Assembly: GCF_000685865.1 (NCBI RefSeq) | Contig: NZ_JMKS01000003.1 | Coordinates: 930,001-994,000 of the forward strand | Direction of reading: 5' to 3' | Source: Exiguobacterium antarcticum DSM 14480 | Lineage (GTDB): Bacteria > Bacillota > Bacilli > Exiguobacteriales > Exiguobacteriaceae | DNA: 64,000 nt | In this document: positions 1-64,000 of the stretch, in pieces | Layout of the letters: the number at the start of each line of letters is the position of its first letter | Position numbering within the stretch: position 1 is the first letter of the stretch | The notes under the pieces: model-generated | Database searches by the model: none | Seen by the model: the letters and a program-made list of their open reading frames with translations, nothing else | What the model was told of the DNA's origin: nothing | Made by a program: the position numbers and the translations under genes

Positions 1-159
1 GAATTTTTTTCAATATGTCTACCTCCTTTATTTCTCTTGTATTAGAATAGCATGTTCTTTTTTTAGCGATTCCTAAATTCTCCAAAACAATAAATGTTTT
101 CTGAATTTTCGACCCATTACATACATAATCATGCAATTATTTTTTTATAAAAACTTTTT

Positions 160-187
160 TTTACATTTTATAGGTTTGCGCTATAAT
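160..187 (+). promoter_or_regulatory. Sigma-A type promoter of the XRE regulator gene
   Basis: TTTACA at 160-165 and a perfect TATAAT at 182-187 are separated by 16 bases. They lie about 55 bases upstream of the regulator start codon. Assigned by consensus only. Confidence 0.6.
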
Positions 188-241
188 GAAAATGGTTATT
201 TAGTACTATATGCAAGGAATCAAGAATAGGAGTTGAGCCCT

Positions 242-661
242 GTGAAACGTGCGCTCGGAAAAAAAATCATGCAATTACGTAAACAACATCAATACACCCA
301 AAAACATTTGGCAGAGCGATGCGGAGAAACCGTCACATCGATTTCTGCCTACGAACGTGGTCAGCGTATGCCAAGTCCGCAAACATTGGAACGACTTGCA
401 CTTGCTTTGAACACGACAGTGATTGATCTGATTGACCCTCAGTATGTCCAACATCCTTCGTTGCAGGAGTTCATGGCTCAGTCTCTCGAGCCGACTCAAC
501 CACTTGATTTCAAACTCGTCCTAGAAGATGTCCTCGTCCACCTAACACTTTCGACCGAAGTCTATTTTGACGGGCGTCTACTTACTCAAGAAGTGCGGGA
601 CCAGATGGCAACGTCGATCAATCAAGCCTTGCAACAAGGATTACAATCAATCAAAGTTTAA
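242..661 (+). CDS. XRE-family helix-turn-helix transcriptional regulator
   Basis: Predicted 139-residue DNA-binding protein. Residues about 5-60 form a Cro/CI-type HTH (LRKQHQYTQKHLAERCGE, then TSISAYERGQRMPS), followed by a C-terminal region of about 75 residues that I do not recognise. I chose GTG at 242 because AGGAG at 228-232 sits 9 bases upstream; the in-frame TTG at 233 directly abuts that site and is unlikely. It is monocistronic, with its own promoter and a strong terminator just downstream. The class is clear; targets and ligand cannot be read from the sequence. Confidence 0.85.
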   Translation: MKRALGKKIMQLRKQHQYTQKHLAERCGETVTSISAYERGQRMPSPQTLERLALALNTTVIDLIDPQYVQHPSLQEFMAQSLEPTQPLDFKLVLEDVLVHLTLSTEVYFDGRLLTQEVRDQMATSINQALQQGLQSIKV

Positions 662-671
662 ATCCCAGCAC

Positions 672-727
672 AAAAACACGATGAGAAGCGAACAGGATTC
701 TTCCTGTACACGTCTCATCGTGTTTTT
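672..727. terminator. Bidirectional intrinsic terminator
   Basis: The arms AACACGATGAGA and TCTCATCGTGTT are followed by T-rich tracts on both strands. It lies between the converging XRE gene and the small leftward gene that ends at 737. Confidence 0.8.
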
Positions 728-736
728 TCATACACC

Positions 737-1054
737 TTAATCGGACTTCAAGACATGATGAATGTACAACTGTCCTTCTTCATATGTCGCTTCCATCATT
801 CGGCTAAAAAAAGGGGATTTCGATGTTTTTTCTGCCAAAAAAACGCGTTCAAAGCGACTATGTGCTTGACTGACAAAACTGAGTTTCAGTTCCCGTTCGG
901 TTGACTTGAACGTCAGATGCGTTCCGGTATGACCAAAAGCGTCCGGAAGAACTTGTTTCTCGATGAACCGAAACGTTTCTTCTGGAAACAATGCTGTGAT
1001 AAAGGATAAACAACTGGCTTGTAACGTTTTTGCTTGTGCCGTCTTCTCATCCAT
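737..1054 (-). CDS. Small protein of unknown function (105 aa)
   Basis: I do not recognise this protein. It is soluble, with no signal peptide or membrane segment, and mixed alpha/beta in character. A GGAGG sequence stands about 11 bases before the ATG. It is a single gene that shares a terminator with the convergent XRE gene. About 85 bases upstream is a 13-base perfect palindrome (CTAGTTAAACTAG, 1139-1151) that could be an operator. The clean RBS and start support a real gene. Confidence 0.6.
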   Translation of the reverse strand: MDEKTAQAKTLQASCLSFITALFPEETFRFIEKQVLPDAFGHTGTHLTFKSTERELKLSFVSQAHSRFERVFLAEKTSKSPFFSRMMEATYEEGQLYIHHVLKSD

Positions 1055-1138
1055 AATATCTACCTATCCTCCGTTTGTATGTTGGCATCGTAAAACTGAC
1101 TATTAAGTACTGCTTTCTTTAATACCCCACCTTTAGAC

Positions 1139-1151
1139 CTAGTTAAACTAG
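1139..1151. promoter_or_regulatory. Perfect 13-bp palindrome, possible operator
   Basis: CTAGTTAAACTAG reads the same on both strands around a central A/T. It lies between the leftward gene starting at 1054 and the terminator at 1193-1231, a position compatible with a regulator site for the 105-residue protein gene. No binding protein can be assigned. Confidence 0.3.
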
Positions 1152-1192
1152 TATTCAAAATATTTATATCCAATTTGAGGAATTTTTTTGTC

Positions 1193-1231
1193 AAAAAAGA
1201 TTCTGTGCCCGATGGACACAGAATCTTTTTC
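1193..1231 (-). terminator. Intrinsic terminator of the peptide-locus operon
   Basis: The arms AAAGATTCTGTG and CACAGAATCTTT enclose a loop of about 9 bases, and a T run follows on the minus strand. It lies 3 bases beyond the stop of the methyltransferase-like gene. Confidence 0.8.
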
Positions 1232-1233
1232 TT

Positions 1234-1977
1234 TCACCCGAGTTTATCCAACTCCAGAATAGTGACCGTTTTACCGGCGTATAAGGTTCGTCCAGTATAA
1301 CGGGACAGTTTCGCGAACTCAAATAATGTATCCGGCTCATACAGATGCTCGACCATGTAGCTGACCTTCTCATCCTCTCCTGATTTCAGATACAGATTAA
1401 AGATCAGTCGATTGTTGTCGACCTTCTGACCATAAAATAACGTACAATCTTGAATTCGTCGTGAAGCGATCGGTTGGACATGTTGTTTCAAATAGTTTGC
1501 ATTATGGATGTTGACGAGCAATTGTCCCTCTGTCGTCAACAGCTGTCGTACGTTTCGGAAAAACAATAACAGTTCTCCCCGTGAATATCGTGCAATCGTC
1601 GTTCCGGGTAAAACGATTTTATCAAAGGCACCGCTTCCCATCACATCAATCAGCTCATTACTCAGTCCATAGACGCGATTCAAATAACGAGAAGAAATTC
1701 CGGCGATCCGGTTCAGTTCCGGTTCGACGAGATAAAGATCGTACCCTTCCTGACATAAGGTATTAAATAAATTCGGTGAAAAGGCCCCATATAACAGAAC
1801 GCGATCTTCTTTTTGTAAGTAACGACGATACAACATCAATTCATCGATTTCCGGTAACGCGGATGTTTCTTGGTAAAGGGCGACGAACCGATCGTCAGCA
1901 AACAGATTATTGAGGACTTGAACACGTGAATAGCTCCCTTTTCGTGAAAACGGGCCAAATAATAATGGGTTATCCAT
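1234..1977 (-). CDS. Rossmann-fold, methyltransferase-like protein in the peptide operon
   Basis: 247 residues. The middle of the protein resembles a class I SAM-dependent methyltransferase. A motif I-like strand-loop (VLLYGAFSPN, residues about 79-88) is followed by an acidic strand end (LYLVEPE). Later comes a post-motif segment of the type LLTTEGQLLVNIHN, where such proteins have a strand after 'gG.l.i'. The usual GxGxG is not conserved, so cofactor binding is uncertain. The ATG overlaps the end of the 404-residue gene by 8 bases, with AAGGAG upstream, which indicates translational coupling. It is the last gene of a three-gene unit whose first gene encodes a 48-residue peptide; modification of that peptide is an inference from context only. 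Confidence 0.55.
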   Translation of the reverse strand: MDNPLLFGPFSRKGSYSRVQVLNNLFADDRFVALYQETSALPEIDELMLYRRYLQKEDRVLLYGAFSPNLFNTLCQEGYDLYLVEPELNRIAGISSRYLNRVYGLSNELIDVMGSGAFDKIVLPGTTIARYSRGELLLFFRNVRQLLTTEGQLLVNIHNANYLKQHVQPIASRRIQDCTLFYGQKVDNNRLIFNLYLKSGEDEKVSYMVEHLYEPDTLFEFAKLSRYTGRTLYAGKTVTILELDKLG

Positions 1978-3181
1978 GATAAATCAACTCCTTGTACGTC
2001 TGAATCGCTGCTTCATAGTCCGCACCGAGCCTTTCCGGCAACACATCAAACCGTTCCTTCTGATCTGCCTCGAGTATCGCGAGGAACACCTCATCCGTCT
2101 CAAACAACTGATTCGTCATCAATTCGAAGGCAAAACACCCTTCTGAATTTTGAATGCCGATCATGGACAATGGTCCAATCTTTCCATCCGTCCGGGGTAA
2201 CTCGAGTACGCTGTACGGTGTCACGAACTGACTTGTCCCCTGAAAGGCCGAGGCAAGCTGAAACAGGACAGGATACAGACTGATTTCCGGGTTTGGAGCC
2301 AAGGGATCCATTTGCATCTGTTGCCGTTCGCGTAACTGACAGACGTTTAAATCAAACGTCGAACTGAGTGAGATCCGTTTTCCGTAATCCGCGAATATCC
2401 CGTCACTACAGATGAATAAACGGTGCGAGACGGACATTCCGGCAAGTGTCGCATAATCCAGGATGCCAATATGGTGCGCGGGATTAGACACGACACTCGT
2501 CTCGTGCCACTGCTCCATCGTAGCTTGCAACGCCTCCCGTTCAAAAGTCGCCAAGCGCTCTTTGATAGGAAACGGCAACGTATCCGAAAACGCGAGCAGG
2601 ACCGGTGTCCGGCTCATCAGTTCGATGACCGGCAAGTCATGTCGGGTCGACTGATCGATATACAACAAACTGTTGATCGTCATTTGATCAAACAAGGAAG
2701 GTTCAATCGAATCCAGCAATGCGGTGTGTTCGACATACACGTGGCGTAACGGTTGTGGCTGACGAGTTGCTGTATCCGGATAGACTCCTGTGAACAAGGA
2801 CATCATCGCGTCCTGCAGTTCGATCGGTTGTTCGTGAATCATGGATACATCCAGTGGGACCTGTCGTCCTTCTAAGAAATACGGATCACCAAACAAGACA
2901 TCGCCTCGTTCATTCACCAAATGGAACTGGACATGTAACATACGTTGTTGTAAATAGGCGACGAGTCGTAAGGTCCGTTCACCCGGTCCACGCAAGATGA
3001 ACAGATAATGTTCAAACTCTTGAAAGTCCATATAGTCGAGTAAATCCAAAAAGGTATGCTGATCGTAATCATAACGATCCATTGAAAAACGGTGTTGCTC
3101 ACAAAATTGAACAAGCGCATCAGTAGGATCAAGTTGGTGGAGCCAGCCTTCACTTTCAGAAAGAATCGTTAGTCCGATCAT
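1970..3181 (-). CDS. Unknown 404-residue protein, central gene of the peptide operon
   Basis: I do not recognise the family. The first 110 residues look like an alpha/beta flavodoxin or B12-binding-like domain (alternating hydrophobic strands, DRYDYDQ), and the rest is mixed alpha/beta. No CxxxCxxC radical-SAM motif, ATP-grasp signature, signal peptide or membrane segment is visible. I chose the ATG at 3181 because AAAGGAG is 7 bases upstream; an in-frame ATG at 3187 is almost on top of the RBS. The gene lies 82 bases after the 48-residue peptide gene and overlaps the methyltransferase-like gene. The tight pairing of the two larger genes suggests they work together, possibly as peptide maturation proteins. 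That is inference. Confidence 0.55.
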   Translation of the reverse strand: MIGLTILSESEGWLHQLDPTDALVQFCEQHRFSMDRYDYDQHTFLDLLDYMDFQEFEHYLFILRGPGERTLRLVAYLQQRMLHVQFHLVNERGDVLFGDPYFLEGRQVPLDVSMIHEQPIELQDAMMSLFTGVYPDTATRQPQPLRHVYVEHTALLDSIEPSLFDQMTINSLLYIDQSTRHDLPVIELMSRTPVLLAFSDTLPFPIKERLATFEREALQATMEQWHETSVVSNPAHHIGILDYATLAGMSVSHRLFICSDGIFADYGKRISLSSTFDLNVCQLRERQQMQMDPLAPNPEISLYPVLFQLASAFQGTSQFVTPYSVLELPRTDGKIGPLSMIGIQNSEGCFAFELMTNQLFETDEVFLAILEADQKERFDVLPERLGADYEAAIQTYKELIYHG

Positions 3182-3263
3182 GTCCATGCTCCTTTCAGTA
3201 GATGATTTTAAAAAAGGGCTTCAGACCTTTGACGGAATGAAGCCACGTCGTCGAGAGACGTTA

Positions 3264-3410
3264 TTATGAAGTTTTGAGTTCGCGTTTCGCCGGTGGTTTG
3301 ATCCGGTCCATTTCTCGACTAGTTAAGGGTGCGACCGAGACGTTAGCAGCATTTAAGCACCAGCCGTAAGACGTCATCGTCCGGCGCGATTCTTTAAAGG
3401 TGAAGTTCAT
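3264..3410 (-). CDS. 48-residue peptide, candidate precursor of a modified peptide
   Basis: A short open frame with AAAGGGG 8 bases before the ATG. It starts MNFTFKESRR, has a central segment TSYGWCLNAANVSVAPL, and ends in a Lys/Arg/Pro-rich tail (KPPAKRELKTS). It has one Cys, one Trp and one Tyr close together and no hydrophobic signal sequence, so it is not a typical class II bacteriocin. Position first in an operon with two unrecognised enzyme-like genes, and divergent from a peptide-sensing regulator, is the usual layout for a ribosomally made, modified peptide (RiPP). An alternative is a leader peptide or a small regulatory protein. Confidence 0.5.
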   Translation of the reverse strand: MNFTFKESRRTMTSYGWCLNAANVSVAPLTSREMDRIKPPAKRELKTS

Positions 3411-3476
3411 AGGAGTTACCCCTTTCTTTCGGATAAAATGGTGGACAACACGTTGACGAATTTTCGAAGTAAAAAC

Positions 3477-3506
3477 TTGGTATCGGACACCTTTCCCTTT
3501 TATAAT
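3477..3506 (+). promoter_or_regulatory. Promoter of the HTH-TPR regulator gene
   Basis: TTGGTA at 3477-3482 and TATAAT at 3501-3506 are separated by 18 bases, 50 bases before the ATG at 3557. A short inverted motif CGAA-TT-TTCG lies upstream in the region shared with the divergent peptide operon. Confidence 0.5.
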
Positions 3507-3556
3507 AAGAAAGGTATCGTTTTCTCAAATCCACTGGACAGAAAGGACAGAACCCG

Positions 3557-4444
3557 ATGGATCAATTCACGTCACCGCAGATTGGTCTTGCCCTTCGCCG
3601 CCTTCGGAAGAAACACAATCTGACTCAGAAGGATTTGGCGAACGGAATTTGCAGCCAAGCGGAAATCAGTAAGATTGAAAGTGGAACACATTCTCCGACC
3701 GTTGATTTGCTCTATGCACTTTCAGTAAGACTACAAGTTCCATTAACAACGTTTTTAAATCAGTCTAATACACTTGAAACAATCAAAATTATTGACGACG
3801 AATTATTAACTAAATTTCAAAATAAAAAATATGAAGAAATTTTTCGATTATCAAAAAAAAATATAGAGCATCTGGATAAAAGCGAAGAATTGAGATCTTT
3901 GTATTCTTTTTATTTACACTTAAGTGCATTTAGATTACGTAAAATTGATTATCGAACTTGTATTATTCAATTACAACGTTTATCAGATAACTATATTAAG
4001 ATCTATTATTCACCTAAAATGTTATTTCGTATAAAATCTTCAATTGCTACGATTTACCAAGAAAACAGTAATTTTTTATACAGTTTAAAAACATATGAAG
4101 AATTACTTTCGTTTAGCTTTGACAGCGAAGAACTGTTAGTAGAGAAAATTCGATTGCTATATAACATTTCAAAGATACTAGTTTCTTTAGCTAAATATGA
4201 GAGGGCTCTCAATTATGTTAAAGAAGGAATATATTTAAGTTTAAGATTTAAGGATATGTCTTTGTTAGGCCAACTTTTTTATCAAAAAGGGTACATTTTA
4301 GAAATGTCAGGTTCAACCTTATATGATATTAATGATGCCTACCAGAAAGCTTATACACTATTCGATATCTTAGGAATGGAAGAATATAAGCAGATTCTCA
4401 TACAAAATAATAAAGTAACAATGCCTTATCATAGTAAGGAGTAA
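3557..4444 (+). CDS. HTH-TPR transcriptional regulator, PlcR/NprR-like (RRNPP type)
   Basis: 295 residues. Residues about 8-65 form an XRE HTH (LRKKHNLTQKDLANGICSQAE, then KIESGTHSPTVDLLYAL). The remaining ~225 residues are helical repeats with the spacing of TPR units, as in PlcR, which has a similar length. Known members bind short imported peptides through the TPR domain and switch DNA binding. It is divergent from the 48-residue peptide operon and convergent with the repeat-peptide gene 31 bases downstream. The first ~220 bases have the GC-balanced codon use of the surrounding genome, but from about 3770 the codons become strongly AT-rich, suggesting the sensor half was replaced by recombination. 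The class call is firm; the cognate peptide is inferred. Confidence 0.85.
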   Translation: MDQFTSPQIGLALRRLRKKHNLTQKDLANGICSQAEISKIESGTHSPTVDLLYALSVRLQVPLTTFLNQSNTLETIKIIDDELLTKFQNKKYEEIFRLSKKNIEHLDKSEELRSLYSFYLHLSAFRLRKIDYRTCIIQLQRLSDNYIKIYYSPKMLFRIKSSIATIYQENSNFLYSLKTYEELLSFSFDSEELLVEKIRLLYNISKILVSLAKYERALNYVKEGIYLSLRFKDMSLLGQLFYQKGYILEMSGSTLYDINDAYQKAYTLFDILGMEEYKQILIQNNKVTMPYHSKE

Positions 4445-4474
4445 TTTTTTTATTCTCTATTCTCCCACAGAGTA

Positions 4475-4909
4475 TCATCCTAATTTTTTTATCGAATGCT
4501 TTGGTGGAAGAAGGTCTTTTGCTATCTGCTTCACAGCGTGTTCTGGTGGGAGAAGATCTTTCGCTACCTGCTTCACGGCATGTTCTGGCGGGAGAAGGTC
4601 TTTCGCTACCTGCTTCACGGCATGTTCTGGTGGGAGAAGGTCTTTCGCTACCTGCTTCACGGCATGTTCTGGTGGGAGAAGATCTTTCGCTACCTGCTTC
4701 ACGGCATGTTCTGGTGGGAGAAGATCTTTCGCTACCTGCTTCACGGCATGTTCTGGTGGGAGAAGATCTTTCGCTACCTGCTTCACGGCATGTTCTGGTG
4801 GGAGAAGGTCTTTCCCAAACGATGAGACATTTGAAGTATTTGCAATTCCTAAACCTAACATAAGGAATGTACTTCCACTTAATAAAATTAATTTCTTTTT
4901 TAAGTTCAT
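4475..4909 (-). CDS. Exported peptide precursor with eight 14-residue repeats, candidate multi-copy pheromone
   Basis: 144 residues. It has a short basic N-terminus (MNLKKK), a hydrophobic core (LILLSGSTFLMLGLGIA) and a polar stretch, then eight back-to-back copies of KDLLPPEHAVKQVA. Copies 1-6 are identical, copy 7 has I for V, and copy 8 is diverged (KDLLPPKHSIKKLG). The protein ends exactly with the last copy. I chose ATG at 4909 because AGGAGG (4919-4924) is 9 bases upstream; the in-frame TTG at 4918 touches it. Signal plus tandem peptide units, next to an HTH-TPR peptide-sensor gene, fits a precursor releasing many copies of one signalling peptide. A repetitive surface or antimicrobial peptide is possible. 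Confidence 0.7.
   Translation of the reverse strand: MNLKKKLILLSGSTFLMLGLGIANTSNVSSFGKDLLPPEHAVKQVAKDLLPPEHAVKQVAKDLLPPEHAVKQVAKDLLPPEHAVKQVAKDLLPPEHAVKQVAKDLLPPEHAVKQVAKDLLPPEHAVKQIAKDLLPPKHSIKKLG
4478..4813. repeat. Eight tandem 42-bp repeats inside the peptide-precursor gene
   Basis: The array is contiguous with no spacers and in phase with the 14-residue protein unit. Copies differ at only a few bases except the last one (lowest coordinates). Because 42 is divisible by three, other frames also stay open through the array; those frames are not genes. Confidence 0.95.
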
Positions 4910-4977
4910 AATTAACAACCTCCTAATTTTTTTGTCTAGCTTTGTAACAACATCATATATCCTTAGACCCCCTTCGG

Positions 4978-5060
4978 ATATTCGAATACGAATATTTCAC
5001 TCATTTTGCACATTATTTACACTTAATGTATCTTTCGACCTAGGTCTTAGGTCACTAAAC
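4978..5060. promoter_or_regulatory. Upstream region of the repeat-peptide gene with inverted repeats
   Basis: Two dyads are visible: ATATTCG-AATA-CGAATAT near 4978-4996, and GACCTA-ggtct-TAGGTC near 5039-5055. The first shares the core ACGAAT-TTCG-like sequence with the region upstream of the 48-residue peptide operon, so it may be the operator of the HTH-TPR regulator. No strong -35/-10 pair stands out. The rest of 4925-5160 holds no gene I can support. Confidence 0.3.
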
Positions 5061-5161
5061 GTGTATCTTTTTTACATTTAATCCGACTTTATGTCGAATG
5101 CGTGTATAAAAATAGATTTTTTAGAATATTCTTTCATTCCGTTTTAATTGGCTCATGACCT

Positions 5162-5209
5162 AAAAAACCCGCTCTGTTTGCATTTAAGCAAACGAAACGG
5201 GTTCCTTTT
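5162..5209. terminator. Intrinsic terminator
   Basis: The hairpin pairs AACCCG with CGGGTT, with inner arms GTTTGC/GCAAAC, flanked by A and T runs so it can act on either strand. It lies directly after the stop of the leftward 57-residue gene. Confidence 0.75.
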
Positions 5210-5382
5210 TATTTTGATGAACGGCGCAGCACAATGAAATATCCTACTCCCAGCAGGACGACCAGCCCAAGCAAGACGCTACTGATCGTTGTCCGGGCAG
5301 GTGATTCCGGTATCCAAATCCCGATTGTAAGATTGATTGCCGCAATCAGCAATACGAGCCATACGATGGTTTTTGGTCTCAT
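5209..5382 (-). CDS. Small two-segment membrane protein (57 aa)
   Basis: Start MRPKTIVWLV, chosen because AGGAGG precedes this ATG by 5 bases. Two hydrophobic segments (residues about 4-22 and 30-50) are separated by a short loop WIPESPARTT, and the basic tail is RRSSK. This matches an integral hairpin membrane protein with both ends inside. No family recognised. It is monocistronic, divergent from the LOG-family gene. Confidence 0.6.
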   Translation of the reverse strand: MRPKTIVWLVLLIAAINLTIGIWIPESPARTTISSVLLGLVVLLGVGYFIVLRRSSK

Positions 5383-5512
5383 CTTTTCCTCCTTCACTTT
5401 GACGTGTTTCTACCTAATCATTTTCGTGATAACGTTACAAAATCCCTCTTATTCGAACTGTCTTGATATGATATGTTGACAGAAGACGATTTTTAACAAG
5501 GAGGACATAAGA

Positions 5513-6094
5513 ATGAAAAAGCTTGCAGTGTTTTGTGGTTCAAAAGACGGAGCAACACCGATTTTCCGGGAAGCAGCGACGACGCTCGGTACAGCCCTTG
5601 CTCACCAAAAACTCGATCTCGTCTATGGTGGTTCACGCGTCGGAACGATGGGGGCTGTCGCCGATGCCGTACTCGCAGCAAACGGACAAGCAATCGGAGT
5701 TCTCCCCCACTTCTTACAGGAAAAAGAGATTGCCCATCCCGATCTAACGGAACTCCATCTCGTGGAATCGATGCACGACCGAAAAGCGAAGATGGCTGAA
5801 CTTGCGGACGGCTTCATCATTCTACCGGGTGGTCCCGGAACGATGGAAGAATTTTTTGAAGTCTTTACCTGGGCTCAGCTCGGCTTACATGAAAAACCGT
5901 GTGGTATTTTAAACATCGACGGTTATTATGACCCGCTCGTCACGCTGTTCCAACAGATGGAAACACAGGGATTTTTGATTCCAGAACATGCTTCGATGCT
6001 GCTGGTCGAATCGGAACCGGAACGATTACTCGAACGGTTCCGTACGTATACGGCACCCCACGTAAAAACCTACATGAATACGAAACAAACCTGA
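5513..6094 (+). CDS. LOG-family protein (TIGR00730 type, Rossmann fold nucleotide hydrolase)
   Basis: 193 residues, the usual length for the family. The N-terminus (KKLAVFCGS, then YGGSRVGTMGAVA) and the conserved PGGPGTMEE motif (residues 105-113) are clear. Characterised relatives are cytokinin riboside 5'-monophosphate phosphoribohydrolases, which release a base from a nucleoside monophosphate; in bacteria the physiological substrate is often unknown. AAGGAGG lies 9 bases before the ATG. Single gene, cytoplasmic, with a terminator shared with the convergent galU. Confidence 0.9.
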   Translation: MKKLAVFCGSKDGATPIFREAATTLGTALAHQKLDLVYGGSRVGTMGAVADAVLAANGQAIGVLPHFLQEKEIAHPDLTELHLVESMHDRKAKMAELADGFIILPGGPGTMEEFFEVFTWAQLGLHEKPCGILNIDGYYDPLVTLFQQMETQGFLIPEHASMLLVESEPERLLERFRTYTAPHVKTYMNTKQT

Positions 6095-6107
6095 CTGATG
6101 TCGACTC

Positions 6108-6150
6108 AACAACAAAGCTCACTGACGAGCTTTGTTGTTTTTGTTTTTTT
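6108..6150. terminator. Bidirectional intrinsic terminator
   Basis: The arms AACAACAAAGCTC and GAGCTTTGTTGTT enclose a 5-base loop and are followed by T-rich sequence. It separates the LOG-family gene from the convergent galU. Confidence 0.85.
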
Positions 6151-7027
6151 AGTCCGTCCAGCTTTCGACGTGGTGACGTAACAAGGCTCTGACATCCGCT
6201 TGAATCTCTGGATCTTCGAGTGCAAAGGCAAGTGTCGTTTCGACGTAACCCATCTTTTCTCCGACATCAAAACGTCTCCCGTCGATCTCGTAACCGTAGA
6301 CGTTTTCTTGTCCATTCAAACGTTCGATCGCGTCCGTCAGCTGGATTTCACCACCAGCCCCCGCTTCCTGATTGGCGAGGAACTCAAAAATCGTTGGTGT
6401 CAGGATATACCGTCCGATGATGGCCATGTTGGAAGGTGACGTTCCTTGTGCTGGCTTCTCGACGAACTGTCGGACCTGATAACGGCGTCCGGTCTGATTC
6501 AGTGGATCAATGATGCCGTAGCGGTGGGTGTCTTCTGTCGGAACGTGCCGGACCCCGACGACCGATGCGTCAAGTTCTTCATACTGATTCATCAGTTGTT
6601 TGAGACCAGGTTCTTCCGAGACGATGATATCGTCACCGAGTAAGACGGCAAACGGTTCGTCACCGATAAAATGACGGGCACTCCAAATCGCGTGTCCGAG
6701 TCCTTTTGGTTCTTTTTGGCGGATATAATGAATCTCAGCCATCGTCGTCGAGGCATCCACTTCTTTTAACAATTCGAGTTTTCCTTTTTCTCGCAAAATG
6801 TTTTCAAGTTCCGGTGCATGATCAAAATGATCCTCAATCGCTCGTTTGTTTCGTCCCGAGACGATGATGATCTGTTCGATCCCCGAAGCGACCGCTTCCT
6901 CGACGATGTATTGAATCGTTGGTTTCGTCAAGATCGGCAACATCTCTTTCGGCATCGCTTTTGTCGCCGGCAGGAACCTCGTCCCGAGTCCCGCTGCCGG
7001 GATGATGGCTTTTCTGATTTTTTTCAT
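6149..7027 (-). CDS. galU: UTP-glucose-1-phosphate uridylyltransferase (first copy)
   Basis: 292 residues. Makes UDP-glucose from UTP and glucose-1-phosphate. The nucleotide-binding start [19 protein letters not shown], then [10 protein letters not shown], and the later VEKP and GEIQLTDAI segments are typical of GalU/GtaB. It lies directly downstream of tagG-tagH in the same direction, so a role in UDP-glucose supply for teichoic acid glycosylation or glycolipids is likely. A second galU copy opens the exopolysaccharide operon at about 46-47 kb; the two are clearly paralogous but not identical. Confidence 0.95.
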
Positions 7028-7102
7028 GACAGCCCTCCGCTCATGTACTTACTTCTACTTGTTCTTATTTCTTTTTTCTAGTAGCTATTCCCTGTTTTCA
7101 TC

Positions 7103-7137
7103 AAGAAAAAGACCATGAACGATCACGTCCATGGTCT
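7103..7137 (-). terminator. Intrinsic terminator after tagH
   Basis: The arms AGACCATG/CATGGTCT enclose a 12-base loop, followed on the minus strand by TTTTTC. It lies between tagH and galU, so galU probably has its own promoter or is read through. Confidence 0.65.
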
Positions 7138-7142
7138 CTCTA

Positions 7143-8096
7143 TTAAAACAATTTAGATAACGCTTCGCTGAAAGTGACGAAGGACGGTGTCTCATCGATG
7201 ACCATTAGACTGCCGGCTGCGATGACCAGCAGGCTGATGCCTGACAAGATCCACCCCGGATGTTTGACGGTATCTTCCGCATCCACGTTTTGTTTCCCTG
7301 GTTTCGCCTGTTGTGCCTGTTCCTTTAGACGATCCTTCCGGTACTGATGCTGCTCTTCTTTCGTCAGCTTTTTGTATTCGGTCAGGAACTTCTTGTATTC
7401 CGGCACGACTTCCTTCGTCGTCCCATCCTGTTTGACTTGTCCGTACTCAAGCCAGATGACCCGTTCACAGAAACTTCTGATCTGACTCAGCGAGTGACTG
7501 ACGAAGATGATCGTCTTGCCTTCATTTTTGAACTCGTTCATCTTATCGATACAGCGGTTATAAAACGTTTGATCCCCGACCGATAAGGCTTCGTCGACAA
7601 TCAGGATATCGGCATCCACATTGACGGCAATCGCAAATCCAAGTCGCGATTTCATCCCGCTGGAATACTTTTTGATCGGTTGATCGATGAAGTCCCCGAT
7701 GTCCGCAAAATCGATGATGCCCGGCATCCGGCGTTCGATTTCGGCGTCATCCATTCCGAGCATCAAACATTTCAAATGGATGTTCTCACGACCTGTCAGG
7801 ACATTTTTCAGACCTTGGGAAACGGCGATGATCGCGACTTCCCCATTGATCGAAACTTCTCCTTCATTCGCGTAGATGATACCCGAGATCAAGTTCGACA
7901 ACGTCGATTTTCCGGATCCATTGATTCCGACAAGACCCACGACTTCACCCGATCCGATGTCGATGGACACATCACGGAGCGCCGTAAACGTCTTGACGTT
8001 TTTACTTTGATTCTTAAATAACAGCTTAAACTTTTCTTTGGTCGTCGTGACCATATCAAATCGTTTCGTGACATGGTCGAGTTTTATCATAGACAT
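7143..8096 (-). CDS. tagH: Teichoic acid export ABC transporter, ATP-binding subunit
   Basis: 317 residues. Powers export of lipid-linked wall teichoic acid across the membrane together with TagG. Walker A is GINGSGKST, the signature is YSSGMKSR and Walker B is ILIVDEALSVGD. As in B. subtilis TagH, a linker after the ATPase domain (about residue 235 on, charged, KKLTKEEQHQYRK) leads to a single membrane segment near residues 285-303. Here the extracellular part is only about 15 residues, much shorter than in the B. subtilis protein as I recall it. The gene follows tagG with a 14-base gap. Confidence 0.92.
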   Translation of the reverse strand: MSMIKLDHVTKRFDMVTTTKEKFKLLFKNQSKNVKTFTALRDVSIDIGSGEVVGLVGINGSGKSTLSNLISGIIYANEGEVSINGEVAIIAVSQGLKNVLTGRENIHLKCLMLGMDDAEIERRMPGIIDFADIGDFIDQPIKKYSSGMKSRLGFAIAVNVDADILIVDEALSVGDQTFYNRCIDKMNEFKNEGKTIIFVSHSLSQIRSFCERVIWLEYGQVKQDGTTKEVVPEYKKFLTEYKKLTKEEQHQYRKDRLKEQAQQAKPGKQNVDAEDTVKHPGWILSGISLLVIAAGSLMVIDETPSFVTFSEALSKLF

Positions 8097-8110
8097 GGCG
8101 ATTTCCTTCC

Positions 8111-8920
8111 TTAAACGAGCTCGGTGAATGATTTACGGAACTTGATGTGTAAAAACGTTCCGGCTGTGAACAAGAGCAATGTCACGCTCCAGAAATAAAG
8201 TCCGGTCGGCCACTCCTGCCAGACCCAGGCACCTCCGAGTAAGCTGGCACGGTATCCTTCAACGAGGTAGAAGACCGGGTTCAGACGCAGAACACCATGT
8301 AAGACATCCGGGAAGCGTTCGATGTTCCAAAGAATCGGTGTCAGATAAAACAGCATCCGCATCATCGATTGCAGGAACAGCTGAATATCTTTGACGAGCG
8401 TAATCAATGTCGAGAAACAAAGGGAGAAGGCGTAGACGAAAATATAGGTCGCCGCCATATAATAAGGTAACTGAAGCAGTTTCCACGTAATCGGGATTCC
8501 GTTCAGGATGATGACGAAAAAGACAATCACAAGCATCGCAAAATGCTGATACATCCGGGACAAAATCACATAAGACGGAATCGCACTCATCGGGAAACGC
8601 ATCTTCGTCACCATCGCGAGCCGGTTATTGATCGAGTTCGATCCGCGGAGCAAGGCGTCATTGATGAAGAACCAGACGACGATCCCACATAAAAGCCAGA
8701 CGATGAACGGGATATCCCCGTCGACGTTTTTATTCCCTTTCAGTCCGACCCCAAAGACGAACCAATAAATGAAGATTTGTAAGCCGGGATTGAGCAGCTC
8801 CCATAACAGACCAAGCCGTTGTTCCGCGTGCGCCGATTTGATCTCATAACGAGCAAGACGGCGGATCAGAGGAAAATTCTCCACCTGTTCGCGGATGATA
8901 CTTTTCATTTCTTTCCACAT
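8111..8920 (-). CDS. tagG: Teichoic acid export ABC transporter, permease subunit
   Basis: 269 residues with about six membrane segments (ABC-2 type), starting MWKEMKSIIREQ after GGAAGGAA. The cytoplasmic N-terminal amphipathic region contains RYEIKSAHAEQRLGLLWELL, which matches the conserved 'k..Y..s.LG..W..l.P' lead of TagG/Wzm permeases. Partner of the adjacent TagH. First gene of the tagG-tagH unit. Confidence 0.9.
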   Translation of the reverse strand: MWKEMKSIIREQVENFPLIRRLARYEIKSAHAEQRLGLLWELLNPGLQIFIYWFVFGVGLKGNKNVDGDIPFIVWLLCGIVVWFFINDALLRGSNSINNRLAMVTKMRFPMSAIPSYVILSRMYQHFAMLVIVFFVIILNGIPITWKLLQLPYYMAATYIFVYAFSLCFSTLITLVKDIQLFLQSMMRMLFYLTPILWNIERFPDVLHGVLRLNPVFYLVEGYRASLLGGAWVWQEWPTGLYFWSVTLLLFTAGTFLHIKFRKSFTELV

Positions 8921-9155
8921 AATTAAATTCCTTCCGATCTGTAAAGGTACATGTATTTTAGTTCAGTTGCATCCACTAAAAAAGACGGACTCCATTCGCG
9001 AATCTTCAAACGAACGATGGACCGTGCACAGACTCCTTGTCTGCACGTTGACATATTCCTCCCTTCTCTTCAAAGCACTCTTTTCCTATTAAAAAAGCAG
9101 GCAGCAGGTGCCATACACTTAATCAATTCTAGCCATCGTTAAAAATCGTGTCAAT
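8921..9155. other. Intergenic region upstream of tagG
   Basis: About 235 bases with no supportable gene. Short open frames on the plus strand have no RBS. It must hold the tagG promoter on the minus strand, but no clear -35/-10 pair was identified. Confidence 0.4.
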
Positions 9156-9398
9156 CTATTGGGCAAACCGACACCAAACTGTAGCTTTCTGGGTAACAAA
9201 AAAAAGCGCTTCAACGATGTCAAAGACATCGCTGAACGCCGGTTGTGAATGGTATGGAAGTGGAAATTCAATCGTCGTCGGGGGAGAGGACAATCCCCAG
9301 ATCAACAGAATACTCATCACACATAAAATGACTATGATCACTGTCCCTTGAATTGTCTCTTTCATCGTCTCGTTGTTCTCCTCCCGCAATTTCCTCAT
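9156..9398 (-). CDS. Small single-pass membrane protein, 3' end crosses a terminator-like hairpin
   Basis: About 80 residues from an ATG at 9398; an alternative ATG at 9365 gives about 69. A basic/acidic lead is followed by one membrane segment (GTVIIVILCVMSILLIWGL) and a short external tail. The RBS is not convincing for either start. The codons for SDVFDIVEALFF coincide with a perfect-looking intrinsic terminator hairpin (9198-9236), so the natural 3' end may be shorter or the gene decayed. No family recognised. Confidence 0.35.
   Translation of the reverse strand: MRKLREENNETMKETIQGTVIIVILCVMSILLIWGLSSPPTTIEFPLPYHSQPAFSDVFDIVEALFFVTQKATVWCRFAQ
9198..9236 (-). terminator. Terminator-like hairpin inside an open frame
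   Basis: On the minus strand TTCAGCGATGTC and GACATCGTTGAA pair with a 3-base loop, followed by GCGC and eight T residues. This is a standard intrinsic terminator shape, but the small membrane protein frame continues 42 bases past it. Confidence 0.55.
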
Positions 9399-9537
9399 TT
9401 CTTCATCATACAAAATTCCCGCTCTGAATCCCACCAATAGATTATCAAATAATGGGAATGTTTGACGTTTCGATGTATATTTTCGTTTCTTTTTTCCCGC
9501 AGACAGATTATAATGAAAACGCTATCATTTTATTACT

Positions 9538-9608
9538 TTAGGTCGAATTGACTAGAAAATCGGACGAAATCAAACGTCTTGAGTAGGTTGTCATGTCGTC
9601 CGACCTAA
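9538..9608 (+). promoter_or_regulatory. Two overlapping, mutually exclusive inverted repeats upstream of the 5'-nucleotidase gene
   Basis: TTAGGTCG (9538-9545) can pair with CGACCTAA (9601-9608), while CGGACG (9561-9566) can pair with CGTCCG (9597-9602). The right arms share two bases, so the two stems compete. A TATAAT at about 9508-9513 would make this region part of a ~220-base leader. It may instead be a protein-binding site, since a related GACCTA/TAGGTC dyad occurs at about 5039-5055. Confidence 0.3.
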
Positions 9609-9735
9609 GAATTTACGAAGTTTACAAAAGTTTTATCGCAACAGATGGACAGAACGACTTATAGTAGAAGAAGAGGTCAACGATCGCATTTCGACCTTGT
9701 ATTCATACACCCACTTTGAAGGAGGATTTCTACGT

Positions 9736-11847
9736 ATGTACAAATCAAAACCGCTTTACGCGGCAGCCGTCGCTGTCGCCCTGACGACATCGGCAATCGT
9801 GCCGGTTGCGCAGACTACTGTTTCCGCAGCAACGCATGTCAAAGTCAAAACGGTCAAACTCAAGTCACTCGTCTTCACAAAAGGTGCCCCAGTCAAATTA
9901 CCTGCTACATATAAGGGCGAGAAGATTACGTGGAAGAGCTATGATCGTCATATCTTCAACCGTTATCAGACGGTCAAAGGGACGTATGGCAAGAAGAAAT
10001 CGCCGATCGAAATCAAAATCTTCATCCAAAACTATGCCGTGAAATTCGTCGAGAGCGTCAAGGAACAGACGATTTATGTCGGTGACAAACCCGAGCTTCC
10101 AAAAACACTGGCTGTCCTCTATGCGACAGGCCGTGTCTATGATAAACCGGTCCGCTGGTCGAAGGTCGACACGAGCGAAGCCGGAACGAAATATGCCGTC
10201 GCGAGCTACACGCGTCTCGGTAAAACGATCACCCTCAAAGCAAAAATCAATGTCTTGGACGTCAATAAGGACGATTTCTCAATCGGCTTACTGCATACGA
10301 ATGATACACACGCAAATCTCGACAAAGCACCAAAACGGGCGACGGTCATCAAAGACTTGCGTGCTGCCTATAAAGCAGACGGTACACCGTCCCTTTTACT
10401 GGATGCAGGCGATGTCTTCTCAGGATCACTCTACTTCAACAAGTTTCAAGGACAAGCCGATCTCGAGCTCATGAACTACATGAAATACGACTTGATGACG
10501 TTCGGGAACCATGAGTTCGATCTCGGAGACCAAGACAACCACCAAGCCTTAAAAGACTTCGTCACAAAAGCGAAGTTCCCGTTCATCACAGCGAACGTCG
10601 ACTTCAGCAAAAACGAGTTACTTGCTGGTCTCCAGTCAAAAACGATCACAGCCGGTCCTGAAAAAGGAAAAATCTATCAAGGTGTCATCAAAGAGTACAA
10701 AGGTCAAAAAATCGGATTCTTCGGTTTGACGACAGAAGAGACCGCTGAGATCTCGAGCCCAGGTACAGTCGCGTTCGCGAACTACATCGCCAGTGCGAAA
10801 GCTGCCGTCAAGAAGCTCGAAGATCGTGGCGTCAACAAGATCGTCGCGTTGACACACATCGGCTTTGACGACAACCCAGCAGTCGATAACGACCAGTTGC
10901 TCGCACGGAACGTTGACGGGATCGACGTCATCGTCGGCGGTCACTCGCATACGAAAATCGAAAAATTCGATGTCGAGAGCGGGACAGTCGTCGATGAGAC
11001 GGTCGTTCCTGGTAAAACAGAACCAACGATCATCGCCCAAGCGTATCAATACGGCGATTTCCTCGGCAATCTTAACTTGACGTTCGATTACAAAGGGAAG
11101 TTGACGGAGTATAAAGGTTCATTGGTCGACGTCTCAAAAGCAGCAGAAGACGTCAAAGCAGCAGAGATCCTCAAACCATACGCAGATCAAATCACAGAGT
11201 TGAAGAATGAGGAAGTCGGTGCGAACATCGTCAACGAACTTGTCAACCCGCGTGGAGAAGTCAGTGTCCGGAACAGCGAAACAGCTCTCGGTAACTTGAT
11301 CACAGATGGTATGCTCCAAAAAGCAAAAGAATACAATGCCGAAACGGTCATCGCGATGCAAAACGGCGGTGGAATCCGGGCAGCGATCAACGCCGGACCA
11401 CTCACGGTCGGTGAAGTCCTGACGACGCTTCCGTTTGGTAACACACTAGCAACAGCGAAATTGACAGGTCAGGAAATCAAAGACCTGCTTGAAATCAGTG
11501 TTGGTGTCGCACCGATCGAAAACGGTGGATTCCTCCACGTATCGGGCATGAAGTTCGAATACAGCAGCAAACTCGCAAAAGGTGACCGTGTCACGAAGAT
11601 GGAAGTCAACAACAACGGAACGCTTGAAGCCATCGACCTTGCGAAAACGTACGTCATCGCGACGAATGCGTTCACAGCAAAAGGTGGAGACGGTCTGACA
11701 CCGTTCGAAGTCGCGTATAAAGCGGGCCGCGTAACGGATCTTGGTCTCTCGGACTGGGAAAACCTCCGTGACTTCACGAAGTCGCTCGGCGAAGTCGATT
11801 ACAAAATCGAAGGCCGCATCATCGATACAAAAGTAGAATCAAAATAA
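9736..11847 (+). CDS. Secreted 5'-nucleotidase / metallophosphoesterase (UshA/YfkN family)
   Basis: 703 residues; ATG at 9736 follows GGAGG by 10 bases. A signal peptide (residues 1 to about 33, ending TTVSAA) is followed by about 150 residues of two Ig-like/Big4-type beta regions. The calcineurin-like domain shows LLHTNDTHAN (~185), DAGDVFSG, GNHEFD (~257) and GGHSHT (~401). The 5'-nucleotidase C-terminal domain follows, with NGGGIR near 543 and FTAKGGDG near the end. It should hydrolyse extracellular nucleotides to nucleosides and phosphate for scavenging. No LPXTG or SLH motif is visible, so it is probably released or held by its N-terminal domains. Monocistronic. Confidence 0.92.
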   Translation: MYKSKPLYAAAVAVALTTSAIVPVAQTTVSAATHVKVKTVKLKSLVFTKGAPVKLPATYKGEKITWKSYDRHIFNRYQTVKGTYGKKKSPIEIKIFIQNYAVKFVESVKEQTIYVGDKPELPKTLAVLYATGRVYDKPVRWSKVDTSEAGTKYAVASYTRLGKTITLKAKINVLDVNKDDFSIGLLHTNDTHANLDKAPKRATVIKDLRAAYKADGTPSLLLDAGDVFSGSLYFNKFQGQADLELMNYMKYDLMTFGNHEFDLGDQDNHQALKDFVTKAKFPFITANVDFSKNELLAGLQSKTITAGPEKGKIYQGVIKEYKGQKIGFFGLTTEETAEISSPGTVAFANYIASAKAAVKKLEDRGVNKIVALTHIGFDDNPAVDNDQLLARNVDGIDVIVGGHSHTKIEKFDVESGTVVDETVVPGKTEPTIIAQAYQYGDFLGNLNLTFDYKGKLTEYKGSLVDVSKAAEDVKAAEILKPYADQITELKNEEVGANIVNELVNPRGEVSVRNSETALGNLITDGMLQKAKEYNAETVIAMQNGGGIRAAINAGPLTVGEVLTTLPFGNTLATAKLTGQEIKDLLEISVGVAPIENGGFLHVSGMKFEYSSKLAKGDRVTKMEVNNNGTLEAIDLAKTYVIATNAFTAKGGDGLTPFEVAYKAGRVTDLGLSDWENLRDFTKSLGEVDYKIEGRIIDTKVESK

Positions 11848-11852
11848 TCACG

Positions 11853-11890
11853 AAAAGGACGATTTCCCAAGCGGGAGATCGTCCTTTTTC
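11853..11890. terminator. Bidirectional intrinsic terminator
   Basis: AAAAGGACGAT and ATCGTCCTTTTT pair after the nucleotidase stop codon; the opposite strand has a matching T tract that serves the convergent peptidase-like gene. Confidence 0.85.
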
Positions 11891-13301
11891 ATAGGGTCTG
11901 GGTTTGGGTTTGTTTCAGTAGGACGATGATGTCATCGAGTTCATACTCCTGAGCCATCATCAGGGGGGTATACCCATCGGCATTTTTCAGCGCCGGATCT
12001 GCTCCCTGATCGAGCAACAGCTTGACGGTCTGCGTCCCTTCCCCCTCGACCGCATGATGCAACGGGGTGTACTTCTCGTCGTCCTGCTGGTTGATTGCTT
12101 CGCCTCGTTTCAGATAAAGCTCGACCAGCTCCTTATTGTTGCTATAGACAGCGGTGATGAACGGGCGTTCTCCGAACTCATTGACGCTATCGACATCACT
12201 CCCGGCAGCGAGCAAGGCATCAAAGACGCCTTTTAACCCTTCACTTGATTTCCGGTACCCGAGGTAATGGAGCGCCGTATCCCCGTCCGCATCGACGGCT
12301 TTCATGTCACTCGTCGGAATCAGCTTGTTGATCTCGTCGAGTGTCCCTTTTTGAATCGCCGCCATCAGTTTCGTTTCGCCTAAGTCTTGTTTTGAGCCGA
12401 CTGCCTGTTCGACGGGTTTTGTCCAGTTCGTCAGCCAGCCTGGTGTCGCAAACGTCGTTGCGAAAAAGACGAGGCTTGCGAGCACAACATAACTCAAGCT
12501 GACGAACAGACCAGTCGCCAGGCGCGGCGCGCGGGACGGCGTCTTTAGTCCAGCCGTCATTAACCGCCGTGAAACGGATCGTTGAGTGCGGAACAGTTCA
12601 CTGAGCATCATCGCGAGTGAAGGGGCTTGCTGTTTTTCTTCTATGTAGTCTGTCAAATCCAACCGATTCCATATCGCCGGACCAACGACCGACCGGACAA
12701 GGGCTGGAATCCGGTTTTCTTCCTCCAGCTGCGCCAAGGCGAGACGATCTGCCGTCTCCTCACAGGCTCGTACGTAGGCACTCCGTAAAAAGGGGACCCA
12801 GCTTCCGAGTAACAACAACATCCGTTTCTCTTCGTGGTTCTGCTTCAAGTGGACAAGTTCCCGTAAGATTTCAAAACGTGTCGTTTCATCCAGCTTATAA
12901 TCAGCAGGTAACACAAGCATATACTTTTGAAACAACCCCATCGTTCGTGGTCGTGTGATGGTCCGGTGATGGGGCAAGATGACCTCCGGTACTTTCCAAA
13001 AACCCAATTGCTTGGCGTCTTGACGAAGTTGTTCATACACTACCGGTTGTTGTTTTTCACTCAGAAAAATCCCGTCTGTCCGTATCGTCATCACACGGAT
13101 CCACTGACGCATCCAGATGAGCACCAGCAACAGGACGAGCATCCCGACTAGAGCGATACCTATCGTTCCGAGTGCAAGGATCCCGATAACTAGACCACAC
13201 CCTGTCATCAGCGTGCTCAGTAACAGCAACCAAAAATAAAGTTGTTCTCGTTTTGAGATCGATTGGTTGCCCTGTTTGATTTGTTCTGTTTCGTCCATCA
13301 T
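11889..13301 (-). CDS. M48-like membrane protein with degenerate catalytic motif and C-terminal ankyrin repeats
   Basis: 470 residues from the ATG at 13301, which follows GAGGTG. Two membrane segments (residues ~25-65) precede a domain resembling M48/M56 peptidases. However, the zinc motif reads RELVH instead of HExxH; the downstream ACEETADRLAL keeps the E..AD pattern. A further membrane segment (LFVSLSYVVLASLVFFATTF) is followed by about four ankyrin-type repeats (DADGDTALHYLG, NEFGERPFITAV, EKYTPLHHAVEG, NADGYTPLMMAQ). The lost first histidine suggests an inactive protease, perhaps a regulatory or scaffold protein. An M48-ankyrin fusion is uncommon. Function unknown. Confidence 0.65.
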   Translation of the reverse strand: MMDETEQIKQGNQSISKREQLYFWLLLLSTLMTGCGLVIGILALGTIGIALVGMLVLLLVLIWMRQWIRVMTIRTDGIFLSEKQQPVVYEQLRQDAKQLGFWKVPEVILPHHRTITRPRTMGLFQKYMLVLPADYKLDETTRFEILRELVHLKQNHEEKRMLLLLGSWVPFLRSAYVRACEETADRLALAQLEEENRIPALVRSVVGPAIWNRLDLTDYIEEKQQAPSLAMMLSELFRTQRSVSRRLMTAGLKTPSRAPRLATGLFVSLSYVVLASLVFFATTFATPGWLTNWTKPVEQAVGSKQDLGETKLMAAIQKGTLDEINKLIPTSDMKAVDADGDTALHYLGYRKSSEGLKGVFDALLAAGSDVDSVNEFGERPFITAVYSNNKELVELYLKRGEAINQQDDEKYTPLHHAVEGEGTQTVKLLLDQGADPALKNADGYTPLMMAQEYELDDIIVLLKQTQTQTL

Positions 13302-13599
13302 CTCTTCACCTCTTTTTTCCTTGCCTTTATCATACCGGTAATCCCATAAGAGTTCCAAGGCAATTCTTGTTAATCGTTCGAATCATTATATTTAAATATA
13401 TTTTTAAGATGAAAATATATTTTTTCTTAGTATGTCTAAAGACCCAATGTAGTTATAAATAACTTAGCTAAAAATTACTTTTAAACGCTATTTATTTAGA
13501 TATACCAACATTCTTTGTAACATTTGAAATATTAGACCTGTGATTCTTTAGAACCATATACGTTTTAGTAACAGGTGCGACAATAGTCATTTTTTTAAA

Positions 13600-13628
13600 T
13601 TGCTATTCCCTCTTAAATACCATATAAT
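13600..13628 (+). promoter_or_regulatory. Promoter of the 64-residue protein gene
   Basis: TTGCTA at 13600-13605 and TATAAT at 13623-13628 have a 17-base spacer and lie about 35 bases before the TTG start at 13663. Confidence 0.5.
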
Positions 13629-13662
13629 AACTACTAGAATGAAGAATATGGGAGTGATTTTC

Positions 13663-13857
13663 TTGGGATTATTAGGACTTTTTAATAAGGAATATACTAT
13701 TCAATATCAAGTTCTTGAGCAGGATGAAATTGTAGATACGGACCGTGTAATCATTAAGGCTGGTGACCACACAGCAGCGCGGAAAAAAGCCGATACGATG
13801 CTTCGTAAACAGTTCGGTCGGACACAATACAAAATCGAATGGGTCCAACGTTTTTGA
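13663..13857 (+). CDS. Small cytosolic protein of unknown function (64 aa)
   Basis: I chose a TTG start at 13663 because GGGAGTGA precedes it by about 6 bases. This gives a compact protein (LGLLGLFNKEYTIQYQVLEQDE...) rich in beta strands with a charged middle (RVIIKAGDHTAARKKADTML). Upstream ATGs in the same frame lack an RBS. It has a clear promoter and a very strong terminator, so it is a real monocistronic gene. No family recognised. Confidence 0.6.
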   Translation: MGLLGLFNKEYTIQYQVLEQDEIVDTDRVIIKAGDHTAARKKADTMLRKQFGRTQYKIEWVQRF

Positions 13858-13862
13858 TCGTT

Positions 13863-13907
13863 AAAATACCCGGTCGCCTCAACTTAACTGAGGCGACCGG
13901 GTATTTT
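13863..13907. terminator. Strong bidirectional intrinsic terminator
   Basis: A 16-base perfect stem (ATACCCGGTCGCCTCA with its complement) has a 7-base loop and a following T tract. It serves both the 64-residue protein gene and the convergent VanZ-like gene. Confidence 0.92.
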
Positions 13908-13912
13908 TGTGT

Positions 13913-14425
13913 TCAACTCGATTGCTGATATTCCGACTTGACGATGCGGTCAGCTTTTAAAAACAAACGAATTCCGGTGTAGAGCAGGATTCCCAACAAA
14001 GCGCCACTCCCGTCAATGATCACGTCTCCGACAAGTGGTGTCCGTCCACCGGTCATCTGTTGATGGAATTCATCAAAGATACCGACCGTGAACGCCGTCG
14101 TCGCCGCAAAAAAGGCGGCCGGTAACGGACGGTATCCCCGACTCCGTAAGACATGGACGAGACTCGTCCCGAGGATAAAGAACAAACTGGCGTGCATCCC
14201 TTTCCGAATAAAAAACTCGACGAACGCCGCCGGACCAAGTGCTGCGACGCTGATCGGCACTTCATAATGAAACGAGACGAATGAAAAGGCATAGACCCAA
14301 CCGAGTGGGATATGGTTCGTCAGAAATGGAATCAGGGATTGTTGTTGATAACTCATCGAACTGAATCCGAATAATCCAAGTAAGATGACTCCTGCTAGGA
14401 TATATGCAATGGGTAGACGACGCAT
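13913..14425 (-). CDS. VanZ-like membrane protein
   Basis: 170 residues with four or five membrane segments. The conserved VanZ core DEFHQQMTGGRTPLVGDVII followed by DGSGALLG is present near residues 117-145. Family members are membrane proteins of unclear biochemical role; the name comes from VanZ of teicoplanin resistance, but most chromosomal homologues are unrelated to resistance. AAGGAGGG precedes the ATG. Single gene. Confidence 0.85.
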   Translation of the reverse strand: MRRLPIAYILAGVILLGLFGFSSMSYQQQSLIPFLTNHIPLGWVYAFSFVSFHYEVPISVAALGPAAFVEFFIRKGMHASLFFILGTSLVHVLRSRGYRPLPAAFFAATTAFTVGIFDEFHQQMTGGRTPLVGDVIIDGSGALLGILLYTGIRLFLKADRIVKSEYQQSS

Positions 14426-14506
14426 CCATCATCCCTCCTTCAATACTTGCCATCGTACCACGGATCACAGCAGGCGGCATACGGCAAAAGTCGTAGGTGT
14501 CGCGAC

Positions 14507-14543
14507 AAAAAAAGGCCTCACTTCTATTAAAAGAAGTAAGGTC
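14507..14543 (-). terminator. Intrinsic terminator after the desaturase gene
   Basis: GGACCTTACTTC and GAAGTGAGGCC pair with one mismatch and are followed by a T7 run on the minus strand. Confidence 0.75.
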
Positions 14544-14550
14544 CAGCTCA

Positions 14551-15570
14551 TTACATCGCCGACGTTTTCGGTTCACGAAGCAGGTGCTTGATATCACGGA
14601 ACGTTACAAACGTTTTATTTTTCGCATCATACAGCTTGTAGCGAAGCGACTTCAGACTTGAGAACAAGCCGATCGTCGTTGCTTTTTGAAGCGGCGGTGT
14701 CGCCGTATGGGCTTTTTCTAAGTTGTAGTTTGGTACACGCGGACTTAAGTGGTGGACATGGTGGAAACCGATGTTCCCTGTCACCCACTGCAAGACTTTC
14801 GGTAACTCGTAATACGAACTGCCTTCGATGGCGGCCTTGACATAATCCCATTCGCTTTCATCCTCGAAGTACGAGTCTTCAAACGTATGCTGGACGTAGA
14901 ACAACCAAATCCCGAGGACGCCTGCTGTGAACATCGTTGTTCCTTGGATGATCAGGAAGGCCTGCCAGCCGACGAAGTAAATCATGATCGCGTATAAAAC
15001 AATCAGGGACGCGTTGATGACATGCGTATTGATGCGTTCTTTCTTCCGGGCATCCTTCCGGTTAAACCGACTGACGACGAGAATCAACAAGAGTGGTCCA
15101 AGACCAAACATGACGAGCGGATTCCGGTACAGACGGTATTTCAGACGTGTCCATTTTGATGCTTCGATATATTCTTCGATTGTCATGACCCAGATGTCAC
15201 CGACACCCCGTTTATCCAAGTTCCCGCTTGAGGCGTGGTGAATCGAGTGCTCACGTTTCCACTTCTCATACGGGAACAAGGTCAGGATACCTGTGATCGT
15301 CCCGACGATCGCATTGGCCTTTTTGTTTTTGAAGAACGAGCCGTGTGTACAGTCATGGAAGATGATGAACATCCGGACGACGAAACCCGCTGCGACGATT
15401 GCAAGTGGAATGGCAAGCCAAACGGAAATCTGCAATGCCTGATAGGCCAGGAACCAAGCGAGCAGGAATGGCAAGATCGTATTGATCATTTGCCGGACGC
15501 TGGATTTGACGTCTGCCTTCTCAAAAGGCGAAACGGTCTTGCGAAGCTGGGCGATTTTTTCTTTACTCAT
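14551..15570 (-). CDS. des: Membrane fatty acid desaturase
   Basis: 339 residues. An acyl-lipid desaturase introduces a double bond in membrane fatty acids to keep the bilayer fluid in the cold. The three histidine boxes of the di-iron site are visible: HDCTHGS (~72), EHSIHH (~108) and HHVHH (~270). Hydrophobic pairs lie before box 1 and between boxes 2 and 3. Length and boxes match the Bacillus Des family (delta-5). GAGGAGG precedes the ATG. No DesK/DesR genes are adjacent. Confidence 0.9.
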   Translation of the reverse strand: MSKEKIAQLRKTVSPFEKADVKSSVRQMINTILPFLLAWFLAYQALQISVWLAIPLAIVAAGFVVRMFIIFHDCTHGSFFKNKKANAIVGTITGILTLFPYEKWKREHSIHHASSGNLDKRGVGDIWVMTIEEYIEASKWTRLKYRLYRNPLVMFGLGPLLLILVVSRFNRKDARKKERINTHVINASLIVLYAIMIYFVGWQAFLIIQGTTMFTAGVLGIWLFYVQHTFEDSYFEDESEWDYVKAAIEGSSYYELPKVLQWVTGNIGFHHVHHLSPRVPNYNLEKAHTATPPLQKATTIGLFSSLKSLRYKLYDAKNKTFVTFRDIKHLLREPKTSAM

Positions 15571-15866
15571 GTGTTGCTTCCTCCTCGAATTCGTACAGCG
15601 CTCACGACGCTACTATGGAATGATGAAACTGATATGAAACCTGTAAACGGCGTCCGTGACGGTGAATTCGTAACATCCACATGAAGTTCGACCCGACCGA
15701 TATAGTTAATCGCTTAAATATTTTTAATACCAGGTAATTATAGCACATAGAAAAATGAAATGAATATTAAATTCTGATATCAGTAAATAATTATATGGTC
15801 ACCCGGTCGTAAAACTATTAAGTCTCCAACAAAAGAAATTTTCAAGATAATTCTTCCATCCCAATC
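15571..15866. other. Leader/intergenic region upstream of the desaturase gene
   Basis: About 300 bases without a supportable gene. On the minus strand GCTATAAT near 15736 gives a possible -10 and would leave a leader of roughly 150 bases. A long leader would suit cold regulation, but no conserved cold-box sequence was identified. Confidence 0.3.
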
Positions 15867-15897
15867 AAAAAACCGCCTCTAGTAACAGAGACGGTTT
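15867..15897 (-). terminator. Intrinsic terminator after the FAD/Rieske gene
   Basis: AACCGTCTCT and AGAGGCGGTT pair around a 6-base loop, with a T run following on the minus strand. Confidence 0.75.
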
Positions 15898-15901
15898 GGG
15901 G

Positions 15902-17434
15902 TTAATTCAATTTTTTCAACGGTTTGACAGCCGGTCCTTCTAAGACATTCCCTTCATAATCAAAACGCGAGCCGTGACACGGACAATCCCACGACCGTTC
16001 CCCGTTGTTCCACTTGACGTCGCACCCCATGTGCGTACAGGTCGTCTTGACGAGATGCAACTCGCCGGAAACATCTCGGTATCCTCCGACTGTCTTTCCG
16101 GCATGCCGGACGAGCCCGCCTTCATCATTGCCGAGATCGTCCGCCGATTGACTGGCGCGGGTCACTTTCCCCTTCAATAACTCAATCGCGACATCGGCAT
16201 TGTTCTTCGCGAACTGTTTCGCATCCTGCTTGTTCAGCTTCGACCGGTTCGGGTCAAACAGTCCTCTAAAGCGGTTCTGCGTCCCTGTCAATAAATCGGA
16301 CAAAAGCAGACCTGCCGCAATTCCGTTCGTCATCCCCCACTTGGCAAATCCGGTCGCGACCAGGATATTCGGATCGTCACTCGTCATCTGTCCGATGTAC
16401 GGCACCTTATCGAGCGAAATCAAATCCTGGGCCGACCAAAACTGGTCGATCTCGGCGACATGAAACTCACTTTCGGCGAAATGCGCCAATGCCTGATAGT
16501 TGGGTTGTGTATTCGTCTGATGACCGGATAGATGATTTTCACCGCCGAACAGGCCAAGCCGTTTCCCGTCAGCCGTCTGCGTATGCCGGAGCGACCGGCT
16601 CGGTTGGTCGGCACTCATGAACATGCCGTCCGGGAAGTCGTCCGGTACCAGTCCAGACACGATATACGAACGATGAACTTCGAGTTTCGAGAAGTAGAGT
16701 CCTTTGATGTCGTTGAACGGGAAATGCGTCGCTACGATGATTTTTTTCGCCTCGATTTGGTGACCGGATTCAAGCAGTACAGTTGGTGTTCGTTTTGACT
16801 CGACGGACATCGCCCGCGTCTGTTCATAGAGCTTCCCACCTTGTTCCGTGAAATAACGGGCGAGACCAAGTAAGTATTTGACGGGATGAAACTGGGCTTG
16901 ATTGCGAATGACGAGGGCCTGTTCGACCGGATACGGTAACTTCCCCCGAACCTCGTCTGTCGCGTCGCCGCCGTTGATCTCAAGCCGACTGTATGCATCC
17001 GCTTCTTTGATCAGCTGCTTGTGTTTTGGCCCACTGGACGCGACGTACAGATACGCATCCTGTTCCTCGAGTTCACAATCTATTGCAAGACGTGTCGTCT
17101 GATCTCGCAGGAAACGAATCGCCTCTTCGTTCGCTTCGTGATAGAGCCGTGCCTTCTCTTCGCCAAACGTCTGGATTAGTTCGTCATAGATCAAACCATG
17201 CTGCGATGAGACTTTGGCTGTCGTATAGCCGGTCGTCCCGCTTGCAATCCGGTCTGCTTCAATCAACGTCACGTCATACCCCCGTTCAATCAGTTGAACG
17301 GCTGTGACGAGTCCGGCGATACCTGCCCCGATGACGACGACATCACTTGTTAGATTTGTTTCGAGTTTCGGATACGTCGAAGCTTCAACCGAAGTACGCC
17401 AGTACGATGTTGGAAATCCGTCAAGTTTCTTCAT
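15902..17434 (-). CDS. FAD-dependent oxidoreductase with C-terminal Rieske [2Fe-2S] domain
   Basis: 510 residues. A DAO-type FAD domain begins with [20 protein letters not shown] and VTLIEAD (residues ~33-60) and includes later segments typical of glycine-oxidase-like proteins (HYxGQ-like [19 protein letters not shown]). The last ~90 residues are a Rieske domain: C466-x-H468 and C484-x-x-H487 bind the cluster, and C471/C486 match the conserved disulfide pair. Comparable proteins occur in Bacillus with unknown substrate. Cytosolic, monocistronic, GGAGG before the ATG. The FAD and cluster binding are well supported; the reaction is not known. Confidence 0.88.
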
Positions 17435-18076
17435 TTTCTCAGCCTCCGTAAATGTCAGTTTTGCTTCCTCTAGCTAACAGTTACAGTTACCCTTGTTCTC
17501 CTTAAAACATACATAAAGTATATATTTCAAATTGATTGATAGCGAAATCATTATCACTAATTATTCTTCCTTACTCTCACACTGTGAATATCTATCTTTA
17601 ATCTACGATTATCCAAAAAAACTGCTCCTTTCATCAGGAAACAATCTAATTTTAATTAAGTGGAAGCAAAGCCTCACTTCTTTCAATAAGGCATATAACC
17701 ATCGATGTATTTCTTACAACTCTTACTTATTTTAAATAACTCTTTGTTTCGTAAATTCATTATTGTTTACATAATAAAAATAGATTGATCTTAAGTGAAC
17801 GATGCAATAGTTCGCAAAAATTGTTAATCCAACTAAAGTAAGTCAAGTAGATTAGAATACGTTTCAAAATTTCAATTATCCTTTAGTGTCCATTACGTAT
17901 ACAACGAAACACTAAGACGTATTCCGTTTGAGAGGTACTACAACGTCGTTAAAATATACTGGGTTCAGCGTATTCCTCTCTCTATCGAAAATTTAAAAAT
18001 CGAATCCTAAAAGGACATACTTAACGAATGTTCTCTCGGATCCGATTCATATTTTTATCAATAAGTTAAAACTCTA
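17435..18076. other. AT-rich intergenic region
   Basis: About 640 bases with no supportable gene. An open frame on the plus strand (17532-17735) lacks an RBS and reads as low-complexity AT-rich translation. The region separates the chromosomal housekeeping block from the recombinase-rich segment. Confidence 0.4.
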
Positions 18077-18190
18077 TTATTTGTTCGAAATTTTTCTCAA
18101 GAGGTAAAGTCCGTAAAAAATCGATGGAAACGCCACTAACATTAATAAAATTTTAATTAGACCAAAGATGAAATTAACTTCAGTATACAT
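18077..18190 (-). CDS. 37-residue single-span membrane peptide
   Basis: A short frame with ATAGGAGGAAATATAA directly before the ATG, an excellent RBS. It starts MYTEVNFIFG, continues as one hydrophobic helix (LIKILLMLVAFPSIFYGLYL) and ends with a basic tail (LRKISNK). It starts 18 bases after the stop of the 280-residue secreted protein gene, so the two are probably cotranscribed. Its form is that of a small membrane protein, immunity peptide or toxin-like peptide; the role is unknown. Confidence 0.6.
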   Translation of the reverse strand: MYTEVNFIFGLIKILLMLVAFPSIFYGLYLLRKISNK

Positions 18191-18208
18191 TTATATTTCC
18201 TCCTATAT

Positions 18209-19051
18209 TCAAGATTCAAATTTTAAAGTTTGATACACACGAGCTTTCTTAGATGTCTTATCATGACTAATCAATTTAATAGTACTTGTTATGCTAACGT
18301 ATCCTCCATTTAAGTATCCATTGATAGTATAGACACCTTTACCGTTGATATCTTCACCAACTTTTTTCGCATAACGATCCGGCATAGATAATTTCTCTAC
18401 CTTTACACTAGAAAAAGTATTAAAACTATTAGTTCCTGTGGCATCTACAGAGTTAAGTTTCAAACCGTATGTACCTATTGAATAATGATTTACAAGTTTT
18501 AAAGTAGCAATTGTAACTCCAAAACTTTTAAGCTTAACCCAAGCAGTATAACGTCTGCTTCCATATTTTTTAGTCTCTTCTACGGTATTTCCCGGTTGCA
18601 CAGCTTTCGTACTAAATCCACCCTTGTTATCCGTTTCCTCTGAAATATCAGAAGAGCCAATCTCTATCTCTGTTCCATCCGACAAGGTTTGATTACTCTT
18701 TTCTCCTACCTTTAAATTTGACAAAGTAGATGTAATCCTAGAATTAGCTTCTTCTCTCATTTCTATTTTATAATCATTTAAAGTTTCTTCAGAAACTGAA
18801 TCTTTGATTTCATCTATTACTTCTTTTCTCTGATTTAGACTTAAATTCTCTACTTGGTTAGAAAGAGAAGCCTTTTTAAGATTTTTCTTTAGATCTTCAC
18901 TTGTATTATTGTAACTTAATGAAAAAGAATTAATAAGCATATTTTCATCGGAATCATTCCCGTTAGATTCTGCATACACATTAATTCCAGAGGTAGCTAA
19001 TAAGCTCATCGTACAAAATCCAGCTAATACTTTACTCGATTTAATCTTCAT
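18209..19051 (-). CDS. Secreted protein of unknown function (280 aa)
   Basis: The signal peptide MKIKSSKVLAGFCTMSLLAT ends near NVYAES. A charged helical region of about 100 residues follows (DLKKNLKKA, QRKEVIDEIKD). The C-terminal half is beta-rich (RRYTAWVKLKSFGVTIATLK, then KVYTINGYLNGGY-like strands) and may be a beta-sandwich. No anchoring motif. The AT-rich codon use differs from the nearby oxidoreductase. It is followed by a 37-residue membrane peptide gene, a layout seen for secreted effectors with a membrane partner. I do not recognise the family. It is transcribed away from a 17-bp inverted repeat pair about 225 bases upstream of its start. Confidence 0.6.
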   Translation of the reverse strand: MKIKSSKVLAGFCTMSLLATSGINVYAESNGNDSDENMLINSFSLSYNNTSEDLKKNLKKASLSNQVENLSLNQRKEVIDEIKDSVSEETLNDYKIEMREEANSRITSTLSNLKVGEKSNQTLSDGTEIEIGSSDISEETDNKGGFSTKAVQPGNTVEETKKYGSRRYTAWVKLKSFGVTIATLKLVNHYSIGTYGLKLNSVDATGTNSFNTFSSVKVEKLSMPDRYAKKVGEDINGKGVYTINGYLNGGYVSITSTIKLISHDKTSKKARVYQTLKFES

Positions 19052-19276
19052 ATTCTCACCTTCTCTATTTTATTTCCCTTGGCAATTGTCACTATATCAA
19101 AAAAACATAAAATATATACATAAATTACAAATTCGTAAGGATTTTCATTACAAAAATGTAATTCATGCATAAGAATTTTTGTGGTTTATCCTTACATAGA
19201 TGTTAAAAATAATTATCAGTTTTAAAAACAGGTAGATACTAAGACACTATAATGATCTTTCCGAACACCCCCTAGG

Positions 19277-19439
19277 ATAAGTAGAGTTATCCTCTGTTTT
19301 CAAATCGTCTTTTTTGAATCATGCCAACGGTTTTCTCATCTTTTAAAATGCCAATTCCCTTCATTTTCCCCATTCCACTCATCATTCTTCTTGAAAAACC
19401 TTCTGTTTCCGCCACTCGCTTCAGGATAACTCTACTTAT
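19277..19439. repeat. 17-bp perfect inverted repeat pair bounding 129 bp, possible invertible segment
   Basis: ATAAGTAGAGTTATCCT at 19277-19293 recurs inverted at 19423-19439. Each copy lies in a smaller dyad, AGGATAA-6 bp-TTATCCT at the left and the same with one mismatch at the right. The 6-bp centres are GTAGAG and CTCTAC, so they are in opposite orientation. Inverted arms around a 6-bp core are the general form of tyrosine recombinase crossover sites, and a tyrosine recombinase gene starts 490 bases away. No clear promoter is seen in the 129 bp; it contains a short basic frame on the minus strand that ends in the repeat. Alternatives are a protein operator or a decayed small element. Confidence 0.5.
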
Positions 19440-19463
19440 ACTAAAACTACCGCGGAATACATA

Positions 19464-19477
19464 AGATATGCATATCT
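19464..19477. promoter_or_regulatory. 14-bp perfect palindrome upstream of the sigma-like gene
   Basis: AGATATGCATATCT lies 5 to 20 bases before the possible start codons of the sigma-like gene, where a regulator or RNA structure could control it. No binding protein can be assigned. Confidence 0.35.
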
Positions 19478-19481
19478 CAGA

Positions 19482-19931
19482 TTGGATCACGATTTCATGA
19501 ACGAAGCTCTCAAACAATGGATCCCCCTCGTCAATTCCCTCCTGTCGCGTCTCTCGATTCACCCGAATGAACACGATGAATGCCGCCAAGCAGCACTACT
19601 TCGGCTCTGGAAATCAATCGAAGAAGGCAAAGTCATGACCGTCACCTTCGTCCGGATTCGTGCCAAAGGGGCGATGCTCGATTACTTGGCGACCCGTAAC
19701 CGGACACTGGCGGGTGAAGTCGCCGTCGAGACGTTACCGGAACTTCCCCGTCAGCAGCAAGTCTCATTCGCCTACTTACTCGACCAGCTGAAACAGGAAC
19801 TTTCCATCAAGGAATTCACGATCCTCCAAGCCCTGCTCCATGGAAATGAAGAGGCACTTGGCTACTCACCTGCTCGTCTGCGTTCGCTCAAATCAGAACT
19901 CAAACGGAAGGTTCAGGAGATCCTCCTATGA
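19482..19931 (+). CDS. Sigma-70-like protein (regions 2 and 4), coupled to a tyrosine recombinase
   Basis: 149 residues from TTG at 19482, or 144 from ATG at 19497. Neither has a good RBS, so translation may be weak or controlled. Residues ~30-90 resemble sigma region 2 (NEHDECRQAALLRLWKSIEE, then IRAKGAMLDYLATR, close to the 'IRGAMLDYLR' of SigB/SigD-type factors). The C-terminus (LSIKEFTILQALLHG, then LGYSPARLRSLKSELKRK) can form a region 4 HTH. It is shorter than a full alternative sigma factor. Its stop overlaps the ATG of the recombinase gene (ATGA). It could direct transcription of the recombinase or of neighbouring genes. Both points are inference. Confidence 0.65.
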   Translation: MDHDFMNEALKQWIPLVNSLLSRLSIHPNEHDECRQAALLRLWKSIEEGKVMTVTFVRIRAKGAMLDYLATRNRTLAGEVAVETLPELPRQQQVSFAYLLDQLKQELSIKEFTILQALLHGNEEALGYSPARLRSLKSELKRKVQEILL

Positions 19932-20767
19932 TGACGTTTTACTTGGAACGATTACTCATGATCATCGACCAATCCCCCAGCTACAGTCCTCTGACGAAAA
20001 AAGCCTATCGCGCCGACGTCCGGCATTTCTGTGCCCACGCGGAAACCATAGATATCCCTTCCCTGCACCGCTACATCTCCCATTTGAAACAACTCTACGC
20101 TCCAACGACCGTCGCCCGGCGAATCCATGCCTTAGCAACCCTCTTCGACGCCCTCGTCACCGAACGGTCACTGGCAAAAAATCCGTTAACCCACATCAAA
20201 AAACCGTCCCGACCACTCCCGAAACACCGGACTGCCTTCAGCTACACGGATGCCCGCCGTGTCATCGAGACGATTCAAGATGAAACGATCTATGCCTTCT
20301 ACTTCCTGCTGTTACATACTGGTCTTCGGTTCAATGAAGCACGACAATTATACCGGACGGATCTCGACCTGACCGAACGCCAACTGTTTGTCCGTCACGG
20401 CAAAGGACAGAAAACACGTTATGTCCCGCTCCATGACGAGCTGACGACTGTCCTGATAAGGTATCTCGACCAGCAACCGAACGACGGTCATTTGTTTCAA
20501 AACGATAATGGACGACTGCTTGATCCGAATCAAACACGGAAGCAGCTCCGTCTCGCCAGTCAACGGGTCCTAAACCGCACACTGCGACCACACGACTTAC
20601 GGGTGACGTTCGCGACGACGCTTTACCGGGAGCATCAAACCGATTTACTGACCGTGATGCGTCTGCTCGGTCATAGTGATGTCAGGACGACGCAACAGTA
20701 TATCCTGCCGTCGTCAGAAGTCGCCCGGTCCTCGATCAACCAGCTCACGCCGACAACGCATCGATGA
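19928..20767 (+). CDS. Tyrosine recombinase, XerC/D-like, apparently intact
   Basis: 279 residues. An N-terminal SAM-like core-binding domain (about 1-90) is followed by the catalytic domain. The catalytic residues are visible: Arg in HTGLRFNEA, Lys in the HGKGQKTR hairpin, H-x-x-R in RPHDLRVTF, His in LLGHSDVRTTQQY and the terminal Tyr nucleophile in the same motif. The start overlaps the sigma-like gene, and its 3' end overlaps by 23 bases the 3' end of a second, convergent recombinase gene that has been interrupted. A role in local site-specific inversion is possible given the inverted repeats upstream. Confidence 0.88.
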   Translation: MMTFYLERLLMIIDQSPSYSPLTKKAYRADVRHFCAHAETIDIPSLHRYISHLKQLYAPTTVARRIHALATLFDALVTERSLAKNPLTHIKKPSRPLPKHRTAFSYTDARRVIETIQDETIYAFYFLLLHTGLRFNEARQLYRTDLDLTERQLFVRHGKGQKTRYVPLHDELTTVLIRYLDQQPNDGHLFQNDNGRLLDPNQTRKQLRLASQRVLNRTLRPHDLRVTFATTLYREHQTDLLTVMRLLGHSDVRTTQQYILPSSEVARSSINQLTPTTHR

Positions 20768-20997
20768 TTTGCTGGAGCTTGGTTTCCTGACTGATGATGT
20801 AGCCTTCTGTCGTTCGGGAACTACCGTGACCCAGTAACCGCTGAATCTCAAGCAATTTACGATTGCCTGTCTGATAGAGGTACGTTGCAAAGGAGACACG
20901 CAAGTCGTGCGGATGCAACGATCGTCCGCGCATGTATTTTGCAATAGGTTTGTGCAGTGAATTGCAGAAAAAAGTACAGAACTTTGCCAGTAAATAT

Positions 20998-21714
20998 TTA
21001 ATTTCTTGATAATGCATGTGTGACACGATAACTATCGCCTGTGAAGGTCAGAATGTGCGCATGATGAATCACACGATCAACGAGTGCTGACGTTAATCTA
21101 GGATCTGCGAAAACACGATTCCATTGACTGAATTCTAGATTCGATGTGATGATGATACTTTTCTTTTCGTACCAGTCTGTAATGAGATGGAACAGGAGCT
21201 CTGCTGACTCTTTGGATAATGGAAGATAGCCCATTTCATCCAAGACGATAAGATCCGCAGAATCGAGGCGTGTATGGAAGCTACTCAGCTTCCCATCACG
21301 CCATGCTTTGGTGAGTTGCTCTACGAGCTCCGAAACACGAAAGAAACGTACTTCTTTTCCTTTACGACAAGCTTCCCGTCCTAAACCAATCGCAAGATGT
21401 GTCTTACCAGTGCCGGGGGCACCTGTGAGCACTACGTTTTGCTGATGATCGATGAAAGAGAGCGACATCAATTCTTCTTTCTTGAGATGACGAGGAAAGT
21501 AGATGTTGTCATGCCAGCGATAGTCTTCAAGTGATTTATTGTTGATGAATTTTGCTTTTTTTATGAGCCTCTCTGCCTTCGCTTCTTCACGAAGTCTCAT
21601 CTCCATTTCAAAAAGTGTCGTGAGAAACGTCTCGGACGATTCCATCGGAATCGATTCGTAAATTTCAGCGACGTAAGCGAGCCGAAGGGATTTGCACATC
21701 TCTTTTAGATTCAC
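20998..21714 (-). CDS. istB: IS21-family ATP-binding helper protein IstB
   Basis: 238 residues, DnaC-like AAA+ ATPase. Walker A is GAPGTGKTH and Walker B is LIVLDEMGYLP, followed by the conserved ELLFHLITDWYEKKSIIITSN-type sensor segment. It assists target selection and strand transfer by IstA. It overlaps istA by 4 bases (ATGA), indicating coupled translation. Full length. Confidence 0.93.
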   Translation of the reverse strand: MNLKEMCKSLRLAYVAEIYESIPMESSETFLTTLFEMEMRLREEAKAERLIKKAKFINNKSLEDYRWHDNIYFPRHLKKEELMSLSFIDHQQNVVLTGAPGTGKTHLAIGLGREACRKGKEVRFFRVSELVEQLTKAWRDGKLSSFHTRLDSADLIVLDEMGYLPLSKESAELLFHLITDWYEKKSIIITSNLEFSQWNRVFADPRLTSALVDRVIHHAHILTFTGDSYRVTHALSRN

Positions 21715-23147
21715 GGCTGCACCTCACTCTGCCATGGTCGATTCAAACTGTCATACTTACTCCAGTCGACATCGTAGGGATGCTCTTCGATGTCAGAATA
21801 GGCATCGCTCTGGCTCAGTAGCTCATACAATCGTTCATCGATTTCAGTGATTGAATGCAGGACTAATCTAGATCGTAGCCATCCCAGTCTTTCTCTCCGT
21901 ATCATCAGATTCTGGATGTTCAGATACTCTCGAATTCGTCCAGGGAGGTACTCTGCGTGGCGTGAATGACCATAACTACGCGGCTTTTTGTACCATTCGT
22001 TGAGAATGCTTTCCCAAGGTAACGCCCGTTTCGTCATCATATAAGGTCGCTTTTCTTCGTACAGGATTTCTCCGTGACGAGAAATGATTTTCATATCGTC
22101 CCATTTTAGGATTGCTCTCACTTGTCCATGTCGAGAACCAGATGGAACGAGAATCTTCGTTTGATCGATGGTCACTTCTCCATATTTGTTTACCTTCAAC
22201 AGTTCCTCCTTGAACACCGGAAAGTCTTCTTCCGGCAGTCGAAGGAGATGCTTTTTCTCTTCCACAACGAGATCCTTGATACGTACTTTCTTTTCATAAT
22301 GTATACGTTCCATGTCATCCCTGAGGGATGATGCGAGGCGTCTGTTCAATGATTCGAAGTCATTCATGACGGGAGAAGGAACCAGGAAGTTGTAACGGAC
22401 ATATCCAACCTTGTTTTCGACGCTTCCTTTCTCATTCCCACTATACGGATTACAGCTTTGAACTTGGAAACCATAGTGCGTTACGAATTGCTGAAAAGCG
22501 TCCGTATAAATGGCATCTTCCTTTGTTGTCCGTACTTTAGCGACGGCTGCTGGGAGATTGTCGATTCGTAATTGTTGCGGCACGCCTCCGATTTCTTCGA
22601 ACAGTCTCTTCAATCCGGTCAGGAAACATTCTTGGTTCTCTGCTGGTAATGCAACCGCAGCTGTTCGATTGCTATACGGCATGGATAGGATCAAGCAATG
22701 CACATCGACCGCATGACTGTCCTTCACGACTTCCATGACGCCAAAATCTACCTGTGCTTCTCCGGGCGGGTGGGCCAACCGCTCGAATCGACTATCGTTT
22801 TCTACATCGCGACCTAGGCGCCATTCTTTGATGAATTGACAGACGGTCCGGTAGGACCCTTCAAATCCATATGTACATAATGTCTCATATAGTTTTTTAT
22901 TGGTTCGTCGTTGTTTCTTTTTCATCATCGCATCTTCCTGTAGCCAGTCCTCGATCATTTCGCCCCAACGGGTGCCATACATCATGCCACGCTTTGAAGA
23001 ATGACTTTCTTTTGGTAGAAAAGACTCATCGGCATATTTTTTAGCAGTTCGCCAGTTCAGGTTAAGATCTTTCGCAATCTTATTGATGGAATAGGATTTA
23101 TGGTTCCTTAAAAATTTGATACAATTGATTTCAGACATTGTTAGCAT
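21711..23147 (-). CDS. istA: IS21-family transposase IstA
   Basis: About 478 residues from the ATG at 23147, preceded by AAGGAG; another ATG at 23138 is also possible. An N-terminal HTH (YSINKIAKDLNLNWRTAKKY) binds the ends. A DDE integrase core follows, with the first Asp in EAQVDFGVMEV, the second in LRIDNLPAAV and Glu in GNEKGSVENKVGYVR. The frame is open throughout, so the element may still be active. Confidence 0.92.
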   Translation of the reverse strand: MLTMSEINCIKFLRNHKSYSINKIAKDLNLNWRTAKKYADESFLPKESHSSKRGMMYGTRWGEMIEDWLQEDAMMKKKQRRTNKKLYETLCTYGFEGSYRTVCQFIKEWRLGRDVENDSRFERLAHPPGEAQVDFGVMEVVKDSHAVDVHCLILSMPYSNRTAAVALPAENQECFLTGLKRLFEEIGGVPQQLRIDNLPAAVAKVRTTKEDAIYTDAFQQFVTHYGFQVQSCNPYSGNEKGSVENKVGYVRYNFLVPSPVMNDFESLNRRLASSLRDDMERIHYEKKVRIKDLVVEEKKHLLRLPEEDFPVFKEELLKVNKYGEVTIDQTKILVPSGSRHGQVRAILKWDDMKIISRHGEILYEEKRPYMMTKRALPWESILNEWYKKPRSYGHSRHAEYLPGRIREYLNIQNLMIRRERLGWLRSRLVLHSITEIDERLYELLSQSDAYSDIEEHPYDVDWSKYDSLNRPWQSEVQP

Positions 23148-23935
23148 TCCTTTCATCTCCTTCACGTTCTTGTTTCGCAACTTAAACGTTAGGATGAATT
23201 TGTGGGTGCTGGCAAGTCTTTTTCTTTTTTCGCAAAAGGAGTGCAGAACTGTGTACGTTTCCGTCGCACAAGTCTGCACTCCTATTTTGCATTACACACG
23301 CGCATAGCAAATGACTGCTGATTTAACGTATCGCGAGCCTCCTGTTCGTTAATCGCTTTCCCTTGAACAGAACGAAAAACAAGTCCTGTCGTCCGTCCAA
23401 CCAAAAATACTTTTAACTTATGAGCCAGTCTTTCCCCAAGCGGAACGGTCCGCAAGCGTCGCCCTTTCCCGTGTCGCACGAGTAACGTCAACGTCGTAAA
23501 TTGAATATCTTCGATCGACAACAAACGGGCCTCCATGAAGCGGAGGCCCGTTTGACTGATTAATTCGAAGAAGAGACGGTAAGTAGGATGACTGATTTGA
23601 CGAATCGTTTGGATCGTTTCTTCAAGTGGATGATGTTCGCGTTGTGTCACTTGCTGATGAACGATCGCATGGACTTGTCTCATAGGATTTTTCCGCAGAC
23701 GTTTTGCTCGGACGAGTTCGTTCCCAAGTGCTGTCAATGCATGGTACCGCCGCATCGCCGTTGCCGGTTTGTATTGCCCAATCAATTGGTCAAAATACGT
23801 TTGAAGAGACTTAACCGACCAATCGACGGAATGATGTTTCATTTGCCGGAGATCACTGCGATAGGCTTTGATGGTCTGTTTGCTATAAGTGGTATGCGTG
23901 ACAAGATACTGTTCCAAATAGTCGAAGTGGGTCAT

Positions 23936-24328
23936 GAGAAGAACCTCCTTTTATAAAGTGTTTTCCCCTCAATTCCCTGTCCATTTTTTCTTCAATCCTA
24001 TTAATATAATAACTCTACCCCTGAACTTTTTTAAAATGTAAACACCCCGGAAAGTTCACACTATTTAATCGTTTCTTTCTTATCTTGTTAATCAGACAAT
24101 TTAATCTTTATTAAACTAAAAGGCAGCTAGAAGGTACTATCGACTTCAGTGTTTCCTGAATCACCTCAAATGATTAAACGCTCATTCTCATTTTTAGTTG
24201 AGCTTATCTTATACCATATAGTTCAGATCCGAAAACTGTTCAGTTATATATATCGTTAATTAGACTAACTTTGCATACAACAATAAAATGGATCTGACTA
24301 AAGGTCAGCGGCACTATAAAGCTTTACT
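23936..24328. other. Intergenic region with a third copy of the recombination core
   Basis: About 390 AT-rich bases with no supportable gene. ATAACTCTAC at 24009-24018 matches 10 bases of the inverted repeats at 19277-19439, including the whole 6-bp centre CTCTAC. It lies about 75 bases upstream of the interrupted recombinase gene. The flanking arms do not form a dyad here, so it may be chance. Confidence 0.25.
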
Positions 24329-26413
24329 TCATCTAAGATTCTGAAAGGCAGTGATGACGATATGTGATTGATGAATGCTTGTATAGTATCCTTCGTATTC
24401 CAGTAATCCGTTGGAGAGCTCTTTCATAGCGTGAAGCCGGATTGAAACATCCTGAAATCTATCCGTTAACTCTACAGTTAATCTATACTCCACTTCCTCT
24501 TTAACAGGAAAACGAATGTTAGAATAAAACGTTAAGTTTTTCAAATTAGTTCTGCAAATCATGATGACAGAGGAGCCAATCTTCACCGGCACTTCGTCAA
24601 TACGATCAATTGTCAATTTTGCTTGCAAGGATAACGTAGCAATCTCTTTATTAGTAATCTCTTCTTTCGGTAGTAACAGTTGCCGTGATAGTACTTCTGC
24701 AAAATCTTGTTCTAGTAAAGGTTGACTAAATAAATAGCCTTGAATAGTAGGACAATCTAATCCGCGAAGCACTTGTAATTGCGCAGCAGTTTCTACGCCT
24801 TCCGCTACAATATTCAATCTAAACTCTTGACCAATAAAAATTGCTGATCTTACGATAGAACGTGCGCGAATTTCTGAATCAATATCCTTGATAAACTTAC
24901 GATCTATTTTAATCGTATCAATCGGATAGTCCTGTAGATAAGAAATAGAGGAATATCCTTTTCCAAAATCATCCAAAGAAATACTTATCCCTTTATCATG
25001 CAATTGACGAAGTGTTTCTGAGATTTTTACATTTTCATATAAAATATCTGTTTCTGAAATCTCAATTTCAAACAAGGAAGAAGGTAACTTATGTTTTCTT
25101 AAGTTTTTAAAGACAACCTCTGCAAAATCACCATGTAATAATCTTTTTGGTGAAACATTTATTGAGATAGGTACTAGTAAAAGATTTTGCTTTTTCCATT
25201 CCGATAGTTGTCTACATGTTTCTTCTACGACCCAATCAGCAATTTTCAGATGTATAGAACTTTCCTCTGCAAGTGGAATAAAATCATTCGGAGGAATACG
25301 ACCCCATTTCGGATGATCCCAGCGAATTAATGCTTCTGCACCTTCTACTTTCCCAGTCCATGCATTTACTTTTGGTTGGTATTCCAAAAACAATTCTTCT
25401 CTCAAAACCGCATAGCGTAAGTCTGAATAGATTTTATAACGTTTAAATGCCTCAATGTCTAAATAGGCATCATAAATATGGACTTTAGTAGTACTTTTCT
25501 TAGATCGATCCAAAGCAATATTAGCATGGCGGATTAAAGTTTCGGCTTTTTCGCCTTCACCAGGACTACTGTTACTTACTCCTAATGAAACTTTGGCATA
25601 CCATTCGTACGACTCCAAACTAATTTTATGATTATTGAACGATAAAAGCGTTTCGATCCATTCCTCTTTATTGAACCCTATTAACTCGGGAAGTAAAATT
25701 ACATAGTCATCACCTATCAACTGTCCGATGAACGCCTCTTTAGGTGTGTTGTTTTTCAAGAGCTGTGCCGTCGCGTGAAGCCATAAATCCCCATACGCGT
25801 ATCCTAAAGTACGGTTTATCTCGTTAATTTGATTAAAACTCACTGCTAGTACAGTCATACTTTTCTCTTCATTAAGCCATTGTTCAGCTGTATTCATAAG
25901 ATAAAAACGATTCGGCAGTCCTGTAACATGATCATGCGTGGCTAAACGCCATACTTCTTCTTCATTTCGTTTTACCAAGTCCGCATAATTCTTTTTAAAG
26001 GTTTGTTCTTCCGTAACATCACGGACAATCCCATATACTCCGCTAATTACACCTTCTTGATAGTACGGAATATTTGTGATTTCCGTTGTAAGCAATTGGC
26101 CATTCTGCTGACGAATTACAATTGAATAATGAACCGTTTTTCCTTTAAGAGTACTTTGAAAAGACTTTTTTACCTCTTCCCGATAAGTCGGTGGGACTAC
26201 TTCTTCTAAAAAGCTTTTTAGCTTTTCCCTTTTGTACCCTAAGAGAACAAGCAATTTACTATTGCATGTTAATATTTCACCTTTTGTATTTAATATAAAA
26301 ATGGCATCAGGGTGCCCTTCTAAGAAATTCATATCTTCATTCAGAGAGCCTGATAAAACAACGTGTGCACGTGGTTTTAAAATCTCGCTTGATTTTTTAA
26401 AAACATTGAGCAT
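24329..26413 (-). CDS. Cyclic di-GMP protein with PAS, degenerate GGDEF and EAL domains
   Basis: About 694 residues from ATG 26413; ATG 26434 is also possible. A PAS domain (residues ~20-140: FLEGHPDAIFILNTKGEILTC) precedes a GGDEF domain whose active site reads IGDDY instead of GGDEF, so cyclase activity is unlikely. The EAL domain keeps all key residues: EGAEAL, INVSP, EISET, LDDFG, KIDRKF, AEGVE and TIQGYLF. It should therefore be an active c-di-GMP phosphodiesterase, possibly controlled by the GGDEF domain. The last ~100 residues are a beta-rich tail of unknown type. No membrane segment. Monocistronic. Confidence 0.88.
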   Translation of the reverse strand: MLNVFKKSSEILKPRAHVVLSGSLNEDMNFLEGHPDAIFILNTKGEILTCNSKLLVLLGYKREKLKSFLEEVVPPTYREEVKKSFQSTLKGKTVHYSIVIRQQNGQLLTTEITNIPYYQEGVISGVYGIVRDVTEEQTFKKNYADLVKRNEEEVWRLATHDHVTGLPNRFYLMNTAEQWLNEEKSMTVLAVSFNQINEINRTLGYAYGDLWLHATAQLLKNNTPKEAFIGQLIGDDYVILLPELIGFNKEEWIETLLSFNNHKISLESYEWYAKVSLGVSNSSPGEGEKAETLIRHANIALDRSKKSTTKVHIYDAYLDIEAFKRYKIYSDLRYAVLREELFLEYQPKVNAWTGKVEGAEALIRWDHPKWGRIPPNDFIPLAEESSIHLKIADWVVEETCRQLSEWKKQNLLLVPISINVSPKRLLHGDFAEVVFKNLRKHKLPSSLFEIEISETDILYENVKISETLRQLHDKGISISLDDFGKGYSSISYLQDYPIDTIKIDRKFIKDIDSEIRARSIVRSAIFIGQEFRLNIVAEGVETAAQLQVLRGLDCPTIQGYLFSQPLLEQDFAEVLSRQLLLPKEEITNKEIATLSLQAKLTIDRIDEVPVKIGSSVIMICRTNLKNLTFYSNIRFPVKEEVEYRLTVELTDRFQDVSIRLHAMKELSNGLLEYEGYYTSIHQSHIVITAFQNLR

Positions 26414-26437
26414 ATATTTGTACAGTCCTCTCATCAA

Positions 26438-27195
26438 GTCATTAATGATTTTGCCTAATCTTGTACTCTATTATCGGACAACTTCATCAATTAGTTTAAA
26501 CTGTAAATAGCATTTGTTTCTATCGCACTAGTGAGTCTGACATGCATCATTTTAAAAAAAGTAATAAAATAGCCCTTCCTTTAATCAAGTAAAGGCTGTA
26601 TCACTCATATAGATTAAAAACTGCTTAACTATGCGCTTCTCATACTCCAAAGGCTGAACTCCTTAATCAAACAAAAAGTCCAGCTTTTTTCGGTCTCTTC
26701 AAATTTCACTTCATCCAAGCCCGTTTTTGTTTTATCGTCTTTTCGAATATATGATCACTACTTCAACACTTGCCTATCCCTCAGCTCACAGGAACATCCC
26801 AAATTTTCCATCCTCTAAAAATCCCCTGAAGACCATCTGACCCAAACTAAAAAACTATACTTGTTTATGTCATCGTTTTCTCAATTAATACGTAATGTCA
26901 AACACATTTTCCATAATATATCTAATTCTACTATGAGAATAATCTTTACTTTTTGTAGGACATTCCATTCAGATATTTAAAAAACAAGTTAATGACTTAC
27001 TAGTATTAGAGAAATCCTCGGTAGAAAAGTCATGATTATTCGTTGACTAAGATGCTCCAAAAGGACTCGTTCCTAATATTGGAATTCTTGTTACAATCAG
27101 GTGGAAGAAAGTTTTAGTTTTCCCTCAAAAAAACTAATGCCATGTTTCATCAAGGGGAATGACTTTCTATCTTTACAGAGGAAGGAGGCGTTCGG
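26438..27195. other. Long AT-rich intergenic region
   Basis: About 760 bases between the c-di-GMP gene and the peptide/ABC cluster. I see no supportable gene and no GEMM-type c-di-GMP riboswitch on either strand. A weak hairpin (CCTTTA-6 bases-TAAAGG near 26578-26596) is present. The rightward promoter of the peptide cluster must lie near its end, but no convincing -35/-10 pair was identified. Confidence 0.4.
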
Positions 27196-27414
27196 ATGTC
27201 TGCAATGTTCGTGTCGTATCAGTTATCATTGGAAGAAAAATTCTTTAACATGATCGAAAACAAATGGTTCTGGATGGTTTTTGCGTTAGTCCTTTTAGTT
27301 GGAATTTTTGCATATGCCTTTTATTGCACAAGCCGCGGCTACAGCTTTAACGGAAACGTGAAGCTGAATTGGCCAAAGATTTGGCAAATGGGGATTGGCT
27401 GTAAAGCCTCGTAA
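27196..27414 (+). CDS. Small membrane peptide (72 aa) heading an ABC-transporter cluster, bacteriocin-like
   Basis: AAGGAGG stands 7 bases before the ATG. An N-terminal amphipathic part (SYQLSLEEKFFNMIEN) is followed by a hydrophobic helix (WFWMVFALVLLVGIFAYAFY) and a C-terminal 30-residue segment rich in aromatic, Gly and basic residues (GYSFNGNVKLNWPKIWQMG, two Cys). No double-glycine leader or signal peptidase site is evident. It is followed by a hairpin terminator and then ABC-transporter and M50-like peptidase genes, the order used in several peptide-antibiotic operons. It may be a secreted or membrane-cleaved peptide, or a small transporter component. No family recognised. Confidence 0.5.
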   Translation: MSAMFVSYQLSLEEKFFNMIENKWFWMVFALVLLVGIFAYAFYCTSRGYSFNGNVKLNWPKIWQMGIGCKAS

Positions 27415-27427
27415 CGTACTTAATAAG

Positions 27428-27453
27428 CGGGGGCTCTTCGGGCTCCCGTTTTT
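27428..27453 (+). terminator. Attenuator-like terminator between peptide gene and ABC genes
   Basis: CGGGGGC and GCTCCCG pair with one G-T wobble, followed by TTTTTC. Placed 14 bases after the peptide gene stop and 17 bases before the ATPase gene start, it would give excess peptide mRNA with partial read-through into the transporter genes. Confidence 0.65.
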
Positions 27454-27469
27454 CTTAGGAGGCGAGAAA

Positions 27470-28198
27470 ATGATTGAAATCAAACAGTTAACGAAGTCGT
27501 TTAAAACAAATCGTATTATTGATCAATTATCAACAACGTTCTCTAAAACCGGCGTCTCTGTGATCGTCGGAACAAACGGTAGTGGAAAAACGACGTTACT
27601 AAATATGATGACCCACTTACTCGAAGCAGATCGTGGTGAGATTTTGATTGATGAATTATCTCCAGGTAGCAAAGCATATAAATCAAAGTTCTTTTATCTG
27701 CCATCAGATTTTTATTTGCCTGGATACATGACAGGTAAAGAATATGTCCAGTTCGTTTTAAGTCGATACGAGACAAGTGAGTATGAGAAAGCACCCATCT
27801 TAATCGAACTACTCGATTTAGCGGATGGACAACATAAAACCATCGAATCGTACTCCTTTGGAATGAAGAAAAAAATTCAAATTGTTGCAGCACTCGCTGC
27901 CAATACTGAGTATATAATCGCGGATGAAATTTTCGGCGGACTGGATTTCGATACCTCCCTTCTGGTACAGGAACTGTTTGCAGCGGTAGGCGAGACGAAG
28001 AAAATCATCATCGTATCGCATGAACGGAACACGATTGATCGTTTTCCGAATGACGTCAGACTCATGCGTCACGGCTCCCTAGTCCACTTTGATGGCACTC
28101 CCGAAGAATTGACACAAGTCATAAAACAAGAGGAGGTCTTGCGTGAGAAGCTCGACATCGTTCAAAAACATTTTATGTCTTCTGAAGTTCTTCTATAA
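27470..28198 (+). CDS. ABC transporter ATP-binding protein
   Basis: 242 residues from ATG 27470, with AGGAGG 7 bases upstream. Walker A is GTNGSGKTT, the signature is YSFGMKKK and Walker B is YIIADEIFGGLD, with the switch His in VSHERN. Length and sequence type match ABC-2 peptide or drug exporters such as BcrA/YxlF. The 3' end overlaps the start of the permease gene by 56 bases in another frame. It should energise export or resistance together with the next gene. Confidence 0.88.
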   Translation: MIEIKQLTKSFKTNRIIDQLSTTFSKTGVSVIVGTNGSGKTTLLNMMTHLLEADRGEILIDELSPGSKAYKSKFFYLPSDFYLPGYMTGKEYVQFVLSRYETSEYEKAPILIELLDLADGQHKTIESYSFGMKKKIQIVAALAANTEYIIADEIFGGLDFDTSLLVQELFAAVGETKKIIIVSHERNTIDRFPNDVRLMRHGSLVHFDGTPEELTQVIKQEEVLREKLDIVQKHFMSSEVLL

Positions 28199-29519
28199 TG
28201 ATACGTTTCACGGTTTGTTCAATCGTCCGTTCTTTCGTAGCCGGTGGAACCGTTATGGATTACTCCTATTGCTGACGGCAGCCTACCTCGGATACTTTTA
28301 TTTGAATATGGTCCAACTTTCGACGTTGACGACCAATGCGAAAGAAGCCGACCAGACGATGCTCTTGTTGGCAGGAAAAATGACATTAAGCAGTTATTTC
28401 AACGTGGTTTTCATTTTAGGCACGTTTATGTTCATTCTATTGAACGCAACAGTTTCATTGAATCGGAACTCTTTATTTTTCGCCCAAACACTTCCTTTTT
28501 CTGAACGGGAAGTCAACGTCAGTCAACGCTTGTTTAAGTTGAGTGTCGCACTTGTCTTTTTTGAGTTATTGATGATTATCGTGGCACCGGCACTGAAGTT
28601 GATTCCGATGCAATGGGGCGTTGCGTTGCTTGTTCTCTTGACGCTACATACTGTGTTTATCGCAAGCTTTTGGATCCTTGATTTTTTATACGCAGCCCTA
28701 TTACAAAAAATGTCCGGACTCAAGCGCATCATCCTGGGATTCGTCCTCGATTTATGTCTGATCGGCTTGGTGACCTTTCATTTAATCAAGACACGATTTC
28801 AAATCGATGTCTGGGTCAGCACGCTGCCGTACTCTATTCTTACGCTAACCCTATTCGTACTAGCAGGAAGTCTCTTGATGGGCGGAGGTACGTATCTACT
28901 GCAAACCATTTTCTTCTCCCGCAATCACCTCTACGTGCGTCAGAGTTACTTTAAATTGGGCTTGCCCGCTTTTAATATTGGGCTGGCAACAACCATGCCG
29001 GCCATTATTCGAAGTAAAAACTTCCTTTACTTCTGGGCATTACTAGCTGTCATGTCAGCCGGGGCGCTCTATCAGGTCGGCTGGGCAGGAACGATGCAAC
29101 TGTGGTTATTCCTTTTACCGATTTTAGGAATCGTAACGATCACGTACGCCGATGCGACGTTGGCGGTACGCAAACTGTATCGGTTATACCGCATCCATCC
29201 GTTGATGGAGCTTGGCTCTCTCCTCGGAGTGTCGATCATTCTAATGGCCCCTGCCTTATATGTCGGGATTGTGGAAACAAATAGTTTGAACCCCTATCTG
29301 TACGGGATCAATATCTTTTTTGCGGCAACAATCGCAGGGTTTTTGTTTCCGAAATCACAAAGCAATATCAATGAGACGATTGCTTCTGTCTTAACAATTA
29401 TCTTAATTGTTCTCCTGTCAGTACTTGTCAGCATAGACGGGGCGCTATACCCTGCATTATTGTTCTTGCTCGGTGTATTGTATCTCATACTAAAAAAAGA
29501 ATACGAGGTGGCAAAATGA
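28143..29519 (+). CDS. ABC transporter permease, multi-span membrane protein (458 aa)
   Basis: GTG start at 28143 with AGGAGG 6 bases upstream. About 10-12 hydrophobic segments run through the protein, and there is a short cytosolic N-terminus (FFYNDTFHGLFNRPFFRSRW). It has no recognisable substrate domain. It is longer than simple ABC-2 permeases (~250) and looks like two fused halves. Cotranscribed with the ATPase; the stop overlaps the next ATG (ATGA). Confidence 0.75.
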   Translation: MRSSTSFKNILCLLKFFYNDTFHGLFNRPFFRSRWNRYGLLLLLTAAYLGYFYLNMVQLSTLTTNAKEADQTMLLLAGKMTLSSYFNVVFILGTFMFILLNATVSLNRNSLFFAQTLPFSEREVNVSQRLFKLSVALVFFELLMIIVAPALKLIPMQWGVALLVLLTLHTVFIASFWILDFLYAALLQKMSGLKRIILGFVLDLCLIGLVTFHLIKTRFQIDVWVSTLPYSILTLTLFVLAGSLLMGGGTYLLQTIFFSRNHLYVRQSYFKLGLPAFNIGLATTMPAIIRSKNFLYFWALLAVMSAGALYQVGWAGTMQLWLFLLPILGIVTITYADATLAVRKLYRLYRIHPLMELGSLLGVSIILMAPALYVGIVETNSLNPYLYGINIFFAATIAGFLFPKSQSNINETIASVLTIILIVLLSVLVSIDGALYPALLFLLGVLYLILKKEYEVAK

Positions 29520-29791
29520 AAATCACAAAATTGATTGGTGTAGGGACTGTCATCTGGGCGGTCATCTTTTTGATTGATTATATTTATGAGCTTTTCCAAA
29601 TTAATGAAACCAGCGTTGTGACAACAATGACTGGTCTGAAAATTTCTACTGTGATGACGAAAGAAGAACTGAATACACATTTCTCACTGACATTACAGGC
29701 GCTCCTCATGTATCTCGCCTTTATCGTACTGTTCACTTTAGTTGGATTATTCATGCAGACACGACGGACTTCTGCTCGACATGACAGCTGA
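29516..29791 (+). CDS. Small membrane protein (91 aa) in the ABC cluster
   Basis: Two hydrophobic segments (residues ~5-22 and ~60-83) flank a loop of about 35 residues (ETSVVTTMTGLKISTVMTKEE). The start overlaps the permease stop and the end overlaps the M50-like gene, so translation is coupled across all three. It could be an immunity protein or a transporter accessory. No family recognised. Confidence 0.6.
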   Translation: MKITKLIGVGTVIWAVIFLIDYIYELFQINETSVVTTMTGLKISTVMTKEELNTHFSLTLQALLMYLAFIVLFTLVGLFMQTRRTSARHDS

Positions 29792-30191
29792 GACACTGCT
29801 GCTCCTGATCAGTTATGTACTGTTGATTGGTATAGTCGTTTCCATTCATGAAGGTATCCATTGGTGTTTTGCGCTTCTCTTCCGACGTCAGCCACGCGTG
29901 ACATTCGACCGTTTCCTGACTCCGACGGTCCGTTATCACAATACTCATGTAGACTGGCAAAATCTGATCATTTCAGCTTCAGCACCATTACTTCTTTTCT
30001 CTTTTGGTATATGGGTCGAAGGGGACGGCGGAGCATGGGTAGTGGTAAAAATACTTTGTTTAGCAAATGTATTTAACTTTTTCCCGATCACGACAGATGG
30101 ACAGATGATATTTTTATCACTCGTTAAAATGATTCAAAAGCAGAAGCAGAATAAAACAAAAAAGTTGAATCGAAATTCGGCTTCAGACTAA
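29781..30191 (+). CDS. M50-like membrane metallopeptidase (about 136 aa)
   Basis: The ATG at 29781 overlaps the end of the 91-residue gene. The first membrane segment carries HEGIH (HExxH zinc motif, residues ~22-26), and a later segment carries NFFPITTDGQ, which matches the N-x-x-P-x-x-x-x-D-G motif holding the third zinc ligand in M50 proteases. Three or four membrane spans and small size recall YydH-type peptidases of peptide operons. It could cleave the 72-residue membrane peptide at or within the membrane. The motif assignment is strong; the substrate is inference. Confidence 0.72.
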   Translation: MTAETLLLLISYVLLIGIVVSIHEGIHWCFALLFRRQPRVTFDRFLTPTVRYHNTHVDWQNLIISASAPLLLFSFGIWVEGDGGAWVVVKILCLANVFNFFPITTDGQMIFLSLVKMIQKQKQNKTKKLNRNSASD

Positions 30192-30196
30192 AAATA

Positions 30197-30240
30197 AAGT
30201 AGTTGTTTTTCTCATAGTTGAGAAGAACAACTACTTTTCC
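30197..30240 (+). terminator. Intrinsic terminator ending the peptide/ABC cluster
   Basis: AAGTAGTTGTT(T)TTCTCA and its complement form a long stem with a 4-base loop, followed by TTTTCC. Confidence 0.75.
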
Positions 30241-30447
30241 CGTTAGACTCGAAGCATTTTCAAAAACAATTCTGTTCTTCATTTCGTTATAAAATTCCAC
30301 GATTTTATTTTTCTTGAAGAACTGACTTTAATCAAACAGAAGATTTATGTTATTCATTCGATCCATAAAAAAACATATCCAATCGAACGCCAAAAATTCA
30401 ACTCAAGAAATTTATGCTTCATGCTGGTATTATTTAATCTGCTGATA

Positions 30448-30483
30448 TAAAAAAACCCTCATTCGTCTCCGAAATAAGGGCTT
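30448..30483 (-). terminator. Terminator at the end of the exopolysaccharide operon
   Basis: On the minus strand a CCCT...AGGG hairpin with an imperfect inner stem is followed by a run of eight T. It lies about 35 bases after the ugd stop. Between here and 30241 no gene was seen. Confidence 0.55.
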
Positions 30484-30518
30484 ATCTATTATTTAGAACA
30501 ATCTACAAAGAATCTCTT

Positions 30519-31685
30519 TTAGTCACGGCTATACAAATCACGCGTATACACCTTATCTTCAACATCACTCAACTCAGGATGCATCCGATTCGAAAGAATG
30601 ACATCTGATTCTTGCTTAAACGCTTCAAGGTCACGAATGACACGAGAATTGTAGAAGGTATCTTCCTTCAATACAGGTTCGAAGACCGTCACTTCGATTC
30701 CTTTTGCCTTGATCCGTTTCATGATGCCTTGAATCGACGAAGCGCGGAAGTTGTCTGAATCTGTTTTCATCGTCAAACGATACACACCAACGACTTTCGG
30801 ATTTTGTTTGATGATGGTATCCGCAATGTAGTCTTTCCGTGTCCGGTTCGCTTCAACGATCGCCCCGATGATATTGTTTGGTACTTCATCATAGTTCGCA
30901 AGGAGTTGCTTTGTATCTTTTGGTAAGCAGTACCCACCATATCCAAACGATGGATTATTGTAGTGGTTTCCAATCCGGCTATCGAGCCCAACACCTTCAA
31001 TGATTTGTTTTGTATCAAGATTGCGGACTTCCGCATACGTATCGAGTTCGTTAAAGAACGCGACACGCATCGCAAGATACGTATTGGAAAACAACTTGAT
31101 GGCTTCAGCTTCTGTTGAATCCGTCAAAAGAATCGGCACATCTTTTTTGATTGCTCCTTCAAGTAGCAGATTAGCAAACTGTTGCGCTCGTTCCGATTGT
31201 TCACCGACGACGATACGTGATGGATAGAGATTGTCATGCAATGCCTGCCCTTCACGCAAGAATTCCGGTGAGAAGATAACGTTCGGTGTATCGAACTTCT
31301 CCTTTAATTCTTGTGTGTAGCCAACCGGTACCGTCGATTTGATGACCATTGTCGCATCCGGATTAATGGCAAGGACTGTCGCGATGACGCTCTCGACGGT
31401 CCGCGTGTTGAAGTAGTTCCGTGTCGGATCGTAATCTGTCGGAGTCGCGATAATGACGAACTCAGCATCTTTATATGCTTCGAAATTGTCTGTGGTTGCA
31501 TGAAGATTCAATTCTTTGTTTTGTAAAAAGTTTTCGATTTCAGCATCAACGATTGGCGACTTCCGGTCATTGACAAGCTCGACACGTTCTTTAATGATGT
31601 CAATCGATGTAACTTCATTATGCTGTGCGAGTAAGACAGCCATGGAAAGACCAACATATCCTGTTCCTGCTACTGTAATTTTCAT
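30519..31685 (-). CDS. ugd: UDP-glucose 6-dehydrogenase
   Basis: 388 residues, the shorter bacterial type. Oxidises UDP-glucose to UDP-glucuronate with NAD. The NAD-binding start is [15 protein letters not shown], the substrate Lys region follows ([17 protein letters not shown]), and the catalytic Cys is in [15 protein letters not shown]. It is the last gene of the exopolysaccharide operon. Together with the adjacent UDP-glucuronate 4-epimerase it can supply UDP-GlcA and UDP-GalA. Confidence 0.93.
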
Positions 31686-31702
31686 TTCAAGTCTCTCCTT
31701 CC

Positions 31703-32728
31703 TTATAATTTGACGTTGTAATACTCTTTATACCAGTCAACAAACTTGCCAAGACCTTCTTCAATACTTGTACTTGGTTTAAAATCAATATCACGCTCTA
31801 ACTCTGAAACATCTGCGTAAGTGCGAAGAACATCACCTGGTTGCATCTCCATGTACTGTTTGTTCGCTTCTTTACCAATCTTTTCTTCTAGTACATTAAT
31901 GAACTTCATTAATGGGACAGGGCTATTGTTCCCAATATTATAAACACGGTAAGGAGCAAAACTCGCACCCAATTCGTCGACACTTTCATCCCAATCCGAA
32001 TTCTTTTCTGGTGCACGTGGAATGAGTTTGACGATTCCTTCTACAATATCATCGATATAGGTGAAGTCACGTTCCATTTTCCCATGATTAAACACTTTAA
32101 TTGGATTCCCCTCAATGATATCTTTTGTAAAGGAGAAGTACGCCATATCTGGACGCCCCCATGGACCATATACCGTAAAGAATCGAAGTCCTGTCGTCGG
32201 GATATTGTAGAGATGACTGTATGTATGTGCCATCAATTCATTCGATTTTTTTGTCGCAGCATAAAGACTGACTGGATGGTCGACATTATGATTGGTCGAA
32301 AACGGCGCGACCTTGTTCCCACCGTATACAGAACTAGACGAGGCATATAGCAAATGATCGACTGGATAGTTCCGACAAGCCTCTAAGATATTAAGGAATC
32401 CGGTTAGATTGGAATCTAAATAGGCATACGGATTCTCAATGGAGTACCGGACTCCTGCTTGGGCTGCTAAATTGATGACAATTGCCGGTCGATGTTCTTC
32501 AAAAATTTTATTAATACGCTCTCTATCCGTTAAATCACATTCAACAAACGTAAAATTTTTATTATCGTTTAGCTGAGCTAGTCGGTCTTTTTTTAAATTT
32601 AAGTCGTAGTAGGTGTTCATATTATCCAAACCTATTACACTATAACCATGATTCGTTAACTGATTTGATAAATGCACACCAATAAAACCAGCGGCACCTG
32701 TAACTAAAATTTTCGAAGTGACATTCAC
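31703..32728 (-). CDS. UDP-glucuronate 4-epimerase
   Basis: 341 residues from GTG at 32728, with AAGGTG 8 bases upstream; an in-frame GTG at 32737 is too close to that site. A short-chain dehydrogenase with GAAGFIG at the N-terminus, the catalytic YAATKK (YxxxK) and a Ser-rich SSSSVYGG loop. The [13 protein letters not shown] and [13 protein letters not shown] segments are typical of CapI/Gla-type epimerases that interconvert UDP-GlcA and UDP-GalA. It sits between rfbD and ugd. Confidence 0.88.
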
Positions 32729-32733
32729 TATTT

Positions 32734-33597
32734 TCACACCTTATTTTCTAGAGTTTTTTCTTTAAATCTTGTTAAAGAATTTTTCCATGTTGGCACTGTA
32801 TAATTCAACTTGCTTATAGAAAGTAAGCTGAGGATTGAATTTTGCGGACGTTTTGCTTTTTGTGGAAAGGCATCTGAATTACATGGATTTACTGTTGTAG
32901 TGGTATCTGCCAAAATTTCTGTTGCAAATTCATACCACGAACAGGATTCGTCATTAGAAAAATGATAGATTCCACCTGGAATTTTAGAATCTCCCACAAG
33001 ATATAACATAAATCGTGCCAAGTCTTCTGAAAACGTCGGCCGACCAAATTGATCAGCAACTACATTGAGTTCAGAACGTGTCTGAGCTAATTTCATCATC
33101 GTATAAACAAAATTATTACCATGAACACCGAATACCCATGAAGTTCTTACAATATATCCGTCGCTTCCTAAAATACTTTGTACAGCCTGTTCTCCAGCCA
33201 ACTTAGCTTTGCCGTACTCATTCAACGGGTTAACTTGATCTGTCACTTCATACTCTGTTGATTTTGTGCCATCGAATACATAGTCCGTGCTGACATAAAC
33301 CATTTTTGCTCCAACTTGCTTGGCTGCATTTGCAACATTTTCTGTACCTGTCGCATTGACGAGCCAATTCATTTCCTTCCCTTCATCTTCAGCTGCTTCG
33401 ACGTTTGTATAAGCAGCTGCATGCAGAATCCAGTCCGGTTTGATTCGTTGAATTGTTTCTTCAACAACTGGATAATCCGTAATATCTAAACCCTGCTTCG
33501 TAAAAGCAACGACTTCATACAATGAGGAGTCGACTAAATGAACTAAATCCGTACCTAATTGTCCGTTGGCACCTGTAATCAAGATAGTTTTTTTCAT
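32734..33597 (-). CDS. rfbD: dTDP-4-dehydrorhamnose reductase
   Basis: 287 residues. Last step of dTDP-L-rhamnose synthesis (NADPH-dependent). Shows GANGQLGTDL, the STDYVFDGTK loop, YGKAKLAGEQ (YxxxK) and RTSWVFG, all typical of RmlD. Overlaps rfbB by 4 bases. Confidence 0.95.
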   Translation of the reverse strand: MKKTILITGANGQLGTDLVHLVDSSLYEVVAFTKQGLDITDYPVVEETIQRIKPDWILHAAAYTNVEAAEDEGKEMNWLVNATGTENVANAAKQVGAKMVYVSTDYVFDGTKSTEYEVTDQVNPLNEYGKAKLAGEQAVQSILGSDGYIVRTSWVFGVHGNNFVYTMMKLAQTRSELNVVADQFGRPTFSEDLARFMLYLVGDSKIPGGIYHFSNDESCSWYEFATEILADTTTTVNPCNSDAFPQKAKRPQNSILSLLSISKLNYTVPTWKNSLTRFKEKTLENKV

Positions 33598-34580
33598 TTC
33601 ACGAGTTCTGCTTTTTCTTTAAGTGGACGCCACCAAGCCTCGTTTGCTAAGTACCAGTCAATTGTTTCAACGATTCCTGTATCAAACGTATATTTTGGCT
33701 TCCATCCTAGTTCTGTCTCTAACTTGATTGGATTAATCGCATATCGACGGTCGTGCCCTAAACGATCTTCAACATATGTTACCAAGTCTTTCGAAACATC
33801 TAAGCGGTCAACAATTAAATCAACGATTTGATTGTTTGTTCTCTCGTTATGTCCGCCAACATTATAAACTTCACCGGATTTACCTTTGTGGAAAACTAAA
33901 TCAATTGCCGCACAATGATCGGTTACATGAAGCCAGTCACGAATATTTTCACCATCTCCATAAATCGGGAGATTCTTTTGATCCATTGCATTCGTAATCA
34001 TTAAAGGAATTAATTTTTCTGGGAAATGATACGGTCCATAGTTATTTGAACAGCGCGTAATATTGACATCCATACCGTATGTTTCAAAATATGAACGGAC
34101 TAACATATCTGCACCAGCTTTAGAGGCTGAATATGGACTATTTGGTGCAAGCGGTGTATCTTCCGTGAAGTATCCTTCAGCTCCAAGCGAACCGTACACT
34201 TCATCTGTTGAGACTTGAACATACTTCTTCAACTTGTGCTTACGAGCAGCGTCTAACAATGCCAATGTTCCTTGAATATTTGTTTCGACGAAGACTTCTG
34301 GATTCAAGATGCTACGATCCACGTGCGACTCAGCAGCAAAGTTAATTATGCCGTCTATTTTATAATCTGTAATTAGTTGATCTAACAAATCACGATCTGT
34401 GATGTTTCCTTCCACAAAAACATGTTTAGGATTATCGATTAAATCAGCCAAACTCTCTTTGTTTCCTGCGTAGGTTAGCAAGTCAAGATTGATGATTGTA
34501 TAGTTAGGATATGTATTGAGCATATGACGGACAAAGTTACTTCCAATAAAACCAGCACCACCAGTAACGATTAAATTCAT
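33594..34580 (-). CDS. rfbB: dTDP-glucose 4,6-dehydratase
   Basis: 328 residues from ATG at 34580, which has GGAGTGA upstream; an ATG at 34586 is too near it. Second step of the rhamnose pathway. GGAGFIGSNFVRH, STDEVYG, YSASKAGADMLV (YxxxK) and RCSNNYGPYHFPEKLIP are diagnostic for RmlB. Confidence 0.96.
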   Translation of the reverse strand: MNLIVTGGAGFIGSNFVRHMLNTYPNYTIINLDLLTYAGNKESLADLIDNPKHVFVEGNITDRDLLDQLITDYKIDGIINFAAESHVDRSILNPEVFVETNIQGTLALLDAARKHKLKKYVQVSTDEVYGSLGAEGYFTEDTPLAPNSPYSASKAGADMLVRSYFETYGMDVNITRCSNNYGPYHFPEKLIPLMITNAMDQKNLPIYGDGENIRDWLHVTDHCAAIDLVFHKGKSGEVYNVGGHNERTNNQIVDLIVDRLDVSKDLVTYVEDRLGHDRRYAINPIKLETELGWKPKYTFDTGIVETIDWYLANEAWWRPLKEKAELVK

Positions 34581-34582
34581 AA

Positions 34583-35140
34583 TCATTCACTCCATTTAAA
34601 ATTATTTTCTGCATCTTTCAACGTTGGATGTTTTGTATCTTTTTCTGATAGAATCGGGTTTGTCACTGGCCACTTAATATCTAATTCAGGGTCATTCCAC
34701 TGAATGCCACGATCATGTTCAGCCGAATACAATTCATCCACTTTATAGAGAACATTGACATCCTCAGTCAGCGTACAAAAACCATGTGCAAAGCCTTTTG
34801 GAACAAGCAACTGACGTTTATTATGTTCGCTTAAAATAAATCCCTCCCATTCTCCATAGGTCGGTGAACCAATCCGCATATCAACCACTACGTCATAGAT
34901 TGCTCCTGATCCCACTCGAACGAGCTTTGTTTGCGCTTTTGGTTCCAACTGATAATGCATACCGCGTAGCACACCGGCTTCTTTAGAAAGTGAATGATTA
35001 TCTTGAATGAACTCATGTGTAATGCCTAAATCATGAAAAACTTGGCGATTGTAGCTCTCCATGAAAAAACCACGATGATCTCCAAAAACATTAGGTTCTA
35101 GCAAAAGAACACCTTCTAATTTACTTTTTATTGCTTTCAT
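34583..35140 (-). CDS. rfbC: dTDP-4-dehydrorhamnose 3,5-epimerase
   Basis: 185 residues. Third pathway enzyme. Cupin with [12 protein letters not shown], the catalytic LRGMHYQ His region and [11 protein letters not shown], typical of RmlC. Overlaps rfbA by 4 bases and lies 2 bases before rfbB. Confidence 0.95.
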
Positions 35141-36042
35141 AAAGTAAGACCTGCTTTCTTTTCAGAAGTATCTTTCACTGTTTTCGCAACATGAAGCAAG
35201 TACTGCCCATAAGCATTTTTTTGTAGTGGCTGCGCTAATTCAATCAACTGTCCTTTAGAAATGTACCCCATCCGATATGAGATTTCTTCAAGACAAGCGA
35301 TTTTTAGTTTCTGACGTCTTTCAATCGTTTCGATAAACGTCGACGCTTCAAGCAACGATTCATGTGTTCCTGTATCGAGCCATGCAAATCCACGACCGAG
35401 TAACTCGACACGTAAGGAATTGTCTTCAAGGTAGCATTTGTTTAGATCTGTAATTTCGAGTTCTCCTCTTGGAGAAGGTTTTAACGATTTAGCAAAATCA
35501 ACGACTCGATTATCATAAAAATAAAGTCCAGTAATAGCGTAATTACTTTTAGCGATTTCAGGTTTTTCTTCGATTGAAATCACATTTTGATGATCATCAA
35601 ATTCAACAACGCCAAAACGTTCTGGATCGTGAACCTGATAACCGAAAACAGTTGAGCCTTCTTTTAAAGAAGCTGCTCTTTGAAGTAAATCTGTAAAACC
35701 GTGACCATAATAGATGTTATCGCCGAGCACAAGAGCAACAGAATCCTCTCCGATAAACTCTTCTCCTATTAGAAATGCTTGAGCGAGACCGTCAGGGGAT
35801 TCCTGAACTTTATATGACAATGAGAGTCCAAGTTCTTCTCCATTACCAAGCAGTTGTTCAAAGCGTGGTGTATCCTCTGGTGTCGAAATGATTAGTATTT
35901 CTTTAATTCCAGCTAACATTAAAGTTGACATCGGATAGTAAATCATCGGTTTATCATAAACCGGTAGTAATTGTTTGGAAATCGATTTAGTAAGGGGATA
36001 CAACCTTGTTCCACTTCCACCAGCTAAGATGATACCTTTCAT
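35137..36042 (-). CDS. rfbA: Glucose-1-phosphate thymidylyltransferase
   Basis: 301 residues. Makes dTDP-glucose. [42 protein letters not shown] and [15 protein letters not shown] are typical of RmlA. First of the A-C-B-D rhamnose block, with GGAGG upstream and a 27-base gap after the flippase gene. Codon use here is more GC-balanced than in the flippase and polymerase genes upstream. Confidence 0.96.
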
Positions 36043-36069
36043 TAAAAAATCCTCCGTTCCATTTAGGTA

Positions 36070-37308
36070 TTATTTATTAAATTTTTTCTTTAATATGTTT
36101 AGTTCATTTGAATTCACTATGAAAAAATCTTTTAATCGAATATTATACAGTTTTTTAAATGTACTCAACATAATCAGACCACATATTAAATATGAAAATA
36201 CAGAGGATATCGCTGCGCCTATTATCCCCATAAAAGGTATTGTTATTACATTAAATACGAAATTTATGAGCACAGATAAAGCTAAAGTGTAGAAACTATA
36301 ATGTTGCTTTCCTACAGCTTGATATAAAGTGCTTATTAATTTAAAGAAAATCATCGGAATAGTTCCTGATATTAAAATTAAAGACACTAAAAAACTTTTC
36401 GAGAATTCTTCACCATATATAAAACTTATAAAACCATTACCAAAAACAGAAAAAATTATTATCACGATAAAGCTAAAATATAAATTTATCTTTATACTAA
36501 ATTTAAGAGCATCAATTGAGTCATTTTGGGCAGTCTTATTGAATAGTACATCTTTAAAAGCATCAGGAATAATCCATAACATCGAAGCAAGAGTAACCGC
36601 CAAGCTGTATAATCCAATTTCTCTGTTTTCAACAAAAAATTTTAATATTATTACATCCATATTATAATTTAAAATTGTTAGTAGAGATGTAAGCATAGGA
36701 AAAAAACTGAATTTTAATACCTCACGGGTCATTAACTTAGAATTTAATTTTAAAGTGATTTTTGGTTTATTAAATAACATATACATAAATATTTTGAATA
36801 AGTGGAAGAAAATTAAGGTTCCAACAATGTAATATAAATTTTCATTAGTTAGAAAGTACATCGTGATTAATAATAGTGTTTGTATTATTCCCGATACAGT
36901 AACGATTTTATTTCTTTTATTAATGTTTTTTACGATACTGATAAAATCAAGTTGATTACTAAGCTGAGTAATTATACTTAACGTTAGTAATATCATCACT
37001 TCAGGACTAGATCCATATAAATATATAAAATACAATGTTGCTATATAACTAAATGTTTGAAAAAGAACAATGTTGTTTATTTTCTCTAGAATATTATCTT
37101 TGTATTTTCTTAAAAAATATGGATAAGAGGAGGTAATATTAAATCCTAATACCACCGCTAAAATATTAGAAATATTTAGCAGTAAAGCATACTCTCCTCT
37201 TAAATCCGGTCCTAAATATCTATTTATCACTATAGAATTAACGAACGATAAAAATATCAAAAAAACTTTAGAAAGAATAGAATTTAAATATATATTATTT
37301 AATTTCAT
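36070..37308 (-). CDS. Polysaccharide repeat-unit flippase (Wzx/MATE-like)
   Basis: 412 residues from ATG 37308, with GCAGGG upstream. About 12 hydrophobic segments; N-terminal NSILSKVFLIFLSFVNSIVI and INRYLGPDLRGEYALLL match the polysaccharide transporter (PST) family. It should flip the lipid-linked repeat unit to the outer leaflet before polymerisation. AT-rich and overlapping the polymerase gene by 14 bases. Confidence 0.85.
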   Translation of the reverse strand: MKLNNIYLNSILSKVFLIFLSFVNSIVINRYLGPDLRGEYALLLNISNILAVVLGFNITSSYPYFLRKYKDNILEKINNIVLFQTFSYIATLYFIYLYGSSPEVMILLTLSIITQLSNQLDFISIVKNINKRNKIVTVSGIIQTLLLITMYFLTNENLYYIVGTLIFFHLFKIFMYMLFNKPKITLKLNSKLMTREVLKFSFFPMLTSLLTILNYNMDVIILKFFVENREIGLYSLAVTLASMLWIIPDAFKDVLFNKTAQNDSIDALKFSIKINLYFSFIVIIIFSVFGNGFISFIYGEEFSKSFLVSLILISGTIPMIFFKLISTLYQAVGKQHYSFYTLALSVLINFVFNVITIPFMGIIGAAISSVFSYLICGLIMLSTFKKLYNIRLKDFFIVNSNELNILKKKFNK

Positions 37309-38629
37309 GTTTAATCCCTGCTTCACCTAAACTCAAAAATTTATTTTTTTTTCTTACAGTTAATTTCTCTATAACAAAACATAGTATTAATAATAAAGTA
37401 AATATAAACAAAACAGTTCTAAATAATACAAATGGAGTATATAGATACCATCTTAATGTCATGGATATTAAACATATAGTATAAAGCTTCAAATAGTTAT
37501 TATTACTTACAAAAAACATCCTTAATAAGTAACCTAAAAATATAGCAGCAACTAGTACTCCTAAAATGCCAAACCAAAAATAAAACCAAGAAAAAAAGAA
37601 TCCTCCGCCTTTATTTATTGCATAATTATAAGAAATAGCACCAACATCTGCATTATTAAATCCTCCACCAAAAACAATTCCAGCTAAGAAGTTAGGGAAA
37701 TATTTACTTGAATTTTCAATTAAATTCCCAGAAAATATTATACTTATACCTGTGTAATAAGATTGAGAGACGGTATCAGACAATAATGAAGATAATCCGT
37801 ACTTAGTCATGAATACATTAAAAAAATCATTTATAGAAAACGATAATCTATAAGCGGATACAATATTAGAAACCGTTATTCCTGAGAAGGCTAACAAAAA
37901 TAAATATTTTAAATTAATTTTATAGTTGTTTACTAAAATTAATGCAATCAGCATTGGGAATGCTGAAGATCTATCGCCTCTTATTAAAGATTGAATAACA
38001 TAAAGAGCAACGAAAAAATACAATAGATACTGATGTACTTTAGAGTTTCCACTGTAAAACCAAACTACAATGAACACTAGGATACTATATTCATAAATTG
38101 TGCGAGTATTACTTTCATAAGTATTCCCCATAGATCCACCATAACCAAAAAACCAAAAAGTAAATAGTACAATTAGTCCACCAAAAAAAATGTATTTATT
38201 ATCTTTTTTCTCAATTTTCCTTTCAACTTCAATTTTTTTTATAAATTTTGAATTTAAAAATAAATTTATTACCGATATGACTAACAATAAACTTTTCGCA
38301 GCTAAAACATTAAATTCAGAGTTTCTTAACGACGTTTGCCAAAATAAAGTTTCATATCCTAGTGTATCTTTCACTTGTAATAAATCACCAAACGCAACCG
38401 AAACATTTACATAAGTAATTAAGCCAAAAAAAATTAAGAGTTGCGAATTTTTTCTGGCTTTATACAAAAGATAAAAAGTTCCAATTAACAACATTACACC
38501 AATGGGCTTTAATGAAGACAATGAATTATCCAAAAGTACAATTGTTGAAAACATTAAGCACGATACAAATATATCAACGTATAATCCTGGTAGTTCATTT
38601 TTTTTTATCTTATTTGATATAAATATCAT
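37295..38629 (-). CDS. Polysaccharide polymerase (Wzy-like)
   Basis: 444 residues with about 11-12 hydrophobic segments and a long external loop in the second half (SAYRLSFSINDFFNVFMTKY). Sequence conservation in this class is low, so the call rests on topology and on position between flippase and glycosyltransferase genes. Strong AAAGGAG RBS. Strongly AT-rich. Confidence 0.72.
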   Translation of the reverse strand: MIFISNKIKKNELPGLYVDIFVSCLMFSTIVLLDNSLSSLKPIGVMLLIGTFYLLYKARKNSQLLIFFGLITYVNVSVAFGDLLQVKDTLGYETLFWQTSLRNSEFNVLAAKSLLLVISVINLFLNSKFIKKIEVERKIEKKDNKYIFFGGLIVLFTFWFFGYGGSMGNTYESNTRTIYEYSILVFIVVWFYSGNSKVHQYLLYFFVALYVIQSLIRGDRSSAFPMLIALILVNNYKINLKYLFLLAFSGITVSNIVSAYRLSFSINDFFNVFMTKYGLSSLLSDTVSQSYYTGISIIFSGNLIENSSKYFPNFLAGIVFGGGFNNADVGAISYNYAINKGGGFFFSWFYFWFGILGVLVAAIFLGYLLRMFFVSNNNYLKLYTICLISMTLRWYLYTPFVLFRTVLFIFTLLLILCFVIEKLTVRKKNKFLSLGEAGIKHEIK

Positions 38630-38648
38630 AGTAACTCCTTTTATTTTT

Positions 38649-39611
38649 TTATATCTTTTCGACTATTTCAAAACTATATTCCTTGATAAGATCAGAAGAG
38701 AGTTCTTCGTTTGATGATCCACCTGCTTCGTTTACATATTTTCCTTTAACACTTATTTTCTTTTTGGCTTTTTTTATAAACCATTCATATTCAATGTCTA
38801 AATGTCCAATATCTATAGCTTGATAACCTAAAACTGCCAAATCATATGCTAATATACTGGCTGTAGGGCCTAAAGAGATTAAAAATAGCGTATCTTTACT
38901 ACTATGTCTTTTTGTAGTCTCAAGAATAGAGTGATATTTACTGAATGCATTTTCACTAGGAGCTATTATTCTCTTTACACTTTTCGCATTATCTAACAAG
39001 TCATTACCTACGCCAAAACGTGTTTGTTCACCTTCGACTATGACAATATTCTTGTCTTCCCATACACTTTTCCACGAAGCAAACAATTTTTTACTGTCTG
39101 TGTTTTTTAACCCCAAGTAAATTCTTGTAATCAATGCATCTGCATATTTGCGTTCTTTATCAATTATTTTCTCCCACTTTTTATTTGAGCTTGCCAAATG
39201 GGCGTTACGGGATATTCTTCTTTTTAAAGAATAATGTTTTAAATCACTCTCAAAGAAATGGGGAATTGCAATAAAGATGCCCTCATTTTTGGACTCAATA
39301 ACCTCCTTGAGTCTTTCACTTAGTAACTTTGAATTTTTTTGATTAAATGATCCTTTAGATTCTCCGAATATCCAAGAAATTTCTCCGTCACCAAATCTAG
39401 AAAGTGATTTTTTATTATATTTCATTTCGTTAAACACATAATCATTTTCATAAAAAATAGGTTTTACTATTGATTTTTTTATTAACAAGTATTTTAATGC
39501 AAATGCCCATAGTAAAGGAATACTAATAACATAATGATAAAAAAGTATAATTAATTTACCTATTTTATATTTCGTTAAATAAATTTTGATTTTACTTAAT
39601 ATTCTCACCAT
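38649..39611 (-). CDS. GT-D fold glycosyltransferase (DUF1792 / SP_1767 type)
   Basis: About 320 residues from ATG 39611, which follows AAGGAGG by about 12 bases; the frame opens earlier but without an RBS. The SRFGDGEISWI segment, DADALITR-like EKYADALITRIY, ESWKSVWEDKNIVIVEG and LISLGPTASILAYDLA match the family whose founding member adds a glucose in pneumococcal adhesin glycosylation. Two hydrophobic segments at the N-terminus may tether it to the membrane. Overlaps the preceding gene by 20 bases. Confidence 0.75.
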   Translation of the reverse strand: MVRILSKIKIYLTKYKIGKLIILFYHYVISIPLLWAFALKYLLIKKSIVKPIFYENDYVFNEMKYNKKSLSRFGDGEISWIFGESKGSFNQKNSKLLSERLKEVIESKNEGIFIAIPHFFESDLKHYSLKRRISRNAHLASSNKKWEKIIDKERKYADALITRIYLGLKNTDSKKLFASWKSVWEDKNIVIVEGEQTRFGVGNDLLDNAKSVKRIIAPSENAFSKYHSILETTKRHSSKDTLFLISLGPTASILAYDLAVLGYQAIDIGHLDIEYEWFIKKAKKKISVKGKYVNEAGGSSNEELSSDLIKEYSFEIVEKI

Positions 39612-40824
39612 ATTTTTTAGCACCTCCTTGGTTTTCAAAAACTACACTTTTTTCTTTCAATAACACTTCTTTGTATTGTTCGTATATTTTATTCCTAGAA
39701 TCATTTAATTTTTCCAACTGAAATTCTTTGGATTTCTCATAATTCAATTTAGCATTATTTATTAACATGTCTTTTGAGTTATGATACTTGATTAGTATTT
39801 CTTCTATTTCGTCTACAGATCCATTTGAGAAAATGTTCTCTCGTTGTAAAAGTTCAGGTATTCCTGCTGTAGTAGAACCCATAGCTGGACAAGCCATACT
39901 TAATGCTTCTACCAGTGCTCTAGGTAGCCCTTCTTGTTTACTCGGTTGTATGTACATATCAATGCTTTCAAGCCAATCCATTACATCTTCTTGTAACATT
40001 AATCCTTTGAACTGAATATTATTCTCCACATTAAAATTAGATGCTACTTTTTTTAGATATTTTTCTTCTCCGCCCCCTACTAATTCGTATCTAAAGTTAT
40101 ATCCTTTATTATTCAAATTAGAAATCGCTTGAATAACATATTGTTGTCCTTTATATTTCACGTTAATTGCTGCAGTAGTTCCAATTACAAAAGTTTCTTC
40201 TTTTTTCTGCTTTATTTTTTCAATTCTTTTTTCTAATACATTTTTTTTCACATTTTTCAAATACACATTTGAAGCAGTTGCTTGAATACCTCTGCTTGGA
40301 TATCTACTCTGTAACCATCTTTTAGTCACATATATTGAAAAATCAGCGTCTTTAATATGTCTTTTTTCATTAAAATACATATAAGGCGCAACTACTTTTC
40401 CTATCCAACTATGGTTCCAATAAGCATCCCAGGCACATCCTCCTACTTCGACTAAGTACTTCTTTTTATATTTCTTAGCTATATCAAGAGTCATGTCGCT
40501 AATAATACTTGGCATCCTAGCAAAGATTAAATCTGACTCCTTGACACAAGTTTCAATAATTTTTTTGTACTTATTTCTTTCAAATAAAAAACCTTTGGGA
40601 GAATTTAAATTGCCTATTTCTACGAAAGTCATATTTTCCAATTCAACTTTTTTCATTTTTGCTTCTTCGTATGTTATGTCTAAGTTTAATGTTCTTATAA
40701 CAACTACTAATTCATCTACAACATGAAAATAGCGCTTGAACATCTCTGAAGTGATTGTAGTGTTGCAATATACTCCATTCACATCTTTATACATCGGACC
40801 GTCAAAACAGAATAATCCCTTCAC
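39592..40824 (-). CDS. Glycosyltransferase family 4-like protein
   Basis: 410 residues from GTG 40824, with GAGGT upstream. GT-B type: the C-terminal half has FVIGTTAAINVKYKGQQYVI, YELVGGGEEKYLKKVA, then the donor-binding PSKQEGLPRALVEALSMACP motif (E-x7-E) and STTAGIPELL. It overlaps the acetyltransferase gene by 4 bases. The sugar transferred cannot be told. Confidence 0.85.
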   Translation of the reverse strand: MKGLFCFDGPMYKDVNGVYCNTTITSEMFKRYFHVVDELVVVIRTLNLDITYEEAKMKKVELENMTFVEIGNLNSPKGFLFERNKYKKIIETCVKESDLIFARMPSIISDMTLDIAKKYKKKYLVEVGGCAWDAYWNHSWIGKVVAPYMYFNEKRHIKDADFSIYVTKRWLQSRYPSRGIQATASNVYLKNVKKNVLEKRIEKIKQKKEETFVIGTTAAINVKYKGQQYVIQAISNLNNKGYNFRYELVGGGEEKYLKKVASNFNVENNIQFKGLMLQEDVMDWLESIDMYIQPSKQEGLPRALVEALSMACPAMGSTTAGIPELLQRENIFSNGSVDEIEEILIKYHNSKDMLINNAKLNYEKSKEFQLEKLNDSRNKIYEQYKEVLLKEKSVVFENQGGAKKYGENIK

Positions 40825-41450
40825 TTTGCTACCTCGCTATTTTGTTTTTCTTCATTTGAAAATTTGATCCATCTTTCTTCAGAAAAACTATATTTTTTAA
40901 TTACTCGAGCTGGAATTCCTACAGCAATACAGTTATCAGGTATATTACTGTTCACAACAGCATTTGCACCAATTACACATCCATTTCCAATTGTTGTCCC
41001 AGGTAATATTGAAACATTCTCACCAATCCAAACGTTATCTCCGATATGTACAGGCTGTGTGAATAAAGGTCTTTGATCCGGTGATTCGTTGGGACTAGAA
41101 TTAAATGATGATCCATTATACTGTCCATGGCTAATATCACTAATATAAATTTTAGAAGCCATTAAACAATTATCACCTATAATTAATTTTTCACCAGCAG
41201 CTAAATGAACATGATCACCCATCTTACAATTTGAACCTATGAATATTTTTTGAATATTAGATCCCTTTATATTAAAAGCTTCAAATCTACATCCATAACC
41301 AGTTGTTAATCCTTTTTGGAAAATTATTTTTTTCTTTCCTCTTATGTATACAGGCAGTCTAATTAATCTAGCATTTGAATAAAATAATTTTGTATATATT
41401 AGTGATATTCCGTTTTTTATAGTCTCTATTAACCCATATTGGTTTTCCAA
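40821..41450 (-). CDS. Hexapeptide-repeat acyltransferase
   Basis: 209 residues from TTG 41450, with AAGGAG 11 bases upstream. Left-handed beta-helix repeats are visible (IGSNCKMGDHVHLA, IGDNVWIGENVSILPG, IGNGCVIGANAVVNSNIP), with the catalytic His in the ISDISHGQYNG loop. Such WbbJ/CapG-type enzymes acetylate sugars of the repeat unit. Confidence 0.88.
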   Translation of the reverse strand: MENQYGLIETIKNGISLIYTKLFYSNARLIRLPVYIRGKKKIIFQKGLTTGYGCRFEAFNIKGSNIQKIFIGSNCKMGDHVHLAAGEKLIIGDNCLMASKIYISDISHGQYNGSSFNSSPNESPDQRPLFTQPVHIGDNVWIGENVSILPGTTIGNGCVIGANAVVNSNIPDNCIAVGIPARVIKKYSFSEERWIKFSNEEKQNSEVAK

Positions 41451-41474
41451 TTATTTATTCTCTCCTTCGTAATT

Positions 41475-42644
41475 CTATTGAATATCTTTTAAAATCCACT
41501 TTAATTTTTTTGAGAAAGCTTCATATGAAAAATAATTTTCATAAACTCTCCTAGATTTTTTTTTCATTTCGATTAAATCATCTAAACTTAAATTACAAAT
41601 ATCATTAATTATATTTTCCATATTATTTTCCGTAATATTAAATCCAACAGCTTCTTCTAATACAATTTTTTGTGAATCTCCCTTTATATTATTTAATAAG
41701 GGTAATCCAAATTGAAAATATTCTATCGATTTCATAGTTAAGCCTACTGTTACGCTATCTTTCATCATATTTATTCCAAAATCACATTCTTGAAGAATTC
41801 TTTTTTTTGATTCGAAATCATATACTATTCCATAATCCACATATTCTATTCCTATTTCACTTAATTTATTTAATAATTGCTCCTTAGTTTCTCCCGTACC
41901 TATCAAATTAAATCTTACTTTTCTTTTGGTATTTAAACTTTTTAACGTAAATATAATTTTTTCGATATCAATTATGTTATTTAATGAACCTAAATACGCA
42001 ACATTTATTTGATCGTAATCAAGAGTGGTTTTTTCTGAGTTTAATTGTTTTAATATTTCTTTCTTTTCTATATCAGTTTCTGTTTTCATTAAATGTAACG
42101 TATTCACATTATCTTCTTTTTTGAATTTTAATATTGATTGGTAATAATCACATTCGGTGACTATGTAATCCGCACTTTCCAAACTAAAATCACGTATAAG
42201 CCCCCACGGTCTTATAAGTTTATCAATTAAATATTTATTGTTTTTAACAGGGAAAGACTCTGGCCATAAATCGTATATATCAAATATTATTTTATTTTTT
42301 TTATCATTTTTTTTATATTTCATTACATAATAACTCAAAAAATTTGGTGGAATCATACAATATACAAGTTCTGGTGATTTTTCTTTTAGTTCTGCGTACA
42401 CTTTTCTGGAAAAAATAAAATGTGAAAGAATTCTTTTGAAAGAAAAATTTTTAATATACTTAGGAACATTAAGAATTATATGATTTTCTTTTTTTATATA
42501 GCTTGTTAACTTTTTTTTCTTTATATGATCAAAATCAGAATAGATATAAAAAACTTCATAACCTTTTTTAATCAATTGTTCTTCTACAAACTTAAGACGA
42601 TTATCATAGTAGTTAAAACAACTTACTAAAACTGCTTTTTTCAT
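41475..42644 (-). CDS. Glycosyltransferase (GT4-like, WbuB/WecH type)
   Basis: 389 residues. N-terminal Rossmann half with AVLVSCFNYYDNRLKFVEEQ and VYCMIPPNFLSYYVMKYK; IIFDIYDLWPESFP is typical of the WbuB-like group. The C-terminal half has INVAYLGSLNNIIDIE, FNLIGTGETKEQL and SIEYFQFGLPLLNN. Very AT-rich. GAGG before the ATG. Confidence 0.8.
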   Translation of the reverse strand: MKKAVLVSCFNYYDNRLKFVEEQLIKKGYEVFYIYSDFDHIKKKKLTSYIKKENHIILNVPKYIKNFSFKRILSHFIFSRKVYAELKEKSPELVYCMIPPNFLSYYVMKYKKNDKKNKIIFDIYDLWPESFPVKNNKYLIDKLIRPWGLIRDFSLESADYIVTECDYYQSILKFKKEDNVNTLHLMKTETDIEKKEILKQLNSEKTTLDYDQINVAYLGSLNNIIDIEKIIFTLKSLNTKRKVRFNLIGTGETKEQLLNKLSEIGIEYVDYGIVYDFESKKRILQECDFGINMMKDSVTVGLTMKSIEYFQFGLPLLNNIKGDSQKIVLEEAVGFNITENNMENIINDICNLSLDDLIEMKKKSRRVYENYFSYEAFSKKLKWILKDIQ

Positions 42645-42649
42645 TCAAA

Positions 42650-43507
42650 TTACCTCATATTTTTGATTGTTTTCTCTATCGATTGTTCAAAACTCTTCAT
42701 ACAGTATTGTTCATGATATCTTGATAATTCAAAATCATATGTTAGATTTCCAAATATCTTCTGAGAAAGATTAAAATATTTATTTAGAAAGGATATAATT
42801 TGTGAAAAACCTTTTATAAAGATTATACGTTTACCAGTGTATTTAGAAATTTTCCCCACTAAAAATGTTGTGGTAACATACTCATTATTTTGCGGGTGAA
42901 ATATTCCTTCTTCTTGATTATCAATAATCTTTTTTGTAAACAAAATTAAATTATCAATATAAATCATACTTCTATAATTTATGACATGCGGAAAAAAAGG
43001 AGTTATTTTTGATAATTTTAATAAATTATCAAAGTTACCAACACAGTTTTCACCATAAATCATGGGCGGTCTAATTATTACTATTTTAAATTTATTATTT
43101 TGCAATTTTAATAGCTCTTTTTCAGCTTTTAATTTTGATTTTCCGTAATAAGATTTAGGTTTTAAAGGTGTATTTTTATCGATATTACCTTTGGATACTC
43201 CAAATACATTCATTGTGCTAAAAAAGATAAATTGTTCTACTCCATCTTTTTTAGATTTTTCAGCAAGTTCTTTTGTCAAGTCGCAATTTATATTGATATA
43301 TTCTTCATAAGATCTATCTTTTTCATTTTGATGAACAATTGCGGCTAAATGTATTATTACATCATACTTCGAAAAAACTTTAGCTTTCCATTTGTTGTCT
43401 CTTAATGAAACAAAATCTACAGAATATTTTTCTGGAGTAAGTTTCAAAAATTCAAAAAGACTTTTGCCAACATAACTGTTTTCTCCTGTAATCAATACTC
43501 TTTTCAT
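42650..43507 (-). CDS. NAD-dependent epimerase/dehydratase family protein (sugar 4-ketoreductase/epimerase type)
   Basis: 285 residues. GENSYVGKSLFEFL replaces the usual GxxGxxG with a variant glycine motif; the catalytic YGKSKLKAE (YxxxK) and VIIRPPMIYGENCVGN follow. Similar genes sit next to priming transferases and convert a UDP-4-keto-6-deoxy-HexNAc to UDP-QuiNAc or FucNAc. With the CapD-type dehydratase two genes upstream it may complete that pathway; this is inference. Confidence 0.75.
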   Translation of the reverse strand: MKRVLITGENSYVGKSLFEFLKLTPEKYSVDFVSLRDNKWKAKVFSKYDVIIHLAAIVHQNEKDRSYEEYININCDLTKELAEKSKKDGVEQFIFFSTMNVFGVSKGNIDKNTPLKPKSYYGKSKLKAEKELLKLQNNKFKIVIIRPPMIYGENCVGNFDNLLKLSKITPFFPHVINYRSMIYIDNLILFTKKIIDNQEEGIFHPQNNEYVTTTFLVGKISKYTGKRIIFIKGFSQIISFLNKYFNLSQKIFGNLTYDFELSRYHEQYCMKSFEQSIEKTIKNMR

Positions 43508-43513
43508 TGACTA

Positions 43514-44140
43514 CTACTCCTTCGCACTAGCTGCTTCTTTTACTGCAATTTTCCCGGTACCACCTTCAACTACTCCATCACTTTTCAGAACGCTAAAGAT
43601 TGTTGCAATAAAACAACGTGTATCCATCAGGATTCCTATTCGTTGAATATACTCTCCATCAAGCTTAGCTTTAATTTCAATCGGTAGTTCATCACGACCA
43701 TTGATTTGTGCCCAACCTGTCAAACCGGGTAATGTATCATTCGCTTGGTATTTATCTCGCTCGTCGATTAAATCGTATTGATTCCATAAAGCCGGACGTG
43801 GTCCCACGAATGCCATCTCACCTTTCAAAATGTTAAAGAGCTGTGGTAATTCATCGAGGCTTGTTTTCCGTAGAATCTTACCAACACGTGTAATGTATAC
43901 ATCTGGATCTGCCAACAAATGTGTTGGAGTATCATTTGGCGTTTCGATATACATCGTTCGGAATTTTAAAATGTTGAAATGATTTTTATTCAGACCAACT
44001 CGTTTTTGCTTAAAAAATACTGGACCTCGTGATTCAATCTTAATTGCAGCCATAATCAGGATAAAGACAGGAATTAATACTAAACAAGCAACAAAGGCAA
44101 TCGAAAACCCAAGGGGACGTTTGATTTTTAAGTAATTCAA
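43514..44140 (-). CDS. Undecaprenyl-phosphate sugar phosphotransferase (priming transferase)
   Basis: 208 residues; TTG start with AGGAGG 8 bases before. One N-terminal membrane segment ([20 protein letters not shown]), then the bacterial sugar transferase core: [20 protein letters not shown]-like [28 protein letters not shown] and FVGPRP. It starts repeat-unit assembly by moving a sugar-1-phosphate to undecaprenyl phosphate. The short PglC/WcaJ-C type. Confidence 0.92.
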
Positions 44141-44170
44141 ATTTCATTCCTCCTTTTTATATACGGTTTA

Positions 44171-46021
44171 TCAAACTAAATTTTCTTCACGCACAACTAC
44201 ATCGTTCGCAATATCGAGTAAGACCGTTCTTAATTGCAGTGGTGTATTCTTATGGCGATCAACTAAATTTAAAATGTTCATGACCGGTTCTTTTTGTCGT
44301 GTTCGACCGACAAAGATTTTTGGATAAATTGCTTCCGGATCCACTTCGCCGTCTTTTAGTAATTCTTCATACATTTTTTCACCCGGGCGAATCCCTGAGA
44401 ACACAATTGGCATTTCGTCTTCTGTAAAACCACTGAGTTCAATCATATTTTTTGCAAGATCCACAATTTTGACCGGTTCACCCATATCAAGAACAAACAC
44501 TTCTCCACCATCCGCTAAGATACCGGCTTGAATGACTAAACGACTTGCTTCCGGGATTGTCATGAAGAAGCGTGTCATCTCTGGATGAGTCACAGTAACC
44601 GGTCCACCTGCTAAAATTTGTGACTTGAACAGTGGAATAACCGATCCACGACTACCTAGTACATTCCCGAAACGAACGACAGCGAATTTTGTTTTACTAC
44701 GACGCCCCAGTTCTTGGACAACCATTTCGGCAATCCGTTTTGTTGAGCCCATGACGTTTGTTGGATTTACGGCTTTATCGGTTGAAATCATGACAAAACG
44801 CTCTGCTTGGAATAAGTCAGCTACTTCGGCGACATTTTTTGTTCCGTATACATTATTTTTGACTGATTCGTAAGGATTGGCTTCCATTAACGGGACATGC
44901 TTATGCGCTGCTGCGTGGAAAACAACCTGTGGCTTATGTGTCGCAAATACTTCTTCTAGTCGAGTTCGATCTTGAACATCGGCAATGATCGGGACTAAGT
45001 TAATCGGAAACTGGAGTCCACGTAGTTCTCGTTCAATCAGGTAAATACTGTTTTCTCCATGGCCAAGTAATAAAATCGTTGTTGGATTAAATTGAATGAT
45101 TTGTCGGCAAATTTCTGATCCGATCGATCCGCCAGCTCCTGTCACAAGGACTGTTCGTCCTTCAATCTCTGATTTAATTCCTGAAATATCGAGTTCCACC
45201 GGTTCACGACCAAGTAAATCTTCAATGGAAACATCACGAATCGCACTGACAGAAACCTTACCCGTAATCAATTCCTCAATCATCGGTAACGTCTGAACGT
45301 TTTTACAAAGCGTTTTCGCTTCCGTGATCAGTTCGATCCGTCGTTGCTGTGTCAATGACGGGATTGCCAAGACAATCGCTTCAATCTGGTGTTTTTCAAT
45401 GACAGACTTTAAGTTTTTTGTTGTTCCAACAACTTCAATCCCTTGAATCATAAAATGCATATTTTTAGGATCATCGTCCAAAAAAGCAACAGGCTTTAAC
45501 TCATGAAACGGTGACGCATATAATTGACGGACTAACGAACGTCCCGCTCGACCAGCTCCAATGACAAGTGTGCGTTTACGTGACTTGACCATCCGACGAG
45601 GTAACGCATATTTTCGCCAATGTTGTCCGATTCCAAGTAGTCGTAGCGCAACACGAATCGCTCCGAGCAATAATAAAGAAATACAAAAACTAAGAATTGT
45701 GATCCGTTCGAGCACTTGTCCAAAGATAAAATTTTGATAGACCATTAAGCCAATCGAACTTGCACCAAGTGACAACGATAAAGTCAGCGCCTCCTGAATA
45801 CTTGCATACTTCCAGTTGACACGGTAAAGCTTCATTAAGAAGGCTAACGAGACAAACAGTAAGGCAAAGACGGCAGCTGATTGAAGCAATAGTTTACTAT
45901 CAATCAAATCGAACAGTTCTTTCGGGTATAAGAAAAAATAGGTAAAGCCCATCGCGATTCCTAAAGCGACAGCATCAATGCACGCTAAAGTCACAGTCCG
46001 GTAATAATAGTAGAATTTCAA
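44171..46021 (-). CDS. Membrane-bound UDP-GlcNAc 4,6-dehydratase-like protein (CapD/EpsC type)
   Basis: 616 residues. Four N-terminal membrane segments (to ~residue 130), a nucleotide-binding domain (VIGAGRAGRSLVRQL) and a second Rossmann dehydratase domain starting VLVTGAGGSIGSEICRQI, with the STDKAVNPTNVMGSTKR active-site region (Met replaces the Tyr of YxxxK, as in this family). It should make UDP-4-keto-6-deoxy-GlcNAc as precursor of the primer sugar. Second gene after galU in the operon. Confidence 0.92.
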   Translation of the reverse strand: MKFYYYYRTVTLACIDAVALGIAMGFTYFFLYPKELFDLIDSKLLLQSAAVFALLFVSLAFLMKLYRVNWKYASIQEALTLSLSLGASSIGLMVYQNFIFGQVLERITILSFCISLLLLGAIRVALRLLGIGQHWRKYALPRRMVKSRKRTLVIGAGRAGRSLVRQLYASPFHELKPVAFLDDDPKNMHFMIQGIEVVGTTKNLKSVIEKHQIEAIVLAIPSLTQQRRIELITEAKTLCKNVQTLPMIEELITGKVSVSAIRDVSIEDLLGREPVELDISGIKSEIEGRTVLVTGAGGSIGSEICRQIIQFNPTTILLLGHGENSIYLIERELRGLQFPINLVPIIADVQDRTRLEEVFATHKPQVVFHAAAHKHVPLMEANPYESVKNNVYGTKNVAEVADLFQAERFVMISTDKAVNPTNVMGSTKRIAEMVVQELGRRSKTKFAVVRFGNVLGSRGSVIPLFKSQILAGGPVTVTHPEMTRFFMTIPEASRLVIQAGILADGGEVFVLDMGEPVKIVDLAKNMIELSGFTEDEMPIVFSGIRPGEKMYEELLKDGEVDPEAIYPKIFVGRTRQKEPVMNILNLVDRHKNTPLQLRTVLLDIANDVVVREENLV

Positions 46022-46062
46022 AGGACAGTCTCCTTTCTCTTTATGATCGATGAGACAAGAAT

Positions 46063-46956
46063 TTAGACAAGCGAAGAGGCCTTCGCCCGTTCGGCGAGTA
46101 AGTCTGCCATCATCTTGGCGACGTCGTCTCCCAAATCTTCCCGTTTCAAAGCAAACTCGAGTGTCGTTTGAATGAAGCCCAGTTTCTCGCCTACATCGTA
46201 CCGTTTACCGTCAAATTCGTAAGCAAAAACCCGTTGCATTTCATTCAGTCGCGTAATCGCATCGGTCAATTGAATTTCACCACCGGATCCGACTTCTTGT
46301 GTTTCTAAGTATTTAAAAATTTCCGGTGTCAATAAATAGCGGCCTAAAATCGCTAAGTTTGATGGTGCAGTGCCTTGTGCCGGCTTTTCAACAAATGATT
46401 TTACCTTATGTAAGTTCGCAGAGATGCTTGTGCTCGGATCAACGATACCGTAACGATGCGTATCTTTATCCGCAACCGGTTGGACACCGATGATCGAACT
46501 GTTCGTAATCTCATACTGTTCGATTAATTGCCGTGTACACGGGACGTCTGCCTGAACGATATCATCCCCAAGCATGACGACGAACGGTTCATTACCGATA
46601 AATGCTTTTGCCTGTAAAATCGCATCACCAAGACCCTTTGGTTTCGATTGACGGATGAAATGAATGTTGATGTTCGTCGTTGCTTCGACGAGATGCAACA
46701 ACTCCGATTTATTTTTCGCGATTAAATTCGCTTCGAGTTCCGGCACGGAATCAAAATGATCCTCGATGGCCCGTTTGCCTTTACCAGTGATGATTAAAAT
46801 ATCTTCAATCCCCGATTCAATCGCTTCTTCGATGATATATTGAATCGTCGGCTTATCGACGATCGGCAACATTTCCTTCGGCATTGCTTTTGTTGCCGGT
46901 AAAAAGCGTGTGCCAAGTCCAGCAGCTGGAATAACCGCCTTTTTTACACGATTCAT
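46063..46956 (-). CDS. galU: UTP-glucose-1-phosphate uridylyltransferase (second copy, exopolysaccharide operon)
   Basis: About 297 residues from ATG 46956, with GGGAGTTG upstream. [45 protein letters not shown] and GEIQLTDAI are diagnostic. It provides UDP-glucose for the downstream Ugd and glycosyltransferases. First gene of the exopolysaccharide transcription unit. An ISL3-type insertion ends 41 bases before its start codon, so its expression may now depend on read-through from the insertion. Confidence 0.95.
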
Positions 46957-46997
46957 GAAATCAACTCCCAGTTCTAATTTCAGATTCCCATAATATA

Positions 46998-48307
46998 GGC
47001 TCATCACCATAACACGTGGTTGCTATTTTAACGACCAAGCTCAAGGCGCAATCTCAAAAAGAATCGTTCGAGGTTTCGGTAGCCATAACCACGACGTTTA
47101 ATGAGCTTAATCTTATTGTTCGTCCCTTCCATTTTCCCATTCGATAGTGTCGATACAATGGTTTGACGCATCGCTTCTTCACGGCCACGAATCGCTTTCG
47201 CGATTTTCGCAAGAGGTCCGCATGGATGAAATTGATAACGTTCCAGCCAGTCTTTCAGTCTTCGGCATGCCTGCCCGTCGCACGTTGCTTTCAACACATA
47301 TCGAATATGTTGGAGTCCTTGATAAAGATCCCGGGTAAACGAGTCTTCTAGAATACAAGAATGGGCGACCTCTCGATCTTCAAGAGCCAATGCTTCCGGA
47401 CGACAAGCGAGAGCACGATCAATCACACGAACATGATGATGGCGTCTTGCCTCGTTCAAAAAACGACGCCGGCGGCGAAGAGCATCCGTAAAGAACTGGA
47501 TGAGATGAAAACGATCCAGCACATGCGCTGCATTCGGGAAGACACGAGTAGTTGCCTTCGCCATCGCAGGTGCAAAATCACTGACGACAGAACGAACATC
47601 TCCCAGTACACCTTGAAGCGCAGCCGTAATCGCCGATACGTCCCGGCCCGGGACGATAGACAGAAGACGTCCAGTCTTGGCATCAAGAACGATCGTCGCA
47701 TAGTGGTGTCCTTTTCTCGTGGCGAACTCATCGACGAGGATGTGTGTCGCCTGTCCCACTGTATCCACTGAAGCGTACTGATAAAACCACCGTTCCACAG
47801 TCGTATAAGGAAGTTCATATTCATGCGCAACATCTGAAATTGTCCGGCCATGGCACCGTTCTGTGATGCCTTTTCGGAACACTTCGGTAGAAGTACGGAC
47901 GAGTCCGAGACCGTAGTCATATACGAACGTCAAATCACAAGAGAGGCATCTTTGACGTGGGACATCCAGTTCGATCCACAAGGCACCGACTCCCCACGCA
48001 TGACCGTGTCGAAAACGACGACGTTTTTTCGAATGCAGGATGGTCTTTTTTTCGCATAGCGGACAAGGGATTTCATGTGTATCAGGAATGACAGGAAATA
48101 CGTGCGGTTCTTCATCGGACGACATCTGGATTTGAAAAAGGGCTGGAAGCGGAAGAATTAATTTGATAAACTGTTGGGACAAGGCGAAAACTCCAATCGT
48201 GGTTTGTCTAGACAACAATTACGATACCGGGGTTTTCGCTTTTTTTCTATGTTCGATTTAAAATCCGATGGATTTTATGTGTCAACCACACCTTATGGTG
48301 ATGAGCC
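46998..48307 (-). mobile_element. ISL3-family insertion sequence, complete
   Basis: 1310 bp. The terminal inverted repeats read GGCTCATCACCATAA at both ends, continuing with GTGGTTG after three differing bases. An 8-bp direct duplication (ATAATATA) flanks it. It carries one intact transposase gene in the same direction as the exopolysaccharide operon. Clean ends, perfect duplication and an open transposase suggest a recent insertion. Confidence 0.95.
47028..48218 (-). CDS. ISL3-family transposase
   Basis: 396 residues; the start may be further in than the TTG at 48218. An N-terminal zinc-finger-like region has CPLCEKKTI and RQRCLSCDLTF; an HTH-like segment is EYELPYTTVERWF. A DDE catalytic domain follows (VDEFATRKGHHY, VSDFAPAM, HVLDRFHLIQFF), with the C-terminal KMEGTNNKIKLIKRRGYGYRN signature carrying the Glu. 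Full length. Confidence 0.93.
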   Translation of the reverse strand: MLSRQTTIGVFALSQQFIKLILPLPALFQIQMSSDEEPHVFPVIPDTHEIPCPLCEKKTILHSKKRRRFRHGHAWGVGALWIELDVPRQRCLSCDLTFVYDYGLGLVRTSTEVFRKGITERCHGRTISDVAHEYELPYTTVERWFYQYASVDTVGQATHILVDEFATRKGHHYATIVLDAKTGRLLSIVPGRDVSAITAALQGVLGDVRSVVSDFAPAMAKATTRVFPNAAHVLDRFHLIQFFTDALRRRRRFLNEARRHHHVRVIDRALACRPEALALEDREVAHSCILEDSFTRDLYQGLQHIRYVLKATCDGQACRRLKDWLERYQFHPCGPLAKIAKAIRGREEAMRQTIVSTLSNGKMEGTNNKIKLIKRRGYGYRNLERFFLRLRLELGR

Positions 48308-48340
48308 ATAATATAATCAATTTGGCATTCTTTATGTAAA
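48308..48340 (-). promoter_or_regulatory. Candidate promoter of the exopolysaccharide operon, split by the ISL3 insertion
   Basis: On the minus strand TTTACA (48340-48335) and TTATAT or TATATT (48316-48310) have an 18-19 base spacer. Before the insertion this -10 lay about 40 bases ahead of the galU start codon. The target duplication covers the -10, so a complete copy remains on the upstream side, now aimed into the element. Confidence 0.45.
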
Positions 48341-48412
48341 TTAAGATAACACATCCATTGCTATTTATTCCATAAAGTTTTCCATTTTTTAATAATGTAA
48401 ACGTCAACATAG

Positions 48413-48441
48413 AAAAAAGAGAGTGTCTTTTCACTCTCTTT
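48413..48441 (-). terminator. Terminator between the regulatory genes and the biosynthetic operon
   Basis: AAAGAGAGTG and CACTCTCTTT pair with a 6-base loop, followed on the minus strand by TTTTTTCT. It lies 24 bases after the phosphatase stop codon and splits the locus into two transcription units. Confidence 0.8.
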
Positions 48442-48464
48442 ACATTTTCTTGACATGACTTCTT

Positions 48465-49229
48465 TTACACCCACTGACCTTTCCAGTTCTTTTCAACCGA
48501 ATTTGGAGGATTAATTGTCACGAGCTGATTCAAAAGAACCGCTTCATTATTTTCATAAATTTCCTCATACAACCAGTCTTCTAATTCATGCTCCAAATAT
48601 TTTCGGCATTGTTCCCAATAGAACGGACGTTTTTCAGTATGGTGGGCGTCGGACGCCACAAGATGCGCCAGTCCGTTTTCGAGTAAGGCAACGGCAAACC
48701 GTTGGACATCTTTGCCGTACTTCCCGATCAGACTGGCACAGGTTACCTGACTGATCGCCCCATTTGAAATCAAGTCAAACAACAATGTTGGATTTTGAAT
48801 GATCGCTTTGTTTTTTTCCGGATGCGCGATGATGGGAACGTAGCCGTCAGAAATTAATTCGGCAAACACTTGTCGCGCATAGGACGGGATTCCGGTCGAA
48901 GGAAACTCGATCAGTAGATAACGGGAATCTGCGAGTGGCAACGCCATACCCTTTTGAACTTCTTCGATCAACTCACCCGTCAAACGAATCTCATGCCCAG
49001 GATATACGGTGATAGGAATATTTCGTTGATGGAGCAGGACGTTTAATTCATCGACGTTCAGTTTTACATCGACGTCTTCCGTCTCGAACTGTGGATGAAA
49101 CAAGTGTGGGGTCGCGATGATTTGCGTCACCCCTTCGCTTGCTGCCTGCTCGGCCAGCTGTAACATTTGCTCGACACTCGCCGGACCATCATCGACCAGC
49201 GGTAAAAGATGACAATGAAGATCAACCAT
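48465..49229 (-). CDS. Tyrosine-protein phosphatase, PHP type (CpsB/CapC/YwqE)
   Basis: 254 residues. MVDLHCHLLPLVDDGP at the N-terminus provides metal ligands; TPHLFHP, GHEIRL, HPEKNK and VASDAHH supply the rest of the PHP site. It removes phosphate from the tyrosine cluster of the neighbouring BY-kinase and so controls polymer production. It follows the kinase gene by 11 bases. Confidence 0.92.
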   Translation of the reverse strand: MVDLHCHLLPLVDDGPASVEQMLQLAEQAASEGVTQIIATPHLFHPQFETEDVDVKLNVDELNVLLHQRNIPITVYPGHEIRLTGELIEEVQKGMALPLADSRYLLIEFPSTGIPSYARQVFAELISDGYVPIIAHPEKNKAIIQNPTLLFDLISNGAISQVTCASLIGKYGKDVQRFAVALLENGLAHLVASDAHHTEKRPFYWEQCRKYLEHELEDWLYEEIYENNEAVLLNQLVTINPPNSVEKNWKGQWV

Positions 49230-49240
49230 GATGGCACCCC

Positions 49241-49936
49241 TTATTCATAGGAATAATAGTATTGATACGCTGAATCATCTGTCAGTTCACGACGGTTTAA
49301 GACGACACCAAGAATTTTCGCTTCCGCCAGTTCGAGCTGTTCTTTTGCTTTGAGAACACGTTGACGATCGGATGTCATACAGCTGACGACAAGGACGACA
49401 CCATCTGTCAATTTAGATGTGATCCGGCTGTCAGCGACTTGCAGTAACGGTGGAGCATCCAAAATGATGACATGGTATTCTTCCCGTAATTTTAAGATGA
49501 GGTTTTCCATCGCCTTGGACGATAACAATTCGGCCGGGTTCGGCGGGATTGGTCCTGCCGTCAAGATCGATAAATTTTCGACTTTTGTCGGAAGAATCGC
49601 TTTTTCAAGCTCGGCTTGTCGTGTTAGTAAACTCGATAATCCCAGACCGTTGGCGACCCGGAACGTGTAATGAACCGTCGGACGACGCATATCGGTATCG
49701 ATGATCAGGACCTTTTTTCCTTGTTGCGCATAGGCGACCGCGAGATTCGAAGAAGTCGTCGACTTCCCTTCACTTTGTGTCGCTGATGTCACAAGCATGA
49801 CTTGAATCTCTTTATCCACTGCCATGAATTCGATATTTGTCCGGATGGTCCGGTACTGTTCTGCAATCGGCGACTTCGGTTGAGTAACCGTAATCAGATT
49901 ACGGGCATCTTTATTCATCTTATTTTTCTTAGCCAT
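49241..49936 (-). CDS. Bacterial tyrosine kinase of exopolysaccharide synthesis (CpsD/CapB/EpsB)
   Basis: About 231 residues from ATG 49936. Walker A is SEGKSTTSSNLA, the A' motif is VLIIDTDMRRP and Walker B is VIILDAPP. The C-terminus ends with a tyrosine cluster, YQYYYSYE, the autophosphorylation site. It needs the membrane protein encoded just upstream for activation; the two genes overlap by 8 bases. Confidence 0.93.
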   Translation of the reverse strand: MAKKNKMNKDARNLITVTQPKSPIAEQYRTIRTNIEFMAVDKEIQVMLVTSATQSEGKSTTSSNLAVAYAQQGKKVLIIDTDMRRPTVHYTFRVANGLGLSSLLTRQAELEKAILPTKVENLSILTAGPIPPNPAELLSSKAMENLILKLREEYHVIILDAPPLLQVADSRITSKLTDGVVLVVSCMTSDRQRVLKAKEQLELAEAKILGVVLNRRELTDDSAYQYYYSYE

Positions 49937-50660
49937 ATTGTTTTGCCGCCTCTCTCTTTGTTGCTTTCGCTGATGACTTGAAGACTTTGCTGTCAATATC
50001 CGGGATACTTCCTAAAACAGGCAAGTCAAGAATTTGTTGCACTTGTTCCTCTGTCCGAATTCGACGGTCAAGTACTTCACGTAAGAAAGCAAGTCCTACA
50101 CCTAATAAGAAGCCAACCACTGCGGCGATTGCTGTATTCAAGATGATATTCGGACTGACCGGAGCAGTCGGAATGCCTGAAACAGATAATACTTTGACGT
50201 TATCGACGTTCATCAGTTCCGTGATGTCTTCACTAAAGACTTTTGCAACGGAGTTTGCAACGTTTGATGCAAGGGCAGCATCCGTATTTTGGACGGATAC
50301 ATTGATAACCTGTGAATTTTGTTCACTCTCGACAGTAATCATATTGTTCAAAGTACCGATATTGTCAGGTGCGTTTTCGACTTCTGCTTGAACTTTTTCC
50401 AAGATAGCGGGACTCTTGATGATGACACGGTATGTATTGACAAGTGTGACGGACGATTGGACTTGTGCCGCATCAATCACATCGTTTTCCTGTTTTTTCG
50501 GTGTGACCAAAATTTGCGTACCGGCTTGATATGTCGGTTTGATCAAAAAGGTACTGACGGCAAATGAGATGACGGCTGCGACGATGGTCAGTGCGAGAAT
50601 CCGCCAAAGCGATTTTCTCAAAATTGAAAATAATTCTTGTAAGCTGATCGTTTCATTCAT
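49929..50660 (-). CDS. Chain-length regulator / kinase activator (Wzz, CapA/EpsA type)
   Basis: 243 residues. Two membrane segments (residues ~18-38 and ~170-190) enclose an external domain, as in Wzz-domain proteins (FSILRKSLWRILALT at the start, PTAPVSPNIILNTAIAAVVG near the second span). The cytosolic tail (LDRRIRTEEQVQQIL, LPVLGSIPDI) activates the kinase. AAAGGAG lies before the ATG, with a spacing of about 12 bases. Confidence 0.9.
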   Translation of the reverse strand: MNETISLQELFSILRKSLWRILALTIVAAVISFAVSTFLIKPTYQAGTQILVTPKKQENDVIDAAQVQSSVTLVNTYRVIIKSPAILEKVQAEVENAPDNIGTLNNMITVESEQNSQVINVSVQNTDAALASNVANSVAKVFSEDITELMNVDNVKVLSVSGIPTAPVSPNIILNTAIAAVVGFLLGVGLAFLREVLDRRIRTEEQVQQILDLPVLGSIPDIDSKVFKSSAKATKREAAKQYG

Positions 50661-50858
50661 GGTTTGATTATTCTCCTTTATTTGTCTAATACGGTGTCTT
50701 TTTTTATCAACTAGAACTCAGTATAACAAAAAATTGGGAAATGGTTGATTAAATTTCAGGAAATAACATACGTTTTTTGAAATTTGTTGCGTATAATAAA
50801 GAATGACATGTTTCTTTTTACATGAATTTCCGGATATCAACATAGGAGGAAGATCTTC

Positions 50859-52019
50859 ATGCATCGCTCTCTGCAAGCCCTTCAATACTATACATCGCAC
50901 TCGGAAGAAGACATCCGCCGTCTTCATGAACGGATTCGTTTAAGCCTTGCTTCGACAGAATCGTTAACGGATACGATGATTCGTTTGACCGGCCAGACAC
51001 CACTCGTTCCGTTCAAGCAGGATACAGTGACCGCCGACGAATGGTCAGCCTTTTTAGCCGGCAAACACCATGAGGAATTGGCTGATTTTTATGGAACACT
51101 CGTCGCCCGTCCCATCTTGGAAGAAGATGGACCGGTCGAATCGAAAGAAGAACAAGAAGAAATTGCTCCATCCTTATCGCGTACGCACCGTGAACCAGAA
51201 GCAACCCGTCGAAAAAAAGTAAAAACCAGACCAGAACCACGCGCTAAACGAAAAATCCCCTGGGGCTGGGTTGCTTTATTGATCCTATGTTTCCTTCTTG
51301 GTGCCGGCGGAACGTATGTCTATTCCAACTACATCGCGAGCCCGTCTTCCAGCAAACCGAAGTCAACGATCGAACAACCGGTCACTGTTGAAAAATCAAA
51401 AGAAAAAACAAAAGAACCCGCACCGGATATCAAAGAAGAACCAAATGTCCTTTACGTCAAAAGTCGAAATAGCAATATCTACAGTGACTCCGCCTTGACC
51501 GATCTACTATATGAAGCTGACTTTGGCGATGGTTACCGGGTTCTTGAAACGACCGATTCCATCAGTAAGGTTGAATTGACGGATGAATTGACGGGTTATA
51601 TCAAAAATACCGATACGACGAAGTCTCTAAAAGGAGACGCAATTGCCGACGAATCCTTATTGACGTGGGTCAGTGACAATCTCGATACAAGCTTTGTCAC
51701 CGAGACGCTCATTGACCTTATCGGCAAAACCGCAGAAGATTTAAATAGTACTTATGGTCCACCGGAACGGACGTTTTCAGACGAGGTGAACACGTATCTG
51801 TTTTACGGCAATCATTTTTTTACACTTCAAAACAACAAGGTCATCGCGATCGACTGGGCTGAAACCGCCATCACCAATGCTGAACTGGCGACACTCGCTC
51901 CCCTCCAACTCGAAACAGAGATGACTGGTCTTGTAACAAGTAATTCTTATCGCCTGCAACGGTTTGAACAAACAGAAACAAGTACGAGCCGTGTGCGCTT
52001 GGCTGAACAAAATCTGTAA
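50859..52019 (+). CDS. Membrane-anchored protein with extracellular SH3-like region (386 aa)
   Basis: About 140 cytosolic residues (helical N-terminus, then a charged Glu/Lys/Arg-rich linker) precede a single membrane span (WGWVALLILCFLLGAGGTYVY). The external part begins with a Lys/Glu/Pro-rich linker, then a bacterial SH3-like stretch (NVLYVKSRNSNIYSDS to GYIKNTDTT) and a C-terminal beta domain (LIGKTAEDLNSTYGPPER, TYLFYGNHFFTL). It is divergent from the chain-length regulator gene and may sense or bind the wall or polymer. Function unknown. AGGAGGAAG before the ATG. Confidence 0.65.
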   Translation: MHRSLQALQYYTSHSEEDIRRLHERIRLSLASTESLTDTMIRLTGQTPLVPFKQDTVTADEWSAFLAGKHHEELADFYGTLVARPILEEDGPVESKEEQEEIAPSLSRTHREPEATRRKKVKTRPEPRAKRKIPWGWVALLILCFLLGAGGTYVYSNYIASPSSSKPKSTIEQPVTVEKSKEKTKEPAPDIKEEPNVLYVKSRNSNIYSDSALTDLLYEADFGDGYRVLETTDSISKVELTDELTGYIKNTDTTKSLKGDAIADESLLTWVSDNLDTSFVTETLIDLIGKTAEDLNSTYGPPERTFSDEVNTYLFYGNHFFTLQNNKVIAIDWAETAITNAELATLAPLQLETEMTGLVTSNSYRLQRFEQTETSTSRVRLAEQNL

Positions 52020-52023
52020 CAAC

Positions 52024-52059
52024 AAAAGGGACAATCCATTTTTCGGATTGTCCCTTTTT
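52024..52059. terminator. Bidirectional intrinsic terminator
   Basis: AAAAGGGACAATCC and GGATTGTCCCTTTTT pair around a 7-base loop. It serves the convergent SH3-like and LCP genes. Confidence 0.88.
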
Positions 52060-52061
52060 GT

Positions 52062-52988
52062 TTACTCCAGGCCCAGCGAGTAACGCAAGGCCGTTTTCGT
52101 TTGGGCCAGTGAATCATCGGTCGGATGCCAGTAATAAATACCATCCGCTTCTTTTCCGCCTGTTCCTTCAAGCTTTAAGTTCTTTTGGTTTTTAAACGCA
52201 TCCATGTAGTCAAAAGCAAGCGTCCGCATCGGTTTGAACGACACATTGGTCTGTGCGTTTTTCCCGACGACATCCATGATCGCATTGAACTTACTGACGG
52301 AGACGTCCGACGATAATTTAGCGACGACTTGTTCGATGACTTGACGTTGACGCATTTGACGACCAAAGTCGCCACGCGGATCTTCATAACGCATCCGGGT
52401 GTATTTCAAAGCTTCATCACCATTTAAGTTGATTTTCCCGACCGTAAATTGTTTCTCACCGACTTTGAAATCCAAGTCATTGTTGACGGTCACACCCCCA
52501 ACGGCATCAACCAGTGACGTGAATCCCTCCATGTTGATTTCCGCATAATAGTTAATCGGAATATCAAGGAACTTCTCGACTGTTTTGATCGCCATCTCCG
52601 GTCCGCCGAACGAATAGGCATGGTTGATTTTATCATTTGTCCCCTTACCGACGATATCGACTTTTGTATCGCGTGGGATACTGATCAAACGACTTTCGTT
52701 TTGTGTCGGGTTGAGCGTCATGATCATGATTGAATCACTCCGTCCCCGCTCGCCCGGACGTTGATCGACTCCAAGTAACAAGACGGAAACCGGTTTTTGT
52801 TTCTCGACGACTTCATCCCCTGTATTTTTAACCGGCGACTGAATTTTTTTGACGGTCTGGTCGACCTGGTAATACGTATAGCCGATGAAACCTCCGATTC
52901 CGACGACCAGCACTAAGGCGATCAACAGTAACACTTTTAACGGTGTCCAGCGTTTTTTGACTTTCCTTCTTTTTTTGACACGTTCCAC
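52062..52988 (-). CDS. LytR-CpsA-Psr (LCP) family ligase
   Basis: 308 residues; GTG start. One N-terminal membrane span (LKVLLLIALVLVVGIGGFIGYTYY) is followed by the external LCP domain: VLLLGVDQRPGERGRSDSIM, LISIPRDTKVDI, KINHAYSFGG and LKYTRMRYEDPRGDFGR, with the conserved Arg/Asp residues for the polyprenyl-pyrophosphate substrate. Such proteins attach teichoic acids or capsule to peptidoglycan. Its position beside the polysaccharide genes fits attachment of that polymer. Confidence 0.93.
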   Translation of the reverse strand: MERVKKRRKVKKRWTPLKVLLLIALVLVVGIGGFIGYTYYQVDQTVKKIQSPVKNTGDEVVEKQKPVSVLLLGVDQRPGERGRSDSIMIMTLNPTQNESRLISIPRDTKVDIVGKGTNDKINHAYSFGGPEMAIKTVEKFLDIPINYYAEINMEGFTSLVDAVGGVTVNNDLDFKVGEKQFTVGKINLNGDEALKYTRMRYEDPRGDFGRQMRQRQVIEQVVAKLSSDVSVSKFNAIMDVVGKNAQTNVSFKPMRTLAFDYMDAFKNQKNLKLEGTGGKEADGIYYWHPTDDSLAQTKTALRYSLGLE

Positions 52989-53128
52989 TTTTCCACATTC
53001 CCTTCTATATTCATTGCTTGTTTATTATGTAACTTCATTAGTTCTCGTTACTATCGGTTCAATAAAAACGATCTTACAGTCGAGTATACTGAAAATCGGC
53101 CGTGATTTGTCAAAAACGGGAAAAGATG

Positions 53129-53161
53129 AAAAAAAGAGTCTACCAGATGGTAAACTCTTTT
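53129..53161 (-). terminator. Intrinsic terminator after the paralogue array
   Basis: The arms AGAGTTTACC and GGTAGACTCT pair with one mismatch around a 4-base loop, followed by a T run on the minus strand. Confidence 0.65.
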
Positions 53162-53199
53162 CGATCAAGATCAATACAGATAGTTCATGTTTCGTTGAA

Positions 53200-53913
53200 T
53201 TAGAGCAATGACTCCATTGCTGATACTTTCTCGTACATAAAGACTTCGTAGATTTTTTTCTTGAAGTTGTAGTCCATGCTGACGACCATCCGTTTTTTCG
53301 GATCGGTCGTTTGGAAGACGTATGACTTCATCATGACCGGATCAGCAAGACCGAGCTTGATATCTGCTTTTGAAGCGACCGTAGAATAATCAAAGTGTCC
53401 CCAGTCCATCCATTCGCCAAGTCCCTTGCCTGTCAAGACGGCATCGAGTTGTTTTTCTGTCATGCCTTCTGTCAACTTGGCACCTTTAGTCAGTTGCATC
53501 TTACTTTCACGCACACCAAGTTTTGTTTTTGCCGTGACTTCAATCATTCTCGATGTCAGACGATAGACTGAATCCTTACTTTTTGTCACAAACGACAGCG
53601 AAGTATACGTTGGTGCCACTTTCACTTTCGTATCATGAAAGTCATACGCCACAAACTTCTGTCCATCTTCTTTATCCGAGAACTCTGGTTTTTTCTTCAA
53701 CATCGTCGAACCGTCTTTTTTTGTTAATTGTGTTTTATAACTTTTTCCGTAAAGAACTTTTGCGACCTGCTCCATTGTCATGCCTGGTTTCAAAGCTTCA
53801 AACTGGACGGTTGCTTGCGTTTCTTCTTTCGTTGCTGCTTCTGCTGTTCCTGCGATGAGTGTTGAGCCGGCGATGAGTGCCGCGATTGTGAGTTTACCGA
53901 ATGTTGTTGTCAT
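53200..53913 (-). CDS. Secreted protein with two BLIP/SmpA-like motifs (paralogue 1)
   Basis: 237 residues. Signal peptide to about residue 26 (AGTAEAA). Two segments have the 'pGMt..qv..vlG' pattern of the BLIP/SmpA fold: LKPGMTMEQVAKVLYGKSY and LTEGMTEKQLDAVLTGKGLG. Between them are basic strands. Many such Firmicute proteins are of unknown role; BLIP itself inhibits beta-lactamase, but nothing here shows that activity. Third in a leftward row of three paralogues. Confidence 0.7.
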   Translation of the reverse strand: MTTTFGKLTIAALIAGSTLIAGTAEAATKEETQATVQFEALKPGMTMEQVAKVLYGKSYKTQLTKKDGSTMLKKKPEFSDKEDGQKFVAYDFHDTKVKVAPTYTSLSFVTKSKDSVYRLTSRMIEVTAKTKLGVRESKMQLTKGAKLTEGMTEKQLDAVLTGKGLGEWMDWGHFDYSTVASKADIKLGLADPVMMKSYVFQTTDPKKRMVVSMDYNFKKKIYEVFMYEKVSAMESLL

Positions 53914-53940
53914 GTGTATTCACTCTTTTCTGTTTTAGGA

Positions 53941-54645
53941 TTAGTAGAGTACTTGAGTACTCGATATATTTTCCACCCAATTGACACGGTAGGTTTTTTT
54001 CTTGGAATCAAACGTCATATTGACTTGTACTCGTTTGTTCGGATGATTTGTCCGGAAAATATAGACCTTTGTTTTCCCTTCACCAAGACCCATTTTTTTC
54101 AGCTCTTGTTTTGAAAAGCTATGACTGAAATCTGTTGTCGACCATGTCATCCAATCACCCAGACCTTTTCCTGTCAGTACTTTGTCGAGTTGCTGTTCCG
54201 TCATATCGTACTCAACTCGTTTACCTCGCTTCAGCTGTTTATCACTTTGCCGAACGCCCATCGGATTCTTCCCGCTGAAATCAAGGGACCTTAATGCCAA
54301 ACGGTAGACTTTATCTTTCGGCTTGGCTGCAAACAAAAACGTCATATAGTTTTTTTCCTCTTTACCGGGAACGAAGTAAATTACGAAGTCCAAGTCCTTA
54401 GACGTCTCTTCTTTTGGTGACTTTTCCTTTAAAATCGTTCGTCCCTTCTTTTTCGTCAGGTGTTTTTTGTAGGTCTTGCCATACCGTTGTTTTGCAAATT
54501 CGGCGATTGTCATGCCCGTCTTATATTTCGTAAAATCCATCGTGACTTGTTTTTCCTGTTTGGTTGCCGCATCGACAGGGCTGCTGATGACAGTCGAAGT
54601 CAATAGCGCCACTAGTATCATATATTTCAACATTCCTCTTGGCAT
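53941..54645 (-). CDS. Secreted protein with two BLIP/SmpA-like motifs (paralogue 2)
   Basis: 234 residues; AAAAAGGAG before the ATG. Signal peptide to about residue 26. The paired motifs are YKTGMTIAEFAKQRYGKTYK and YDMTEQQLDKVLTGKGLGDW. Very lysine-rich, predicted strongly basic. Shares the KGLG-W-W...DFS ending of the second repeat with its neighbours, showing tandem duplication. Confidence 0.7.
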   Translation of the reverse strand: MPRGMLKYMILVALLTSTVISSPVDAATKQEKQVTMDFTKYKTGMTIAEFAKQRYGKTYKKHLTKKKGRTILKEKSPKEETSKDLDFVIYFVPGKEEKNYMTFLFAAKPKDKVYRLALRSLDFSGKNPMGVRQSDKQLKRGKRVEYDMTEQQLDKVLTGKGLGDWMTWSTTDFSHSFSKQELKKMGLGEGKTKVYIFRTNHPNKRVQVNMTFDSKKKTYRVNWVENISSTQVLY

Positions 54646-54661
54646 GAAAGACTGCTCCTTT

Positions 54662-55363
54662 TTACTTCGTTTTAATCGGTAGAATTGTATAGTTATTCAA
54701 TTTATACTGTTTGCTCGCATGATCAAACTTCATCGTCGCTTCAATCTGCTTTTTCGGATTTGAACTTTTAAACGTATAGATTTTGATCTGACCACGGTAT
54801 TTGTATTCTTTTCGTTCCTGTTTGGTCTGGACGGATGTAAAGTCCCAGGACCAGCGCATCGCTACCTGACCGAGACCTTTACCGGACAACAGCTCGTCGA
54901 GTTCTGTTTCTGTTTCATCTCCTCGAATATACGTCACATGTTTAAGTGTCCGGGTACTTTCCCGTAATCCGCTATTCGTGTCCGCTGCAAACTGTAATGT
55001 TTTTTGGACCAGGAAATACGTCTTCTGATTCTTTTTCGTGTGGAATTCAAACATCATCAGTCGTGGTAACGTCTTCGATTGGTCATAAAATGAATATCCC
55101 CGCGAACGGTAGCCTTGTTCATTCTGAGTCCAATTTGCTTTTTTCTTAAAGACCGTCGCGCCATTCGTTTGTTTCAAATGTTGTTTGTACGATGTACCGT
55201 ACATGATTTTGGCAATTTGCGTTACGGTCAGACCGAATTTAAACGACCGGTACTCTTTTAATACGCGCTGTTCTTCCTTGGAAGCGGCTTGTCCGTCGAG
55301 TGTCCCGCTCAAGCACAGAACACCGATGACCAGTACCAACACCAGTTGTTTCAAAAATCTCAT
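54662..55363 (-). CDS. Secreted protein with two BLIP/SmpA-like motifs (paralogue 3)
   Basis: 233 residues, first in the row and the most diverged. Signal peptide to about residue 26 (GTLDGQAA). Motifs FKFGLTVTQIAKIMYGTSYK and ETELDELLSGKGLGQVAMRW keep the pattern but lose some glycine/methionine positions. It is 16 bases before paralogue 2 and follows a subtilase gene by 16 bases, suggesting one transcript. Confidence 0.68.
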   Translation of the reverse strand: MRFLKQLVLVLVIGVLCLSGTLDGQAASKEEQRVLKEYRSFKFGLTVTQIAKIMYGTSYKQHLKQTNGATVFKKKANWTQNEQGYRSRGYSFYDQSKTLPRLMMFEFHTKKNQKTYFLVQKTLQFAADTNSGLRESTRTLKHVTYIRGDETETELDELLSGKGLGQVAMRWSWDFTSVQTKQERKEYKYRGQIKIYTFKSSNPKKQIEATMKFDHASKQYKLNNYTILPIKTK

Positions 55364-55379
55364 ACTGTTCCTACTCTCT

Positions 55380-56948
55380 TCATTTCAGTAATCGAACCGC
55401 CCGATCAGCATCGAGACGTCCGTACCCGTACGACGTGTCATAGCCTTTTTTTCCGAGGTCTTGCGCGGATTTTTTGAGAATGCTTTCAACTTCTGATGCC
55501 TTGATCGTCGGCTTCAAGCTGTAGAGGACGCTCGCGACACCCGCGACGTGCGGTGCTGCCATCGATGTCCCGCTCCAGAAGGCCGACACCCCGTCACTGA
55601 GGTAACTTGGAATGTCTTGTCCCGGTGCAATCAAATCGAGTCCTTCGCCATAGTTCGAGAAGGCCGACCGTTTGTCGAACCGGTTGGATGACCCAACCGA
55701 GAGCACATACTGTGACCGTGCCGGATAAGACAGCTTGTTCGTCCCTTCATTCCCTGCCGCGACCACAACAAGGACTCCTTGTTTTTTCGCATAGGCGAGA
55801 GCATCTTCAATCGCCCGGGACGAGAACCCGCCTCCGATACTGATATTGATGACTTTGGCTTTCTTCTTCACCGCATGCAGGATTCCTTTGGCGATATTCG
55901 AGTTGGAACCGTAGTTGTCTTCCCCGAGCACTTTGATCGGGATGATCGATGCTTTGGCATTGATGCCGGACATCCCGTACGTATTATTGCTGTTCGCTGC
56001 GATGATCCCCGCAATATGTGAACCATGACCATGATCATCGATGGCGAGCTGACGGCGGTTGACGAAATCATAGCCAAGATCCATCCGGACCCGTCCGGCA
56101 AAATCGGCGTACGTCGGGTTGATCCCGGTATCGATGACAGCGACGAGGACCGTCGATTGTTTTTTCGAAGTAATCCGCTTTTTCATCGCCTCGAAATTGA
56201 TATCGGCTCCTTTGACGCCACCCCGTTGTCCGGTATTGTTCAACGACCACTGATACGATTTGAAGACGTCATTTCCGAGTCCATGCATTTGACTATCGAG
56301 TTCGACATAGGCGACGCCACGTGTTTGTTCGAGTTGACGTTTTGCGGCAAGTGCCTGCATGACCGTCCGGTACGTGAACTTCTCGAGCTTTAGTCCTGCG
56401 TCAATCGTCTCCCGTTTGACGGCATCCGTTTTCTCGGACAACTGTTGTTTTTGACTGCTTGGTCCTGTCATTTTGACGACCAGGCTACTCGATTTTGCTA
56501 CCGTACCCGATTGACCAATCAACTCCCGAAGTGGTTGCAGGCGTTCGAGTTTAAACGGGACGACAAACGATGTGTTTTTCTTTCCTTCAATCTCTATGTA
56601 TTGACGCCCGCTCCAACTGAGTGGGAAGATCAGCGACTGATTCGTGACTTGATCGTACCGTCCGTAGACCAGTTGTTGTTTATAGTTCGTTTGTGAATCA
56701 TAGACCGTGACCGCTTCCGTCACGTCCGCTGCAAATTTGAGGTGAGTGCCGCCCGTCAGGTAGGTTTTTGTATCAAAGTAAAACAAGGCTTTGCCTTTGC
56801 TATCAAACGTACCTTTGATGTAGGCTTTCTTCGTTTCCAAGTCAAGCGATGGTAACTTTTTAGCCCCTGTACCCGCTGCTTCTGTTTGAATCGGTACGGC
56901 TGTTCCCAGTAGACCGAAAACCGTCAAGCCGACTAACCATTTTTGCAT
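55380..56948 (-). CDS. Secreted subtilisin-like serine protease (S8)
   Basis: 522 residues. Signal peptide to ~25. An N-terminal prepeptidase-type beta domain (HLKFAADVTEAVTVYDS, FPLSWSGRQYIEIEG) and a propeptide-like segment (LKLEKFTYRTVMQALAAKRQ) precede the catalytic domain: Asp in VLVAVIDTGINP, His in HGHGSHIAGIIAA, Asn in VVAAGNEG and Ser in SGTSMAAPHVAGVASVL. It ends soon after the catalytic domain with no wall anchor. Gene directly before the BLIP-like paralogues. Confidence 0.93.
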   Translation of the reverse strand: MQKWLVGLTVFGLLGTAVPIQTEAAGTGAKKLPSLDLETKKAYIKGTFDSKGKALFYFDTKTYLTGGTHLKFAADVTEAVTVYDSQTNYKQQLVYGRYDQVTNQSLIFPLSWSGRQYIEIEGKKNTSFVVPFKLERLQPLRELIGQSGTVAKSSSLVVKMTGPSSQKQQLSEKTDAVKRETIDAGLKLEKFTYRTVMQALAAKRQLEQTRGVAYVELDSQMHGLGNDVFKSYQWSLNNTGQRGGVKGADINFEAMKKRITSKKQSTVLVAVIDTGINPTYADFAGRVRMDLGYDFVNRRQLAIDDHGHGSHIAGIIAANSNNTYGMSGINAKASIIPIKVLGEDNYGSNSNIAKGILHAVKKKAKVINISIGGGFSSRAIEDALAYAKKQGVLVVVAAGNEGTNKLSYPARSQYVLSVGSSNRFDKRSAFSNYGEGLDLIAPGQDIPSYLSDGVSAFWSGTSMAAPHVAGVASVLYSLKPTIKASEVESILKKSAQDLGKKGYDTSYGYGRLDADRAVRLLK

Positions 56949-57067
56949 TTCTTCACTCCTCTATCCGCCTTTTGTCCTATGCATCCAGTATAATGGAAAT
57001 TTTTACGATAAACACCTAATTTTTGATTTTTCATCAGAATTTTTTCCGGAAATTTAAAATAAATCGT

Positions 57068-57102
57068 AAAAAAAAGCGAATCCTTTGAAAGAACGGATTC
57101 GC
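57068..57102 (-). terminator. Intrinsic terminator after the frameshifted subtilase
   Basis: GCGAATCC and GGATTCGC pair around an 11-base loop, with a run of eight T on the minus strand. Confidence 0.75.
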
Positions 57103-57108
57103 CTTGCT

Positions 57109-58691
57109 TCATTTAATGTAACTGGCTGCTTTGTCGGCATTAAGACGACCCGATCCATATGTCGTATCGTACCCTTTTGAGCCAAGATCCTTCGCTGATT
57201 TCTTGAGGATACTTTCGACGTCCGCCGCTTTGATCGTCGGTTTCAGACTGTACAAGACACTCGCGACTGCCGCGACATGCGGTGCTGCCATCGAGGTCCC
57301 GCTCGCAAAGGCGAGTTCTCCGTCTGCGAGATAACTTGGAATCGAAACACCCGGTGCGACCAGATCGAGTCCCGTCCCATAGTTCGAGAATGAGGCACGT
57401 TTATCCGTCCTCCCTGTCGCACCGACCGATAGGACATATTTTGAACGCGCCGGGTATGACAATGCCTTTTTCGCCTCGTTACCAGAAGCAGCGACGACTA
57501 AGACATTTTTGCTTTTCGCATAAGCGAGTGCCGATTCGACCGATTTAGATGACGCGTAACCACCAAGACTCAGGTTGATGACCTTCGCGCCTTTTTTGAC
57601 CGCATGATTGATGCCGCTGACAAGATCCGACGTGTAACCGGCTCCGCTTTCGTCCAAGATTTTAATCGGAATGATCGAAGCTTTGGCACTGATTCCTGTC
57701 ATTCCGTACGTATTGTCACTACCGGCGGCGATGATACCTGCGACATGCGAACCATGTCCATTATCATCCCAAGCCGTCTTCGAACGATTGACGAAATCGT
57801 ATCCGAGATCCATCCGGACCTTGCCAGCGAAATCGGCATAACTCGGGTTGACGCCTGAATCAATGACAGCGACGAGCGTCGTCGACTGTTTCTTTTTCGC
57901 AATCCGTTTTTGCATCGCCGTGAAACCGATGTCCGCTCCTTTGAGCCCTTTTTTCTGTCCTGTGTTCACGAGTGACCACTGATGGTGCTTGAACGCATCG
58001 GCGCCAAACGCTTGAACCGGCGTATCGTATTCGACGTACGCCGTCGCACTTGATTGCTCAAGTTTCTGTTTCGCCTGGTTCGCTTCCGCGGCCGATCGAT
58101 ACGTCAATTTTTCGAGTCGTAATTCAGGTGCTAATGACTGAACCGACTTGGCACCGACACTACTTGCACGCATCTTACCGGGTTTTGTTTTGACGATCAG
58201 TGCCGTGCTCGCCTTCGTTGTGACAGACGAACCTTTCGTCAAATCAACCGGTTCGTACCTTGAGACACTGAACGGGACGGAATAAGTATCCCCCGGATAA
58301 CCTTCCAAGATTAAGTACTGACGCCCTTTCCAGCTGAGCGGGAAGTACATCGTCTCATCATTGCGTTGGAAGTACCGGTTGTAGACACGGCCGGCATCGG
58401 CGTCTGCTTACTCGTGAAGACCGTTCCGTAAATATCCCAGTCGAGCTTAAACTCAAGATGTGTCCCGTCTGCGACAAAGTCGGCCGAATCCATATACCAG
58501 ACGTCAAACCCATCTTCGTCAAATCGTCCTTTCATCGGTGCTCCGACGTAACTACCATGGAATGTCGGTACTTCTTTTGCTTGATTGATCTGCGTGCTGC
58601 TAACCGTTTTTTGTTTGTCCGTCGCTTCTCCGTTTAAACCAAATCCTATAAGTAAGCTAACCGTTAGGCTACCTGTGATAATTTTTTTCAT
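57109..58691 (-). pseudogene. Second secreted subtilase gene with a frameshift near 58390
   Basis: The start (ATG 58691, AAGGAG upstream, signal peptide MKKIITGSLTVSLLIGFGLN) and the prepeptidase-like beta domain read to about GTVFTSKQTPMPA. The frame then continues out of phase. The -1 frame picks up GRVYNRYFQRNDETMYFPLS, matching the paralogue's QLVYGRYDQ...FPLSW, and carries a complete catalytic domain (VAVIDSGVNPS, GHGSHVAGIIAA, SGTSMAAPHVAAVASVL). A single lost base in the GCCGGCC run explains it. Either a real inactivating mutation or a sequence error; without the shift it would be about 526 residues, close to the 522 of its neighbour. Confidence 0.82.
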
Positions 58692-58805
58692 TTCTGCACT
58701 CCTTCAATCGTCTTAGGTCTATACACCTATAATATACCTTTTATTTATGGGATAATGTGGAATATTTAAAAGTATTTACCTAATTCGTTCAATTGACTGG
58801 AATCC

Positions 58806-58833
58806 AAAAAAAACCATCACCTCGAGGGTGATG
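58806..58833 (-). terminator. Intrinsic terminator after the glucanotransferase gene
   Basis: CATCACC and GGTGATG pair around a 5-base loop, with a run of eight T on the minus strand. Confidence 0.7.
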
Positions 58834-58842
58834 ATTTGATGA

Positions 58843-61524
58843 TTATTTGACGCTGACTTTGAAGGTCTTGATGACCTTGTAGTTTCCGACCGTCGTATAC
58901 GTGACGCGAATCGAAGTTGTTCCTTTATTCACTGCTTTGACTTGACCTTTTGACGAGACAGTCGCGACTTTTTTGTTAAGAGATGCGTAGCTGACGGATT
59001 TGATTTTATCTGTCGCTGCCGAATAACTAATCGTCGTCACTTGACCTTTTTTCAATGTTTTTCCTGTTGCTTTGAGCGTAACGCTATTGACTTTCGTCTC
59101 GATCGGCAATGTCGTCGTCAAGACGAAACCATCTTTTAGTGTCACAGTCGCTGTGACCGTTGTCTTACCAGCTGCTTTACCAACGAGACGTCCCGTTGTA
59201 TCAACTGTCGCTTTTGACGCATCTGCCACTTGGTAACGGATCGACGAAACAGCAGATGAGCTATTTGCGACTTTCGTTTTCAGGTTGATACCTTTTCCTT
59301 GGTAGACACTTGCTTTTTCAATCGTTGCTGTTGGTGCTTTTGTCGTTTGCGGAACGAAGACACCGAGGTATCCATTCACTTCTGCTGTTCTCATGCCTTT
59401 GACCGGAACCGTCAAGATCCCGTTTTTATCTGTGACGAGTTTCATCTTACTGACACCACTTGCATCGACGAAGACTTGATTCGTATGCTGTTTCCCCATA
59501 TCCACTTTGATCGTCGTGTTGAGTGTCGATTTTTTACCGATGACCGTCGCAACACCCGTATTCCGGTCTTTACCGAGACGGACGCTTGAAATCAAGTGAT
59601 CTCCAGCAACTTTTGACGTGTTCGCTGCGTGCGACACGACTTTTTGTGCGCCGTATGCATATTGTTTCCGGACTTTCAGTAAGTTCGCGATTTCATCATA
59701 ATACGGCGTTTGTTTCGTCATATATGAAGCATCCGTTTGATACATGTCACCATAATAGACGGTTGGGACTGTGTCTTTGTTGGTCAGCAAGTATGCATAT
59801 TGTGCGACGACGTTATCGACCGAATATTTTTTCTTCGTGCTTGCGAGTTCAGCATTGTAGATGTTAAGTGCTTTTTTCTCAGTGTCTTTATCGTACATTT
59901 TTTCGAACGATTTCGGCTCTTCGCCTGCTGCGTACTGGACGCCTGTTTTGATACCGTAGAGATCAAGCATGATTTGGTTGACGCGGTTTTTCTCTTGGTC
60001 ATGGTTATTGACGAATGACCAGTTGGCGGACACATCCGTCGATCCTGTTCCTGCCCGGTTGACGGTTGAACCACTTGCGATGGCACTTAACGGACGTTTT
60101 GACATTTCGTTTCCGAGTGCATTCCGCATCGTAAAGTAGAGCGGTGAATCCATGATGAGCTGTTCATCATTGTTTGCCTTCATATATGTTTTTTGCTCTG
60201 ACTTGTAGCTTTCGATGTAGCTCAAATGCTCTTTTTTACCGAAGTGCTCTTTTGCGACTTCTGCTTCCGCCTTCAAAATCGCCGTATCATAGTGGGACGC
60301 CGCATCGATCCGGAAGCCGTCGAACTTGTACGTCTCAAGCATCCATTTCATCCAGTTCTTTTGCTCTTTAATGACTTCTGCGTTCGAGTTGGCCAAGTCT
60401 ACTCCAAGCAGGAACTCGTCATTATTCGTCATCGTCTTGTTGTAGGCTTGAAGTGGTGAGCCTGCTTCATCGACGAACAGGAACTGATCTTCGATGTCGA
60501 TGCCTGAGTTGTCATTCTGATACGAACGTTCTTCCGATCCGTATCCGTAGACAGCTTGTGTCTTCATGTAGTCTTCCGTCAACTTGGCAATCGTTGCATT
60601 GTCAGCTGACGCAAGGAGTGCTTCTTTTGTCGCAAAACCATTTTCTTTCATATAAGCGAGGTAGCCTGGATCTTTTGCATACTGCGACAACATCGGTTTC
60701 CAGTTTTGTGGTGATACTTCATACCAGCCATCTGCCGCAAGATATGTATCGACGACATTCAAACTTTGTGTTTTAGACGCTTCAACCAACCATTCCGGAA
60801 GATAGTTTTTTTCGTTGTTTGGTCCAAAGTAACGGTATGGTTTACCGGCTTTGTCCGTCATGACACGCCCTGTACCTTGACCTTGCAATGACGTTCCGTT
60901 TAAGAAGGTTTTGTTCCACTCTTTGAGGTAACCGTATTTCGCTTGCCCCATTCCGCCACCTTTTGTATAGGCGAGGTATGGTGTCGCGAGCGTTTTCGTT
61001 GTTTGTCCACCTGTATACGGATTTGCGAACGGCTCACCTGAGCTTGTCGCACGACGGACAAAGACCGCTTCGCGCTGGTTCAAACCAAGCATTTGGTTCG
61101 GTACTAAATCCATTTGAACTTTGATGTTGTCGTCATGTAACATATCGACCATCATCTCGAGGTGACTGGCTTTTCCGTATTTCGTTGCCGTCGTTCCACC
61201 TGGACCTTGCGGGAACTCACCAAAATCATAACGATCGGCAATTGCGTATCCTTCCATATAACGTGCCATGTCAAACGAACGGTAAGCTGGTGGCATCCAA
61301 ACGTCCGTCACACCCCATGAGTTCAATAAGTCACCTTTTTTTGCGAGCGTCCGGTACATGTTGCTGTCATACGGTTGGTACAGACTGAAACTTTGGAAGA
61401 TGACATGGTTGTCCAGCTTTTCACCTGATGTATAGGCTGCTGCTTGCTTCGGTGCTACACCGAAGCTACTTGTTGCTACGAGAGTAGCGAGTAATCCGAC
61501 TGATACTTTTTTCGTGTTCTTCAT
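58843..61524 (-). CDS. gtfC: Secreted GH70/GH13-type 4,6-alpha-glucanotransferase, GtfC-like
   Basis: 893 residues. Signal peptide to ~30 (PKQAAA). The (beta/alpha)8 domain reads in the non-permuted order: motif I MDLVPNQML, motif II DGFRIDAASHYD (nucleophile Asp), motif III YIESYK (acid/base Glu) and motif IV FVNNHDQEKNRV (transition-state Asp). These fit GtfC-type GH70 proteins, which cut alpha-1,4 glucans and form alpha-1,6 links. The last ~170 residues are two Big2-like domains (KTTVTATVTLKDG, KGTTSIRVTY), probably for surface binding. Architecture and length agree with my memory of Exiguobacterium sibiricum GtfC; a plain alpha-amylase is less likely. Monocistronic. Confidence 0.8.
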   Translation of the reverse strand: MKNTKKVSVGLLATLVATSSFGVAPKQAAAYTSGEKLDNHVIFQSFSLYQPYDSNMYRTLAKKGDLLNSWGVTDVWMPPAYRSFDMARYMEGYAIADRYDFGEFPQGPGGTTATKYGKASHLEMMVDMLHDDNIKVQMDLVPNQMLGLNQREAVFVRRATSSGEPFANPYTGGQTTKTLATPYLAYTKGGGMGQAKYGYLKEWNKTFLNGTSLQGQGTGRVMTDKAGKPYRYFGPNNEKNYLPEWLVEASKTQSLNVVDTYLAADGWYEVSPQNWKPMLSQYAKDPGYLAYMKENGFATKEALLASADNATIAKLTEDYMKTQAVYGYGSEERSYQNDNSGIDIEDQFLFVDEAGSPLQAYNKTMTNNDEFLLGVDLANSNAEVIKEQKNWMKWMLETYKFDGFRIDAASHYDTAILKAEAEVAKEHFGKKEHLSYIESYKSEQKTYMKANNDEQLIMDSPLYFTMRNALGNEMSKRPLSAIASGSTVNRAGTGSTDVSANWSFVNNHDQEKNRVNQIMLDLYGIKTGVQYAAGEEPKSFEKMYDKDTEKKALNIYNAELASTKKKYSVDNVVAQYAYLLTNKDTVPTVYYGDMYQTDASYMTKQTPYYDEIANLLKVRKQYAYGAQKVVSHAANTSKVAGDHLISSVRLGKDRNTGVATVIGKKSTLNTTIKVDMGKQHTNQVFVDASGVSKMKLVTDKNGILTVPVKGMRTAEVNGYLGVFVPQTTKAPTATIEKASVYQGKGINLKTKVANSSSAVSSIRYQVADASKATVDTTGRLVGKAAGKTTVTATVTLKDGFVLTTTLPIETKVNSVTLKATGKTLKKGQVTTISYSAATDKIKSVSYASLNKKVATVSSKGQVKAVNKGTTSIRVTYTTVGNYKVIKTFKVSVK

Positions 61525-61686
61525 CGATATAATCTCCCTTTTTTATGTATGTATTTGATTGTTTTTCCCTTTAACTACTAAACGACATCACATAATTTAC
61601 CATTAATCCATTATGCCCATCATCTGTATTTTAATAAAACAAGTCAATAGATTTCGCAAAATGCAATCGATTGCACTAATCACCAC

Positions 61687-61727
61687 AAAAAAAACACCTT
61701 TCATCCATTTCTGGACGAAAGGTGTTT
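61687..61727 (-). terminator. Intrinsic terminator after the surface protein gene
   Basis: AACACCTTTC and GAAAGGTGTT pair, with inner TCC/GGA, followed by a run of eight T on the minus strand. Confidence 0.8.
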
Positions 61728-61734
61728 GCATGGA

Positions 61735-63999
61735 TTAGTTTAATCCAAGAAGAACTGCTTTTTCATAACCGCCAGTCAAGACAGAGTTGTCATACGACTG
61801 AAGATCTTTGTTGACGACGATGACGTTCGACAACGTTTTGAGTGTACCAGCCGGGACTTTGATTTTGACGATATCCAGTCCGTTCGATACGTTGTTGTCC
61901 GAGTCAGCAAGCGAGATGCTTGTTCCGACCGGAAGTGCTTTTCCGTTCAGGACATAGTTCGCTGTGCTTGTCGCATCGTACATACCAGAGTATTGAACAC
62001 CCTCTGTGAACTTGACGCGGATGACATCTTTTTCGTCTTTTTCGTTCGCTGAAACCTTAACGATTTCAAACGGTGTCAAGACCGGTTTCACTGGTGTTTT
62101 CATGAGTTTGAAGTCATGTGTCGCTGTTGCGACCGTGTTACCGACATCATCAGAAAGTGATTTGACGACGACTTTCCACTCTTCGCCGTATCCTTCCAAG
62201 TCGACAAGGCGTTGGAGACTTTCGTTCGCCTTCACTTGGAAGTTCATGTCTGTCGTATCTGTATACTTGACGACTGAACCATCGATCGTAACGATTTTTC
62301 CATCTTTGTTTTTACCGATGAATTCAACCGTTGTTTTTGGTGGATAGACGACACCGTCTGAATTGATGAGTGGCGTGTTGTACTGATCCAAGTCACGGAT
62401 TTTAACCGGTTCGCTCATCATGACGACGAAGTCATTCGTCATCGTCACGCGGTCGATCGTGTTGATCTCAGCACTCTTCAGATCTGGTGTGTTGAGTGGT
62501 GAACCAGCATAGTTGAGGTCGAGTACTAACGCGTCGTTCTTCTCACCGTTCGCTTCGGCCTGGATCGCACCTTTTTCGAGTGTGATACGGAACTTATCGT
62601 TGTAGTAGTTTTCTTTCGTGTTGATCGTATCGTAGAGGTCCGTCCAGTCACGTTTCAACTCGATGACGGCTTCGCCCGTCAGTTTGTCGTAAGAAGTGAC
62701 ATCGACATACTCACTGAAATCTTCGTATTTCTTCGTGTTCGAGTTGTAACGCTCAAATTTCATTTCATCGCCAAGCAGATCTTCGATGTCTGCTTTTTTG
62801 AGGTTTTTGCTGAACATCACACGGAATTGTTCAGGTGACTCAACGACGACACCGGCAGTCGGTTTGACTGTATCTGCCGCAACCGTGAAGTCGAGGTTTT
62901 GTGTCGTTCCGATGTTACTTTCATCCGAAAGTGCAGCGAAGTCCATTGTATCCCAGACTTGAAGTGAGTGTTTACCTGCAGCGAAGTAGCCTTCTTTGAC
63001 GCCTGGATAGTCGTCATCCAACATGATGCGGACTGTATCGCGGCGATCGACACCTGTTTTGTTGTCAAATCCGTAATGGAGGACTGTGAAGTACTTCTCA
63101 CCGTACTGTCCATCGATTTTGAATTTCGCAGAGTCGACAGCTTCAGAGAACTTGACCTCGAGTTGGTTCAGACCAACTGCTTTGACCGACGTTACTTCTG
63201 CCGGACGAGCATCTGTCAATTTGAAGCTAGCTTTTGATTTGACTTCTGTATCCGTACTGCTCGTGATTTTCGCTGTCAATTTGACGACTGCGTTGTCTTG
63301 GAGTGGTGTTTCTTTGTCCAAGATCAATTCGAACGCTTTCGGGTTTGAAGGAATCGCTTTGACCCCGATGACACGCTTCATACCATCAAACTGCTCGATT
63401 TGGATGTTGTCGTTTGCCAAGTAATCTTCTTCATGAAGACCTTGCATGACTTTATCGAGTCCGAATGATTTGAGTAAGAGTTCACGCGAAACGGCTTTAT
63501 CAAGGAACACCGTCACACGATCGGCTTGATTCGATTCCGCTGCAAGGACGTTGATCATCTCGATCGGAGCCGGAGTCACAGCGATTGTGCTGAATTTGAC
63601 TTTCGTCTCTCCAGAAATTTTACCGATGAGGTTTTTGTAATCGCCTGCTGCCGTCTCGATGATTTCTGCTCTGATCATCGCTTCGAGATCCGTGTTGCTG
63701 AACTCTGAAGTAAGGAGGACCGTTGCTTTACCATCTTGGATCGTCACACGATCTTTCGCGAGCGCTCCGAATGATGTCGATAATTTAAGAACGATGTCGT
63801 CTGCATTCTGATCGACTTCACCAGTTGCTTTGTCCTTGAGCAAGAACGTCACTTCTGTGTTGTCAGCACCGTTTGCGACGATTGTCGACGCTTTTGGTGA
63901 GACTTCAAGCATCCAGAGGTTTTCGACGCCTTGTGTCATGAAGCTCATTGAACCAAGATCACGTGCGACGCCGCCGATCAAGATACCTTTCGCTTCCAC
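61735..63999 (-). CDS. Large surface protein, C-terminal part (start outside the window)
   Basis: At least 754 residues; the frame is open to the window edge, so the N-terminus is missing. The visible part is a string of beta-sandwich (Ig/Big/SbsC-like) domains of about 90-120 residues, e.g. KASTIVANGADNTEVTFLLK, RVTVFLDKAVSRELL, LEVKFSEAVDSAKF and FRVMFSKNLKKADI. The 'v.FSea.d'-type motifs are those of Big5-like domains of S-layer and surface proteins. Calcium-type acidic residues are frequent and cysteine is absent. An S-layer protein with SLH domains at the missing N-terminus is likely but cannot be shown here. Confidence 0.7.
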   Translation of the reverse strand: MEAKGILIGGVARDLGSMSFMTQGVENLWMLEVSPKASTIVANGADNTEVTFLLKDKATGEVDQNADDIVLKLSTSFGALAKDRVTIQDGKATVLLTSEFSNTDLEAMIRAEIIETAAGDYKNLIGKISGETKVKFSTIAVTPAPIEMINVLAAESNQADRVTVFLDKAVSRELLLKSFGLDKVMQGLHEEDYLANDNIQIEQFDGMKRVIGVKAIPSNPKAFELILDKETPLQDNAVVKLTAKITSSTDTEVKSKASFKLTDARPAEVTSVKAVGLNQLEVKFSEAVDSAKFKIDGQYGEKYFTVLHYGFDNKTGVDRRDTVRIMLDDDYPGVKEGYFAAGKHSLQVWDTMDFAALSDESNIGTTQNLDFTVAADTVKPTAGVVVESPEQFRVMFSKNLKKADIEDLLGDEMKFERYNSNTKKYEDFSEYVDVTSYDKLTGEAVIELKRDWTDLYDTINTKENYYNDKFRITLEKGAIQAEANGEKNDALVLDLNYAGSPLNTPDLKSAEINTIDRVTMTNDFVVMMSEPVKIRDLDQYNTPLINSDGVVYPPKTTVEFIGKNKDGKIVTIDGSVVKYTDTTDMNFQVKANESLQRLVDLEGYGEEWKVVVKSLSDDVGNTVATATHDFKLMKTPVKPVLTPFEIVKVSANEKDEKDVIRVKFTEGVQYSGMYDATSTANYVLNGKALPVGTSISLADSDNNVSNGLDIVKIKVPAGTLKTLSNVIVVNKDLQSYDNSVLTGGYEKAVLLGLN

Positions 64000-64000
64000 T

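Follow-up and report, generated by a model that had tools for sequence, protein, structure and literature searches.

We conclude that the gene at 4475-4909 of the window (the whole stretch of DNA analyzed, 64,000 nucleotides) very probably encodes the propeptide of an Exiguobacterium quorum-sensing pair of the PlcR/PapR type, in which the propeptide carries multiple copies of the peptide, and the peptide array and the sensor half of the receptor are exchanged together as pherotype cassettes. This reading rests on comparison of sequences across the genus. It agrees with the original prediction of a multi-copy pheromone precursor beside an RRNPP sensor, which is supported by a PapR-type core, by signs of purifying selection on that core and by perfect co-segregation of the core with the TPR half of the receptor.

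Precursor gene and repeat array

The propeptide gene is an open reading frame of 144 codons on the minus strand with exactly the predicted extent (4475-4909), and it adjoins an orthologous receptor gene in 19/19 genus genomes, although contig ends break the precursor in two of them (G007 and G015). An AGGAGG ribosome-binding site, also present in the 18 precursor upstream regions compared, lies at 4919-4924 on the minus strand. The product consists of a 32-residue leader and eight 14-residue units. The leader (MNLKKKLILLSGSTFLMLGLGIANTSNVSSFG; 4814-4909, minus strand) combines a basic start, MNLKKK, with a hydrophobic stretch (15-residue hydropathy mean 1.95), in line with the signal-like N-terminus noted earlier; precursors begin with MNLKKK in 15 and with MNLKNK in 4 of the 19 genus genomes.

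Eight tandem 42-bp units follow on the minus strand (4478-4813), codons 2-8 of each encoding the putative heptapeptide DLLPPEH, and the protein ends on the last unit, as originally described. The count of eight stands, whereas the identity of the copies does not hold throughout: six units are exactly KDLLPPEHAVKQVA, copy 7 carries V13I, and copy 8 (4478-4519, minus strand) is KDLLPPKHSIKKLG, with 6/14 residues altered and DLLPPKH instead of DLLPPEH. Tandem Repeats Finder describes the array with period 42, 7.5 copies, 95% matches and a score of 556, and its self-identity at shift 42 is 0.92, compared with at most 0.37 at any shift from 9 to 79 in 300 dinucleotide shuffles. Against the consensus of copies 1-7, these copies show seven synonymous codon changes and a single non-synonymous one, which marks the reported frame as coding. 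That frame is open across the array in 18/18 genomes; three of the other five frames are open in this genome, and one antisense frame is open in 17/18. Homologue searches did not place the repeat protein in another family, Pfam and NCBIfam giving matches only far below their curated cut-offs and PHROGs none.

Adjacent receptor

The neighboring gene (3557-4444, plus strand) encodes a 295-aa PlcR-type receptor with an HTH at aa 13-65 and an RNPP_C domain at aa 83-285. Receptor and precursor converge on opposite strands, with the stop at 4444 facing 4475 and 30 bp between the genes. Pfam matches are RNPP_C (PF18768, 5.2e-35) and HTH_3 (3e-13), and residues 7-288 match the PlcR entries 2qfc, 3u3w and 4fsc of the Protein Data Bank (5.9e-38). 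An AlphaFold2 model from a 19-row alignment (mean pLDDT 87.2, pTM 0.81) fits best to the PlcR-PapR7-DNA complex 3u3w (Z 22.6, 276 residues, rmsd 8.2), with comparable scores for 2qfc (Z 22.6, rmsd 12.8) and apo PlcR 4fsc (Z 21.4); the best of the non-PlcR chains compared reached Z 17.1, and NprR 5dbk Z 15.0. The large rmsd of the model is probably due to a hinge between the HTH and TPR halves. The neighbor had been called PlcR/NprR-like: an RRNPP sensor does adjoin the precursor and is, by Pfam, Protein Data Bank and model fit, PlcR-type and not NprR-type. The PapR glutamate is said to be held by K89, Q237 and Y275 of PlcR (PMC6568020). Q239 and Y277, the receptor residues equivalent to Q237 and Y275, are invariant in 19/19 genus genomes, whereas the position equivalent to K89 is K in only 2/19 receptors, which counts against full identity with PlcR. 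A candidate sigma-70-like promoter before the receptor (3477-3506, plus strand) is a consensus match of 10/12 in a region where 8 sites were found and 6.5 were expected by shuffling.

On the other side of the receptor, and divergent from it, lies a RiPP-like trio of genes (1234-3410, minus strand). It comprises a 48-aa ORF (3267-3410) that contains SYGWCLNAANVSVAPL, a 405-aa protein (1970-3187) with no real family match, and a 247-aa protein whose match to daptide-type RiPP methyltransferases (NF041820, 4e-4) is weak and below the threshold. By a motif filter, the small ORF precedes the receptor in 10/19 genus genomes.

Distribution and selection on the heptapeptide core

Among 101 genomes, a receptor orthologue is present in 19/19 of the genus (E 3.9e-91 or better) and, at 1e-10, in 0/19 of the sister genus. 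Repeat number in relatives, which the original prediction had proposed to count, ranges from 2 to 9 in the 17 unbroken arrays (2, 3, 3, 3, 4, 5, 5, 5, 5, 6, 6, 6, 7, 7, 8, 8 and 9 copies), each of which thus has at least two, and cores within these arrays are spaced 13-15 residues apart.

Each unit carries a heptapeptide of the form xx[LI]PxE[FYH], which is DLLPPEH in this genome and elsewhere in the genus GHLPPEY, NDLPAEF, NNLPTEF, ERIPLEY, ERLPLEY, NGLPLEY, KGLPLEY, KEIPFEF, KELPFEF, QDLPYEY or TELPYEY. Over 97 copies, P is conserved in 97, E in 96 and a final F, Y or H in 97 (Y 49, F 40, H 8), the sole exception being the E to K change in this genome's last copy; the unit search pattern itself required P, E or K, and F/Y/H, and the unbroken spacing of 13-15 residues indicates that it skipped no unit. 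In PapR, P4, E6 and F7 are the crucial positions (PMC6568020), and known peptides are ADLPFEF, SDMPFEF, NEVPFEF and SDLPFEH of PapR and CSIPYEY of PapRa (PMC3673130). The copies contain the PapR-type motif L/I/M/V-P-x-E-F/H/Y, and the single C-terminal copy of PapR is absent. With 2-9 internal copies separated by spacers, the precursor is therefore PapR-type and not PapR in the strict sense.

Codons were compared between adjacent internal copies in 17 genomes, taking the seven core codons as the core (G013 and G015 were omitted as too short, and the G007 piece was included). The core showed 68 synonymous and 2 non-synonymous differences, and the spacer 39 and 34 (Fisher 2.5e-10; 8.3e-8 without the near-copy G016; 0.002 without G003, G016 and G012, which account for the bulk of the spacer changes). 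The last copy has strayed from the internal consensus more in its spacer than in its core in 16/17 genomes, with one tie (Wilcoxon 4e-4); the spacer seems to be of importance when there is a further copy after it. Together, the codon and last-copy data indicate that the heptapeptide is what selection keeps, and they strongly back purifying selection on it. The peptide is likely to be about DLLPPEH, with or without the preceding K, and not the piece around LLPPEHAV that was guessed earlier.

Tandem units of 42-45 bp are prone to slippage, and the array could be mostly slippage noise, with one or two copies acting as pheromone and copy number having no function. The spread of 2-9 copies would suit this explanation, as would the loss of the core glutamate from the last copy in this genome. 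We consider it unlikely, because every unbroken array has two or more copies and because the ratio of 68 synonymous to 2 non-synonymous differences among internal cores suggests that most copies are selected, although homogenization limits judgement copy by copy. Amplification of the signal output is a plausible role for the array.

Core type and the TPR half of the receptor

Core classes were defined in 19 genomes by the residue at core position 5 (P, A, T, L, F or Y); the classes were chosen post hoc, once the sequences had been inspected. On a tree of the receptor TPR half, in which G003/G016 and G005/G015 have identical sequences, the six classes need 5 changes, the minimum, which 0/200 shuffles matched (shuffled mean 10.4), and each of the five multi-member classes groups in a single clade (bootstrap 96-100). 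With gltB (4476 columns), the tree requires 11 changes for the same classes, with 200/200 shuffles as low, and on a tree of the first 198 bases of the receptor, that is, the HTH DNA, they need 10, with 95/200 shuffles as low, this last tree having one well supported branch of 16.

Two close genome pairs have the TPR half of the receptor replaced between conserved flanks. This genome and G007 have gltB products that are 99% identical, and their DNA, compared in bins with the arrays left out of the alignment (the G007 array is split between contigs), is 97-100% identical before 3657, 81% in 3657-3756, 45-70% up to 4480, which covers the TPR code, and 96.8% from 4889. G018 and G003, with arrays included, are 96.3% identical up to position 1685 of locus L033, 48-65% between (77% in a single border bin), and 95.7% from 2797. 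The two borders lie in conserved sequence, one where the HTH code ends and the other in the precursor leader. An approximate exchangeable pherotype cassette can thus be drawn at 3740-4889, roughly between codon 62 of the receptor and codon 7 of the precursor, on the basis of the identity borders against G007; G018 and G003 give a similar picture.

Whole repeats, not cores alone, move with the TPR half, and co-segregation alone therefore does not separate core from spacer. The active peptide might on this ground be the spacer (SVKxxVA) or the whole 14-mer instead of the heptapeptide, and SVK is common in spacers. This is improbable, however, since 34 of the 36 non-synonymous differences that separate neighboring copies fall in the spacer, which also diverges more than the core in nearly all last copies, and since the likeness to PapR is confined to the core.

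A palindrome upstream of two genes

The palindrome TATTCGTATTCGAATA (read on the minus strand) at 4979-4994, a putative receptor operator, lies 69 bp before the precursor ATG, and it stands before the precursor in 19/19 genus genomes (18 upstream regions and G015). The pattern TATTCGNNNNCGAATA (TATTCGN4CGAATA) was found in all 19, twice in 17 genomes and three times in G010 and G017, and its reversed-pattern control in 0/19. Within the sister genus, 2/19 genomes have one palindrome site and 2/19 one control site. The second site lies 77-82 bp before a gene for a 265-aa protein in 19/19 genomes, the sequence having been read for 14. The exact palindrome stands genus-wide before only two genes. 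From its position and co-occurrence, we infer that the receptor binds TATTCGN4CGAATA. The classical PlcR box TATGNANNNNTNCATA (TATGNAN4TNCATA; PMC3519770) does not precede the propeptide gene, and TATTCGNNNNCGAATA, which has the same 6-4-6 layout, stands there. The third sites were taken as chance from reading of the sequence, that of G010 apparently being close to where a coding stretch ends and that of G017 falling within a 172-aa ORF, at its 5' end. Looser matches were not enriched, whether with one mismatch in this genome (6 sites versus 4 for the reversed control) or with two in the 64-kb window (2 versus 5.5 expected), and the regulon cannot be widened in that way.

The 265-aa gene, at 16456-17253 of locus L085, is present in the 19 genus genomes and in 0/82 others, with a mean column identity of 89% (13 rows). 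Its product matched no family in NCBIfam or PHROGs, nor itself in Pfam; DUF317, at 0.08 at best and in 2/13 orthologues, was rejected. A search for solved relatives found none, the best match being a polyhedrin at 0.91.

PlcR-like receptors elsewhere

A scan of named genomes with the receptor alignment gave 18 loci, all of Exiguobacterium, nine of which are the orthologues at 54-64% identity. Paralogous PlcR-like receptors occur head to tail; this genome has two of them and G001 as many as six, with gaps of about 60-140 bp between the matches (G000:C4:3842-5601, locus L085; G001:C1:1868908-1874357, loci L086/L087; and others). A search of eight such loci from seven genomes revealed no credible PapR-like small ORF close to the paralogues, the one hit, at L138, being rejected as antisense to a receptor and without a signal-like start. 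These paralogues are possibly eavesdropping receptors.

In other genera, 24 of 30 loci (the six of Exiguobacterium being left out) and nine further loci were scanned. Single-copy peptides with the endings NTELPFEN, FDLPFIN and DVDLPPCH, a two-copy peptide (AGTLPDIY) and a 12-copy peptide (DLPSQH) were found beside PlcR-like receptors. The scan undercounts: it picked up neither the two-copy peptide of L169 nor the single-copy ones of L159, L161 and L168. When read by eye, 5/6 loci had a PapR-like or repeated peptide beside the receptor, L160 having no PapR-like ORF there; repeats in L012 and L057 were unlike the core and were dropped. The peptides in other genera suggest that the multi-copy form arose, or was kept, more than once.

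Secreted structural and antimicrobial tandem-repeat proteins exist, and the RiPP-like trio lies close by, but it is very improbable that the repeat protein is such a product, controlled by the receptor without being its ligand, in view of its PapR-type core, the match of core class to TPR clade, the lack of any Pfam or NCBIfam match above cut-off and of any PHROGs match, and the single-copy PapR-like peptides adjoining PlcR-like receptors in other genera.

The 12-copy propeptide (L179, 2179-2763; genome G128, from another family) has 195 aa and a DLPSQH-type core in a mostly 14-residue period. Like the Exiguobacterium precursor, it has a 14-residue period, a signal-like leader and an adjacent RNPP_C receptor (9.3e-21). 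It differs in its same-strand gene order, in its spacer, and in the replacement of the core glutamate by Q (K in one copy).

Comparison with known systems

Most work on PlcR/PapR has concerned the Bacillus cereus group. The Exiguobacterium pair resembles PlcR-PapR of that group in its receptor, which is HTH plus TPR by sequence and fold, in the adjacent propeptide gene, in the existence of several pherotypes, and in a heptapeptide (there xx[LMV]PFE[FH]) and a 6-4-6 palindromic operator (PMC3519770). It differs in that several internal peptide copies with spacers take the place of the one heptapeptide at the C-terminus, the genes converge, the operator half-site is TATTCG and not TATGNA, and core position 5 varies (P, A, T, L, F or Y). 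The internal, non-C-terminal heptapeptide is shared with PlcRa-PapRa of B. cereus (PMC3519770), whose CSIPYEY is close to TELPYEY and QDLPYEY of G002 and G010. As differences, the parts of that article on PlcRa mention no repeats, and its authors found no palindrome at PlcRa targets.

Multi-copy propeptides of RRNPPA systems are in print (PMC9765709; PMC11343458), and the Exiguobacterium precursor therefore belongs to a known kind and is not a first. Repeated mature peptides, with up to six identical copies, have been described in AimR, NprR, PlcR and Rap propeptides, including 3/15 large PlcR propeptides, and 'chattering' and an unsolved problem of two-sided cutting have been suggested for them (PMC9765709). 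For Phr, maturation of two-copy propeptides has been shown and up to eight copies have been reported (PMC11343458). As in these systems (Phr of phi105 and phi3T; AimR, NprR, PlcR and Rap), each propeptide here holds several presumed mature pheromones. The published examples were sought only among atypically large propeptides, whereas the arrays described here occur in every genus genome examined and combine a spacer of near-constant length with a PapR-type core.

With respect to exchange, rap-phr alleles were reported to be acquired horizontally, no recombination between Rap homologues being found (PMC5199041), and genetically transferable pherotypes have been reported in Streptococcus suis (PMC4072589). 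The literature searched on quorum sensing and peptide pheromones in Exiguobacterium yielded no description of the system, and that on genus-wide PlcR-type arrays none with intragenic cassette exchange. The word 'Exiguobacterium' does not occur in the main texts of PMC9765709, PMC10075063, PMC11343458 and PMC12700828, although supplementary tables of the first two may list the pair; the parts of PMC3171730 concerning Exiguobacterium and PlcR treat the two apart.

The present system bears on the question of how peptide languages of bacteria diverge and spread, and its interest lies mainly in the modular pherotype cassette. The genus has six or more peptide classes and sharply bordered cassettes, and its predicted regulon is very small; it offers a clean system for the study of pherotype switching, and it is equally suited to direct study of multi-copy propeptide use and of the two-sided cutting of internal pheromones.

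Proposed circuit

In the proposed mechanism, the propeptide would be exported by Sec and cut by signal peptidase, after which secreted proteases would cut on both sides of each core, so that one propeptide could yield as many as seven or eight peptides of about DLLPPEH. An oligopeptide permease would re-import the peptide, which would bind in the TPR groove of the receptor, which would then activate the TATTCGN4CGAATA promoters of the precursor, in positive feedback, and of the genus-specific 265-aa gene. The TPR half and the array would be exchanged together between species by recombination in conserved flanks, with HTH code on one side and leader and promoter on the other; the 'language' would change while operator and regulon were kept. 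On balance, we lean towards the broader view of a conserved genus-wide circuit with a replaceable language module, TPR half plus array, in which pherotypes are swapped by such recombination and array length (2-9 copies) would serve as a second, slippage-tuned dial of signal dose.

This genome contains six SBP_bac_5 (oligopeptide-binding) and five subtilase genes. Two neighboring subtilase genes lie within the window at 55419-57882 and are candidates for extracellular processing.
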